Assembly (NCBI RefSeq): GCF_000165425.1
Contig: NW_001799366.1
Location: forward strand, 293,254 to 357,253
Reading direction: 5' to 3'
From: Paramecium tetraurelia
Taxonomy: Eukaryota > Ciliophora > Oligohymenophorea > Peniculida > Parameciidae
Length of the DNA: 64,000 nucleotides
Both the position numbers and the translations under genes were made by a program. This document shows, one piece after another, positions 1 to 64,000 of the stretch; position 1 is the first letter of the stretch; each line of letters opens with the position of its first letter. The notes under the pieces were generated by a model. The model ran no database searches. It saw only the letters and a list, made by a program, of their open reading frames with translations, and had not been told where the DNA came from.

Positions 1-652
1 CAAACCTAAACAAAGTAAAGGTTGCAGTAACATATAATTAATGACTTTTGATGTAAGCATCAGATAATAGATTGGGATTGATTTTAATTGTTTCTTTTCA
101 AATGTTTTCATCTGATTTATTTTTTATTTCTAATTTTCAAAGCACAAACTAATTAGCAATATTATTATCCAAACATTAAGAATCAAAACAGAATATTCAG
201 CTACATTCACTTGTTCCAAAAATTCAAGGAGGATTACTTTTGGTATTTCCATAATTGATTAAAATTGATTATGCTTAACTCTATTCGAGACAAATGGGTA
301 GATCAAAAAAAAAATACTCAATATTTGACTCAAGATCACATAAAAGAGAGTGTTTTTCCATTTTAGTTAGCTCTCCTAGAAATTCAACTGAATCAATAAA
401 GACTCAAGCATCTCCAATTTCATTTCGAAACTTAATATTATTGTAAAATTATGATTAATCAAATCAGATCAAACTTTTATCAAATCAATTTTTCACTTGT
501 AACCATTCTTCTTAGTTCTCTTTCAAAATGGTCATTTAAGTAGATTGTTTCTAGTGGAAAAATTAATGAGATCATTTTGGTTCTATTAAGTTTCTATCTA
601 AACATTTTGAACACTGAAAACTAAATAACCATAATCAGCATGATAGTATAAG
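1..652. other. Left flank, no gene supported
   Basis: AT-rich sequence before the stop of the minus-strand membrane protein gene. Two code-6 frames are open on the plus strand, from ATG at 271 and from ATG at 294. They overlap each other, and the 271 frame also runs antisense into the neighbouring gene, so neither is convincing. No ciliate telomere repeat (CCCCAA/CCCAAA type) is visible at the window edge. Confidence 0.4.
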
Positions 653-3600
653 TCAGACTTAAAGCATTTATGATCTAAAAAATATTTAATTAAATTTATA
701 TACATTATATAATTCCTCGATCTTTAAAGTTTGTGAACTAATATCTTTTTCCATTTTAATCGTAATTTCAGAAATTATGTCCGAACCTAAATAAACAGCT
801 TCCAATTCCTCTTTTGGAGGGTACTTACGAGTGGTAGGAAAGTCGATATCTAATTCTGTCTTCAGTATATTATTGAAATTGGTCAGGGATGCTCTCAAAC
901 CCAATTTCAATATTCCATTTTGAGAATTCTAACAAAAATAATCCAAATCATAATATTTTGAACTATTCAACAATTGACATAGATTGTTTTACTCCAAGTA
1001 TTCATAATCATCTAAAAATTATTATGAAAATTGTAATTTCGAACTCTCAATATGCAAGTTTAAGAAGGTATCTATTTTGTTAACTGCTTTCTAGATTTGA
1101 TTAACAAAGAATACTCTATCATCAGTAGTATAGTAAGTGAAATAAAAGAAGAAATACAAGATTTCTTTTTATGAGAAGGAGGCAGGCACATAAACACCTA
1201 TATCAGAAAGGGATTTAAAAAAGTGAATAGTTGTGTAGAATTTATTCATGTAATCGCTGCCAACATATGTTAAAGGGCCAGCTATCATCAAATATTGTAG
1301 TAGCAACGCTAGGGCAGAAAAAATAAGTGGGGATTTTGAAATTTTAATAAATTGCCTAACAACTTTTGGCTCATTGACAACATTTTTGATCTCGTTCTTA
1401 GATTCCTTGATTTTATTTCTTGATAATACTTCCTCCTTTCCGATCAAGTTAAATTTATACAAGTGGATCAATTCTGATCCTTATTTTAAACTTTGAAGTA
1501 TAAACTATTGCCTACTTTGATCAGTATCAAGTTCAACCTGTTCTATGTGTTTGTTCAGATCAAAAAACTTCTCAATGAATCGATTGTAATAGTTGTAGTA
1601 ATACCCAAGTAATAATACAGATATTAGAACTGCAATTGATATTGGAATGACCATTATTATCCATCTCTGTACAACCAATTCGATTTTTTCGATAGATTCT
1701 TCATACATTAGATCAGATATTTTATCAAAGATAGTTACAAATAAGATATAATTCTTATATTAATATGTGTTATGAGGATTTGTGCCTCTTGTAGTTTAAG
1801 GTTTGATATAAATTTACTCTTGTTTGTAAAAGGCATCAAGCAGGATACTAAACGCGTTAAATAAAGTAACATTGTATTCTTGTAATTTGAGTGGAGCATA
1901 GTGAGTTATTTACTATTAGATAATAACGTATTCGTCTTTGATGAATTAAGATAATGTATCGTCCTAGAAATGATCCTGAAAGTTATCTTTGAATTCATCA
2001 TATGACCCTATCAATAGAGGGTTAATAAATTGTAAATAATAAGCAAGTTTCTCTTTAGTTATGCTTTAATATAGGTTTAAAATTTGGTAATCTTGAAGCA
2101 TATAACGTGTCAAAAAGAACTTCTGCATCGGCTCTATGAAATAATGATTGATTTAGATTGATTCGTAGTAATAATTTAGTGAGTAAAAGTCTGTTTTTGA
2201 GAATGAAATATTCTAAAATATATCAAATTAATTACAATCGATAGGAATATGACTTAATTGATTAGAGCAAAAATCAGATATCCAAATAGTTTGCTTAATA
2301 AGGGTATAACTGGAGTTTACTCGTTAAGTTGATTTACAAGAGTGTATTTTCTATAATACACTGATTTTCTCAATCCAGCCATTGAAGATGCTTAAGAACC
2401 TTCCAAAGCAAAGTTCTCCTAATTCCTTATGTCATTGTCATATACATTCCCCAATACCTTAACAGTCTTATTATCATATTCAATAATATTGGATTCACTA
2501 TAATGATATACTTTTACTTTCTCTTCATCAATTTATTCTAGATTCTTCTCTTCTAATTCACTCAAAAATCTGACATCAGTTTTCCTTTGAGTTTGAATGA
2601 TCATGTTTGAAGACGGTTCATTTAATAGGGAATTTTCATAAGGAAGAATAATAGATTCCTCTTTATTAATTGGTAAATTAATTTCCATATTCAATTGCAA
2701 TTCTATCGATTATGTTAGGTTCATTTTTTTATTTTCTTAGATCTTCTTTAGCCTTATGATTTTATAATTACTCCGTCTCAGAACTTCACAACTCACTTCA
2801 TATTAAGATAATTTCTATTAATTTCTTAGACTTGTAATCTTCTATGTAGTTGTAGTAAATTCCTATGCAAAAAATGAATCTTTAGGAAAATAAAACTAAA
2901 ATGAATATTAACATTAGGCTCCATTCAATATATCATTGTTTAAGAATAAATCTGTTGTTAAATTATAAAGTGATTTTTCTATAGATAACTAATCGATGAT
3001 TTTTGGATTGAAATTCAACTTTTTGAATAACTCTTTATTTACTCCCTAAATTTTATTTGTTTGATCAACCAAGATCACTGGATCTCCCTATTCTTAACAA
3101 CTTATAAAAGTGATAAAACGAAATGATTGATTATTATCAAAATAGAGATCAAAAAAGAATTCTATGTTCTATAAATATCCTGATTTTAATTAACAAAAGT
3201 TCTAGCCTACTTGTCTAAAGTAAGCTCCTTTCCCATTTTACAAAAAATCTGCTATGTATTAATCATGTACATCTCTAACTACTGCTGGTATCAATGGATC
3301 TGGAGTGACTATCAAATCAAATTATTTTTATTAAAAACCAAAGACTACCGGGGCCTTCTTAGAATATGAAATGATTTTAAGTTTTCTATCATCATAAGAA
3401 TAAATTAAATATGCCATTTTGTTGGCTAATCTATTAAAATCAACATCAGTTACGATGCTTAATAATGAATTATCAATAGCATTTATTTATAATTAATCGA
3501 AAGCCTTTTTCCAATCGTATTTGATTTCTGCATAAAAAAACATTAACTAGGATTAATTTCTTTGGCTTGGAAATTAATCATATATAGTTTTCAGTATCTT

Positions 3601-5211
3601 TTCCTACTTTTCAACACTCTCCAATAAATTGTAATATTAATATGTGAAGTCAATCTTGTTCTGCTATTTCACTAATAACTACTGCAATTGCAATTTCTAT
3701 TGAATTATGTCAATCAAACCATCTTTGATACTTTAATTGAAACCCTCAGATTGAACAAACTAATTGATTTTCATGGAGAGTTTGGTTTTGTCAGAATGAT
3801 TTACATCTAATTTTGCATTCAAACTGATGTATAAATTCTATTTGATCATCATAATGAAGAATTTCCATTTAATTCTCTATATATAAGATAGATTATTTAG
3901 TATTTACTTATTCTCTACTTTACTGTATATTTCATAGACTTCTCCATGATATTATTGAGCAAATAAGAAATGAATAAGAAAATAAAAGCAATCCTTGGGT
4001 TCTTAACTTTAGATTAATTTTTTCATCCTCTCTACCAATCGATAATATAGTTCTTATTCTACGATATCCGAGAGTACAACCATCTTATTAGGGTTACTTG
4101 AGCTTAGCTCTTATATTTTACACTAACATTTGGCATTTTGACATTACTAAGAATGCTTATATTAATAAATAGAGTTGAGAATACAAGTTTACTGGAATGA
4201 TTGTTTTTATTAGCTGGATAATGATGAACATATTAGATTATTGACTTCAAATAAATTTAGTATTTAATGATTTGAAGTAAGCATTAAAAATTACAACCAA
4301 TTATGTACATAGGTGCCAATTAAAATTAGAAGGGGCGACAAAAGGATCAAAAATATCATGGGTTGATTAATCTGAGTGATGGAACATAGAGCTATTATAC
4401 CCCCGCAGGAATGAATGAATATTAAGAGCAGTATTTAACAATTATTAGAGTATTCCTTATAAATATATATGGAAATGATTTCTAGGAATGTGATCAGTAG
4501 AAATATTATAGATTGACCATAATTTGCCACCTCTTTAGAACTAAGTATAAATATGTATGGTTGAATCATTTGTAAGAGAAATATTAAATAGTCTTGAAAA
4601 TTGACCTATAATTTTTTGCATATTCTATCTTTCACTATCAATGTTCCCTCAAGGAGAATAAAATAAAATAGGGAGATAAAATGGATGACTGCCAAATAAA
4701 CTACGTCATTGATAAACCAACCATAACTATATTCTCTACTTGACCTTTGTAAATTATGGAGAGCTATTATTAAAAAAGGTATTGAAAACACTACAGAAAT
4801 GCAAATAAAGAAGAAAGTTATCATTTTTAAAAGGATATTTTAAAAATTTTACTTCCTAATATTTTTTTCAATAGTATCTTTTGTATTATAGTTGGCAATT
4901 ATAACAAAACCAATTCCCAAAAAAATTACCAAATTAAACGCAAATTGTAGGTAATTTTGAAGCGAAGTATTGGTGAATATCTAATTGATTAGATCTATTA
5001 GTAATTGCAATAAAGAATAAAATCGATTTTCAACTACCTCAGAACTTAAAGCTTTAAAGTCACTACTTACATCGTATGAACTTGGGTATATAACTAATAA
5101 TAATGAAAATAATCGTCCTAATGCATAAAATCCTGGAAGCTAAGTGATTTTTAATTGGCAGTCAAAATATCCAAGTTGAATACAGAACAATTCGATAGAT
5201 AAGGCAATCAT
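653..5211 (-). CDS. Large PAS-containing multi-pass membrane protein (TmcB-like)
   Basis: Predicted protein of about 1,510 aa with one 23-nt intron (2213-2235); the frame is otherwise open over 4.5 kb when TAA/TAG mean Gln. The N-terminal third holds several hydrophobic membrane segments, for example the block around 4606-4824. A middle segment at about 3000-3100 reads GDPVILVDQTNKIQGVNKEL, which resembles a PAS sensor domain. The C-terminal part carries two or more further membrane spans (around 1620-1680 and 1230-1330). This order matches the large ciliate family annotated after Dictyostelium tiny macrocysts B; function is unknown, sensory signalling at a membrane is inferred. The start at 5211 may be internal: the frame is open upstream to 5260, and members of this family usually begin earlier, so a short 5' exon may be missing. 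The stop is at 653-655. Confidence 0.62.
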
Positions 5212-6945
5212 TCGATTTATAAATAAATATTATCGATATTTTTCATATAGGCTTATCAATCAATATTAATAAATTGTGAATTAAAGTGAAGCTGAATTCT
5301 TAAATCTTCTAATTTAGATACAATGTATAACTTATTTAAAAAATGAAGCAAAGAAATTACTGAGACTCACTCAATTAAATGCTTAATAACAGATAATTTC
5401 TGATCAAAACAATTATTTATATTCACTTTACAAATTTAAATTTACCATACTCTTATGAAAAAGATTGTTAAAGTGATTCTTACATATATATATTTATTTA
5501 TAAATAATATCCCATAAAACAAATAATAAAAAGTGGAGAATTTAATACAAATGATAGAATTTACCAATCAAAACATAATTTTTTTTGTTAATATAAATCA
5601 GCATACTTTAGTTGACAACCTTGGATTTGAAATAACATTTGTTCATTTTAAAAACCACAAATTTAAATATATAATGATAAAAATTAATTATTAATTATTA
5701 AGTTAATAAATTGTTAGTATATATTTCCTGCTCAAATTTAGTTGGGATAAATCAAACTTCCAAAACATTATATCTATGTTTTATGCTCCATTATTTAAAA
5801 AATAAGCAGAAGCTAAATTAAATCATATAATATCAATAATTCTCCAAAATTCTTAATTGAATTATAAATGGCCCCCATTCTCCTAACTATAATGCTAATT
5901 TGAGTTTTTTTGATTAAATTAATTGACACCCAATTAAAATAAAATTATTTATCCTAACCTATTAAATACAGAGTTTAAGGAATCTTGAAGAATTGGAGTT
6001 CATAAGCACATCTATTAAGGACACAGACCTTCTTGTAAAATAATAAATATATTTATTTACATAAAATTAACTTTGAATCAACTGACTTTTTAATATATAT
6101 AATATTAAATATTACCTATATTACTACTAAAGAAAGGGTATCAGCATCAAATTACTTTAAGAAGATCTTTAAAAGGTTTAAAGTATAATGTTTGTTATTA
6201 TCTTCTCTGATTCTTAGATGTTCATTCGCTACACTTCCTATTAAACCCAATATTCCTATACAATTTTTATTTGAAAATCAATTTATTAAAGTTTCTAATG
6301 TTCTAAATGGATCTCAAATTAAATATTGAATATTTATGGCACTTAAAGAAACAGTTCGAGATGATGAGTGGGATTATAAAAATAGTATTGACTATTTAAC
6401 TTGGTATATCAACAATACCTTTTGCCATGCTTATTTAAGAATTCAATTATAAATTTAAAGATGTCTACTAAATTAAATATTAATATAAAGTTTAGTGAGA
6501 CACTTAAGTAATATATATATAAGAATTTCGGTATATTCCCTGTGATTTCGTTCTTGAGGTTTGTAATTTTATAGCACTTATCAATTTTATGATCAAATCT
6601 AAGCATCCAAATGAGGGTACAATGATTCAACTGGTTATAAGAGTTTCTTACTTTTTTTGAGTTTACTACTTTCAGATAAATTGTTTACTTTCATAAGCAA
6701 TATGATTCAACTAACTCAGAAGCACATTACTTGAAAATAGGAAGAATAGTTACAGTTGAGAAAAGGACGTTACTACTCTAGCATTACCAATAGTTGAGAC
6801 TATTACAGAGATGATTATTCCAATGAATGCTCAGACAATTAGTTAAATTAATTTAGTTTACTTGAATAGAATGAGATATTGATATCGATATTGATCCATA
6901 TAAGTGGAGATATAAATATATAAATAAATATATTGATTAATAAAA
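5212..6945. other. Long gene-poor AT-rich stretch with possible decayed coding traces
   Basis: About 1.7 kb without a gene I can support. The first 700 bases are very AT-rich. Between about 5960 and 6900 several short plus-strand stretches look protein-like: an LRR-like piece near 5975-6040, a piece from ATG 6335 reading ETVRDDEWDYKNSIDYLTWY, and a piece at about 6625-6800. They lie in different frames and are broken by TGA codons. I could not join them with plausible mini-introns, so they may be a degraded gene or chance. Confidence 0.3.
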
Positions 6946-7777
6946 ATGAAAAAAATAATAAGACCACTGATTGGTTTGATTCAGAGATCATTTTAATAGG
7001 CAGCTTAACGTAATGATGATTAATTGATTTTGATTAGCTGTGCCATTTGTGGGAACACAACCATTCATCATTTCAAAGCACAGAAATATCATGGCATTAT
7101 ATGATTTGACCCCTGAAATAGGGAGTCAACACTTCATTGCCTCTACGGCCACAGTAATTGGTGATGTAGAATTGGCATCTCAATGCGTGGTTTGGTATGG
7201 TGCAGTCTTAAGAGGGGATCTCAATGGAATCAGGTATTGAATCCAATTAACCTAGAATCCTGAATCGAGTTATCATTGGAGAAAGATCAGTGTTGCACAC
7301 TGCAGCATCATTGCCAAATGGCATGCCAGCTGTATTAAGCATTGGAAATAATGTCATGGTCCAAAATGATTGCACTCTCTACTCTTGCACTATTGGAGAA
7401 AATTGTTTCATTGGCTACAGATCCATCATCCTTGAAGGAGCCAAATTAGAAGATGGGGCAGTTTTAGCACCAGGAACAGTAGTACCACCTGGAAGACTCA
7501 TTCCAAGTAATTAATTGTGGGCAGGCAATCCAGCTTAATATGTAAGAGATATAGAAGATGTACTATTATATTTGATATTAAAACATAGAAAGACTTGAAT
7601 TAATTATCATATGTGATTGGCAATCAATTTGCTATAGCCAGAGAGCACGATTACGAATATCTACCATACAATAGTGCATATCTACAGAAAGAAAATTCTC
7701 CAGAAGATTCCAACCCAGAGTTGGTTGCTACATTAAGATAATACGAAAATTGGGAAGAAGGATAGGTCAAGTTGTGA
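6946..7777 (+). CDS. Gamma-carbonic-anhydrase-like protein (mitochondrial, complex I type)
   Basis: Protein of about 250 aa with three introns (7010-7037, 7234-7255, 7560-7588). Residues 1-25 are basic and hydroxylated with no acidic residue, as in a mitochondrial presequence. The core is a left-handed beta-helix with hexapeptide turns, including VVWYGAVLRGDLNGI and the terminal WAGNPA motif of the gamma-CA/YrdA family. In active enzymes three histidines bind zinc. Here the first is present (SVLHTAAS), but the position expected for the other two reads VMVQNDCTLYSC, so both appear lost. That pattern fits the gamma-CA-like subunits of the complex I membrane-arm gamma-CA domain rather than an active anhydrase. 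The C-terminal tail of about 60 aa after the helix is acidic and lineage-specific. Confidence 0.85.
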
Positions 7778-7821
7778 GACAAGTTTATAAAATAATAACA
7801 GAAATAAAATAATTAATCAAT

Positions 7822-9543
7822 TCATTTCCTTTTGGATCTCTTTGATTGATCTACTTCTCTCAATTTCCAATAAGGGTTGCTTTCTGCTGTTCTCGAACTG
7901 CATCTACTTTTAGGTTAGGATAATCGGTTTATGAAATTCTACTACAAATCTTTTAATTGAGTTTAAGTGTTCTTATCTTCAAGATGAGGTTTAAGTTTGA
8001 AATTAATATCATCTAACTAGAATCTCTATGAACAATTAATGTCTGAACTGTTGAAAGTGTTTGAGATCATTTCACTTTTATTTTAAATGCTGAAATTCTA
8101 GATCTATTATTATTATTGTTGTTATTCATCTAAAATAAGCATGATTTTCTTATATTCCAATTTCGAATTGGCTAACCATTATTCTTCAGGATGGATCACT
8201 GGGGGTTTCGTCTTAAATGTTTTTGAATCGAATTGATTTCTTCCATTTTTGGAGGACAATGAAGATTGAGGGACATTCTGGACAAAACTCAAATTCGATC
8301 TATAACCCATTTTGGAATTGATCATCTATAAAGGCAATGAGAGAGAATGATCAGATTGTTAATGAAGTGATTTCTGTTTGAATGGGGCTTTGTTAGGTAA
8401 TCCAGAGGCTAATGTTTAGAGTATCTTTTTCATAGGTTAAGCCACATTTCTACTGGTTGAATTGATTTTGCAATCCAATTTATTCAATTAATGAAGAGAC
8501 TATTATTGTGATAGCAATCCATTCATCTTTGGAATCTAACTTTTCTTATATTCATAGGGTTGAGCAGGTTTGGAATTTTGATACACTTCTTTGGAATCAT
8601 CGAAATCCAAACTATTTTGTGAATGTAACACCATAGGGATGAGAAAAGTGGATTCTATGCAAGATGGTCTCCTGGAACCTTATATGTCATCATTATTTTA
8701 TTCAATAAAATTGGAAGTGGAGAGTTCGAACATTTTATCATCTTTATTTAACCCTTGAAATTAAGCAGTTCCAGGAGTCTCTAACTATTTGGAATTCTTT
8801 TTAGTTAACGCCTACCAATCACTTTCCAAAGATTCAAAAGTTATACTATTTGAAATTTATTGATCAATTCTTGATTGAGTTTAAGTGCAATTCTATAAAA
8901 TAAACTATAGAGCTTCTTCTTCTTTGCTTTCTCTTCTATATAATTTCAAAGGTTAACATCTGTCTTCATTTGATATTAATGTTCTAAAGGATTCCTCAAA
9001 TGTTTTAGATCTTCTTCTATTGTTAAACTATAACGGTCTATCTTCTATTTATGGTTTATAAAATTAATCTGAATCAATTATTAGTTTCTTTTTATCATAT
9101 TCTTAGCAGGATTATTCTGTAACTTTGACTTGACTACTCTGCATTGTTGAATCCTGATGTCTGACCATGTTCTTTAGAAGATCCAATAATTGTATATGAG
9201 ATTCATCATTCTCTTAAACAATTTTTGTACTGCTTCTCTTCCTATGTAATTTCTCTAGGGGATTTCTCACCACTGGTGTTTCTTAAAACATTTTCTAATT
9301 TAAATCATGAAACCATACTTATGATACACCAGGAAGCGATTTTTCTGAAGATTTGGAACACAATTTCATATCCAGATTGATTTTAGAGGTGGGTCTCAAT
9401 TTGTTTCGACTTTCTGCACTCAGCAATTTCGGAGTGCTCTGATTTTGGTGAGGGATGTTTTCTTTGTTTTAATTGAGCATTTTTTGGTAATATTGTGTGA
9501 TGTTGGTTTGAGACTCATTAGCTTCAAACTGCTGATTTCCCAT
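7822..9543 (-). CDS. Unknown Q/N/S-rich basic protein
   Basis: Single-exon code-6 frame of 573 aa from ATG at 9543 to TGA at 7822-7824, open throughout. The composition is rich in Gln (many TAA/TAG codons), Asn, Ser and Lys, with no membrane segment and no recognised domain. Several Ser/Lys/Arg-rich patches look like disordered, phosphorylatable sequence. It is convergent with the gamma-CA-like gene (44 bp between stops) and divergent from the LRR gene that starts at 9712. Low-complexity proteins of this kind are common in ciliates; no function can be proposed. Confidence 0.7.
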
Positions 9544-9711
9544 TAATTAACTAGCAGTTAAAAAAATATAATTAATTCTTTTTTTGGGTATTAATAATAA
9601 ATAATAGAATTTTTGATTTTGATTAAAGGGAGTATGGTTATGTTTTGAGTCTTGTTTTGAGTGTGGAGAAATAAAGTTGTAAGATTAAAGTTTAATTAAT
9701 AATAAATAATA

Positions 9712-12700
9712 ATGGATTATAATGGCTTTTCTATTGAGTGTTAATCAAGTCAACAACTCTGCTATAATACTGTGAAAGATATGAAGAAGAAGAACTTGGT
9801 GAATACGTTGTGGCAAATAGTCAACAAAATGTCTAGGAAGAAAGAGAAAAAGGACAAGTGGAGTGAAAGCAACGTGAGTGAGTTCTCGCAAAACATCAAC
9901 CGAGGGGCTCTATCGTGTTTTGCTGAGCTCTGCACAGAATTGGCTTGCAACAACTAAATTAAGTAAGTGGTTTACTTTCACAATTAGGGAAGTCAATCTA
10001 TCGAGATGCAACATCAACATTTACTATGCGATTGAGTTGGCCAATCTGGTTCAGAAGAATACCAACATTTAGGTCTTAGAATTGGCTGGGTGCAATCTCA
10101 ATTCCTTCTCTTTGAGCTGTATTTTCAAATCAGTAACTTTTGCCTTATAAGTAGATGATAGATCACACAGGCCTTACACGTCTGAACCTATCAAACAACA
10201 AGGGCTTCACCTTTTCTTCAGCCGAGGACTTCTGCAAATACGTGCTTAAAGGGAAAAACCCTCTAATTGAAATCAATTTGAGTTTTTGCAATCTTGACAA
10301 TGTTTCCTTGTCTCTGATCCTCCCCAATCTCAAATATTTGAGGTCTCTGAAGTAAACTACACTTAATTTTAAGGCGTTTTATCATTTCCTTAGTCAAATT
10401 CAACTCTTCTGAAAGCATCTTAGCATTAAGTAGTGCAATGCTCAATTACACGGGGAACAAGTCACTTGATTATTTAGATCTATCGTGGGATCGCATTTAG
10501 AATCACGGATTGGAACTACTGAGAGTGGCTTTGTTCATGTCAGTTCGACAGATCAACATTAGATCTTTAAATTTAGAATACAATCAATTGACCCAAGATT
10601 GTATCGAATCATTGGAAGCAATCCTCTTGAAATTGAATATCGAGGAAATCAATTTGTCAAAAAATAAAATTTCAGAATTTCAAAATCAACAACTCTTGAA
10701 CAAAAAAATGACAAGAATAGACCTTTCACACAACAGATTCGAGGAAATTCCAAGTAATTTCTTCCTGAATGTCCTTTCGTTAAATCTCTCAAACAATTCC
10801 ATTAAGACCCAAGGAGCTTATCAGATTTCTTAGGTTGTGAGTTCCAAGAAGGTGATGTGGATGGAATTGAATTTAAATAACAATGAGATCTCAACCTAAG
10901 GATTTGTGTCTCTCATCTATGCACTCAAAGAAAATCAAAGATTGGTCAGCCTATCAGTTGCCAACAACAATATAAGTGGTGAAGGAATCCTGGTCTATGT
11001 CTTCAATCACGAATAATTGAATCTGTAACACTTAGATCTCTCCTGCAATAATCTCAGGTACGATCTAGTGTACGCCTTAATTTCAATGATGAAAGAATGT
11101 TAACTAAAGACTTTAGTGCTCTCTAAATTGAGATAGGATGAAAATGATATTTGCAGTGGGAGAGATGAACTATTTGAGATCAAATGCACTAATCTAAGGA
11201 TGCTTGATCTTTCTGAGAATAGTTGTATGATCTCATCTCTGCTAAATTCCTTGTCTCTGCAATACAATAGGGTCGAGTACCTAAATCTAAACGGTTGCTA
11301 AATAAACAAGAGAGCTTTGATTGAATCCTTGTCTTGCTTTTTAAAGAGAACACTGAGTCTTTAAACGTTATTATTAGCTCGAAATAATTTGGGGAGTTTG
11401 GATGAATAAAGTTTTAAGATCTTTAATGATGGACTCTCAAGTAATCAATCTCTTACTCATTTGGATTTATCTACAAACAAACTCAAAATTAAAATCCTTA
11501 ATCTCATATATGGTTTGGCTAATTGTCGATATTTAAAATCTTTAAATATTAGTAATAATTTAATTTATGAAACAAGAAACCTAATTCATGATTTCCCAAA
11601 ATTATTTCTAAATCCAAATCTCTAATCAATAGATATATCTAAGAATTTAATAGGAAGTCAAACCTTATTGCACACTAGAGAAACACTCTTTAAATATTAT
11701 CGTCCCTTCCCTCAAATGAACTTATCAAAACAACAATTCACTGCCGATGACTTACACATAATCACCCAAATTATTTCAGAGTGTCAATCAATCAAGAAGT
11801 TAGAATTATCAGATAATGATTCTCTTGACTACATGAACAATGTGATGACATACGGAGAGAATGTCAAGGTGGAATCCCTATCAATAAACAAAATCCTGTT
11901 TCGACAGGACAGCTTCTTGAATTTGCTCTACACTATCGAGTTGAATTTCAGACACATAAGATTCTTGGAAATCTCCAATACTTTGCTATTCCAAGAACAA
12001 CTCATATAATTGTTGTCCTCAATAAGGTTGATCAAAAATTTGGTTGTCATAATATTGGACTATCAATCATTCAAAGAAAATGACGAACAAGTACTTGAAG
12101 CCCTCTACTCTTGTTTGCATTGTTTCCGCAACCTAAAACACTTCAGTGTCAGAAAATCCACATTGAGTATGCCATTCTACGTTTTCGTTTCTGAACTGCT
12201 GCGAAAATCTCAAAAGTTACTAGAACTAGACTTAAGTGGTAATGTGCTGAATGCGAATGACTTTCAGATCTTGTGTGATGGATTGTTCGTCAATAAAAGT
12301 GTGACAAGTATATATGATATAGTAATTAGCTTTGAATTTTCGAAATTGCAAGCTTACAGATGAATCCTGCTTATCATTAGTGCCCTGTCTGCATTCTCTT
12401 TCTCAAATTAAGAACGTGGACGTCTCTCAGAATGAGATTACTTTGGGGTTTCTGCAATAGATGGAGTAAATATTGGGAGGACAGAGATGCTCAGTGCAAA
12501 ACCTAAAGATATAGAATATTTAAACTTATTGGGACATCGAATAGGTTCCCTCTACCAATAAATTCAGTAATCTCTTTCATAATTTAAACAACATCGACAT
12601 TTCAATGAATTATAAATAAAATGAGAATTTCATTTAGATATTGGATGGATTCATATAGACCAAGATTCTTTAGAATGTGCAGGTGTTGAGTGTGAATAAT

Positions 12701-14872
12701 TGTGGGATTATGGATGATTAATGCAAGATCTTGGCTAATTTGATAGAGGATAATGCGATAATTCAGGAGGTTTCTTTGATTGGCAATAGAGTGACCAGTA
12801 GAGGATTTAAGACTATTTTCGATCCCATTCTAAGGAACAGTAGTTTTTTACAGCAATTAAATGTTTCGAAGTAAAAGAAGTTTTATAAATTTAAGAAACT
12901 TTATCAAGGATCAATATTTCAATGAGTTGACATCGGCTTAGATTATTCCTCTGAAGCATTTCAGAATATTGATAATGGACGGGAATTTGTTTCAGGGATT
13001 CAGGAATTCAGGTCTGATTCCGTTATTATAGAAGAATCCTAAGTTGTATATTTATAATAATTGGATCAATGTGACTGAAGGCTTTGCCAAACAAATAGTT
13101 GAACAGTATGTGATATTTGTTAATGATTATAATATCTCCAAAGGAATACCAAAATATTTGACGTCTCTTATCATTAGGGACACTAAGTTGAGTGATCAAT
13201 TTTATATTTGGTTTGGATCCCAATTCTTTCGATTACCTTATTTGGAGTATATAGATTTTAGAGGGAGTTCTGAATAGATGACGAGTTTGAGCAAGATGCA
13301 TATGTATATAGACATAGTTAATGAGAATTTTGTGAATTACAATCTGATTGAGGTTTGTTTCGATCAGAACTAAGACAACGAGTAAGAGCATTATTATCTA
13401 ATAGACCTAATCATTTTGACGATGGATTGTTTAAGTATTGGCTGCAAAATTTAAAGGATTTCTTACAAAATAAGAATCACATCTCATTGCAAAAGATGGG
13501 AGTGATAGTAAATGACATAGAGTAAGTGAGATGGGGTAAAATAGGCAAATGGATTGTTCATATCATCAACACAACCCTCAACTTGATCTAGACCCAAAGT
13601 TACGATTTCAGATTTAGCAGTTCATTGCACAGCTACACACGCAAACAATTGACAAGAATACGAATCAGCATGATAGCAGGCACCATAACTGAAATCATAA
13701 AGATCTCTTTGGGAATAGGTGCCATTTTGATGCCTAGCCAATTGGATGTAGTTCTCCAGGAGTGTAGAAGCTTGACTCATTGTTTTGGAAACGATGTAGG
13801 TGCTGCATTCTACGGAGAAGCCATCATCATAATAGTGTTGGTCTTGTTTCAATCTTGCTTTGGCCTTTGGTTTTCAATTTAAATCCGATTGCATGCCACT
13901 CCTGATTACTGCATCCAGACTTCTGATATGATTCGATATCAGCACTTTAAATTGGCTCACAAATCTGAAGTCTGGTTATATGTCCTGCAACTCATCATAT
14001 CATACAATTATTTGTTAGAATGCAAAATAATAGGGACTATTTTTGAAATGCTCTCATCCATCAACACAAATCCATCAAGAGATTTCGGAGCTCTGAAATT
14101 CGACCTAATTTTGATGCTCAGTTTTATCATTTCACTCATCTTATTCAAGGCTGTCTTCTAGTTATACATCACAATAAAATCTTTATTGATCTTCCTCTAT
14201 GCTCCTGTGGCAGATCAAGCAAAATTGTTTCAGGCTTGCTTCATCAAAGTGTAGGCGGATCATATGCTAAATATTGAGAGTGTTCTCAAGAATTACTGTC
14301 CTCAAAATGGCATATACATCAAGGGGAAATTGTGGAATTACAAACAGCTTTTTGAACCTATCCAAGGCCTTTTGGATTTGGGGCTGTTGATTTGCATAGC
14401 GGTACTTACCAAACTCAGGAGACAATTCTTTCTGATATTTAAATTTGAAGAGTTGTACACTACTACTGACATAATTATTTTGATTTTTCTATGCAAGTCC
14501 TCCATTAAAATAGTCAAGCATTTCTATTGTGCTCTTATTTCGAGGCCTCCTTAATTGAAAGTGTCTGATCTGAATGAAGCATTGCTGATAAGAAGGTATC
14601 AGAAGATGGGCAATTCACTTTAGATTGTGTAAAAGTATCCCAAAATCTCTATCAAGAAGTTAAGGATATCTTCTTCACAATTAATTAGTAAGAAGAGCAG
14701 CGTTGATTTCAAGATGGGAGCCTTCATTAAAACCAGGAGCGATCGAAGCATCGTGATTCAGAGAGAGAGTTTCAATGAAAATGATGTGGATTACATTCCA
14801 GAGAGCATCCAAATGCCAATGGGTGCCATTCAAAATAAGTCCATGAAGAATATCTAATTAAAACACTTTTGA
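9712..14872 (+). CDS. LRR multi-pass membrane protein, copy A
   Basis: Predicted 1,673-aa protein with six introns: 9963-9987, 10133-10154, 10352-10373, 12308-12329, 12871-12895 and 13382-13404. Introns three and five end in AAG; both were placed by aligning with the intron-free sites of copy B. Residues about 75-1,200 are leucine-rich repeats with the consensus L..L.LS.N, of the long cytoplasmic/RI-like kind (for example LEELNL- and LRSLNIS-like units). From about residue 1,275 the protein has roughly six hydrophobic membrane segments (for example around 13800-13875 and 14095-14200). It then has a conserved NYCPQNGI block, an SRPP motif before RRYQ, and a basic cytosolic tail. It is paralogous to the next gene over its whole length, with only 22 bp between them. 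Role unknown; a ligand-binding LRR platform anchored in a membrane is inferred. Confidence 0.85.
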
Positions 14873-14894
14873 TTAAATAAATTAATATAAATTT

Positions 14895-17800
14895 ATGTAA
14901 AATATTGACAGTGTCAAAATCAAGTTCCTGAGGATACTTATAAAGCATCGCTTCGTTAAAAGATTTCTTGGCAAACAAAAAATTAATGAGCAATCATATT
15001 TTACAGTCAACTAAGGCGCTTTGGCCTGCTTTAGCGAATTATGTCAATCTTTATCATGTAATAATCGCATAATGTACTACAAGTATATAACTTAGTGAAG
15101 TCAATCTCTCAGGTTGCAACATCAACGTATACTTTGCAATTGAGTTGGCCAATCTAGTATAGAAGAATACTAATATTGAAGTATTGCAATTAGCAAGTTG
15201 CAAGTTGAATTCATTCTCACTAAGCTGCATCTTTAAAGCGGTAATAATCTATTGATCAACACCGTAGATGATCGATCATACCGGATTGGCTCAATTGAAT
15301 TTATTTAATAATCAATCCTTTACTCCAACTGTTGTACAAGACTTCATTAAGTATGTTCTTAAAGGCAAGAATCCTTTGATTGAAATCAATATAAGTCATT
15401 GCAACATCGAAAATGCTTAATTATCTATGATACTACCAAATTTGAAAAATCTCAAATCACTTAAGAGATTAAAGATGGGCTTAATGAGCTTGAGTTCCGA
15501 GTCACTGCTAGCACTTTCCTCAGCGATGCTACATTACACAGGTAAAAGATTCTTAGACTATCTTGATCTATCATTTTGCTAGATAAAGAATCATGGGCTT
15601 GAATTACTTAATAAATCTCTCTATTTATCAGTAATAACCTCTATTAATATTAAATCCATCAATTTATCCGGCAACCACATCAGTTAGGATGGAGTGGTTC
15701 ATTTGGAACAGATCCTCCTAAAATTAAACATTGAAGAATTGAATTTATCAAGAAATAAGATCTAAGAATTTTAGAACTAATAAGTCCTCAATAAGTAATT
15801 ATTGAGGGTGGATCTATCAAGCAACATTTTTGAAGAAATCCCCAATAACTTCTTTTTGAACGTATTATCAATTAATTTATCAAACAATCAGATCAATACT
15901 CAAGGAGCCTATTAAATTTCTTAAGTACTATCCTATAAGAAGGTTCAATGGGTGGATCTCAACATTAACAATAATTGCATTAAAACAAGAGGCTTCATTT
16001 CTCTAATCTACGCCTTAATTGAGAATAAATCTTTAACCAATCTATCGGTAGCAAATAATAAAATTAATGGCGAAGGAATCCTTGTTTATATCTTTAATCA
16101 CGAACAATTGAATCTTTAATACTTAGATCTATCTCATAATTACTTAAGGTATGATTTGGTCTATGCTTTGATATCTATGATGAAAGAATGTAAATTAAAA
16201 ACTTTGGTGCTATCATAATTGAGACAAGATGAAAATGAAATTCATAGTGGCAAAAACGAATTATTTGAAATTAAATGTGCTAATCTTAGAGAAATTGATT
16301 TTTCCTGTAATCCATAGATAATCATGCCCATTCTTAAAAGTCTATCTAAACAGTATAATCGTCTAGAATACTTAAATCTAAACAATTGTCAATTGATTAA
16401 GAAACCAGAAAGAGAATCTCTATTTAAGAAATCAGATACCTAAACATTAGATATAAAGAAACCATATGATGCTCATGTGAGGAAATCAGACACTTTGACA
16501 ATAGATTTGAAGAAATCAAGTGAGGCTAAATTTTTGATTTTCGATGAACCAATTTTCATAGATCAAACAGATCAAAAAAACTCATAGTAACAAAATAACC
16601 AAGTATTAGAATGCATTTATAATCTATTATCAAAGACCTATACACTTTAAACTTTGTGTTTAGCGAATAACAATTTGCATTATTTAAATGAAAATGAGTT
16701 GAAGCAATTGGAAGGCTGCTTTGCTAATAATTTTACGTTGCTCTCCCTTGATTTATCAAATAACAAGTTAAAATCTAAAATTGTGTTTTTGGTAAATGGA
16801 TTAAAAAACTGTGGTTCTTTACGCTATTTGAACATAAGCAATAATCAGATTGAAGAAGATTATGAGGTAATAATTAAATTGCCTGAAATTTTCAAGAATC
16901 CAAGTTTGCAATACATTGATTTATCATTGAATTCTATTCATAGTGCCACTTTTTAGAATATGAAAAAAATACTATTAAGATAGTATAAGTAATTCCCCTA
17001 GATGAATTTGAGCTAATTAAAATTAACAGCAGATGACCTTGTTAGCATCAGTGAAATCATACGCGAATCTTACTCAATTAGAAAATTGGAATTGTTTGGC
17101 AATCAGTCCATTGATTATTTGAATAATGTGCTGGTGTATGGAGACAATAATAAGGTTGAGTCTCTGTCCATAAACAGATTGAAGTTGAGAAGAGATATTT
17201 TTGAAAATCTCTTTTAGATATTGGTTTAAAATCAAAAATGGATGAGAATCATAGAAATATCAAACACTTTATTAAAAAATTATCAATTGAAGAAATTGTT
17301 AGAGCAATTAAAATAGATGCATTCTCTGAAGGCACTAATAATGGACAATTAATATTTCGATAACAAAGAAGTGATTGATTCCTTGAAAGAATTGTTTCGA
17401 TCGTTTAAGAAATTGAAAACCTTATCGATTCGAAAGTCAACTCTCTCTGTTGAATTTTTTGAATTCCTCTATCAACTATTATCGCATTCTAAGAACTTGG
17501 AAGAACTGGATCTTAGTAGCAATCAAAGCAACGATTATGAACACAAATGCATCATCCCCAAACAAGGTATTGAACTACTTTCATAGGGGATTCAAATTAC
17601 TTAAACTCTCAAGAATCTTAATCTATCGAAATGCTAATTAGATGATGAAGTAATGCAGATATTCATAGACACTCTACCTTTGAATACCTCATTGATTCAA
17701 CTAGATATCAGTGAATGCAATCTCACAAAACTAAGCTTCCTAAGATTTAAAAAAAACTTCAGCCAAAATCCTTCGTTATTACAAAAACTATGTTGTTAAT

Positions 17801-20125
17801 TGATGATTGATGAGATCCCCAATAATCTTGTTAACAGTTAGAGTCTACCCAATTTATTCTATCTTGACATCTCCAAAAATAAGTAAAAAAATAGAAGTAT
17901 CGTTAAATTAGTCCAGTGTTGCTAACCTAATAATATCTTCTAAAATCTCTTCTTCCTTAATTTGGAATAGTGTCATCTCAACGATCATCATTGTAAAGCT
18001 TTAAGCAAATTAATCGTAACCAATTTGAAGGAGTTGCATCTTAGTCAAAACCAAATCACCTTTGTTGGATTTAAAGACCTGTTTGACCCTATCTTAGAGG
18101 GAAATTCCAAACTCAAAGCCTTAAATTTGTCAAAAAACAAAATCAATGAAGAATACTTTTGCTAACTCGAATACAAGGAACTAAATATGAGAATCGATTC
18201 TCTAGAACTGTTGTCTCTTGATGGTAATTTCTGTTATGGCAAGGGTTGCAAAGGATTTATAAAACTCTTATCCCAAAATCCCAAACTCTATATCTTTAAC
18301 CATTGGCTGAACATTAATGACTAATTGGCTTACTTAGTAATTTAGTCTTACATTCAGTTCACTTAATTGTACAACCTAAAATATGGTTAGCATAACTACA
18401 TACAATAATTGATTATAAAGGAGACTGATTTCTCAGATGACTTTTTAATTTGGTTTGGTTACAACTATTTTCAATTGCCCTATTTGTAATACATAGATTT
18501 CTCAAGCAATACAAGGTTCTGTACAAGCATGGGAAAGATGCACATGTATATTAATATGATAAACAATCAAGTCAATTACAATTTGCTTCAAGTTAAGTTT
18601 GATGAAGTCGAACAACAAACCCTGACTATGTTCGATGACGGATTGATTAGGTTCCATCTGCTGAAATAGAAATTTCGATTTCAAAATTACACCATCATGT
18701 AAAGCAGTTATGGCATCAATGATCAAAATATCGAAACCATAAAATGGGGGTTCATTGGGAAATTCATAATTCACATAATAAACAAACTGTTATATCTGTT
18801 TTAGGGATCTCTAACAGAATTCAGGATGAGTAGTTAACTATAGAAACACCTGAGGAGAAAAATGAACAGCATGAAAATTTACTACATATTGGGTTGTTTG
18901 GTAGAGCCAGTATTTATAATTTTGGCACTTCTTACAGCATTCATGTTGTAGACTCCTTTGTCTTTAGAGGACTTGTAAGACCATAGAAATTGTCGAAATC
19001 AATATTGCTTTATTAACGACGTGTAAATTCTCACTTTGACTTTGTTCATAGTGGATATTCTCGTAATTGTGATGTGCAGTGTAACTAACATGATTATAGC
19101 AATCAAGCTAAGGATTAATTCAGAGCCAGACTTCTACATTTTGACTTACGAATAAAAGAAGGAATTAAAAAGGAAATTCCCAATAAAAAAAGAGTTGCTA
19201 CTATTGATGCTCTAGATACTACTGTAATGCAAGTACATTTTCGACACTCTAATCATATCATCCAGTTACAACATGTCAAGTTACATTGAGAAATATGAAG
19301 ACAATTCCTTCTAATAAATTAAAACTAATTTCTTAGCAACTGCTTACATGATGACTGTAATGATATGCGTTAAATTCACCATTTTTTGTTATCAGGATGT
19401 GAAATGCACTATCCAATTTTTTAAACATCCAAATAAGGATGCTTCATTTCTCTTGTCAAATATGTGGATCAAGAATATCTATGATACCAATATTCTCGTC
19501 GAGAATGTGATCAGCAATTTCTGTCCACAATCGGGAATTAAAATAAGAAATAGTCTATTTAATTTGAAACAGATTTATTAGCTGACTTAATTATTTGTAA
19601 TTGAGTTACCCACCTTCTTCATATATCTATTCTTCTTTAATAACTACTAACTGATGTTTTTGAAAATGGGCTACTAAACAGTAATCACAGTCACAATAAT
19701 ATTTCAAGTCATTGGAATGATACGCAATATTATCAAGGGTCTCTGCAATGCCTATTGGGCCCTAGTGTCGAGACCTCCAGTTGTGAAATGGTTTGATATC
19801 AATGAATTCTTATTGTTACGAAGATATCAGCATTTGGGAGAGAAGCGATTGATAACTCAGTAGTCCATTAAATAGAAGAAGCAATTCAACAGCTTCAAAA
19901 ATATAATAAAGAAGAAGCAGATGCAGAATCAACAAATAACATAGAAATCAAAGAGTGATAGAATAATAGAGAAACGAAAAACATCCAGAAGAGCCAGTGA
20001 AGAACATGAAGAAGAAGGTAAGATATTAATCTTTAAACATAGCAGATTACTTAGTTAAAAAAAGCCAGATTACAACAGAAAATATGTATATAGGAACTCT
20101 TAATACTAAAATGAAATCAGACTGA
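14895..20125 (+). CDS. LRR multi-pass membrane protein, copy B
   Basis: Predicted 1,718-aa tandem paralogue of copy A with three introns (15074-15095, 15241-15267, 20018-20042). The first two match the first two introns of copy A; the last, in the C-terminal tail, is unique. The start at ATG 14895 gives an N-terminus that aligns with copy A up to the shared GAL-CF-ELC block. The leucine-rich repeats run to about residue 1,250. An insert absent from A lies at about 16400-16600. The C-terminal third has about six membrane segments (first around 18880-18950), a CPQSGIKIR block and SRPP before LLLRRYQ, as in A. The tail is Lys/Gln-rich. The two copies are clearly diverged, so the duplication is not recent. 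No catalytic domain was seen. Confidence 0.86.
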
Positions 20126-20474
20126 ATACTATGATTAATATAATAATTATTTATTTTGATTAATTAATAAAATTTTCATTAATTTATATTTAATTAAATG
20201 TTTGGCAATATAAATTTTTTGATATTTTCTGTTTTCTATTGAAGAATCAGGATTTCAATTTATATTTCAACACAAAATTATGATATCCTTCTCACATGCT
20301 TGAAATTCCAAGAGACATCTATGTGATAGTGAAGGTCTTACTTAATTTTAAATCAAAGATATTTTGATGTACTTATGTGTGTGTGATTCGTTTTGGCAAG
20401 ATTAAGGATATAAATAGCTTGGAATTAATAAGTGTGGAGATAATAAATAAAAATAGTTATTATTATATATATGC
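20126..20474. other. Intergenic, nothing recognised
   Basis: AT-rich 350-bp gap between the stop of LRR copy B and the start of the next plus-strand gene. It holds no code-6 frame of note and no RNA gene or repeat that I can see. Confidence 0.5.
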
Positions 20475-21252
20475 ATGAATACTCTACTCAAATCAATAGC
20501 AGGGAAGTTCTCGACAGTTGCATTACATGCTGCCCTCCCTTTTACAGGGTATAAATACGATGACATCGACACTTCCAGAAGTTATAGATTGCGATCTTTA
20601 CTCTCTGAAATTTGGGACAACAGAATCGATGAAGGATTTCATATGGCTTATGAGTAATTGTTCATTTAAATTGTTTAGAAACTTCATTTAGGCACTCAGT
20701 GAGAAAGATTACAAGTTCATTTCAACTATAGCTAATGCAAATCTAGAAAGATCTCTAGAGAAATATAATTTTCAATTATTGAACCTCCAGAATGGAACTA
20801 AAGATATTGTCTACTCTGATTTAACGTATCACTTATTTTAAATATTAATAGATTATCAATTGGTGACACATCATAATAGTGCGTAAAGATGTCGGTTTTC
20901 GACTGTGTGAATTTAGATATCTATGGCAATGATAGTGAACGATCCGAAATTTAAAAGTATATACAAATTATATTTAGTGTTACATTTCGAGTTGAATGCT
21001 ACATACTATCCTAGTTCATGCTACATCCAACTCCCGAGGCCCATTTCGAATCCATTTATCACAGAGTATTCATGAATCTAAACCTCCTAGGTGATGTTTG
21101 AATTGAAACTAACACAGGCTGCCAAGTCAAATCCAGATTTAATTAAGGTCTTGTTGTTGAATTCAAAGAAGAGAATGAAATACCTCCGAAACCATTTTAT
21201 AGGTAAACAATATGAATGGAGAATTATGGAAATTGATAATTTAAATGTGTGA
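20475..21252 (+). CDS. Small protein with possible Tim44/MRPL45-like domain
   Basis: A 233-aa protein with three introns (20654-20678, 20826-20851, 21066-21090), all GTA...TAG, and a consistent frame to TGA at 21250. The N-terminus is basic and lacks early acidic residues (MNTLLKSIAGKFSTV), compatible with a mitochondrial presequence. The body has the helix-then-sheet feel of the NTF2-like Tim44/MBA1/MRPL45 family: a FIQALSEKDYKFI-type helix near residue 63 and a terminal strand reading EWRIMEIDN. The resemblance is weak and from memory of the family pattern only; an unrelated ciliate-specific protein is equally possible. Confidence 0.55.
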
Positions 21253-21322
21253 TGAATTCGATATCAATTATAATTATTATAATTTATAATATATATATAT
21301 ATAATCATAACAATTCATCATC

Positions 21323-23386
21323 TCATGAATCAGATTAAAGAAAGGAAGAGTCAATCTATTCAAATTCATCATCATTCTATTTATTCTCCCCTTGATTCAT
21401 TTAGGACTCCTCCTCTAAAATTTCAGACTCCTCCTTCTTCACTTGATCTACAAACTACTCCTACTCCACCTTATTACTTTTGTTCTCTTGTTTACCCTGT
21501 ATTTCCTTCTACTATCCTGATGATCTAATCCTGACAACTTAGATTGGTCGTTTAAAAATGGAACGAATATCTCCATTCTTCTACTACTTATTATTATTAG
21601 TCTTAGCTGTCAATCTCTCCGTCATTGGTTCTAAATAAGTTGAACTACTCTCTGTTATCATTTTCCCCTTATATCCATTCAGCTACACTTCAGATTAATT
21701 CCTTTGCATCCTTTTCGATTTCGTCGATTCCAACAACTCTTAAAACAATGTCTCCAACCTGGATTTGGAATCCAGTAATGCTTGATTCTCAATATCTAAC
21801 TTTTTCAATCTCCCCTTTAAGTAACCTGTTGATTCCATTGTAGATTTCAATGAACTCTAAGCTGCTTTGTGCGATTCCCTCAATAATGTTAATTCTGTTT
21901 GCAATTCTTAGACCTACTTCTTCAACAAGTCAATTTCACTCAATCTGCCTTTTTTATTCTATTGGGAAATCAAAAAATCTAACTACTACTTCAATTCAGA
22001 CTTATCTCTTTAGAGCATCCTCACTTACTCTTTACTTTTGCTGAGATCTCCCTCAAGGATTAGTACCTATTCCCTGAACTATTGATTTTATTTCATCAAG
22101 GCTTTTACCTACAGAAAAGAGCACTCTATACTTCTTAATCCAATTTTCTCATCCTCTCAAATGCATCCACCAATTTCTTATCTTTCTCAAGCTGCTTACT
22201 TGAACTCTCTTTATATAGAATTTCCTATTCTTTTTGCTTTGCCAATAACTCTCTATTCTAATCATTTACCAACTGTAATTACTCTAAAATGGTAGCATTT
22301 TCTCTATGAAATAATTTGGAAATGAAATACTTCTAAATTTATGAAATCCTGTCTTCGTATTATTTCTTTCCCTTTTGAATCTATGCCTCCTTATCTTTTA
22401 GTTGTACCTCGTAAGTCAACTCTAAATCCTTCAATTTGTCTTAAAGCACTCCATTATTCTTTTGCAAATTAACCACTTTGGTATGCTCTTCGTCTACTTT
22501 ATTTTGTAACTCTTAAAACTATTTATCTTTTTCAGAGACTTGTTTAGCGTAGCAATTAATTTATTGATCCAAATACTGCATTTCTTGTATTTATTTTTCA
22601 TTCACTTTTTTGAGACTGTCATTTTCACATTGCAATTAATCCTTTTTTCTTTTGACTTGATCAATTTCCTCCTCATTGTTTTTTGCCTTGTTTTCCATTT
22701 GCTATTCCAATCTCGCTAGATTTCTCATTTATTCCTCATGCATCTTCTCCCTCTGGAATATTTCATTCTGATATTGGTGAATTTGTTCTCTCAAAGTTTC
22801 TAATTCCTTATTGTGTTTATTTTTTAAATCTTATAGAGTGTTCTACATCTATTTCTTATCTTGTTCCAAGTCTGTTACTTGATTCTTTAGTTTTTCCTTC
22901 TCCAAATTGAGTAAATTTTCATTATGTATTAACTTCTCATTGATTTATTTCAAATCATTACGGTCTAACTATAAATCTCTAATAGTTTATTCCAATCCAG
23001 GAGCATTCCCATCTTGAGGTTGCTGATTGGCCAACTGTTGATTGGCTAGGTCCAATTCATTCCTAATAGAAGCAAGCTCATCTTGGTGTTGCTTGAGTAA
23101 TTGCTTAATTATAGATGTAACTTCTACCTTAAATTCTCTCTCTTTAGTTTTCCACTCCACTACATCACTCTGGTTTTTTTCTACAAGTTTTATATTCTAG
23201 GTCTCCAGCATTTTGATCTTTTCCTATAATTCTAAGACCTAGAATTTAAAATTGTTGAAATACATCTGCATTCTGATTGATTCGAGTCTCAAGAGCAGCA
23301 ACCTATTTTTCTAGCTTCAAAACCTGGGTTTGTCTACTTTCTAGTTCTGATTCTAGAGATTTGATTTTGATATCTTTATCAGTCAT
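21323..23386 (-). CDS. Long coiled-coil protein
   Basis: Predicted 671 aa, two introns (22109-22131 and 23239-23263). From residue 5 to about 480 it is nearly continuous heptad-type coiled coil rich in Leu, Glu, Gln, Lys and Asn, for example LEKEKLKNQVTDLEQDKKQ. The last 120 residues are Glu/Gln/Ser-rich and probably disordered. There is no motor, zinc or membrane motif. Such proteins in Paramecium are often cytoskeletal or basal-body components, but nothing here proves that. The start codon lies only 13 bp from the start of the divergent Mpo1-like gene. Confidence 0.8.
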
Positions 23387-23399
23387 TAAATTTATTAAT

Positions 23400-24043
23400 A
23401 TGGGAATAGACATTGTCAACTTCTACAGCAGCTATGGTAGTTATCACAGCAATATAGTGTAAATTTATATAAATATCAGAATGCAGGAACAAGGCCATAC
23501 ATTTGGTGTGTATTCCACTCATTTTGCTATCAGCTGTTTAAATTACGAACCATTACTCATTCACCATTGACACAGGCTGTTGTCAATTAAACTTTGGTTT
23601 AATAATGCTGTTCGTTCTTGCTCTAGTCTACATGACTGTGGACCTGGTCAGTGGAGTAAGTTTTATATATCATACACCAAAGATTCTTGCTTCATCATTT
23701 TATATCGCAGTCACGCTATTCCTCAATTAACGCTTCGCCAATAGCGATGAGGCTCAATGGAGTAATCACTTGTTTTTGGCCACTACCTTCCAAGTCGCTT
23801 GTTGGATTTTGTAGTTTATTGGACATGGAGTTTTCGAAAGTAATTCTACCCCACTATTTTCTAATTTTCCTAGAACGTGCACCTGCTCTTTTGGACAACA
23901 TTCTGTAGATCTTTGTGGCCCCAGACTTCGTGTTCTTGGAAGTATTGTTCTTTTTGGGTTACAAGCCCCAAATTCACAAGGCTTGTCAGACCCAGATTGA
24001 AAACAGTATCAAACAATTCAGAAATTCGAAGAAAGAAATTTGA
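23400..24043 (+). CDS. MPO1: Mpo1-like (DUF962) membrane protein, putative fatty-acid alpha-dioxygenase
   Basis: 193 aa, two introns: 23459-23486 (28 nt, acceptor CAG) and 23840-23873 (34 nt). The spliced protein shows the DUF962/Mpo1 signature in order: an N-terminal FYSSYGSYHSN followed by NKAIHLVCIPLIL, then membrane segments, then GHGVFEKRAPALLDN and a C-terminal FLEVLFFLGY. Histidines in the YHSN, KAIH and GHG motifs correspond to the family's conserved metal-binding residues. Yeast Mpo1 is an ER Fe(II)-dependent dioxygenase that shortens 2-hydroxy fatty acids in phytosphingosine breakdown; the same role is inferred here. The acceptor of intron 1 was chosen because only it restores the NKxIH motif. 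Confidence 0.86.
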
Positions 24044-24069
24044 TATTATATTAAAATTTAATATAATCT

Positions 24070-24469
24070 ATGATTGGCAAAGAGCAAGTTGATGTCATTG
24101 ATTAATATGCTTCATCCATTGTGAATTATGTGGACAATTAACAAAAGAGTATGTCTATGTCCTATTGTCTAAAGTTATTTAATTGAAAACTTCGACCATT
24201 TAAAAATTGAACGAGGTGACTATTGTGCATTACTAAAAAAACTTGGACAAAATCAATTAAATCCGATCGGAATTCGAAGAAACCAAAAGCATTTGTAAGT
24301 TATCCAATCTTCTATCAAGACTGTAGAAAATAAATTGGATGAGAATATTCAGAAAATCAATTAGATACAGAATTCAATCGAAGGGATGGAATCATCAGTT
24401 GATCATTTAGATTCCATCTTGAAAAGGATCGAAAGTAAATTGACAGAGTTGGAAAAGTTAAAGCAATGA
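24070..24469 (+). CDS. Small coiled-coil protein
   Basis: About 125 aa, ending at TGA 24467. The C-terminal 65 residues are a clear coiled coil (KTVENKLDENIQKINQIQNS, then further heptads to ESKLTELEKLKQ). The N-terminal 45 residues start at ATG 24070 and need an intron near 24150-24175 to join; the best candidate ends in CTAAAG and is not of the standard GTA...TAG form, so that junction is uncertain. Length and shape recall BLOC-1/BORC-type subunits, but I cannot assign one. It is 26 bp downstream of the Mpo1-like gene. Confidence 0.55.
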
Positions 24470-24581
24470 TATCTGATTGAGTTAATTTTAAAAATATTTA
24501 ATATGCAAAGTGATTTCTAAGAGGAAGTGGTCAAATCGGAATACGTTTAGGCAGAGGATCAATTCATTCAAGTTTGCCAAT

Positions 24582-25977
24582 ATGCCTAGTTATAATCCAG
24601 AACAACTGGTGGAAGATCGCCTAAGAGAATCTATCCGACAATCGGCTGCTCAAAGACCAACAAATCATCAGGATGACCCCACTTCAGTCAAGTTCCATAG
24701 GCATCAATCGTATAATCAATTACAAGCCTGGATGGAACAAGTTGGAATTGACATGCAGCAACACAGACAAATTATTAAGGATGTTTATCGCATTTTAGAT
24801 AAGAGAATTGCAATTTCAAATAGAAGCATTCAAAATCTCATTCATTTCATTAAGACTTTTGTGTAACATGAAAAATAAAACGTAGAGTACTTAAGAACTA
24901 AGAACAAGGATATCAATAAACTATTTCAAGATGGATAAACTTTGTACTATCCTAAATTAGATGAAACTATCAAAGAAATTTGTAATTATGATCAAGGTAA
25001 TGCCATCAAAATCCTCAATCTCCTAGATGGAATTGACAAATTTATCAAAGAGAAGCTGGATTTCAATATAGAGATGTTTGAAACTGGAATCTCAATCCAT
25101 AGGGATCAGTATCGAAAAGCCTTTAGCAACTTTGCTTCCAGTTCCTCAAAACTCACCAAGTACCGCAGAAAACATTAAGGGTTATATCAGAGACAAATGC
25201 AAGGAGAGAACAAAGGAAAGGATCTCTATCATACTGAACGTAAATTGATCGACTCCTTCCTTGAGATGGCCAAATTACAGAAGACTATGGGACAAGCAGT
25301 CACGAGACTATTTGATGAAGTAAAAAAACAAGAAGTCCATAGATATCAAATTGTCGTCACTTCATTAAGAATGTACCTTGATAAACATGTGCAATTGAGT
25401 CAAAGCAAACAATAGTAGATTTCAGCATAAGAGGAACTGATTTATGGAGTAGCATTTTCATTTTTATATAGTCTAGCTAATTAATTAATTAGAACCTGAA
25501 CAAGTAGTTCAATCATTTGAAGTATCGAATTTCTTAAGCCAAGATGTTGCGAGGATAGTGTAGAAAATGCTTGGAAAATAGTTGTTGACACTTCCATAAC
25601 TGTAAGATTTCCTCTGCAATTATCCTGATGCCTACATTAAATTGGGAAGTGTGCAAGAAAACCATTCCTTAGTGAAGTTAAGAATCAAAAATGCGTAAAT
25701 AGATTGTGGAAATGTTTTGAAAACATGGAAGCCCTGCCAAATTATAGCTACAATTGATAACAATGTTCTTATTTACCTTAAAGAAACCAATGAGTTTAAA
25801 GGCAAATTTTTATGTGATTCCTCATAAATTGTACAAAAGACACGAGTGCCTTTAACTGCAGAGATTAAGTGTACCAAACCAGGTTTTATTTTTGACTCTA
25901 CCAAAACAGCTCTCCTGTAATTAGAAGCTCAAGATTTCGATTCTCTCCATGGCTTGTTATTTAAATAACCTAAATGA
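24582..25977 (+). CDS. BAR-like plus PH-like domain protein
   Basis: About 455 aa, one clear intron (25449-25476). Residues about 40-270 are long amphipathic helices (for example HRQIIKDVYRILDKRIAISN), arranged like a BAR or F-BAR membrane-curving domain. After a linker the C-terminal 110 residues look like a PH domain: a first strand, a KTWKPCQIIATIDNN-type strand, and later strands with basic residues. BAR-PH proteins act in vesicle traffic and ArfGAP-type signalling; no ArfGAP zinc finger is present here. The first ATG of this frame is 24582. The frame is open further upstream, and another ATG at 24503 in a different frame could start a short 5' exon, so the N-terminus is unsettled. Confidence 0.62.
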
Positions 25978-26083
25978 ATTCATTATCTATATGTTTGGTA
26001 TCTATATTGAAAACTCATTAAATTGAAGAAAATAATATTTTATGACTAAATTACTTTATAGATTAATAAAAATAAATTTATTA

Positions 26084-27199
26084 TCATTGTAATTCAGTTA
26101 TGAATTATTAAGTTTATCTTTGCTATTGCTTCTATTGCTCATGTTATCTTAACTTTTTGAACGTAAAATATACTAAGAATGGTAGTAAAATCAGTTGGAG
26201 TACTATAAATATTATTTCCCAAACTCCAATGGATTGACTTTCATCCTGAATACATAGACCGTTTCTGAGTTACTCGATATATACATAATTTTCTTAAGTT
26301 TGAACATTAAACTTCTTGTTCTTCAAGAATGGCAATCCTAATATGATAGCATTCCCATATTGTTCTTCTGAGTAGATCTTTAGTATGTCTTATCCACTCT
26401 CTTCATCATGGAAGACATAGTTAGCAGGATCTACTATCAACGGATTGTCTTGATTGGCATTATTATAAAACAATAGAGGCTCCAAATCATCATCCGAATG
26501 ATCTCTATGATCTCGATAATAGAAACCAGTTGAATCAAAGACAAAACCTCTGGAATAAAAATACTTTTGGGGAAATATTTCTTTGGGAATTGAAATCAAA
26601 TCATCAGACACTATGTAGATTGAATAAGATGTAGTATCATAAACCTTGAAAGCAATCTCCATATATTGAAGATGTAGACTATACGTTACATACTTTTCTT
26701 CTTTTAACTTATTGAATACTCCTTCGCTATTTAATTACTCAGTATTCTGAGATATTGAATTAAAATCTGTAATAATATATCCTTCGGTTTCTGAGAGACA
26801 CAAACTAAATCCGTTCGAATAAAAGGTGTTTTGATGATTCTAAAATGGGGCCAGAGCAAGGAAACTCTCCTGAATCTTAGTTTCTTATAATGATTAATCA
26901 GAGTAAATGATTGTCTGAGAGTTGTCTTCATCAGATTGAATATCATAAATATAGAAGATCTCTTTCTCCAGTTTAACTTTTTTTCTTTCTCCATTTTGAT
27001 AGACTTCAGCATAACACTCATTATATTCATATTCTGGACATCGATCATTCTATGAATGTCTATGCAAAAATTCAGACAAATCCTCATCTAATTTTAGTTG
27101 AACTTTAAGGTCTGAGTCTAAACTCAAATGTGGCTGCCCGTCTTTATATGAAATAGGGTACATAGAAGAGACAATATAGAATGAGAGAAACAAAAGCAT
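26084..27199 (-). CDS. Type I membrane protein, possibly degenerate pepsin-like
   Basis: Single-exon frame of 371 aa. Residues 1-12 are hydrophobic and begin a signal peptide (MLLFLSFYIVSS). The ectodomain of about 310 aa is acidic. A membrane span lies near residues 326-348 (WEIIFIVLQLILLPFLVYF), followed by a short Lys/Gln-rich cytoplasmic tail. A late ectodomain motif AIILGLPFLKNKKFNV resembles the ILG..FL segment of A1 aspartic peptidases, and VFDSTG resembles a changed catalytic Asp-Thr-Gly. The true DTG motifs are absent, so activity is unlikely. The family call is tentative; secretory membrane topology is better supported. Confidence 0.55.
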
Positions 27200-27786
27200 T
27201 ATTAAATATAATTAAAAAACCCTAGATCGAAATCCATATTATGAATTAATTAAATTAAATTATTCTCACATTTATTGGTTTGCATTAAGTCACCAATTGC
27301 GCAATAATTTAGTGAACAATAAATAAAATATGTACCTAGTAATAATATTTATTATTCTAAATTTTACACCATGTCTATTTTAGTGTAATAATATACACTC
27401 ATTTACATTTTTGATTTAATTTACTATTAGAATTTAATACATCCATAGGAAATTGAATGATTAAATTATACAGTTGGAAATGGATAAGGTTTCAGTAGGA
27501 GACTTAGTATTCCATTTAATTTGTAAAATACCAATCTCAATCGGATAGTATTTTATTGTTATTCTGTTGTTTAATAAAAGTAAACTTATTTCCCTTGGAT
27601 GTAGAAATCAGATAGATTAAATTGAAAATTTCATAATTCTCACTTGTCGAGTATATACTCCTCTCTTTATTTGAAGATAATCTACTCTCAGATATTAATC
27701 ATTAATTGATGAAGACATGTTTTCATATCAGGGTTGACTTTGTGAATAGGTATTCAATTTTTTATAATAATTTATATATACTCATA
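27200..27786. other. Intergenic with one weak small ORF
   Basis: 587-bp divergent gap between the type I membrane protein gene and dynactin p25. A 64-codon plus-strand code-6 frame (27480-27674, starting MDKVSVGDLVFHLI) looks mildly protein-like but has no match I recognise and may be chance in AT-rich DNA. Confidence 0.3.
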
Positions 27787-28373
27787 ATGGATGCAATTAT
27801 CCAATATGATAAGTCTGAGTTTCACGAAACATCATCTGGCATTAAAATATCTAAAAAATCAATTATCAAGGGAACTGAACAGATTAATGTAAGTGGAAGA
27901 TGCATATTTTTCAATGATGTCATTTTGAGAGGAGATCTTGCCAAAGTATCAATAGGCAAATATTTGGTCGTCCATGAAAAAGTCACTCTTAAACCGTCTT
28001 ACACATACGGTTACACAAAAGAATCACCTACTAAAAAAGTTATTAAATTTCTTCCTTTGATGATAAGTGATTATGTTGAAATTGAGTCAAGTTCAATAAT
28101 ATAAGCAACAAAGATTGGTACATGCACATCAATTGGGAAAAATTGTTACATTGTAAGTTGCAATGAATATTTTTGTAGTCTCACAGATGCGTAATTGGAG
28201 AAAATTCGATCATTCTTGACGATTCCATATTGCCACCTGATACTGTTGTGCCTGCCAATAGTGTATTTGGAGGAAGACCAGCAGTCTACATAGCAGAAAC
28301 TCCAGAATCAACAGCAATCATTTAAAAGCAAAAATTGATCAATTTTTATAAAAACTTCATGCCTAAGAGTTGA
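27787..28373 (+). CDS. DCTN5: Dynactin subunit 5 (p25)
   Basis: 186 aa, close to the usual size of about 180 aa, with one intron (28153-28178). Left-handed beta-helix protein: the N-terminus MDAIIQYDKSEF and the block GRCIFFNDVILRGDLAKVSI match the p25 pattern, as do the LKPSYTYG-type loop and the C-terminal NSVFGGRPAVYIAETPES. p25 sits with p27 at the pointed end of the Arp1 filament in dynactin and helps couple dynein to endosomes. Start 27787 was chosen because it begins the conserved sequence; the frame is open further 5'. Confidence 0.87.
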
Positions 28374-28669
28374 TATTACAATTCTATGTTTATATATAAA
28401 CTACTCAACAAAAAGAATTCTATAACTCTATTGACTAATAATAATAATAGATCCATTTTATTAAACTTTTCTAAAACTAAAAGGACAATTTATTTGGAAT
28501 TTCAAAGAGACTGGAATGTCTCTTAACATGCATATGAAATGATATCTAATCAGAGAGATTGATATTCTTTATTAATATCGAATTCAATTCCAACAGTTTT
28601 TCATGTTTTTTTCTCTATATATATGAAGTAAAGACTTCTAAACAAGACACTATTTTCCTTTATCTTAAT

Positions 28670-29090
28670 ATGAATCACAAAAAAGGATTACTATTAACTA
28701 GTACTTGCATGGTAACACTTACCTTTGCATTTTTAACAAATATAATGTTGTAAACAATCAAATCAGATGAGAATATTAATTAAAACTATCCTATAAAACC
28801 AAATAGTTAATCAAAATCAATCAAATTCTCATTATTGAAAACTAAATCTAAAAAGAATGATCATTATTATTATCCATGACGCAAGGATAAATACAATTAG
28901 AATTGGAATCATATTGGATACATAGAATTTATTTTAAAAAATGAGATATACATTGTAGCTAGAGATGTCAAACTTAAGAAAAATTGAATAGAAAGTATTT
29001 AAGATAGGATGACAAATATCGTTAATAAATGCTAGATTATTGATAAGAAAGTTATTGTAGCTGAAATTTAAATTACGAAGTGATTAGATG
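28670..29090 (+). pseudogene. Probable decayed gene with in-frame TGA codons
   Basis: One frame reads like protein across three blocks separated by TGA at 28877-28879, at about 28985, and again at the end: MNHKKGLLLTSTCMVTLTFA..., then KYNQNWNHIGYIEFILKNEI..., then DRMTNIVNKC.... The first block has an N-terminal hydrophobic segment like a signal anchor. No GT...AG mini-intron removes the TGA codons. Loss of function by point mutation to the only stop codon of this code is the simplest reading. The rest of 28374-29110 shows nothing else. Confidence 0.4.
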
Positions 29091-29110
29091 AGTGTCAAGA
29101 TTCATAACGT

Positions 29111-29934
29111 ATGGATAAAAGAACCGAAATAAACAAGAGTTTTAAATAGTATTACAAAGTCTCTTTTTCCATTGTGTATGCGGCATCAGTTAGAGATGAA
29201 TGGTTTAATAGAGAGTTTGCTCAATTTCTTGATTTGGATGATGATGATTGTGATGATATTAATAAGTATTTAAACAAAAGAATGTACCTCAGAAGTGTTA
29301 CTCGTTAAGAAATGCAAGGGCAAATTGATTCGCTCAAATTGCAAATTGAGCAAGCGAGATAGAACCACGAGCGCGCACTGAAATAAATTCGGTCTGATCA
29401 TTAGAAAGAGGTAAGGATGCTCACGTTTGATAGATTGCAGTTCTTTAGGATGAAATTAGAAGGACTTAGGAGATTGTGTCCAATGTGCAGTTTTAGTAGT
29501 ACTTCAAGATGAAGAATGATAACTAGAAGTTATTATAGGAGAATGCGCTGTTGAGAGATATGGTGAGGGCTTGTCAAATCACGAATTCTACAAAGGAGAT
29601 GGAAGTGTCACGATTGAGATAGAAATTACGTAGGATAGAGGGACAATCGTTGGAAGTTCGAAAAGAGCCTAGTAATCAAGTATGCTTTAAGACGATATAA
29701 TAAAGTCACGATAAAATGAATATTCAGTTCTTCGTAAATAATCGAATTACAGACATCCCACCTAACCATCCTTAAATGAATCGAATACAGAACCATCGCC
29801 TAAACTATTGCCTATCAAATTCAAAGTTAATTAATGATATATAATTCATCTCTAAGAAATCAATCGCACTTTTTAAATTCTTTTAAATTCCTGCTGTTTA
29901 ATTTATTCATATTGCTAATATATGTTAAAACTGA
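29111..29934 (+). CDS. Unknown coiled-coil protein
   Basis: About 266 aa with one intron (29411-29433, GTA...TAG). The N-terminal 65 residues are mixed, with an acidic DLDDDDCDDIN patch. Residues about 75-190 form a coiled coil (KLQIEQARQNHERALKQ, then DEIRRTQEIVSNVQFQQYF after the splice). The C-terminal 75 residues are unstructured and AT-biased. The last 89 nt overlap, on the opposite strand, the end of the next gene; the true stop could be earlier if an intron was missed. No function can be proposed. Confidence 0.62.
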
Positions 29935-31030
29935 ATACATTTAATTTCTGATGTAAATTAGAATAATCAACGGTGGAGCATTGAGCTTGTTTGTTTTGAA
30001 GAAGCATCCTTTGTTTGACAAAATTTTCTAGTTTTTGCTCAAAGGTCTCTTCCTGTCTACAACTTTATTGCTAATTGTAGTTCCATTGTGAATTGCTGAT
30101 AGAGGTGTTGGAATTTAATCGTTGTTTATTAGTAAGATTGAAGAAGAAGGAGAGTTGAGAGATTCTTCTGGACTTGCTTTCATTTTACAAGCTTTTCTTT
30201 GCATTTAGCTTGCGTTTAATCAATTGGGTGTCTGATTTGAGTTGTTTAAAGAGTTTGAGATAGGCTTGTTTGTTTTGACCAATCCTATGTTCGGAGATTG
30301 TCTTTTGACTGATCAATGCTTATTTCTTCTCATGAAAATTAGTCACAGCTCTTGTTCTTTGAGTGCTTGAGTCATCAAGTGTTTTGGGATCATGTTCATT
30401 CACTGAATCCTCATAGAATTGAATTGGAGTGGATTGTTTTTCAAAAGGTTGAAATAATGATTGTTTGGTTAAATCAGCAATTTACTAATATTGTATATTT
30501 TTGAAAGTGTTCTCCGCTTTTAATTTACATAATTCTTACGTCAATCTCTAAGAATTGAACTTGGAGAACTCATATTTTTACATTGAAATTCTATCCCTCT
30601 CCGAAGTCATGACCCTTTAATCAGTATGACACTTTAATGTGAAACTATTCTCATGTCTGTCTTGCATATTTGTAAAACCAGAACCCAAATTGAATCTGAC
30701 ATCAGCAGTTCCATTTTGCCAACCATTGATTGAACCTAATAACTGCTTGGATGTTTTCATAACTCTGAAGTTGGCAGGCCCATCGTATTAACGTGTACTG
30801 TCTATCTTGCATAGTCTCCTACTTCCAAATTACAAGGCTAATTTTCTATCAACATTCTTGTATTCAAATAAAATACATTTTCTTTGAGGAATAGAAATTG
30901 AATTGCACGATCTATTGGTGCAGGTTCTGTGGATCGCTCTCTGAATTTGGTGCATTGTCCGAAAAAAGACACCTAAACATCTCATTGCTTTATACATCTT
31001 CTTTGGCTGCCACTTTGAGGGCTTCTTCAT
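29846..31030 (-). CDS. Unknown basic protein
   Basis: Single-exon frame of 394 aa from ATG 31030 to TGA 29846. It is rich in Lys, Gln, Ser and Asn, with a basic, cysteine-containing N-terminal 60 residues and short coiled-coil stretches toward the C-terminus (QEETFEQKLENFVKQRM). No domain was recognised. It is divergent from the asparaginase-like gene with 59 bp between starts, and convergent with the coiled-coil gene it overlaps at its 3' end. Confidence 0.66.
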
Positions 31031-31089
31031 ATTGTAGTCTTTTTCGTTGTATGTGTTTTTTTTACATTTATTTTTAGTTTAATTGAGAA

Positions 31090-33085
31090 ATGAGTTCGGG
31101 TGGAGAAACACCTAAATTGAAGAGTTAAGGATCCAGACATGACACAACTAACTCCTCCTTAGCCAACATAGGAGGAGCTCAACAAAACCTATAAGTTTTG
31201 AACGACCGCAAAGTCTTAATGATCTATGCATCAGGAGCCACTGCTGCAGAAGGCGAAGTCAGTGAATCTCACATGACTGTCTTAAAAGGAAGACTAGAAC
31301 AAAGATTGAAAAATATTTCCTTTCTCTGTGATCTTGAATACACTTAAGTATTTAATAAACCATATCTCGAAAGTACCACAATCAAGAGGGATGTCTTACA
31401 ACTCCAATATCTGAATTTGGAAGAAGAACAGTCTACAAAGTTATGGAATTGGAACAAATAACCAATTCTAGACAAACGGTATTGATATTTCTAATATCTA
31501 GTCTTATGTTGATATCAGACACATTGCAGAAATCATCAAAGAGAATTATGAAAAATATAGTGCCTTCGTCATTTTGAGTGGGATTGCAACTATCACTTAT
31601 CTTGGCACTAACCTCTCCTTCATGTTAGAGAACCTGCAAAAAACTGTAGTAATAACTGGTTCTCTAATACCTCTGTCATTCATGAGAAATGACGCATTTT
31701 AAAATATCTTAGATTCCTTAATTTTAGCTGGCCATTTCTTGATCCCAGAAGTTGTTATAGTAATGGATCACAAAGCCTACAGGGCCAATAGGTGTAGACA
31801 ATTGAAATGCGATTCCTTAGATTGTATTGAGAGTCCAAATTTTCCTCCTTTGGTAGAATTTGGAATTAATATCGAAATTAAATGGTAATTGGTGTTAAGA
31901 AGAGGAGAACAAATGTTCACCAATGACGAAAGTACCTTAGAATTAGCCCCTCCCTTTGTGACAGACATCATTATCATAAAGATCACACCATACACAAGTG
32001 TTGAACACATTCGACATATTTTGAATACCCCAAAATTGAGATGTTGTATATTAGAATGCTATCACTTTGGAGAAATGCCCCACAATCAGGAGTTGTATAA
32101 TGTATTGTTGTATGCCCAACAACAATTGGGTATTATATTGATTCAAATATCACAATGCACTAAAGGACAACCAATCATAAACTTCAAGAAGGTAGTTAAT
32201 GGCATCATTGTCTAATACGACATCACTCCAGAAAGTGCCCAAGCCAAAATAGCATACCTATTAGGCAAGGGATATAGTTAATAAGAGATCCTTAGAAAAT
32301 TCCCATAGAATTTGTAAGGAGAAACTGAATCAGTTAGACAATTCGAGAAATTCGAGGGATAAAAGCAGCATTTCATCTAAACTATATTGGAGACTCTACA
32401 GAAGACATCAGGGGATGAGTAAATTAGTCAGAATATGGACATCATGAATAAATACATCATTCCAAATCTGGGATGCTTTCTTGCCACAACAGGGTAGTTA
32501 GAGTTGATCAAGGATCTAAGAAGGAATGAAGGCAATCTCAATATCCCTGATTTCGATGGGAGAACTGTACTTCATTTGGCTGCTGCTAATAAATAAATTG
32601 AAATCATAAAGTACTTAATTGAAGAAGTTCATGCAGAAATAAATCCAATCGATTACTTAGGATATTCCCCCATGTATGAGGTGTTAATCAGCAGAGATAA
32701 GGAATTACTATTATTCTTCTAGTAAAATGGAGGCATCATCTCAGCACCTCATCATGTGATGGTGGATTTAATCTTAAGTTCTGGCTTGAATGGAGATTTG
32801 TAAATGCTAGAACTCATATTTCATGGAGGAATCAAAAACCTGAATGAGTTTGTCAATGTTGATAACCGTAACATCGCTCATATGGCTGTCATGTCCATGA
32901 ACTCAAAAATCATAAAATTCTTGAGATTTAAAGCTAAATTCGACTTTAGTGAAAGAGATCGTTGGGGTAGCACTCCCTATGAAAATGCTATTGAAATAAA
33001 AAGCAAGAAAATTAAATTGTAAATGTTAAACGAGGTTTCTATCAATGAAATCATTGAGATGTTGGCTACAATAGGAAATGAATGA
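31090..33085 (+). CDS. Asparaginase-ankyrin protein, likely catalytically dead
   Basis: 648 aa with two introns (31348-31373 ending AAG, 31479-31501 ending TAG). The domain order is that of the eukaryotic 60-kDa lysophospholipase/asparaginase: type I asparaginase domain at about residues 40-400, then ankyrin-like repeats at about 470-640 (DGRTVLHLAAANKQIEIIKY). Conserved landmarks present: PISEFGRR, LSFMLENLQKTVVITGSLIPL, a YRANR motif and the SPNFPPL motif. In active enzymes the nucleophile lies in TGGTIG and the second threonine with its aspartate in GTDT. The matching places here read ASGATAAEG and SGIATITY, so the GTDT aspartate and the TGGTI loop are changed. The fold should be kept but hydrolysis is doubtful; a binding or regulatory role is inferred. 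Confidence 0.86.
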
Positions 33086-33109
33086 TTTATTTATTAGTAT
33101 GGTAATTGC

Positions 33110-34060
33110 TAAGATAATATACGCAAATTATCAATTAGGAGGAAGCATTCCTTTAATATCATTTCAACCTTGAATGTGGCTACTTATCTATTGTAGGTGA
33201 TCTAATCTAACAATCTCCTCTCTTAATTTAAATGATATCGCCTTCATTTTGGATTTCTAAAAATATTGCTATTTAAATCTTTGCGTGTGATCATTAATTC
33301 CATTTCTCTTCCATTAAAAATATAGGATCATATTTATTATTCAATATCATTCACCATTTATTTTATTATAAGGTATTACTTTCCTTTGAAACAAATATTA
33401 ATAATTTTTATTTACTACATCATACAAAACTACATCTTTTTGCAGGCACTAGTTCTAAATATTTTCGTTTTTTCTTCATCCATTTGCAAAACAAGTACAA
33501 CTTCTCATTAGTTGCCTTTGCAAATTTTAGAAATGATAATTTTATTTTATACATTTCTACTTCTTATGTAGAACTCTTTAGCAAGATTTGTAAACAATTG
33601 TAAACCGATCAAACAACGGGTAAATTTGAAATTGAATTTCATATTATATTATTTCTCATCTCAAAATCTAAATCAGCATCATTAATGATAAATTATCTAC
33701 TAATTGACCATCAACATTTCACTCTCATTAATATGAAGATAATCATAATTCCTCTTTTCTTAAATTTCCTAAAAGATCTCATCCTTCTGCATTCAACTCC
33801 TCTTCCTTATTCTACACCTTCGCTTCAACAGTATTCCTTCCTCATCCTAGTTAATATTTTGTAGGTATTTTACTTTTCAAAATGGCCTTTCATCAAGTTT
33901 GACAATCTGACTGCCTTCTCTGCCAAAATAAAATACTAATTCAGAACCATTATAAGGGAACAATATTAGATTCAACATCAAGCGATTGGCTTAAGTCAAC
34001 CTACATGGATTCCTCATTCTGTAAGAATATGTAGTTTTTTTTGGAAAATCTGAATTTTAA
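33110..34060 (-). pseudogene. Probable decayed gene, several TGA codons and a frameshift
   Basis: Minus-strand sequence that reads like a conserved protein in pieces: from about 34010, MRNPCRLTQANRLMLNLILF..., SELVYFGREGSQIVKLDERPF, then after a TGA KVKYLQNINQDEEGILLKRR, after another TGA QKDEIFQEIQEKRNYDYLH, and after a one-base frame change KLSFLKFAKATNEKLYLFC. More fragments run to about 33150. No mini-intron removes the TGAs. A once-functional gene now degenerating is the best reading. It lies between the asparaginase-like gene and the zinc-finger gene. Confidence 0.45.
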
Positions 34061-34111
34061 CAAAGGATTGCTTAAACACCTTATAAGCATATTTATATAT
34101 TTATAAATTAT

Positions 34112-34828
34112 ATGAACAAATTATCATTGCCTACAGATACCATAGACAATGAGTTCTTTAATGAGGATGCTATTTCAAAATCCACCATCTAGGCACTAAA
34201 CAATTCCTTTGATAAGGAACAATTAGATGAATAGATTGAAAGACCATTCACACCTTTGGATGCTCAAGTTGACTCTATACCAAAGGAATAGTGTAGATTT
34301 TGTAAGCGACAATTCTTTTAAGGAAAGTTAGCTCTACACTTACGTAGTTGTACTGCGGATCACCCTTTTCTCAAAAAATCTAATAAACAAAAAACTCAAT
34401 TACCTTTAACTCAACCAGTTATTCAGCCTTGTCCTTATTGCCATAAGAAATTGAGGAATCATCAAATTCATGCTCTAAAATGTCTTGCTAGACCAAAAGC
34501 GTTAGACAAATATAAAGTCATTGCATCTATAAATGAAGAAGAAGAAGCAGATGAAACATTACTCTAGGAACTCTCCTCAAGTCAACCTACCTTTTTGCCT
34601 AAAATCAAATAGCGTCCTGAAAACTTGTTATCTCGCTCCGTGCCTATCGTTAAGTGCCCTTCCTGCCAGAAAACATTTGAATAAAAGGCAGCTGATAAGC
34701 ATATTTAACTATGCTTTCGAATGAGCAGTGGCAATAAATTTCAGAGAAGTGTATTCTGTACTAATTGTGGAAGCAAACTCGCTAATAATCATAAGTACTG
34801 TGGCTCTTGCGGAAGAAAAAGACTATGA
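34112..34828 (+). CDS. C2HC-type zinc-binding protein
   Basis: Single-exon 238-aa protein. It has three spaced C-x2-C...H...C modules of the ZC2HC1/C2HC kind: CRFCKRQF...HLRSC (about residues 61-80), CPYCHKKL...HALKC and CPSCQKTF...HIQLC. A C-terminal zinc ribbon follows, CTNCGSKL...YCGSCG. The N-terminal 55 residues are acidic and disordered. The multi-C2HC architecture resembles ZC2HC1 proteins found in ciliated organisms, but the C-terminal ribbon is an addition. Start 34112 is the first in-frame ATG. Probably a nucleic-acid or protein-binding zinc protein. Confidence 0.78.
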
Positions 34829-35961
34829 CAAAATTATAAAATTGCAATTTTATTCTCATAATTTATTATCTCATTTTTACATTTCCTATTTAATTAATAC
34901 CATTGAAATTTTTAAGTATCTCAAATTTTATATTACTTATAAATAGATCAGTCTTTACATAATAAACAATTTATATCTTATCAATTACTCGTAATTTAGG
35001 TTCTATTACAAGAAATATAACGATATTGAGCATAAAATCAAGATTATTGATATGATAGATTACAATGTTACGATGTGTATAAAAATTTAACTTCCAAGTT
35101 AACTTCTTACATAAGTAATATTTTATAGTTGAGGAAGATTGATAGATATGGATTCAAATATTTAAGTTATTATTTCCTCTTTATTCATGATCTCAAACCA
35201 ATCTTAATCCTTTGAAAGCCAGTGGATAAGGTCAATAATATTCATGTTTATTAAATTAATTAATAAATAATTCAAATTAATACTAAATTTGACTTATTAG
35301 GAGAATTATTAAAAGTATTTCAATAATTAAATTAGTTTATCATTGCAAATATAAAACTTAATTCGCTTTTTTTCTTATGTGATTTTTTGCCAAAGTTAGT
35401 AAAAAAGATTGATCTTAAGAATAATTTTATGTGATGCTTTTAATCAAATGATTAATAAATGATGAAGAAAAAAAAGAAATTAATTAAGTAGTCTAATTTT
35501 GGATTGCCAGAATTGTGTGAAAGATAAATTAAACAGGCTTTAGAAATTGGATTCTTTAATAAACTTGAATTTGAAACAAGAGAATATGCGAATAAGCAAA
35601 AGCGCAGATATTGGATAATAATATGGTCTATAGAGAAGAAAATGGCTATAAAAGGGAATGGGTAAATATAGATAAGTGATAAAGAAGAAGAGAACTGTAG
35701 AAACTACTAAATTGGAGAGCAGGGGTGAGACTAAGTTTATACAAAATCAACATCGATAAGGTAAGAAACGGAGAACGATAAATTTTGATAAGAAAAGCAC
35801 ATTTTTTAAAGAACTTAAAAGAGAGAGGAGTCAAAAAGTATAGAGAATATGAAAATAGGAAATATGGGGTTATGTCAAGCGGAGATATAAAAAGTGAGTG
35901 GAAATAAATAATAAACTAATGACTTTTTTTGTTTATAATATATATATTGTATTAATAATAA
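34829..35961. other. AT-rich gap with a possible purine-rich gene at 35460-35920
   Basis: 34829-35459 is very AT-rich with nothing recognised. From ATG 35461 to about 35920 the plus strand is purine-rich, so several frames are open at once. One reads MMKKKKKLIKQSNFGLPELC and continues in another frame if a 26-nt GTAAAT...GAAG intron near 35665 is removed. I could not decide between frames, so no CDS is called. Confidence 0.3.
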
Positions 35962-37453
35962 ATGTTTTAGAATGATGGTAATGGGTAATCGCCGAATTGG
36001 TGTTCATCGGAAAGGCAGGCAGTGAAGGTAATTCGCAATAATACAAACCAATGCCCAGCAATAAAAAATCACACATCTGTGCATTACAAGAATTAGATAT
36101 TTATATTTGGAGGATACGATTCTAAAAAGAATCACAATGACATCCATATTTATAAGGATGGGAATTGGACTAAGTGTAAAGCCAATGGGAAAATACCGGA
36201 GAGTAGGAATGGACACACGGCTACTGTTGTAGATAATAAGATGTATGTGATTGGTGGTTGGCTGGGAAGTGGAATCTATGCCAGTAGGGATGTATATGTA
36301 TTAGATCTGGATTGTTTGAATTGGACACTAGTAAATACAATGGGGGAAGTATGATTACAAAATAAAGTTAAGGTTCCAGGTCCATGCAATATGCATAGTG
36401 CTGATTAGATTGGTTAGTTGATATTTATCTTCCGAGGAGGAGATGGGAAGGATTATTTGAATGATCTGCACAGTTTCAATACCAAAACCAACATGTGGAA
36501 ATTAGTATAGACAGCAGAGAATTAGAGACCTCCACCAAGAGCCAATCACAGTTCTGCAGTGTGGCAAAATAAACTGTTGATCTTTGGAGGTTGGGATGGA
36601 TCCAAAAGACTGAATGATTTGCATTGTTATGATGTGACAACCAATAAGTGGTGTGAATTAAAGCCAATCCAATCTCCGAGTGCCAGGGCAGGAATGTGCA
36701 TGACGACTATTGAGAATAAGATCTATTTGTTTGGTGGCAGTGGACCATAAACTACTTGTTTTGGAGATTTGCAATGTTATGATCCTATTAAAAATGCCTG
36801 GACCACTATTGAGTTACAGGATGATGAATAATTTGATAAGGCCAGAGCAGGTCATAGTATGACTGCTATAGGTAATCTAATTTATATATTCGGTGGATCT
36901 TGTGGATCCTATTATTTCAAGGATTACTTCATCATTGATACTGATCCACCTCCAAATATTTCTGTGACTGATTTTAATAATATCTCTTTAAACCAGTATT
37001 TCAGAGCATTTTTCAATTCGCCTAAGTACAGTGATATAATTTTTGTTGTGGAGGACAAACATTTGTATGCTCACAAAATAGTTCTATCTCGATATGAAAT
37101 GTTTAAAAAGATGTTTGAATGGGAATACAAAAATCAATAGTAGAAAGTTTACATCAATGATTGTTCGAACCAAATTTTTGAATAGTTGTTATACTTCATT
37201 TACGCTGGAGATGTAAGTGTGATTATTATTCTAGTTACAATGCGATTAATTTTAATAATCAGTTGAATTCTACAGACAATTTTTGTAATTGGCTGATTAT
37301 TATTTGATACCAGATTTGAAATCCTTGTGTGAGAAACAGTTGTCCTTATTGATTGATAACACTACATTCCCTAAAATTAAGCTCTATGCTGAACAAATGA
37401 ATGCAAATTAATTGTTAAAATTTTGTGAATGGTACGAAAGCCATAATAACTGA
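35962..37453 (+). CDS. Kelch-repeat BTB protein
   Basis: 481 aa, two introns (36349-36372, 24 nt with AAG acceptor and an in-frame TGA if retained; 37213-37234). Residues about 40-325 are Kelch repeats: FIFGGYDSKK, YVIGGWLGSG, IFRGGDGKDY, LIFGGWDGSK, YLFGGSGP and YIFGGSCGS, each followed by the distal Trp strand. Residues about 340-460 are a BTB/POZ domain (SDIIFVVEDKHLYAHKIVLS, then YFIYAGD). The Kelch-then-BTB order is typical of LZTR1-like and ciliate proteins. BTB domains recruit Cullin-3, so a ubiquitin-ligase adaptor role is likely but inferred. It converges on the S28 peptidase gene with 30 bp between stops. Confidence 0.9.
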
Positions 37454-37483
37454 TTCTATATATATTTCTTTAATATTTATTAA

Positions 37484-38947
37484 TCACTCAATCAGAGTTT
37501 TACTCCAAAATTAGGCATGCCATTATTTAAATTTGTTCTTGATATCTAATCTGGTTTATGTCAGAACAGCTGGGTCATTGGCAGTTGGAGCTTTCAAATC
37601 GACACAATGAGAGCAATCATCACAATCAATTAAATAAGTTGTGACTTTGCTATTATCCTTTCTGGCAAAAGGCAATGAGGCTCTTTGCCAAGGGTCTTCT
37701 CCTCCATTGGTCATAATCAAATGATCAACGTTCAATTTCAAACCTCCGAAATAGGCTTCAGTGACTCTGACATCTGGCCATACTACTTCTCCCTAAGAAT
37801 ATGCATCATTGCACCACTCTCTCCACCAATCCAATGTCATTTCATAAGATCTTAAGGAATCTTTATTCTACAATATTGAATTGTACATACCTATGGAGGT
37901 GTTTATAAGTAGGCGACCTCAGTGCAGCATTGGAAATACCATTGACGGTGTTAAGAATTCTCGTCGATGGTTTCGTTTCTTAAGTAGTAGGCACCGTATT
38001 GCTTGTAACTATCTCCTTGAGATAGAGCAATTTCTCTGATGTATTCAGCCATTCTCTCGACTGATGACAATGACTCAAGAGTTTGACAGAACTTAGATCT
38101 CTTTCCCTATTGGACCATTTAGACGATGGTGTCAACCCAGAACCATCTGAATTCGTTGTCGGTCATCTTTCCACATCTATAGGATTCCTTGAATGCTTAT
38201 TTGGTGTTGAAGTTCTTAAGATTCTTGTCGACGAAACTATTCAACAACTGTAAGTAGAGTGGGCATCTAGTTGTTGTTAAGTGAGATATATATACTGTTC
38301 ACCACTCTTGCTTGTACTCTTTCTGATTTGATCATCGAATTCCCAGAAGTCAAGGACTGTGTTGATGACTCCGCTACTGGCCAAATTACCAACAGTCAAG
38401 TGAGGGTATTTGTATCTGAACCAAGCTGACAAAGCCCCAGGATATGAGCCTCCAATTGCATACCTATGTAAAGATATCTTATGTACCATGGCAATGTAGA
38501 ATCGATACTGTGAAGCTTAAGTCTCTTCATTTACAATATAAAGTAGGCGAGATCATCCAAGGCTTGATGGACATTTAAATAAGACAAGTTCTCCAAACTC
38601 CATGAATCAGCTCCAAATGGCTGAGATTGTCCATAGAATCTGTGTTCCAATGCAATAACAATTGCACCTAGGTCCTTAGCCAATTAGAAGGAGAATGAGT
38701 TGTCACTCACACCCTGGCAATTCCATTCTCCACAAATGTATAAGATGACTCCACCTTTAGTGGGATTAAAATATTAGGAATACACATGGTATCTCTATTG
38801 CCATGTCTGAGTATTGGCTGGGTCACTGTGATCCAAGAGCTATGTGAATTGAAAAGTCTCTTTAGTTTCTGTAAATGGTCCTTACGTCAACACATGAGGA
38901 GCGATTGCGTAAGAGCAAATTGTTAATGCTGACAAAATCAAATACAT
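37484..38947 (-). CDS. S28-family serine carboxypeptidase (PRCP/DPP7-like)
   Basis: 462 aa, three introns (37868-37890, 38267-38295, 38464-38486). A signal peptide is evident (MYLILSALTICSYA). Family landmarks in order: an oxyanion-side GGVILYICGEWNC, LEHRFYGQSQPFG, YLNVHQALDDLAYFI, the catalytic Ser in AIGGSYPGAL, NLASSGV, then the late TNGGEDPW carrying the catalytic Asp, and DDCSHCVD with the catalytic His. All three triad residues are present. Members cleave after proline near the N- or C-terminus in lysosomes or outside the cell; digestive vacuole or secretion is the likely site here. The 38464 intron is needed to place STLPWYAIGGSYPG in frame. Confidence 0.92.
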
Positions 38948-39677
38948 AATTTATTAATTAAATTACACAATATCAATCAAATATATATATAGTGCCATCT
39001 TCTCATCGCATAAATCATCGTAATTTTAATTAATTGAAGAACTGATTCATAATCTACCATAAATAGGATAAAATAATTCTTTGCATTGTAAACTGCTCTA
39101 TCTCCTTCATTTCATATCAAATTGTAAATATTCATTAAACTTCTGAACAGACAAGTCTCATTCTTTAAAATTGATTGATCAAAGTGCACTTAATCGGAAT
39201 GACTTAGATGATTTACTTCTAAAAAATGAACTTCCAGAATGTGAAGCATTTCCCTATAACTTATTTAATCAATAGATTATTCTATTATTTTCACTTATGT
39301 CCATTGATTTCTTGGCACATTCCCTATCCTCTTAACCATATTCCTCATATGTCTTTAACAACCATTTTGTCCATATAGATTTCGATCCCTTTCTGAAAGC
39401 TTGAGAATGAACTTCAGTTATACAAAAAAATACTTTTTCTCCTTTAACATTATTATCAATTCGGATAGAAATCGTATTCTCAAACAAAAAGAGTAGATTG
39501 AAGGTGTCTGTTTTGGTATGAAGTCATTGGGGGTTTAGTTGAAATATTTGTAAATACGTTAATAATGAATGCTAATTGGTTCCGGTGTTTAAAACATAGA
39601 TTCGGTGATGATTAACTTAAGTGATTAGTATTATAATTGCATCTGATTATGTTGATTTAAATTTTAAATTATAATAT
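38948..39677. other. Gap with an unresolved minus-strand gene candidate (39117-39599)
   Basis: Upstream of the S28 peptidase. On the minus strand a code-6 frame is open from ATG 39599 to TGA 39117. An overlapping frame reads more like protein (NTISIRIDNNVKGEKVFFCI, then SKSIWTKWLLKTYEEYGQED), and a non-standard intron would be needed to join it to the ATG. A small minus-strand gene is likely, but its structure and product are unresolved. Confidence 0.35.
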
Positions 39678-40783
<1,106 letters not shown>

Positions 40784-40837
40784 ACCATCATTTATTATAA
40801 TAATTAAATTTAGGCATTTCATCACAATATATTTTTA

Positions 40838-41735
40838 ATGATAAATAATAAGCAAATGTCATAGATTGATCTTGCAGCTATAGAAAAAGTATTCGCTCTA
40901 CTCTTGCTAAGTTGTGTCACCTATATATGGTTTACATTGGTCTCGCTTCAGTTTACAATCATATTGGCTCTGACACTTTGTTCCCTTGCTGTTCTGTTGA
41001 AGATCAAGTGGACCAGAATTAAGAGAAAGGGATTCCTAAACAATGTCTCTCACAAACTTAGAAAGATCTTATTGGAGAGATCCTTATTTGATATTTTGTG
41101 CGATATATGGTATTTCGAAACAATTAAGAGACATGTAAGAGTATTTTTAAGTCCATTTCTAATTAAAAAAACCCCAGAAGAAATAATCGAATCCTTTGAA
41201 GATATCAATCCTTAATTGAAAGAGGCAATCCTTAGAAAAGGAACTATTAACTTATTCCCAGAACCAATTAAAAAGGAGTTAGTGCAAAATTACTTCTAAG
41301 AAGATGAACTACAGATTAATTAGGACAAACAATTGCATTAATAAATCATCCAACAGCCAGTCAAAGTGGAACATTGGGATAGATATGCCGATTATGAACA
41401 ATACACATAGAGAAATAGAAAAAACAACTCTTAAACCTTGTTGCATGTCATCTCATTGTTAATGCATAAACCTATCGTACATAAGGAGAATCATAAAGTG
41501 AATCTGAGAAAGTAACTTATGGATTTTTCAACTATTTTTTAGTTTGTCCAGCAAAACCCAATCCTTATTGGTTGGATCTGTCATATGCATCCTTGTCCAG
41601 ATGTACTTTTCCAAATCCTCAAGGCAAATCTATCAAAAGGCATTCACCATCTTGTCGTCTATGTCTTTGTTGGCAATGGCTTCCACTGCCCTTGGAGTGA
41701 TGGCTTTAAGTAATAAAAAATAAAAAACATTGTGA
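40838..41735 (+). CDS. Unknown membrane protein, four predicted spans
   Basis: 288 aa, one 31-nt intron (41512-41542). Two hydrophobic spans lie in residues 14-57 (KVFALLLLSCVTYIWFTL, then TIILALTLCSLAVLL). They are followed by a basic and then acidic/Gln-rich cytosolic middle, and two more spans at the C-terminus (LLVGSVICILVQMYF and MSLLAMASTALGVMAL), ending Lys-rich. The last two spans appear only after removing the intron; without it the frame runs on as AT-rich sequence to 41791. No known family recognised. 54 bp downstream of PP1. Confidence 0.66.
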
Positions 41736-41787
41736 TTTTTATCCAATATTATATATAACAAATAATATAAATTTAATATAATTATAC

Positions 41788-43530
41788 ATGAAAGAAAATC
41801 TTAAAACTGAGATGAGTGACACTACTCTAAGAAGGGATGCCACTTTTTCACTAAATTACATCTGTAGCTCCCAAATCTTTTTCGACAACAGAAGGCCTTC
41901 AACCAAGAAATCTCTTTATCTAAGAACCTCTCAAAATCAAGTCAGACTACCTCATTTTTAAACTCAGATCATCCAAAGGAACACTCAATTTATCAAGGCT
42001 GAGAAGAATAATACAATTATATCCGGGAAGACCTACATTACCAAAGCAATGGAGCATTAATATTTGAGGATTTCTTGCGAGAATTTAATAGCACCTTTTG
42101 GCTGTCAAGTATACTGCACTTGTGAATTTTAATTGATGATCTCGCAAGTTCATCCCTTCCCCACCAATTACAATTGCGAGCAAGTAATCAATAATAGAGG
42201 ATTTGTTGTTTCAGTGATCACAGGTGAATTTATTTATTTATCAATCATTACTCGGAAAGATTCAGAACTTTAATTCAACCTCCAAATTAATCAGCCACTT
42301 GAAGAATGTCAAAGAATCAAAACTCTCCAAGACACTCCATCAACTGACTTCTAATAAATGGTTAAATTCTCTCATTCCAAATCTTTTTAATGTATTATCA
42401 ATTCCAATAAGGAATAGGCAGGAATCAAAAAAAACAGATACTAAGATGAGATATCAAGATAAGACCGATTCCTCAAAGTGTTATCAACAAGGAACTTTTA
42501 AAGACAATCCAAAACACAAGCTAAAATATAGAAGCAATACCAAATCAAAGCCAAGAAACTAGCTAATCAAGAAAAAATCATAACCAAAATTATCAACGAC
42601 AAGAAAAGTCAAAAAGGAATATTTGAATAATAATGGGCCATCATTATCTATTTCATTAAAATGAGTTCCAGAATTTTTGATGCATTTTGGCACAAAAAGT
42701 AAATCTTGAAGAAGAATAGACTAGTTGCATTTAGAATTAAATCACTCTTCAGGTAAATGAAAAAGAAAATCATATGTCCAAAAGGAGAATTCCTAGAAAC
42801 ACGAGTTTTGGTTGATTGCTTTATCTCCATCAAGGCTAAAACTAAAATAATCAGAAGATCAATACGAACTAAATAAATTTAAGTATTATTACCTATTCTA
42901 CAGCAAAGAGCAATAATATACTGTATTAAAATGAAAATGTTAAAGTTAGGAAATAAACTCAATATTATCAAGAAACACATCTTACAATTTGAAGAGAACT
43001 ACACAAAATACAAAAATGATATGATTGTAAAATGGGACAATTTGAATGAGAAGATTAAGGACGAGGAAATAAAATGGAAGTAGGCTACTTTGAGAAAGAA
43101 GGGATTGGTTACTTGGTTTTAGGTGTTGAAAGATAAGGAATTTGCTTAATAGATGAGGAAGTGCTTTATTTTTGAATTGATGAGGGATAGAATTAGGTAG
43201 CATCTGCAAGATCAGCAATTAATCAAGAAGTATAAGATGGATCTTAAGTATTACAAATAGAAATTGAGGGTTTGTAGAGATTTTGTGGAAGCTAATACAT
43301 TTAGAGGTGAGATATCTAGATTAACTAATGACATATATGCGATGCATATGAAGAACTAATTATTTATGCATGTCGATGTCGAGAAGTATTTTCACTCGTT
43401 AGTGAGTAAATATATCATTCTGGTTGATGAGCCTGACAATTTGCCTGCTGAATTGTAAAGTTAATAGAAACAAAAGCAGAGACAATCTAGACTCACAATG
43501 AGGAGAATAACAAAAAAATCTAAATTCTGA
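41788..43530 (+). CDS. Unknown basic, helix-rich protein
   Basis: Single-exon frame of 580 aa to TGA 43528. The N-terminal half is Gln/Ser/Lys-rich with cysteine patches. The C-terminal half is helical and very basic with IQ-like stretches (AIIIYFIKMSSRIFDAFW, RNRLVAFRIKSLFRQMKKK-like), and a C-terminal block MHVDVEKYFHSLVSKYIIL. Repeated hydrophobic-Arg/Lys helices suggest calmodulin or microtubule-associated binding, as in several ciliary proteins, but no domain is clear. A second in-frame ATG lies at 41812. Confidence 0.7.
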
Positions 43531-43607
43531 TCAATAATTTCTTGTTTTTAATATTTTTTCTAAGAATTACAATATTAATTTAACACGTACTAAATCGTAT
43601 ACATATA

Positions 43608-44161
43608 TCATTATTATTGATCTTCTCTTTTTTTGCTTGCAAATGTTTTTTGCCTTTGCAAATCCTTCTTCTTCAATTTCTATAGTTAGTGTCTTTTTTA
43701 GCGTCTTTCTTTGTTTCTCAATTTTTTGGCTTTTAATCTCTACTAAGTTTTCGATTTCGCATTGGGTTGTGTGGGCAATAAAACAGGTTTTTTCTAGAAT
43801 AGTAAGGAACTTACTTTAATTTATTTCTACTGATCATGACAATATAAGCGATAGATGTTTGATAATGAATCGGCAAATTTATTGATTTATTATTTATTTG
43901 AAGATGTAGAAATTGTTAGTTTTTGAGTCTACGATCTAATGATGATTTCATTCACATCGTTAGCTTATTTGATTTCGCCCAACAATTGTTACTTCTATTT
44001 TCTTCTTAATCTCTTGCGAAGTTGTGGATATTGCTCTTTCAAATCTAACAAAAATGATAAGTAACATGTATACTTCTCTTGATAGTTAATTTGATGATTT
44101 TCTCACCATTAAACAATTTAGACATCTAACTTAAGAAACTATCTGGTTTCTTCTTTCCCAT
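43608..44161 (-). CDS. Small highly basic protein
   Basis: 174 aa, one 29-nt intron (44045-44073). Starts MGKKKPDSFLSQMSK. The C-terminal 70 residues are almost all Lys, Arg and Gln in long-helix form (RLKAKKLRNKERRQKRHQLQ), typical of nucleolar or ribosome-assembly factors. No family recognised. It lies just downstream of the malic enzyme gene on the same strand (52 bp). Confidence 0.66.
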
Positions 44162-44213
44162 ATTTATATTTTATAATTAAAATTATTAAACTGTATGTAA
44201 TGTTCTAAATTAT

Positions 44214-46431
44214 TCAAATACCTGCTAGGTTTCCTTCCATAATCAATTTTCTAGCCAAATCGAACACTTTCTCTGGATCTACATTAACTTTGGCAACTCC
44301 TGTCTTCATGGCAGCAATAGCCACAGCTCTTGCCACATTAGCAGGAATCTCTGCTGTCAAGGCTCCAGGCAAAATCTTGGTTGTGCTAAGTTCGGAATCT
44401 TTGATACTGTTGGCAATAGCATAAGCAGCAGCAATCTTTTGTATTATATTCATAGTACCTTCATTTCTAGATTAATTTCTTTGGCTCTAGTGTCAATGGC
44501 ACCTCTGAAAATACCTGGGAAAGCCAAAGAATTATTGACTTAATTGTTGAAATCGGATCTTCCAGTAGCAACGATAAATGCACCAGCTTCAATGGCTTCG
44601 TCTGGCATTATTTCAGGCACTGGATTGGCTAAGGCTAGGATGAATGGATCCTTATTCATTGCTCTGACCATATCCTGAGTTAATGCACCCTATGAATGTT
44701 GAATATATAATATTTACAGCACTGGACACTCCAACAAAGAGATCTCTTCCTTTGACTGCATCTGCAAGAGTGCCTTAGATTTTACCCTTATTTGTGAACT
44801 TGGCTAAATCATTTTTAAAATTGTTCATATTTTAAGGTCTACCTTCATAAATGATTCCTGAAGTATCACACATCACAATATCTTCAATTCCATGTCCATA
44901 CAACAATTTACCGATTGCAACACCAGCAGCCCTTTAAATAAATACATTAATTATATACCCTGCTCCATTTATAACTAATTTTAGATCCTTCACATTCTTT
45001 TTGGTTAATTTTAGATAGTTGATGACTGCTGCCAAACTAACTACGGCTGTTCCATGTTGATCGTCATGCATTAATGGAATGTGTAAACTCTGAACTGCCT
45101 CTTCTTCTATGGGGAAACAATCAGGGGCTCTCAAGTCTTCTAGATTAATTGCTGAAAATATAGGAGCAATGCTGAGATAGATTTGATAGGACATACCATT
45201 TAATGATTCTGACCAATTTATGAGGATCCTTCTCTTTAAGACAGATTGGCATAAGATCTATGCCTCCCAAAGCATTGAATAAGACGGACTTGCCTTCCAT
45301 AACTGGTAGTCCTGCAGAAGGTCCGATGTTGCCCAAACCAAGAATGGCTGTACCGTTGGTTATGATGGCAGCGTAGTTCTTTTTGAAGGTGATTTCTCTT
45401 AATTTGGATGGATCATCAATGAGGATTTGTCTGAGTTATGCCAACTCATCTTTTTGATAGGAGGTTTCATAAATTCTGAACAAATCTTCAAGTGATCTTG
45501 GATTAAACTTGAGTTCAATAGTGATCATTCCATGGTATCTTTTGTGCAATTCCAAGGCATTCTAATTGAAATCATTATTTTGCAACAGATGATCATTAGA
45601 CCATTTGTTGTAATAAGCAACTTCTCCATAAATATAAAGATCATTTAATTTATTAATGAAAATTTCTGGGTTTACGTTTGCAACAGTGTGATGATACAAT
45701 TTATGATTGTAGATTTCCTGTAATCCCAGAGCATAAGCTTTGTTTAAAGTTGTTGTCAAAAGAGATGGTAGATTAGTGAAATCAACTGAAGTGATTGCTT
45801 TTTTGATTAACTCACATTGAGAGGGTTTAAGAGTGGATCTTGCATCAAGAGTAGCCTTGACTAAAGCAGCATCATAGAGCTACTCCCTCAGATTGTGGGA
45901 GTTGGAAATAATCACAGTGCATTCGAGTTTAGCATTTTCCACAGCTGTGAGGATCTGTGAGGCTAACGTATCTTCGATGTCAATCAAAACTATAGTCTAG
46001 GAATAATCTAAAAACAGATACTTTGTATGTGGGTGACAGATTGTCCATCACCAGCACATAATCGGATACATCTGTCATGATAGTTCTGTCCAAGATAATA
46101 GGATAGGCATCTACGTCATAGAATGCTTTGTACAAGGCACTTATGGCTTCTAAATTTGGGATCATTTTGGATGACCGGGGGAGATTGAATTCTATAGAGT
46201 ATTGCGGAGATGCATACTTGATCCGTCAGCAAGGAGTGCAATCGAATTACCAGCTATCGTCTATTCGTACAGTTAATCTGGGTCTTTTTGGATCACCTTG
46301 CAAATATGGCCAACTCCAGGAGTATAAACAAGGGACAGGGTGTAATTGTCAGTAACCCTCACTTTTGGCTTTATTTTGATCAGTCCATTGGTTCTCAGGA
46401 ACAGGTTTTTTAAACTTTGATGGGGCTGCAT
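44214..46431 (-). CDS. Malic enzyme with duplicated N-terminal domain
   Basis: 687 aa, six introns (44436-44458 AAG, 44690-44717, 44932-44958 AAG, 45172-45196 CAG, 45997-46021, 46192-46217). The N-terminus is basic, like an organelle presequence. Copy 1 (about residues 38-170) has the catalytic-tyrosine motif [19 protein letters not shown] and [19 protein letters not shown]. Copy 2 (about 260-430) starts [19 protein letters not shown]; its YTPGV site is IYETSYQ, yet it keeps [24 protein letters not shown], the metal-ligand region [12 protein letters not shown] and HDDQHGTA. The NAD(P)-binding domain follows: [49 protein letters not shown] and [12 protein letters not shown]. Malic enzyme decarboxylates malate to pyruvate with NAD(P)H formation, here probably in mitochondria. 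Divergent from the WD40 gene by 66 bp. Confidence 0.88.
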
Positions 46432-46497
46432 ATAAATTTTATTAATATGATATTTCCAATTTTTCCCTTTATCATTTTATATATATATACAATATAA

Positions 46498-48039
46498 ATG
46501 TTGTAATCATTTGCTAGCAATGTCAGCTGTCCGAATCACAACCAACCAATCAGTTATATTGACACCAAGAAGGACACACCTATCAATAACAGGGCCAAGT
46601 GTTTGAATTGCACACCTTTGAATGATGCTGTTCCATTGAAAACTGCTCTGGAGAAATTCAAGAAATTGAAAGAAGACGAAAAATAATAGATTAGAAATTA
46701 TAGAAAAAACAAGGTCTACGATTTCTTGGAATTCAAGAAGGTCATTCATCAACTTTCTGAATCCATTTCGCAATCTCTCAATGAAATTAGTAAATAAATC
46801 AATGAAAGAATCGAAAAGATTGTCGGAGTCATTCAATAAGCCTAATCAGTGCAATGGCAATTCGATATTAACGAGTATTTGACCATAAGTGGATTGCAAA
46901 ACGTAGGATTACAATTAAGTTAGTAAGGAAATGAGTTTTCACTAATTAAAGCTGGTTACTCTGTGGTTCAAATGAAGAAGGAACAACAATTGTAAACCAC
47001 TCTTTCCAATTATCAAAACAACATCAAGTCTATCCAAAGCAATATGGAAATACTCAAAGAATCACTAACCACCAATCTTATTATTAATGAAGAAATCGTA
47101 GGGAAGGCTGTCTAGAAGGAAAAATGTTTAGCCACAGCCTTCAACAAAGACAATTCCATAATGATAAGCACATCAGAAGAACTCATTAAGGTCTGGACTT
47201 TCGACAATGGCAAATTGGAATTGTTTCAAACATTGAAAGGACATGACAAAGAAGTCACCTGTCTCTATTTCAGTCGTAAGAATAATTGGTTCATCTCTGG
47301 AAGTCGAGACAAGACTCTAAGAATATGGAAGGAGTTTAGTAATAGTGAATGGGGCTGTATATAGATTTTAGAAGGCAATAGTTTTTGCATTAATTGTGTT
47401 ATTATAAACTAATATGAAGATCAAATCCTATCCAGTAGAGATGATAACAAAATCAAGGTATGGATGCAAGAATCCTTACTGACTTCATAATAACCACAAT
47501 GGAAATGCTATTAAACTCTACAGGATCATAAGAAAGATGTTTATTCATTGAGTTTAAACTCAGCTGGCACCATGTTGGTTTCTGGCTCTTATGATAAAAC
47601 CATAATCATCTATGAGTTCGATGATTAGTAATAATGGAGATTAAAGCAAGTGATATAAAATGATTATGAAAATTGGGTGCATTCGGTTTGTGTCATCAAT
47701 GATAAGTTGATTGCCACCAAGTTATATAATGGAGTGGTTATTCTTTATCAATATATGGAGTCGGTTGAATCATTCGAATAGATTCAAGAACTGGAACTCA
47801 GTAAGTCGAAGATGAGTTACTTCGATTTCTTCCACATGTTCTACAATCAGTAATTGTAATCCATCTTCTGTCGTCATCTAGATTGCATTTACATTTTATT
47901 CCAATAAACTACAGGGAGATATGGAGTCCAATAGAAAATCGCAGACAATTATAGAGGTGGCAGCTTGACTGACAATGGAGAATACATTGCCTTGTGGAAT
48001 AATAATACTAAATAATTAGAAATAAGATAACAGGAGTGA
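46498..48039 (+). CDS. WD40-repeat protein with N-terminal zinc-like motif and coiled coil
   Basis: Single-exon 513-aa protein. Residues 10-40 have spaced Cys/His (CPNHNQ...RAKCLNC) like a B-box or related zinc-binding element. Residues about 45-205 are coiled coil. From about residue 210 there are WD40 repeats: TSEELIKVWTFDNGKL, GHDKEVTCLYF...SGSRDKTLRIW, SSRDDNKIKVWMQ, DHKKDVYSLSLNSAGTMLVS and GSYDKTIIIYEF. A later stretch is more diverged. The architecture matches a large Paramecium family; a scaffold role is inferred. Confidence 0.86.
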
Positions 48040-48091
48040 ATTGAAATATATTTTAAATAAAATAGAATGAGATAAAAATAGTAGTTTAAAA

Positions 48092-49064
48092 TCAATCTTC
48101 AAATTTTAACTTGGCTTCGTTTAGGACAATCTGATCAAATACATCGATTAACTTCTATGCCAAACGATATCCTCCAATAGCTAAATTCTCTTCACAGAAT
48201 TATTGTGCTTATTACGTATAGTCCTTGTTGTAGTTATTTGATGAAGCAATCATTGGATACACAAATTAAACAGCTTATCTGTACCCCACATAAGTCCAAA
48301 CAGTTGGATTACTATTCAAATATTAATGCATAAAATACGTCATATCGATATTATTGTATTTCGTAATTTAATACTTCGAAATTACTTCTAATGACCACTT
48401 ATTTAAATATTCTGAATCGCTTTAACTCAAAGGTCTGACCAAAAAAGAGTTATTGGGACTAAAGGCAAATGCACCTGCATCCCAAAAGGAATGTAAATTG
48501 ACTAGAGTTCCATTCTCCAACTAAACTTATCTATTTCAATTTTACCTAAACTTTCATGAAGTTTCCACCTTAATCTCCATTTGGATAACTTGAATTAAAG
48601 AAAGTAGTATCATGTAATGGTTGATGCATGTCTCCAATAACATGGAGAAGCACTCTAATCATCTGAGCTTTGAACATTGTGTGTCTATTCTTAGCTGTTT
48701 TGGTGTTAGTGAGTACAGAAACTGCTTGGTTAATTGCATAAATAGAATTTATATTTCTGAGTTGATCATCCAATTTTATCAATAGACCATCAGGATTTAT
48801 GGGTCTATCTGTGTAATGCCAATCATTCATAAATGCTGTTCCCGTTTCCTTTATGTCATCCATCCACACTGCAGCCTCTGCAAATGTGTTAGATTTCCCA
48901 TCTGTGAGTGAATTCAGATCCTAAACCAATGAATCAGCCCATGCCAACACATCTGGACGATTGTCTTTTAAGTAATTCTTGGCTATCTATGCAGTCATCA
49001 TATGACCAACATCCCACCAACATTATACTACATAGCTGATAGTTATAAGAAGAAAAGCCTTCAT
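48092..49064 (-). CDS. S1/P1-type nuclease, secreted
   Basis: 315 aa, one intron (48521-48545). Signal peptide followed by CWWDVGHMMTAQIA, where the mature protein would begin with Trp whose backbone and the following His bind zinc. Other zinc-site motifs: WMDDIK, NDWHYTDRPI, HVIGDMHQPLHD and NLHSFWDAGA, as in S1/P1 nucleases. These three-zinc enzymes cut single-stranded nucleic acid and remove 3'-phosphates, acting outside the cell or in acid vacuoles, suited to feeding on bacterial nucleic acid. All key residues visible are intact. Confidence 0.92.
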
Positions 49065-49294
49065 TTTATTTATATTATTAAAGTAAACCCTGTAGTTCTA
49101 AAGTTAAATACTCCAATTTTATAATTGAAAACTTAGTATAAATGCATGCATTACCACATTATTTGAATTTAGTTTTTGGCGGCTATTACAAAATAGTATA
49201 AAATGCTGAGATACTATGTATTTAATTAATTGGATTATAAAATTATTATAATAAGATTATATATGAAGATAGTATTATCTACTTGAAATCAATA

Positions 49295-50181
49295 TCATTT
49301 TCTTTTGAATTATTAATCTGATTGGTATTTCTTGAAAATTGGTTTAAGTCTATTGTCCTACTATCACATGCAATTAATTACCTTCTCCTACATGATGGTA
49401 GAGTATTGAAAGTGTCCTTGCAATTATTCGACACCCTGGATTCTCGCATAAGTTATTTCACAGATCTAAATTAACTCACATTTTACTTTGTCTGAATTGA
49501 ATAATTTCCATTTTCGTCCCTGGAACTCTAGAAAAAATTTGGGAATGAATTTTGAATCCAAAAAATTAATAAAGGCATACCCCACATTACATTTATTCTA
49601 TGATATCTTAAAATTTACTGTAAAATCAATTGGCAGATAAAAAAAATCATAGTTGTCTTTATGATTGATATCAAAATTCTCCAATAACATAGGCTATGTG
49701 TATTTATTTGGAATGTTCCTTATCATTAAGGTAGTTCTCTCATCTCCAGGAATCTATTTAGATTTTATACGAATACCGAATCTAATTTAATTTGATATTG
49801 AGTTATTTAGGCTTATGGTTCATATCTTCTCTTATTTTTGAACTGAAATTGTTGGAATGAAGTAGGCATAGTTTTATAAAATATATCTTCTTTATTTTAT
49901 TCTAAGCCTGATTGATTGAGTTCCTGATTGTGAAAGGAAGTAGATAAAGTCTCAGGCAATGTAGATGTATTTGAACATATCGTTATTGATCTGTTTTTCA
50001 TTAGGAATTGATTCTAAACATTTGGATGAAATTGGTCGTCGTGTTACTTTGGATTAAAAACTATGATTACTTTGAGTTCGTCATCCGAATCTGGTTTTGC
50101 AGACTGTTTGCCTTGTGCATTTGGTTTAGGCCGAACAAACAACCTAAAACATGATGGGTTAATTGTAAAAGACGGCTGCAT
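49295..50181 (-). CDS. Mei2-like RNA-binding protein
   Basis: 280 aa, two introns (49361-49381, 21 nt; 49754-49776, 23 nt). The N-terminal 145 residues are Gln/Ser/Asn-rich and disordered. Residues about 150-260 are the C-terminal type RRM of Mei2 proteins: RTTLMIRNIPNKYTQPMLLE, DFFYLPIDF, CNVGYAFINF, and a FQGRKW region, then KPIFKKY at the end. In fission yeast and plants Mei2 proteins steer the switch to meiosis by binding RNA. A role in sexual or developmental control here is possible but inferred only from family. Confidence 0.86.
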
Positions 50182-50210
50182 TAAATAATATATTTAATAT
50201 AAAGATTTTA

Positions 50211-50856
50211 ATGAGCAAAGCTTATTTAGCTGTGAAGAATTTCAAGTGGTCTGAGATGGTTAACTTGCTTGCCTATGGAGAGAAGCATCCTGACACTCTC
50301 TCTTAAACTCAAAGAATTACCAGATTATATAGGTTAATCCAAAGTATATTCTTAGAGCGACCATCAGGAGACATTACACTTCCCAATTAGAGAATTTCAA
50401 AGGCGATCAGATTAGATTCTATAACGAGATGCAAGTGGCCCAAAAAGATTTTAATAGATTATAGGAATTGAATAATAATTATGCAAGTAAACTACATCAG
50501 CAAAACTAATTAGATTTAAATCAAGAATAGAAAGTAGAATTTTCTAAATTGGAAAATAAATGGGTCAGTTGGTTAGAGACTAACTACGATGCGTTTTTAT
50601 ACATCGATGAATGTAGACCATATTCAAGCACTTCAACCAGATATATTGTTTATTCAGATAAACAATTGAGTTTTGATCCTCTGGGCTTTTATAAATAAAG
50701 ACCAGTCCATGATGGAAAATTTGATCCACACTTGCCTTATTTCAGAGATTATCCTTACAACGAATCATGGTGGAACATGAACGAATCATTCCCAGCAGGT
50801 AAAAACTCTTCCCTAACCTTATAGATTTTGATGATACACCCTAACAAAAAGAGTGA
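50211..50856 (+). CDS. LYR-motif protein, candidate complex I subunit B9 (NDUFB9-like)
   Basis: 198 aa, two introns (50333-50355, 50799-50824). Removing the first intron creates TQRITRLYRATIRRHYTSQ, an LYR motif followed by a basic helix, as in the acyl-carrier-binding LYR family. The C-terminal half has aromatic, proline-rich segments (FDPLGFYKQRPVHDGKF, then NESWWNMNESFP), in the manner of NDUFB9, which is longer than the assembly-factor LYRMs. NDUFB9 sits in the matrix-facing side of the complex I membrane arm and binds the acyl carrier protein. Length and layout fit, but other LYR proteins remain possible. Confidence 0.58.
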
Positions 50857-51215
50857 TTTATTAAATTCAAAATATCAAAAAACAATATACAAAATATGCT
50901 GCAAATATTCCTTTATTCTAATTTTGTTTGTTTTTAATATTAAAATACTCTCTATTTAAATGAAATTTTTATCTATTCTTTATATGAATCTATTTGTAAC
51001 TGGAATTCATTTAAGTCTTAATGGATTATTTATTATAAACAGTATTATCAATTTTGTTATATAAACAATTGATTCTAGATTTATTTTACGTCATTATAAT
51101 TTATAATCAATTGTATTTAGATCTATTTTATTCATGAATTATAAATGAATAAAATTAAAGCTTACAAATGTATAGATAGATCTGATGATTTGATTATTAT
51201 GTAAAATTAATAAAA
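50857..51215. other. Convergent 3' gap, nothing recognised
   Basis: 359 bp of strongly AT-rich sequence between the stops of the LYR gene and the EF-hand gene. No coding frame or RNA gene is supported. Confidence 0.5.
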
Positions 51216-52586
51216 TCAATTGGTCTTCTACTACTTTTACTTTTCATGATCAAATACTGCATCAAATACTTCTTTCAAACCTTCCAAATTAAAAGAAATA
51301 TTTAAATATGCAAAAGGAATATTTATATTTATTGTTCCTTAAGCTATGAAATACTCAGCTAAAATTAAAAATAACTATGAATATGAAATAAAAATACTCT
51401 GTAAATAAAATGCCAATCTGATTTTGGATTTTTAATCTATTACAATTATAAGTCCCCTTTAAGTTCATCAATTAATTATCTTGCTGTTGGTTACTCGTCG
51501 GCTAAATCTGATAAACCCAATGATGTCAAAAATTAATTGACATCTTCCATATTTTTAAATTATAAATGAAACTTTGAACTCTTAAATAGCATAGGCCATA
51601 ATAATTCTCCTTACATTCCTCTTCCTTTTTTTTGAACTAACTTTCGAGCAGCTTCTTATCCAAAACTAGCTATAATAACACCAGCAAGTTTCTTGCCTAA
51701 GTCACTATTAAAGGCAGCCTTAAATTCCATTATAAAGCCTTCCAATAAATACTTAATAAATATTTGATCCTTTTTCATTAATTTTGTGATTCCATTCTTG
51801 ATTCCAAATAGAAACTCCATAAATACTTCAACGTCTTTACCTAATTTTTCACAATAAGGTAAATATGCTGATTCAAATGTCATATCAATCAATGGATGAC
51901 TCACGTTGATTACTATGGCAACTGAGTCTTTTCTCTCCTAAAATTCAATATTTAATGATGATTCGATTGTTGGAAGTATAAACTTATCATAATTTTCTCT
52001 GAGCTTTTATACATATTCATTCCATAATTATTCCAGTTTTTCTTTGGCTAAGGCTGGTTTGATTGCTCTGAAAATGAAGACAATTTGTAATGATTTTGAT
52101 TATGGAACACCGACTTCTTATTAAATATCTTCTTGAACTCCTGAGCCTTTATATTTAAATTTGACATCGAATTTAAAATGGGATTAGAAATCTCCATAAT
52201 TAATTGCCCAATAATGATGATCTAATTTAGGTTCATATTTCTATTCAAGAGAAACTCCAAATCTTGTAAACTCAGAATTAATGGATTTTAGCATATTCAT
52301 CAATTTCAATTTCATAAATACAAGTTTTTCTAGTTTTTCATTCTTTCCAAATTGCCACCAATCCCAAAACTCTTCAAACGAGATTTTACCATCTCCATTA
52401 GAATCAACAACTTTCATCAACTAAAAATCGATAATTGAAGTATACTCTATCAACATCAGCTTGGGTAATTTCCTCATTCATTTACTTGCTAATCTCAATT
52501 AATTCGTTTGATTCTACATAACCATTGCCATCCTTATCGAATTTTTTAAAAACTTCGAAAAGTTATGTTTTTGTTTAATTTATCAT
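51216..52586 (-). CDS. EF-hand calcium-binding protein with unknown C-terminal domain
   Basis: 440 aa, two introns (51375-51397, 52421-52445). Two EF-hands lie at the N-terminus: FDKDGNGYVESNE (about residues 16-28) and, just after the first splice, VDSNGDGKISFEEF. Both have the D-x-[DN]-x-[DN]-G spacing with a terminal Glu and should bind calcium. The remaining 370 residues are mostly alpha-helical with beta-like stretches and match nothing I recognise (for example ISHPLIDMTFES-like and KLMKKDQIFIKYLLEGF). Probably a calcium sensor coupled to a ciliate-specific effector domain. Confidence 0.84.
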
Positions 52587-53221
52587 TTTTATTTTTTCAA
52601 TTTTTGTTTAGCAAAATATAATCACGTCACACCATTCAGTAATAGTATATTTATTATATACAAAAATTTATATTGGTATATAAAAATAAATTTTAAACAT
52701 GCAAATTGTATGTCAATTTTTGAAACAATTCAGCTTAAAATGACTTTAACTTGATATATATAATTATAATAAAATCATTCGTGTAATGTATTACAGTTAA
52801 AATGTAAATTTTTAAATTCTTTTTTATACTAAATACGTTTATCCGCAAGTGGTAAAATTTAATAATAACCTTTGATTGGTAAGGATTGTTATTAATATCG
52901 GTCTACAAAGTGAGTTCTTGATTATTATTTGTTGAAATTACTATAAGAATTTCTTGATTATTAGAATATGCGAAAATTCACACAGGAAATGCAATTTAAA
53001 ATTCCACGTGCAAATTAGGCTATTTTATAAATTGCTAGATACCTTTTGTATTGCTTCTGTTTGACTTGTGATTTAATACGTCATGAAATTTAGGGATTTT
53101 AATAGATTTAGCCGCAAGTATAAATTGAATTGAAGAGCGATTAAAAGACATGATGACGATGAAATGAAATTAAGAGCATGTGGGTATAGTTGATAAATTT
53201 AAATAAAGAAAAAAGTGAAAA
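52587..53221. other. Intergenic, nothing recognised
   Basis: 635-bp AT-rich gap between two minus-strand genes. It holds no plausible code-6 frame and no RNA gene. Confidence 0.5.
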
Positions 53222-53578
53222 TCAATTTTTTAGATGATCTGATGGCATAGTTCCCTCCAAATATTCAAGTTATTATTTTGCATTTTTGATAATGAGTTCA
53301 AGGTTCCAAGCCAAACATTTAAGATCTGTTATTTCTTTGTTTTGTCGTCGTTAGTCAGATTATCTGTTAAATAAATCTTCCTCTTCCCATCCTACACATT
53401 CATAAGAGGATTCATCTGGTGAAATACATGTATATATTTTTTTCTGTTTTTATTTTCTACAAAAGCATCCTTTCTCCTTCTTTTTTATTTTTTTAGCAAT
53501 CCCTAATCCATTTGATTGTTTTTAAGTGGAATTTATATCGTCTAATGGCATGTTCTAATCTGGAGCAGCTTGAGTCAT
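53222..53578 (-). CDS. Small unknown protein with a Cys/Lys patch
   Basis: Single-exon frame of 118 aa. The N-terminal 28 residues are polar. A strongly basic patch containing two cysteines (KKKEKGCFCRKQKQKK) is followed by an acidic Trp-containing segment (ECVGWEEEDLF) and a C-terminal helix that could form a short coiled coil (AWNLELIIKNAKQQLEYL). Codon pattern and composition look coding, but no family is recognised. The Lys/Cys patch might bind nucleic acid or be lipidated; that is speculation. Confidence 0.6.
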
Positions 53579-53884
53579 GTAATAAATATTTATATATAAA
53601 TTATTAACTCAAAAACGACAATTGGTTCATTTTCTACATTAATTTAGCTATCCGTTTTAAATATCCACTTGTCCTCTTAGACATAATCTATGATTAGTGT
53701 ATAATAAAATTGGAATCAAACGGTGATTCCATGTCCTACATCAGAACATTGTTGAAATAGCGATTGATTTATAAAAAAGAAAAACTTTTCTGTTATTTTA
53801 CTATTTGATTAATTTTAAAATTCGCTAATTAAAATCGTTAGCTTTGCAATCCTTAATAATAATTTTATATAATAATCAAATAGT
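53579..53884. other. Intergenic, nothing recognised
   Basis: About 300 bp of AT-rich sequence between the small Cys/Lys protein gene and the stop of the heat shock factor gene. Nothing is recognised. Confidence 0.5.
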
Positions 53885-55264
53885 TCATATATATGGGAAT
53901 CCTCTAAAATTTTCATTTCCCTTATTTTACCCAAAATAATTCTAAAAATTGTTCTAGAACTATTGTCCTTATGGCTATTGCTACTGCGATTGCTATTATT
54001 AGGACAAGCTCATGAGTTCTACTTTATAGACTGCAACTTACATTAGATCAAGGCCTAACTATTCTGTTAAACCATGAAATTTGAATCCATGTGTTGTGGT
54101 TGTCTTTAAAATTGGTTTTAGCATTGTTTCTTCATATAACTATTATCATATTAGGAAATGTCTTGTTTGACTTATTATATAGCGGATAAATAGATACTTG
54201 ATTGCAATTGTTATTCTTGTTGTTATTAGGTTTTCATAATTTTTTCCAGAAAAGAATTATGTTCTTGGAGCTGCTTTTAATCCTTTTGCTGTCCAGGTTC
54301 TAAAGTGGTTATTCAAATATCATACTGTTTTGATTCAATTGTTGAAGATTCAAGAGATTATTAAACTGCTGATCAATATGATTATCTTTTTTAAATATGA
54401 AGATTTACTTGGTTCTTGTGGAGGGATCTAAGTCTGTGGTGGCACTTACACACCTACGAGTTGCTGAACTGTTTATTGGTTTTAGGATTAATTCATATTG
54501 GTAATCAAGGTGGCTAATAAGTAAGACAATGTATCAATTTTTCTCTCGTCAGTCTCTCTGATTCGTTTGATTTCCTTAAGAAATTATTGAGTTTGGATGT
54601 CTTACTTGCCATAATAATTTATTTTCATTGATCAGATGGTCGTTTTGGGTCATGATTAAGATCAGGGCCTTCTATAATTCGTGTTACTTTCCCTTAATGC
54701 CGAGCATTTCATTGAGAAAAAATTAATAATCATTTTTTAGTTTGGACATATCTACTTCCATTGAATTATTGGCTATTATAAATGACATATAAATTTACAA
54801 TTCTAACTTGAATTTTAATTTCTTTCGTCAAACTACTCGACCTGTTCTCCCTGCTTTCTCTTGATTTCACACAGTAAATGCCTTTGTGACATAGGAATTA
54901 ATGATTACTTATTTCCTCTCTAAAAATATTTATGTCTAAATTCATTATCTCCCCCTTCATTTTTCATTTTATGAAAATCATACATATTCAATTATCTTAC
55001 AAATGATGCATAATTATTATGCTTAAAGTGGTTAGGCAATACCTAGACTATTTTATGCGATAGTACTTTCTCAGCCAATTCATTAACATTTTTTACAACG
55101 AATGCTGTGCCCTCCTCATTCCATGATATAATTTCATTATAATCAGGATTCTAATTAATATGTAGACGTAATTTGTTTACTTCCAAAATGTCGTAGGTTT
55201 TAATTAAAAAAGAAGGAGTCGATGCCTTTTATTTAATATTATGATCTTCTTTTGCTCTATCCAT
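53885..55264 (-). CDS. Heat shock transcription factor
   Basis: 408 aa, six introns (54019-54041, 54300-54325, 54386-54408 AAG, 54575-54605 AAG, 54773-54798, 55043-55066). The HSF DNA-binding domain is complete at about residues 17-120: SFLIKTYDILE, IISWNEEGTAFVVKN, LPNHFKHNNYASFVRQLNMY, DFHKMK and FRHKYFQRGN. A helical oligomerisation-like region follows (ALILIMTQNDHLINENKLLW). The C-terminal half is Gln-rich (SLSQQQQSQQQQQPQGQQF), as in activation domains. It would bind nGAAn heat-shock elements as a trimer. Every intron was needed to keep one frame, and the final length is divisible by three. Confidence 0.9.
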
Positions 55265-55488
55265 AAAAAATAATTAAATATGATTTTTAGAAATTTCGAT
55301 AAATCAAGTGATTATTAGAATTTCTAAGAATAATCTTAATCTAAACTATTACTTTATATGCGCAATTTAGAATGTGCTGATTTCTGGATTTATTTAGAGC
55401 GAGAGAAAAGAAAAAGAATTTAAATATAATACTAATATATTGCGAATTATTCTTTGCACAAAAACATAAATTTAATATTGTGTTTTTT

Positions 55489-57122
55489 TCACATAAACAT
55501 TCCATAATTTCTAGCATAAGCCATGGGTGGTAACTTAGGATGTTCCTAATTGATTTATAGACCATAACAAATACCACAGCATCGAATTGAATGAACTTGG
55601 GCTTCATTTCCCCTCCCTTAAATATGATAAAAGCCCCCTTATTTTTCATTTGATCACAATAATTAGGAGCAGAGAAAATGGTGATGACTCTCCCATCAGC
55701 CTCTACTTCATACCCTTGATCCTTCATCTCATGCGACCTCACCAAGAGAGCTTTAATATTTTAAATAGAACTCTCATACATAATCCATTCTCATTCAAGA
55801 ATTTATGAGCAATGTCAGGTCCAAAGGAGATCGAAATGCCCCTCTTACTTGGATGTCTTCCATTCTACTTGATGGGATCACTCCACAACATATCAGCCAT
55901 GGGACCACCTTCAGGGATTTCTCTGAAACGATTTAATTTCTATAATTCACTGATAGTGACACCATCATTGGAGAACAATCCCTAGAATAGTAAAGAGATC
56001 ATCTTACTCCATGAACAACCATCACTTATTTGGATAGAGTGTAAGCCAATGGTAAACAGTTGAAAACAGTTTAGAACAATTCATAAACCTTGTCATCATA
56101 CTTGTGTTTGACTTCCCCTTCAAATCCATACAACTTGTTCATGTTCCTGCTTTCATGGTTGCCTCTTGTCAAATGCATGATATCTGGATTGCACACCTTC
56201 CATGCAAACAGAGTCATCATGACTTCGACACTCCAAGACCCTCTGTCCACAAAGTCTCCGTTGAATAGGTAAGGTCTTTTCACTGATGGATTTCCATTTA
56301 TTTTAAATATGTTTATGAGATCGAAGAATTGTCCATGAGTGTCTCCACAAACAGTAAACTCAAGATCTCTAGAAAAATATATATAAAAATCAATATTTAC
56401 TTAGGAACATCATACTCCACTACGTTTTGTTGAGATTTCAATATTTCTCCTACCTTTTGTAATAATATGACTGCATATTTCTTATGCAACTTCTTTTGGT
56501 CTTTAAAGTGATTCATCAAATTCTCACACCTTGACATAATGTAATAAGTGATACCATTCTGGTGTAACTTCACTGATATCGTTGTCAATTCTTGGTCCAT
56601 CGTACCCTTGTTCAACATGGATGTCCTGGATATCGATTGGCTCACTAGCTTCATCTGGTCTTTCTATGGATTTTGCAAATTCTCGTTCATAGATTGCCTA
56701 TTTGATTTATTTCAATTTAGCCTAAATATCGGCATCCTTTCCTTGGGTGAGAGTGTCAGCCTATGCAAATTAATCAATGTATTACTCTTTTGAATTCCTT
56801 CCTAGCGTCGTCGAACTTGCCCAATAATAAATAAGCTGAACCCTTTCTGTAATAAGCCTTAATGAATCCAGAATCCTCCTTCAAAATCTCGTCTGCATCG
56901 ATGATAGCCAGCCCATAGTTTTCCATTTTGATGTGTGCAAATGCTCTATTTGATAGACAAACAAGTCTTTGATTGCCTAGGAATGTATTAAGAATGATTA
57001 TTACCAGCTGCCTTTTCAACAGCGGCAGTGTAGAGTTCAATGGCTTTTGGGAAGTTACTCAATTTGAATTGCTCATTTCCTAATTCCTTGAGTTTTTCAG
57101 CTTCTGGTGAATTTGAAATCAT
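55489..57122 (-). CDS. PPP5C: Protein phosphatase 5 (TPR-containing)
   Basis: 479 aa (human about 499), seven introns: 55546-55574, 55751-55779 (AAG), 55982-56007, 56369-56400, 56530-56554 (AAG), 56761-56785, 56977-57004. N-terminal TPR repeats at residues about 8-110 begin [20 protein letters not shown] and include [18 protein letters not shown] and [18 protein letters not shown]. The PP5 linker follows ([17 protein letters not shown]), then a full PPP catalytic domain: [60 protein letters not shown] and APNYCDQM. The C-terminal tail ends [17 protein letters not shown], matching the family. TPRs dock Hsp90, which relieves autoinhibition. Confidence 0.95.
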
Positions 57123-57268
57123 TAATTCTAATGTATAATATAAAGAGAAATATTTAATATATTGAAACAATCTTTTTTATTAAATCCACCACATAAATAA
57201 AAAAGGAAATTAAAGGATCTAATTAAAATATTAGATTATAAAGATAATTAAAATATTAATATAAAAAG

Positions 57269-58422
57269 ATGTTGTTGTTATTTTTGATTAAGTATTATTA
57301 TGTAAATTTGGTTTAAATCACGAAAAGAATGGCATTTCTTACAAAGTCATCGAAGAGAAAGTAATAAACAATTTAAAAATTAAATAATTGTATGAATATT
57401 TATTCTTCCAGCCAACAAGATTAAATCGCCTCTCCTGACAATCTCAGTTAAATGAGTTGGAATAAAGTTCATTAGAGCAGCGAATAGGTTTTGGAAAAGT
57501 AAATCAATTCAGGTTATTAAATACAGGTCTAAGAAAATACACAAAAAGAGACCACCACAGGATGTATAACAGAAATGGTTCTCGATTTAGAAAATATCAA
57601 GTTGCAAATTAGATATTTCTGAATAGAACGATCTGGATTTAAGAGATTAGAATACTTACCAATTTGATTATCTAAAATTAGATTAGCATCTGCTATCCAA
57701 AAATTATCCCATCATTGTAAATATGTCTCCATATGCTTAGATCGAAGATTTAAAGTCAAAAAAAAAATACTAAATTAAACCAATTTCAATCAAATCTGAC
57801 ATTATAGAAGTATACAATTTGGTGCAAATTATTTAGAAATTATTTTCATTAAATAATAAATTTATACTCACCCCTGAAAACATTTTCACCTATTCGGCTT
57901 AGACTCAAAAAATTGACGATTTGGCTAAAGAAATAAGTATTTCATCTCCCATTCATATTAGAAATCCTCCACATCTCCTTCTAATTGCTAGTCTATTAGT
58001 ATTGTCGTAAAACAATCTTCCATTTCTTAGATGAATTGACAAACAAGCAAATTAAAACAATATTCTTAGATCTAATTTAAGGTTTGATCTCTGCCCAAGA
58101 AAACTAATTAGTCTTGAAGCAAATCACCTTAGATTCTATTTTATACTACGAAGATACCAAATCTTTCAAATTGATTGATTACACTGAAGCTACAATCGGA
58201 AACAATAGGCTTAATTTTTAAGACTTAGGATTTTGTTTGGCCCAAACCTTACAGATCAAAAATCCTACTTCCAGCTTAAAGAATACTAATTAACCCATTA
58301 ATTAAATTGAATGGTTACAAAAAAATAATGAAGATCATCTTTCTTCTGTGGCCTTGTATTTGATTTTGAATGAAAAACCAATCGAAGAAATCGTGAATTT
58401 ATTGTAATAGAATGATACCTGA
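57269..58422 (+). CDS. Protein-kinase-like protein lacking catalytic motifs
   Basis: Introns 57499-57526 (acceptor CAG) and 57937-57961. From ATG 57392 the product is 325 aa; the same frame is open from ATG 57269, so the start is uncertain. The C-terminal half follows a protein-kinase C-lobe pattern: YCRKTIFHFLDELTNKQIKT, then IFLDLIQGLISAQENQLVL, then LDSILYYEDTKSFKLIDYTE and a DLGFCLAQTLQ helix. The His-Arg-Asp catalytic loop is replaced (around LVLKQITLDSIL) and the DFG site reads DYT. No glycine loop or VAIK lysine is clear in the basic, Gln-rich N-terminal half. A pseudokinase is inferred; a diverged ciliate kinase is the alternative. Confidence 0.6.
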
Positions 58423-58471
58423 TCCTCTAACTCAAAATACAGCAAATTCCCCAAAATTATTAATAATTATT

Positions 58472-60096
58472 ATGTTGATCTTTCTCTAATTTCTGCACGT
58501 TTTTTCTCAGGAAATTACCTGGACTAATTACTCCTTTGCTTTCCCGTAATTCATTCCGTTAATCGCTGAAAAAACCGTGTTTTCAAGAACATTTGAAGAA
58601 TTTGGATAGATCTTGTATTCAAAATCTTAACACTATGTAGAAACATCTCAATAGAATACAACGGAGAATTTGATGAGCCTATTTGCAATTTCGATTATCA
58701 ATACATGCTTTTTTAAAGATAACCAGACACTTTGATAGCTTTGGTAACAGATCTGCAGTAAATTGATATAGATAGTTTGAAAACAGAAGAAATTCAGTAA
58801 GGATTTTCAGATGAATTAATTTCATTTGCAACAATAGATAGGAATCTCATTCTTTTGGAAAAAAACGGAACAATCCATCACTTATACTATAACGATGGTC
58901 CCGCATTGACAAATTACACAGTCTATTAATTATCAATTAATTAAGGAGTGAATGAATATGCATAAATTTTGTCGGATACCCAATCCTTTTACTATGTTGA
59001 CAGTGACTAATTTGTGAAGTTCAATATCAATAATGGTAGTTTGGAAGAAATTAAAATTCACAGTTGGAATAAAGTCAATGATCATTTTAAAATATTTGTG
59101 AGACAAGAGTATGTTTACTTGATCAATGGTATTTCTGGAATGAGTATTTATAAAATGCAAAATAACATCCTGTTGTTAGTCAATAAATTCATGATCCAAG
59201 TAATAGATATCTCTAGTTTAGGACATTTACTAAAGCCCTGGCTTTACTAATCTGAATTTGATTGATTACTCTATAGACAAGGAATTCTTATATCTATTAG
59301 ACCATGAAAATGGAGTCAAACGTTTTAACCTTACATCTATGCACATAGATAAGAACTTCTTTATTAGTCAAAAGGGATGTAAGGTCATATCCGTTTAAAA
59401 TAATTAAATCATCCTAATATAATAGAATCAATTATTTTCAGAAATTTATGAAGGTAGAATTTTCAATGACAGTTGGGTTTTGATAAGAAAGAAAACTGCT
59501 ACTAAGTAAATCTACAGGAATATCAAATAATTTGATAATTATACTTTATTAATTAGCAATCCAACAAACAATATGTATCAGAAGAATCTGATTGAGAATT
59601 TCAGTGATCCTTATCTTTATAATGGGTAATTAGTTAATGAAATTATGTAGTGATAACTTTTACTAAATGGAGTTTTTGGGATTGATTGAAATGGATACAG
59701 ACTTTGTGGTTGGAATCTACAAATATGGTGTAGCTATATATTACGTATAGGAAAAATCAGCCTAAATTTCTTGTTAAGCTAGACTGAGTTAATAAAATAG
59801 AGTCACTGTAAAATATATATTTTATATGATAGATTCGTCTGAATAGTACTAATTGCCTTAATAAAAATTAGTCAGACATTTTTAATTATTGTCAATGTAG
59901 ACTTGACTATGTGTTCGACGTTCATGGAGTTCTGATGTCGCCTTATTAAGAAAATCTCTACATTTATTTTTGTGTTGTAGCGTTTGCGATAGTGGTGGCG
60001 CTCTTTGTGGCTATATTCTTAATTATTAGAAGGTATCAATTGAAGAAAGAGAAGATAGATCATATAAGAAAAAGTCGTAGGACTTTATCATATTGA
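58472..60096 (+). CDS. Type I membrane protein of unknown function
   Basis: 508 aa, four introns (58615-58640, 59200-59221, 59626-59650, 59808-59832). Begins with a signal peptide (MLIFLQFLHVFSQ). The ectodomain of about 430 aa has repeated short beta-strand units (for example LYLLDHENGVKRFNL, FVKFNINNGSLEEI), suggesting a beta-propeller-like fold. A cysteine cluster NYCQCRLDYVFDVHG comes just before one strong membrane span (VVAFAIVVALFVAIFLII), then a basic cytoplasmic tail ending RKSRRTLSY. Similar large type I proteins are common in ciliates; the role is unknown. 49 bp after the pseudokinase-like gene. Confidence 0.68.
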
Positions 60097-60308
60097 AATT
60101 AAACATATAAATATGGATTCTTTAATACATATAATTATAGCTGATAGATCGGATTATTAATATTATGTTTTCAGTCTTCATAAATTTCTGTTACACTTTT
60201 TTGACTTAGTGAAGATTAAGAGGTATTTAATTATGGAACAGGTCTATAATCTTTTATATATATTTTTATATTAGATTCTCAAATAGTATTTATGATATAA
60301 ATTTCTTA

Positions 60309-63300
60309 TCAATTTGTGGGCAACCATGACATATCTTTTTCGAGTAACTTTTTTGCGATTTCTCTTTCTACATAATTTAATTCCTATTTCTACTACAAAC
60401 ATATAATAAAGAATAAATATGCTGACAACTTGTGAACCTTCTCGATATGTTCTTGCCAACTTATGTTTCTAAAATATAATGTTTTTTATACTTCTCTCGA
60501 CATTAGTAATAGGATATGTTACAAATTTTACAAGATTTGTTCTTCTGATTTTTTGACAATAGGTTTTTATGGGAATATTGTCCTGTTATTATGCTTATGA
60601 TTAATGCGAAACAAATGATAAATACAACCAAAAAGAAGGATACCAAAAATATATAATTACCCCATTATTGATCAGGATAAACATCAACTTAACTAAAAGC
60701 ATTCTACAATCTAAATCCATTTCCAAAGAATCTCAAGAAAATAGTAATGAATGGAAGTTCCATACTTTAATCTTCCTGAAACACTGAAATATCCTCTACT
60801 AAAAATGCCAAGAAGGCATAACAATGGATTACTACTAATGCTAAATACAAAATGAGTATGATCTTGCCAATATTTACAAAAACAGATTCCAATACTTTTT
60901 TTAAGCCCTATAATTTATTTAATTATTTACTTTCACTCTTGGAACTACGTCGAAAAGTAATAAGGAAATAAATGGTGATGCCAAAAATGATAGTGCTGCC
61001 AAAACCAAATAACATAAATGATACAAAAATGTAACATTAGTTATTTAAGCCAAAATTCTATTTTGGGTGAAGTACTAATGCATTTTTATCTTCTTTTTTT
61101 GATTGGTCTTCTTAAGTCTTTATAAATTCTGGTAAATGTAATTTAAATTATCGCTGCCTTTGAATCCAAGAGAATCGTCTTCATAGTTCTGTTCTCTATA
61201 AAAGTTAACTCTAAATGCTATGTATGGCTATTAATTAATGATCTCTATTATCAATACAAATAATGATAAGAGTACTAAAATAATAGTTAAAATTATCACA
61301 ATGATTTGAACTATTTGATTTTTAAATGAATATGATTCAGATTGTCTTTCTAAATCAGCTAAATAACATATATTTAAAGTTAAAACAAGTAAATAATTAA
61401 ATGACTTAATGAGATGAATATTAATTGAAAACCAATTTAATTTTGGATACATCGATATATGTTGTCTAAAAATGACTTCCTTTTAAAAATAGTCTGACAT
61501 TGTTTTTAATTACTCATATCTACCTCTTCTCATTCTGAGCATTTTAGCCTTTTTTGTAGTTTATTTTAATAGAAATGATGATTAAAATGGTAAAACAAAG
61601 TACTGTAACTTTGTTTCATCATTTCTTTTAATTTATATTTATCCAACATACTTACTAAAAAAATTAATAGCCTCTGCCATTTTCATACACATGTTTTACT
61701 TAATAATATCCCTCTAATTGTTTTGTTAAGCTCCTTCCAACCAATTAATTGCTATTTCTTCTAATTTTTATTCCATCTTACTTCCTCTTTTTCCATGGGT
61801 TTCAATTACCATATCCTGTTCTTCGAATTTCTTAAACGGAATAGCCTCTTCTAAGGTTTGTTTCACCTATAATTTTTTATTTGTAATCTTGTAAATGCTT
61901 TCTTTCAACTTACTTTTTGGACTAGCCATATCACCTAACAGAGATTATTATTTGTTGAGGATGATAGGGGATTTAACACTTGTAGATTTCTTTTTTACAT
62001 TTATTTTTTGTTTTTGCTTGTGCTCCTTGATTTCTAATGAAGTTATAACAGAATCATTTGATTATAAGTACTCTCTCAACAGTTCTCTCCTTTTGTCATC
62101 AAATGGTTGTTACTTGACAAATTATTTCATGCTCAAATAGATTCTTAAGAAATTGATATTTTATTTCTAATTCAATGTTAAATCATGTATCTGATCTTAA
62201 ATCACTCTATCTTTGAGTGCTTGCCAATAATCCCTTTTTATTTCACCCTTCCCCACCTTGTCAATCTTCTCACACAGGATGTTAAACAGTATAATCAAAT
62301 CAAAGCAGATGGTAAATACTTCAAATTCTCCTGGGGCAATTAAATCATATTGGCATTTTAGATAAGTGCAATTAATGTTATCTACATGAGTACATTTCTA
62401 CCCTTGAATTATAATCTAAAGCCTAGGAGCAAAGGTGTCATAAATGGTCAATAGCTTTTCAAAAAGAATCTAAAAATTCAATTCAGTGTAACTTTGGTGT
62501 AAATCCAATTAAACTAATAAAAGTAGTTTTATAGTTGCTTTAAATAAGGTTCGATAATTATTGTCTTATAAATTATCAGCCAAAATATCATACTTTGGAG
62601 TGGTGATAACGAATTATATTATTTAGATTAAGGGTTTGTGATTAAATATTAAATTTTAGTTTTGAGGATTTCCTTCACAAAAATTATTTAAGCATCTGAA
62701 TGATTCCGTATATAGTGTTAATATATCAGTTTCTGTGCATATATGAGTTAATTATGACCTATTGATATAATTAAAGTAATTGGTAGTAAAATATAATACT
62801 TCCTCAGTTAGAGAGGACTGATTTGCAGAATCTCCGAATTGAGAAGTGACATCTGTGCATTGGATGAGTTTACCTATGAGTCTCAAAATAGAAGCAATAA
62901 TTTTAAAGAACTGTCCAAGTAATTAATTCTTCTCATTGCTTAGATCAGTCTTGCTTATGAATAGACGATTGTCATTGCTTGATGCACTCTATTTGATATG
63001 CTACTCCAAACTAAATAATCTATCAACTTAATTGAATGTGCGAGATATAAATTTATTAAACTACAACCAGCAGTCATTCTAGATGACAGTGGCTAATTGT
63101 TGTTTGTTCATCCTTTAGATTTGTTCAAAAATAAACAGAGTTTTTTTAACTTTCTTAATGCTCTTAATCGTGTATTCATTATCGCTCTCCTCTAAGTACA
63201 TCATCAGAAAAGGTATTTGTTTGATACAAAAATGCAAGAGTCGATCTTTTTCAATAATACTCTACTCTCTTTGTAAGCATTCATAAATAATGTTCAAAGC

Positions 63301-64000
63301 TAATTATTTTTATTAGATAGCCTCTTCCTTTAGTAATCTAGAAAATATGTAAATAACTTCATCATCATTAGACAACTTCAAAAGGAATTGCTCCTAAATA
63401 TCATTAAATAAGGCTTTATCGAGTCTATAAAAATTGTATGGATTGTCTGGATTTATCAGCAACTCATACTGATAAATGAACTAGCCATAGGTTTGTTGTA
63501 TGAACAGCGACTAAATTAATCATAATTAATACTTCTTGTTGATAATTCTTCTATTATATCTTCTTTTTTTACAATTCCTTAAGTTCAACTTTATTGTATT
63601 TGATTTTTTGACTATCGAAATAGTTCATAAGTTTCTAGAAGAACTTATCTATGAAACGAATAGTTATGAAATATACTTATATCTAGCAGGTTTTTGGTGG
63701 AATCTCTTAATTACATATAGGATTCATAATATTTTGAAGCGTCCTCATAGGTTAGATACTGACTAATGTCTGGTAATGTTTTCGATAATTTAATTTAGAT
63801 CAATTGCTAGAAGTGTTCTTCCAAGATCTGATTGAACAAGTTGCAAAATTTATCCTTACCTATTAATTTATCTGGAGTGTTGACACTATATTGACCCTCA
63901 GAGATTAGTAATTCTGTGTGAAATTGAAATTCCCCTCTGATTTTATCCATCATTTCATTTATTGTGAGATGCTTTTCCATCATATAACATCTTAGCTTTT
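60309..64000 (-). CDS. IP3/ryanodine-receptor-like calcium-release channel, C-terminal part
   Basis: The 5' end lies beyond the window; about 1,200 residues are visible, with introns 60469-60491, 60908-60930, 63511-63532 and 63649-63676. The frame is open for 2.6 kb between the second and third introns. A RIH-associated-type block reads RCLNNFCEGNPQNQNLI. Then come QYFVLPFQSSFLL, six or so membrane segments (VQIIVIILTIILVLLSLFVL; LCYLVLAALSFLASPFISLL), a pore region (ITIFLRFFGNGF...) and the last helix LVVFIICFALIISIITGQY. The C-terminus has the family's zinc signature CKICNIS...WQEHIEKVH (C-x2-C...H-x4-H) and ends MSWLPTN. These tetrameric channels release calcium from ER or alveolar sacs; Paramecium has many. 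The usual GGGxGD filter is not recognisable, so selectivity may differ. Confidence 0.87.

Follow-up and report, generated by a model that had tools for sequence, protein, structure and literature searches.

In prokaryotic-type malic enzymes, as described in excerpts of two reports, the active site is shared between subunits and the tyrosine motif is supplied by the other subunit (PMC7902834, PMC11944484). In MaeB, Tyr52 is contributed by the other monomer, and Lys107, Glu149 and Asp174 are the remaining catalytic residues named (excerpt of PMC7902834). The malic enzyme of Entamoeba is an entangled dimer with an entangled region of 48 residues, in which a distance of 2.8 Å separates Tyr65, in the YTPGV motif of one chain, from Lys120 in the other; in contrast, the same excerpt describes metazoan malic enzymes as having their own active site in each monomer (PMC11944484). 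A predicted archaeal malic enzyme has a threonine from the other subunit at the substrate (excerpt of PMC11134350). Active sites shared in this way between identical subunits are common among enzymes, but what follows once the symmetry breaks is difficult to observe in nature.

The window analysed here, a stretch of 64,000 nucleotides of Paramecium tetraurelia DNA, contains a malic enzyme gene with the following features:

44214..46431, minus strand: whole malic enzyme gene, 7 exons, 687 aa, ciliate code (table 6)
46431-46218, 46191-46022, 45996-45197, 45171-44959, 44931-44718, 44689-44459 and 44435-44214, minus strand: exons
45889..46431, minus strand: copy 1 of the malic N-terminal domain, residues 1-164, with introns 46217-46192 and 46021-45997 inside
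46312..46326, minus strand: copy 1 motif YTPGV (residues 36-40), with Tyr36 at the aligned position of Tyr52 in Bdellovibrio MaeB
46142..46159, minus strand: PNLEAI (residues 83-88), degenerate Lys motif of copy 1, with Ile88 in place of the catalytic Lys
45562..45888, minus strand: linker, residues 165-273
45054..45561, minus strand: copy 2 of the malic N-terminal domain, residues 274-434, with intron 45196-45172 inside
45457..45471, minus strand: degenerate Tyr motif YETSY of copy 2, residues 304-308; Tyr304 aligns with the catalytic Tyr
45289..45306, minus strand: intact Lys motif PVMEGK of copy 2; Lys364 corresponds to MaeB Lys107
45135..45146, minus strand: first metal motif NLED of copy 2; Glu406 (MaeB Glu149) and Asp407
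45045..45068, minus strand: second metal motif HDDQHGTA of copy 2; Asp431 corresponds to MaeB Asp174
44217..45053, minus strand: NAD(P)-binding domain and C-terminus, residues 435-687, with Malic_M (PF03949) at 435-656

The reading frame begins with the ATG at 46431 and ends with a TGA at 44214. All six introns are GT-AG and 23-28 nt long, and eight in-frame TAA or TAG codons are translated as Gln.

The original prediction was that the protein carries the malic N-terminal domain twice, and this is borne out. A profile built from 18 prokaryotic malic enzymes matches residues 13-143 (i-Evalue 4.6e-22) and again residues 270-669 (8e-141); these 18 are the non-redundant remainder of 80 fetched sequences (62 were dropped as more than 75% identical to one that was kept), and the set favours copy 2 motifs because the patterns used to fetch it were drawn from copy 2. 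Searched by themselves, residues 1-273 hit solved malic enzymes of the prokaryotic type, with 1ww8 as the best (E 2.1e-16); the first segment is a malic enzyme homologue. In Pfam, PF00390 followed by PF03949 both exceed their cut-offs in the protein; copy 1 on its own scores 21.8 bits against PF00390, below the cut-off of 23.1. Copy 2 aligns with prokaryotic malic enzymes end to end. Against 3nv9, which we take to be the Entamoeba malic enzyme, the protein gives E 4.9e-72, with the best stretch at residues 272-681.

No homologue of the linker was found with hhalign, NCBIfam or shuffle-tested local alignments. It is predicted to be mostly helical in a low-confidence model; the predicted model of exon 3 (11 prokaryotic rows) was poor, with a mean pLDDT of 47.7. 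The idea, formed by eye, that the linker is a remnant of the C-terminal helices of a lost NAD part of copy 1 was not supported: hhalign returned E of about 0.3 when residues 165-273 and 145-273 were compared with the malic enzyme profile, and in local alignments of the linker with each paralogue's own C-terminus 96, 24 and 295 of 1000 shuffles scored at least as high.

It can be seen that each of the closest described enzymes shares part of this arrangement. The enzyme of Entamoeba histolytica is likewise from a protist and of prokaryotic type, with YTPGV facing VMEGK across a shared site, but the excerpt describes it as a symmetric entangled homodimer with a single N-domain per chain (PMC11944484). 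The best solved match of the whole protein, reached via copy 2, is the malic enzyme of Candidatus Phytoplasma (5cee, E 2.8e-113), which copy 1 matches as well (E 4.6e-14); unlike the Paramecium protein, its 413-residue chain has one copy and lacks the linker. In the hybrid MaeB of Bdellovibrio (6zn4) the partner monomer gives the Tyr and the named catalytic residues map one to one, but that enzyme has a phosphotransacetylase domain and two sites per dimer (excerpt of PMC7902834). A Pfam search at E up to 1 found no match to the C-terminal phosphotransacetylase domain of hybrid MaeB in the Paramecium protein. The 764-position NCBIfam model of NADP-dependent malic enzyme, NF009501, is matched at its positions 47-409 only, with 353.8 bits against a cut-off of 1178.

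Large-subunit (animal-type) malic enzymes, such as human ME2, catalyse the same reaction. They resemble the Paramecium protein in the NAD-domain part, where human entries match with E of about 1e-14 to 1e-15; the N-terminal half has no match to this family, the chains listed each matching one stretch within residues 402-678. They are further distinguished by being typically tetramers of 60-kDa subunits (excerpt of PMC7902834), with Tyr and Lys on one chain (excerpts of PMC7902834 and PMC11944484). When each half was aligned to other malic enzymes, as had been proposed, both matched the prokaryotic type, and human entries matched the NAD-domain part. Members of the prokaryotic-type family have one N-domain per chain, and here two are found in 687 aa. 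Judged by its sequence, the protein is a variant of the prokaryotic-type (small-subunit) enzyme that departs from this feature.

The two copies retain different parts of the active site. Copy 1 was expected to keep YTPGV and to be degenerate at GLGNIG and VMEGK, and it does so: YTPGV stands at residues 36-40, GLGNIG is lost and so is the Lys of VMEGK. The Lys position is occupied by Ile88 (Thr in the C40 paralogue described below) and the Glu position by Ile133 (Val in the C81 paralogue), with the Asp at 134 kept. Copy 1 is without the catalytic Lys, the proton-donor Glu and the second metal motif, and lacks the entire NAD domain. Copy 2 was expected to have lost YTPGV and to keep GLGNIG, PVMEGK, the metal-binding region and the NAD domain. 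The retained elements are all there, including the catalytic Lys, Glu and Asp motifs (Lys364, Glu406 and Asp431), and the Pro, Gly and Val of the Tyr motif are gone, with five residues inserted; the tyrosine itself, however, remains as Tyr304. Across the three paralogues this segment reads YETSY, YESSY or YELSY, so Tyr304 is invariant in 3/3, and the residue next to it is Glu where the reference enzymes have Thr or Ser.

Mapping onto MaeB (6zn4), with a constant offset of 11, equates Tyr36 with Tyr52, Lys364 with Lys107, Glu406 with Glu149 and Asp431 with Asp174. In four of the five HMMER alignments shown, copy 1 spans the N-terminal stretch of the solved enzyme and copy 2 the remainder; in the fifth and best-scoring (5cee), copy 2 is aligned throughout. 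Arg497 and Lys505 align with Arg242 and Lys250, the NADP+ residues of MaeB, and since these are kept the predicted enzyme is probably NADP-dependent.

The 61 N-domain positions that are invariant in the 18 prokaryotic enzymes, a set leaning towards copy 2 as noted above, are kept at 16 places in copy 1 and 47 in copy 2. The four invariant positions of YxPGV show the opposite distribution (4/4 kept in copy 1 against 1/4 in copy 2) to the 53 invariant positions from 59 onward (10/53 against 43/53). Counting only positions kept in a single copy, the split between copy 1 and copy 2 is 3:0 for YxPGV and 3:36 for those from 59 onward (Fisher p 0.0017), or 3:1 against 3:36 when the whole stretch 1-58 is taken (Fisher p 0.006).

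Two paralogues allow the variability of the Tyr segments to be compared:

C40:8256-10450: paralogue 1, malic enzyme gene, 82% identity to the 687-aa protein
C81:35271-37462: paralogue 2, malic enzyme gene, 76% identity to the 687-aa protein

Both have the layout of the gene at 44214..46431 and all six of its intron positions; the C81 protein was taken from its first Met, with two preceding residues trimmed. Over the whole coding sequence of the three paralogues, pN is low (0.11-0.17) and pS near saturation (0.73-0.79). In the three pairs, pN is 0, 0.058 and 0.058 for residues 26-48, which include YTPGV, 0.140, 0.317 and 0.295 for residues 293-325 around Tyr304, and 0.198, 0.311 and 0.284 for the linker. 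With the caveat that there are only three paralogues and that both segments were picked with the motif known, 3/23 columns are variable in 26-48 against 54/116 in the remainder of copy 1 (Fisher p 0.0025), 19/33 in 293-325 against 18/109 in the remainder of the copy 2 N-domain (p 8.7e-6), and the two segments differ from each other (p 0.0009). Among windows of equal width elsewhere in copy 1, overlapping ones included, 6/142 are as conserved as 26-48; counted likewise, 17/382 windows of copy 2 are as variable as 293-325.

As a control we used 1426 trios of ordinary malic enzymes of 70-87% identity. They are drawn from 70 loci, many belonging to a single genus; they share many of their sequences and are not independent of each other. 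Their ratio for the same two regions has a median of 1.54 (5-95% 0.97-2.43, range 0.44-3.13). At 0.28, the ratio for 26-48 of copy 1 falls below all 1426 trios. For the strict control match in copy 2, residues 294-321, the counts are 16/28 against 20/113 and the ratio of 3.23 exceeds that of every trio; leaving out the inserted columns (12/23 against 19/112) lowers it to 3.08, which 12/1426 trios reach. Redrawing the stretches to the published limits of the entangled region gives 13/48 against 47/101 for copy 1 (ratio 0.58, 0/1426 as low) and 25/53 against 14/98 for copy 2 (ratio 3.30, 52/1426 as high; the maximum among 816 trios of the 18 non-redundant enzymes is 2.74). The constraint on the Tyr segment of copy 1 thus holds in both tests, and the variability of copy 2 depends on the limits drawn. 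Taken as they stand, these comparisons indicate a YTPGV segment that appears unusually constrained within copy 1 and a counterpart that appears unusually variable within copy 2.

This pattern of retention, with the Tyr segment kept in copy 1 and changed in copy 2, matches the expectation for an asymmetric dimer. Once one half loses its cofactor domain and its Lys, its Tyr segment would still be needed, and that of the other half would be free to change. We consider it likely that the protein is a covalently fused pseudo-dimer of the prokaryotic-type enzyme, with one active site whose tyrosine, Tyr36, comes from copy 1. In an ordinary homodimer the catalytic Tyr of each site comes from the swapped helix of the partner. 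Copy 1 would be the former partner, inserting its entangled segment (which alignment places at residues 16-63) into copy 2 and handing Tyr36 to the site built there by Lys364, Glu406/Asp407, Asp431 and the NAD(P) domain. The site of copy 1 itself would be dead, having no Lys, Glu, second metal motif or cofactor domain, and the Tyr segment of copy 2 may have drifted because that dead site no longer needs a Tyr delivered to it. The donor and acceptor halves could sit on one chain or on two; either fits the sequence. The product would be a malate-decarboxylating dehydrogenase whose geometry, activity and cofactor we infer.

That the fused chain also carries the entanglement of the dimer internally, as a deep thread or knot, with the donor half kept solely to supply the Tyr, is a more speculative and rather doubtful extension. 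Internal threading of one chain, which would follow if the entanglement were retained, would be the greatest surprise, and the protein offers a way to test if an entangled dimer is able to fold when made as one chain. The donor of the Tyr and everything else seem to be separated within one chain, with matching segments that evolve in opposite directions, and the fused enzyme would provide a clean test of how composite sites turn asymmetric.

The original prediction of complementary decay, leaving one site that needs both copies, gains indirect support from the partner-subunit Tyr known in excerpts of PMC7902834 and PMC11944484, from losses that fall on opposite sides and from the opposite shifts in Tyr-segment variability; set against it is the retention of Tyr304 in 3/3 paralogues. 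Because of this invariance, Tyr304 could still act. Copy 2 might then form a self-sufficient homodimer in which Tyr304, at the aligned position, is catalytic in an altered context, copy 1 being a regulatory or scaffolding pseudo-domain. We regard this as unlikely: Pro, Gly and Val of the motif are lost, five residues are inserted, the Thr or Ser that adjoins the Tyr in the references is replaced by Glu, and the stretch is more variable than the remaining N-domain of copy 2, while in copy 1 the YTPGV stretch, non-catalytic on this reading, is among the most conserved parts. A tyrosine of copy 2 that could fill the catalytic role, which the original prediction had named as evidence against itself, is in place in 3/3 paralogues, in a setting that has changed around it.

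It is considerably less probable that the protein is catalytically dead or has another function. The degeneration of copy 1 would agree with this, but in each of the three paralogues copy 2 has intact Lys, Glu, Asp and cofactor motifs, pN is far below pS over the whole coding sequence, and the genome search described below found no further malic enzyme. Least credible of all is a gene-model or assembly artefact in which two adjacent genes are read as one, since the layout and all six intron positions recur at three loci and the single 800-nt exon 45996-45197 connects the end of copy 1 with copy 2 across the linker, without a break.

The genome searched comprises 69.07 Mb in 231 contigs. PF00390 found three places in it, which are these three malic enzyme genes, and the protein itself as query found only the same loci. 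PF03949 matched two of the three and missed the third, so that an exon-by-exon search can miss a gene; within this reach, PF00390, PF03949 and the protein query found no malic enzyme of another layout. Because no other malic enzyme gene was found, these searches suggest that the malic enzyme activity of the ciliate rests on the fused form. None of the literature matches listed (titles and starts of abstracts, with preprints and most subscription papers outside) concerned a malic enzyme with two N-domains, and the excerpts of PMC12704298, PMC11134350, PMC4196954, PMC1413528 and PMC6993867 do not describe such a layout.

An internal duplication, assumed in the original prediction, is not demonstrated. 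Over 125 columns the two copies share 22-26% identity, less than the mean identity of either to the 18 prokaryotic enzymes fetched with copy 2 patterns (30-31% for copy 1, 40-42% for copy 2), and a tree of N-domains, whose bootstrap had not converged, does not join the two copies. For these reasons a fusion of two different genes appears equally possible as the source. A bacterial source has a precedent in rumen ciliates, where malic enzyme is among the transfer candidates listed in the excerpt of PMC1413528. Scans for relatives of copy 1 used two short peptide patterns each in prokaryotic and viral collections and say little about ciliates: alignment to copy 1 confirmed 0 of 45 pattern matches in prokaryotic genome contigs and 0 of 59 in viral contigs, and among 108 matching plasmid records none had one place covering 80% of copy 1. 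The prokaryotic enzymes closest to copy 2, at 46-52% identity, included some from Woesearchaeota, another uncultured archaeon, a Paceibacterota genome and a Portnoybacteria genome, in a pattern-limited scan too narrow to name a donor.

When the sequence flanking the gene was compared by blastn with 20 kb around the C40 paralogue and 30 kb around the C81 paralogue, three of four matches, two at C40 and one at C81, were collinear with the malic enzyme genes; the fourth, again in C81, broke the collinearity. This thin evidence fits duplicated chromosome segments, as a whole-genome duplication would give.

On the other side of the malic enzyme start lies a divergent neighbour, a WD40-repeat gene (PF00400, 5e-31) at 46489-48036 on the plus strand, whose start would be about 67 bases from that of the malic enzyme if the ATG at about 46498 is the true one. 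The plus strand also has a frame of 609 residues at 41701-43530, open from stop to stop under table 6. It ends 684 bases past the malic enzyme 3' end, and parts of it match sequence adjoining the C40 paralogue (blastn).
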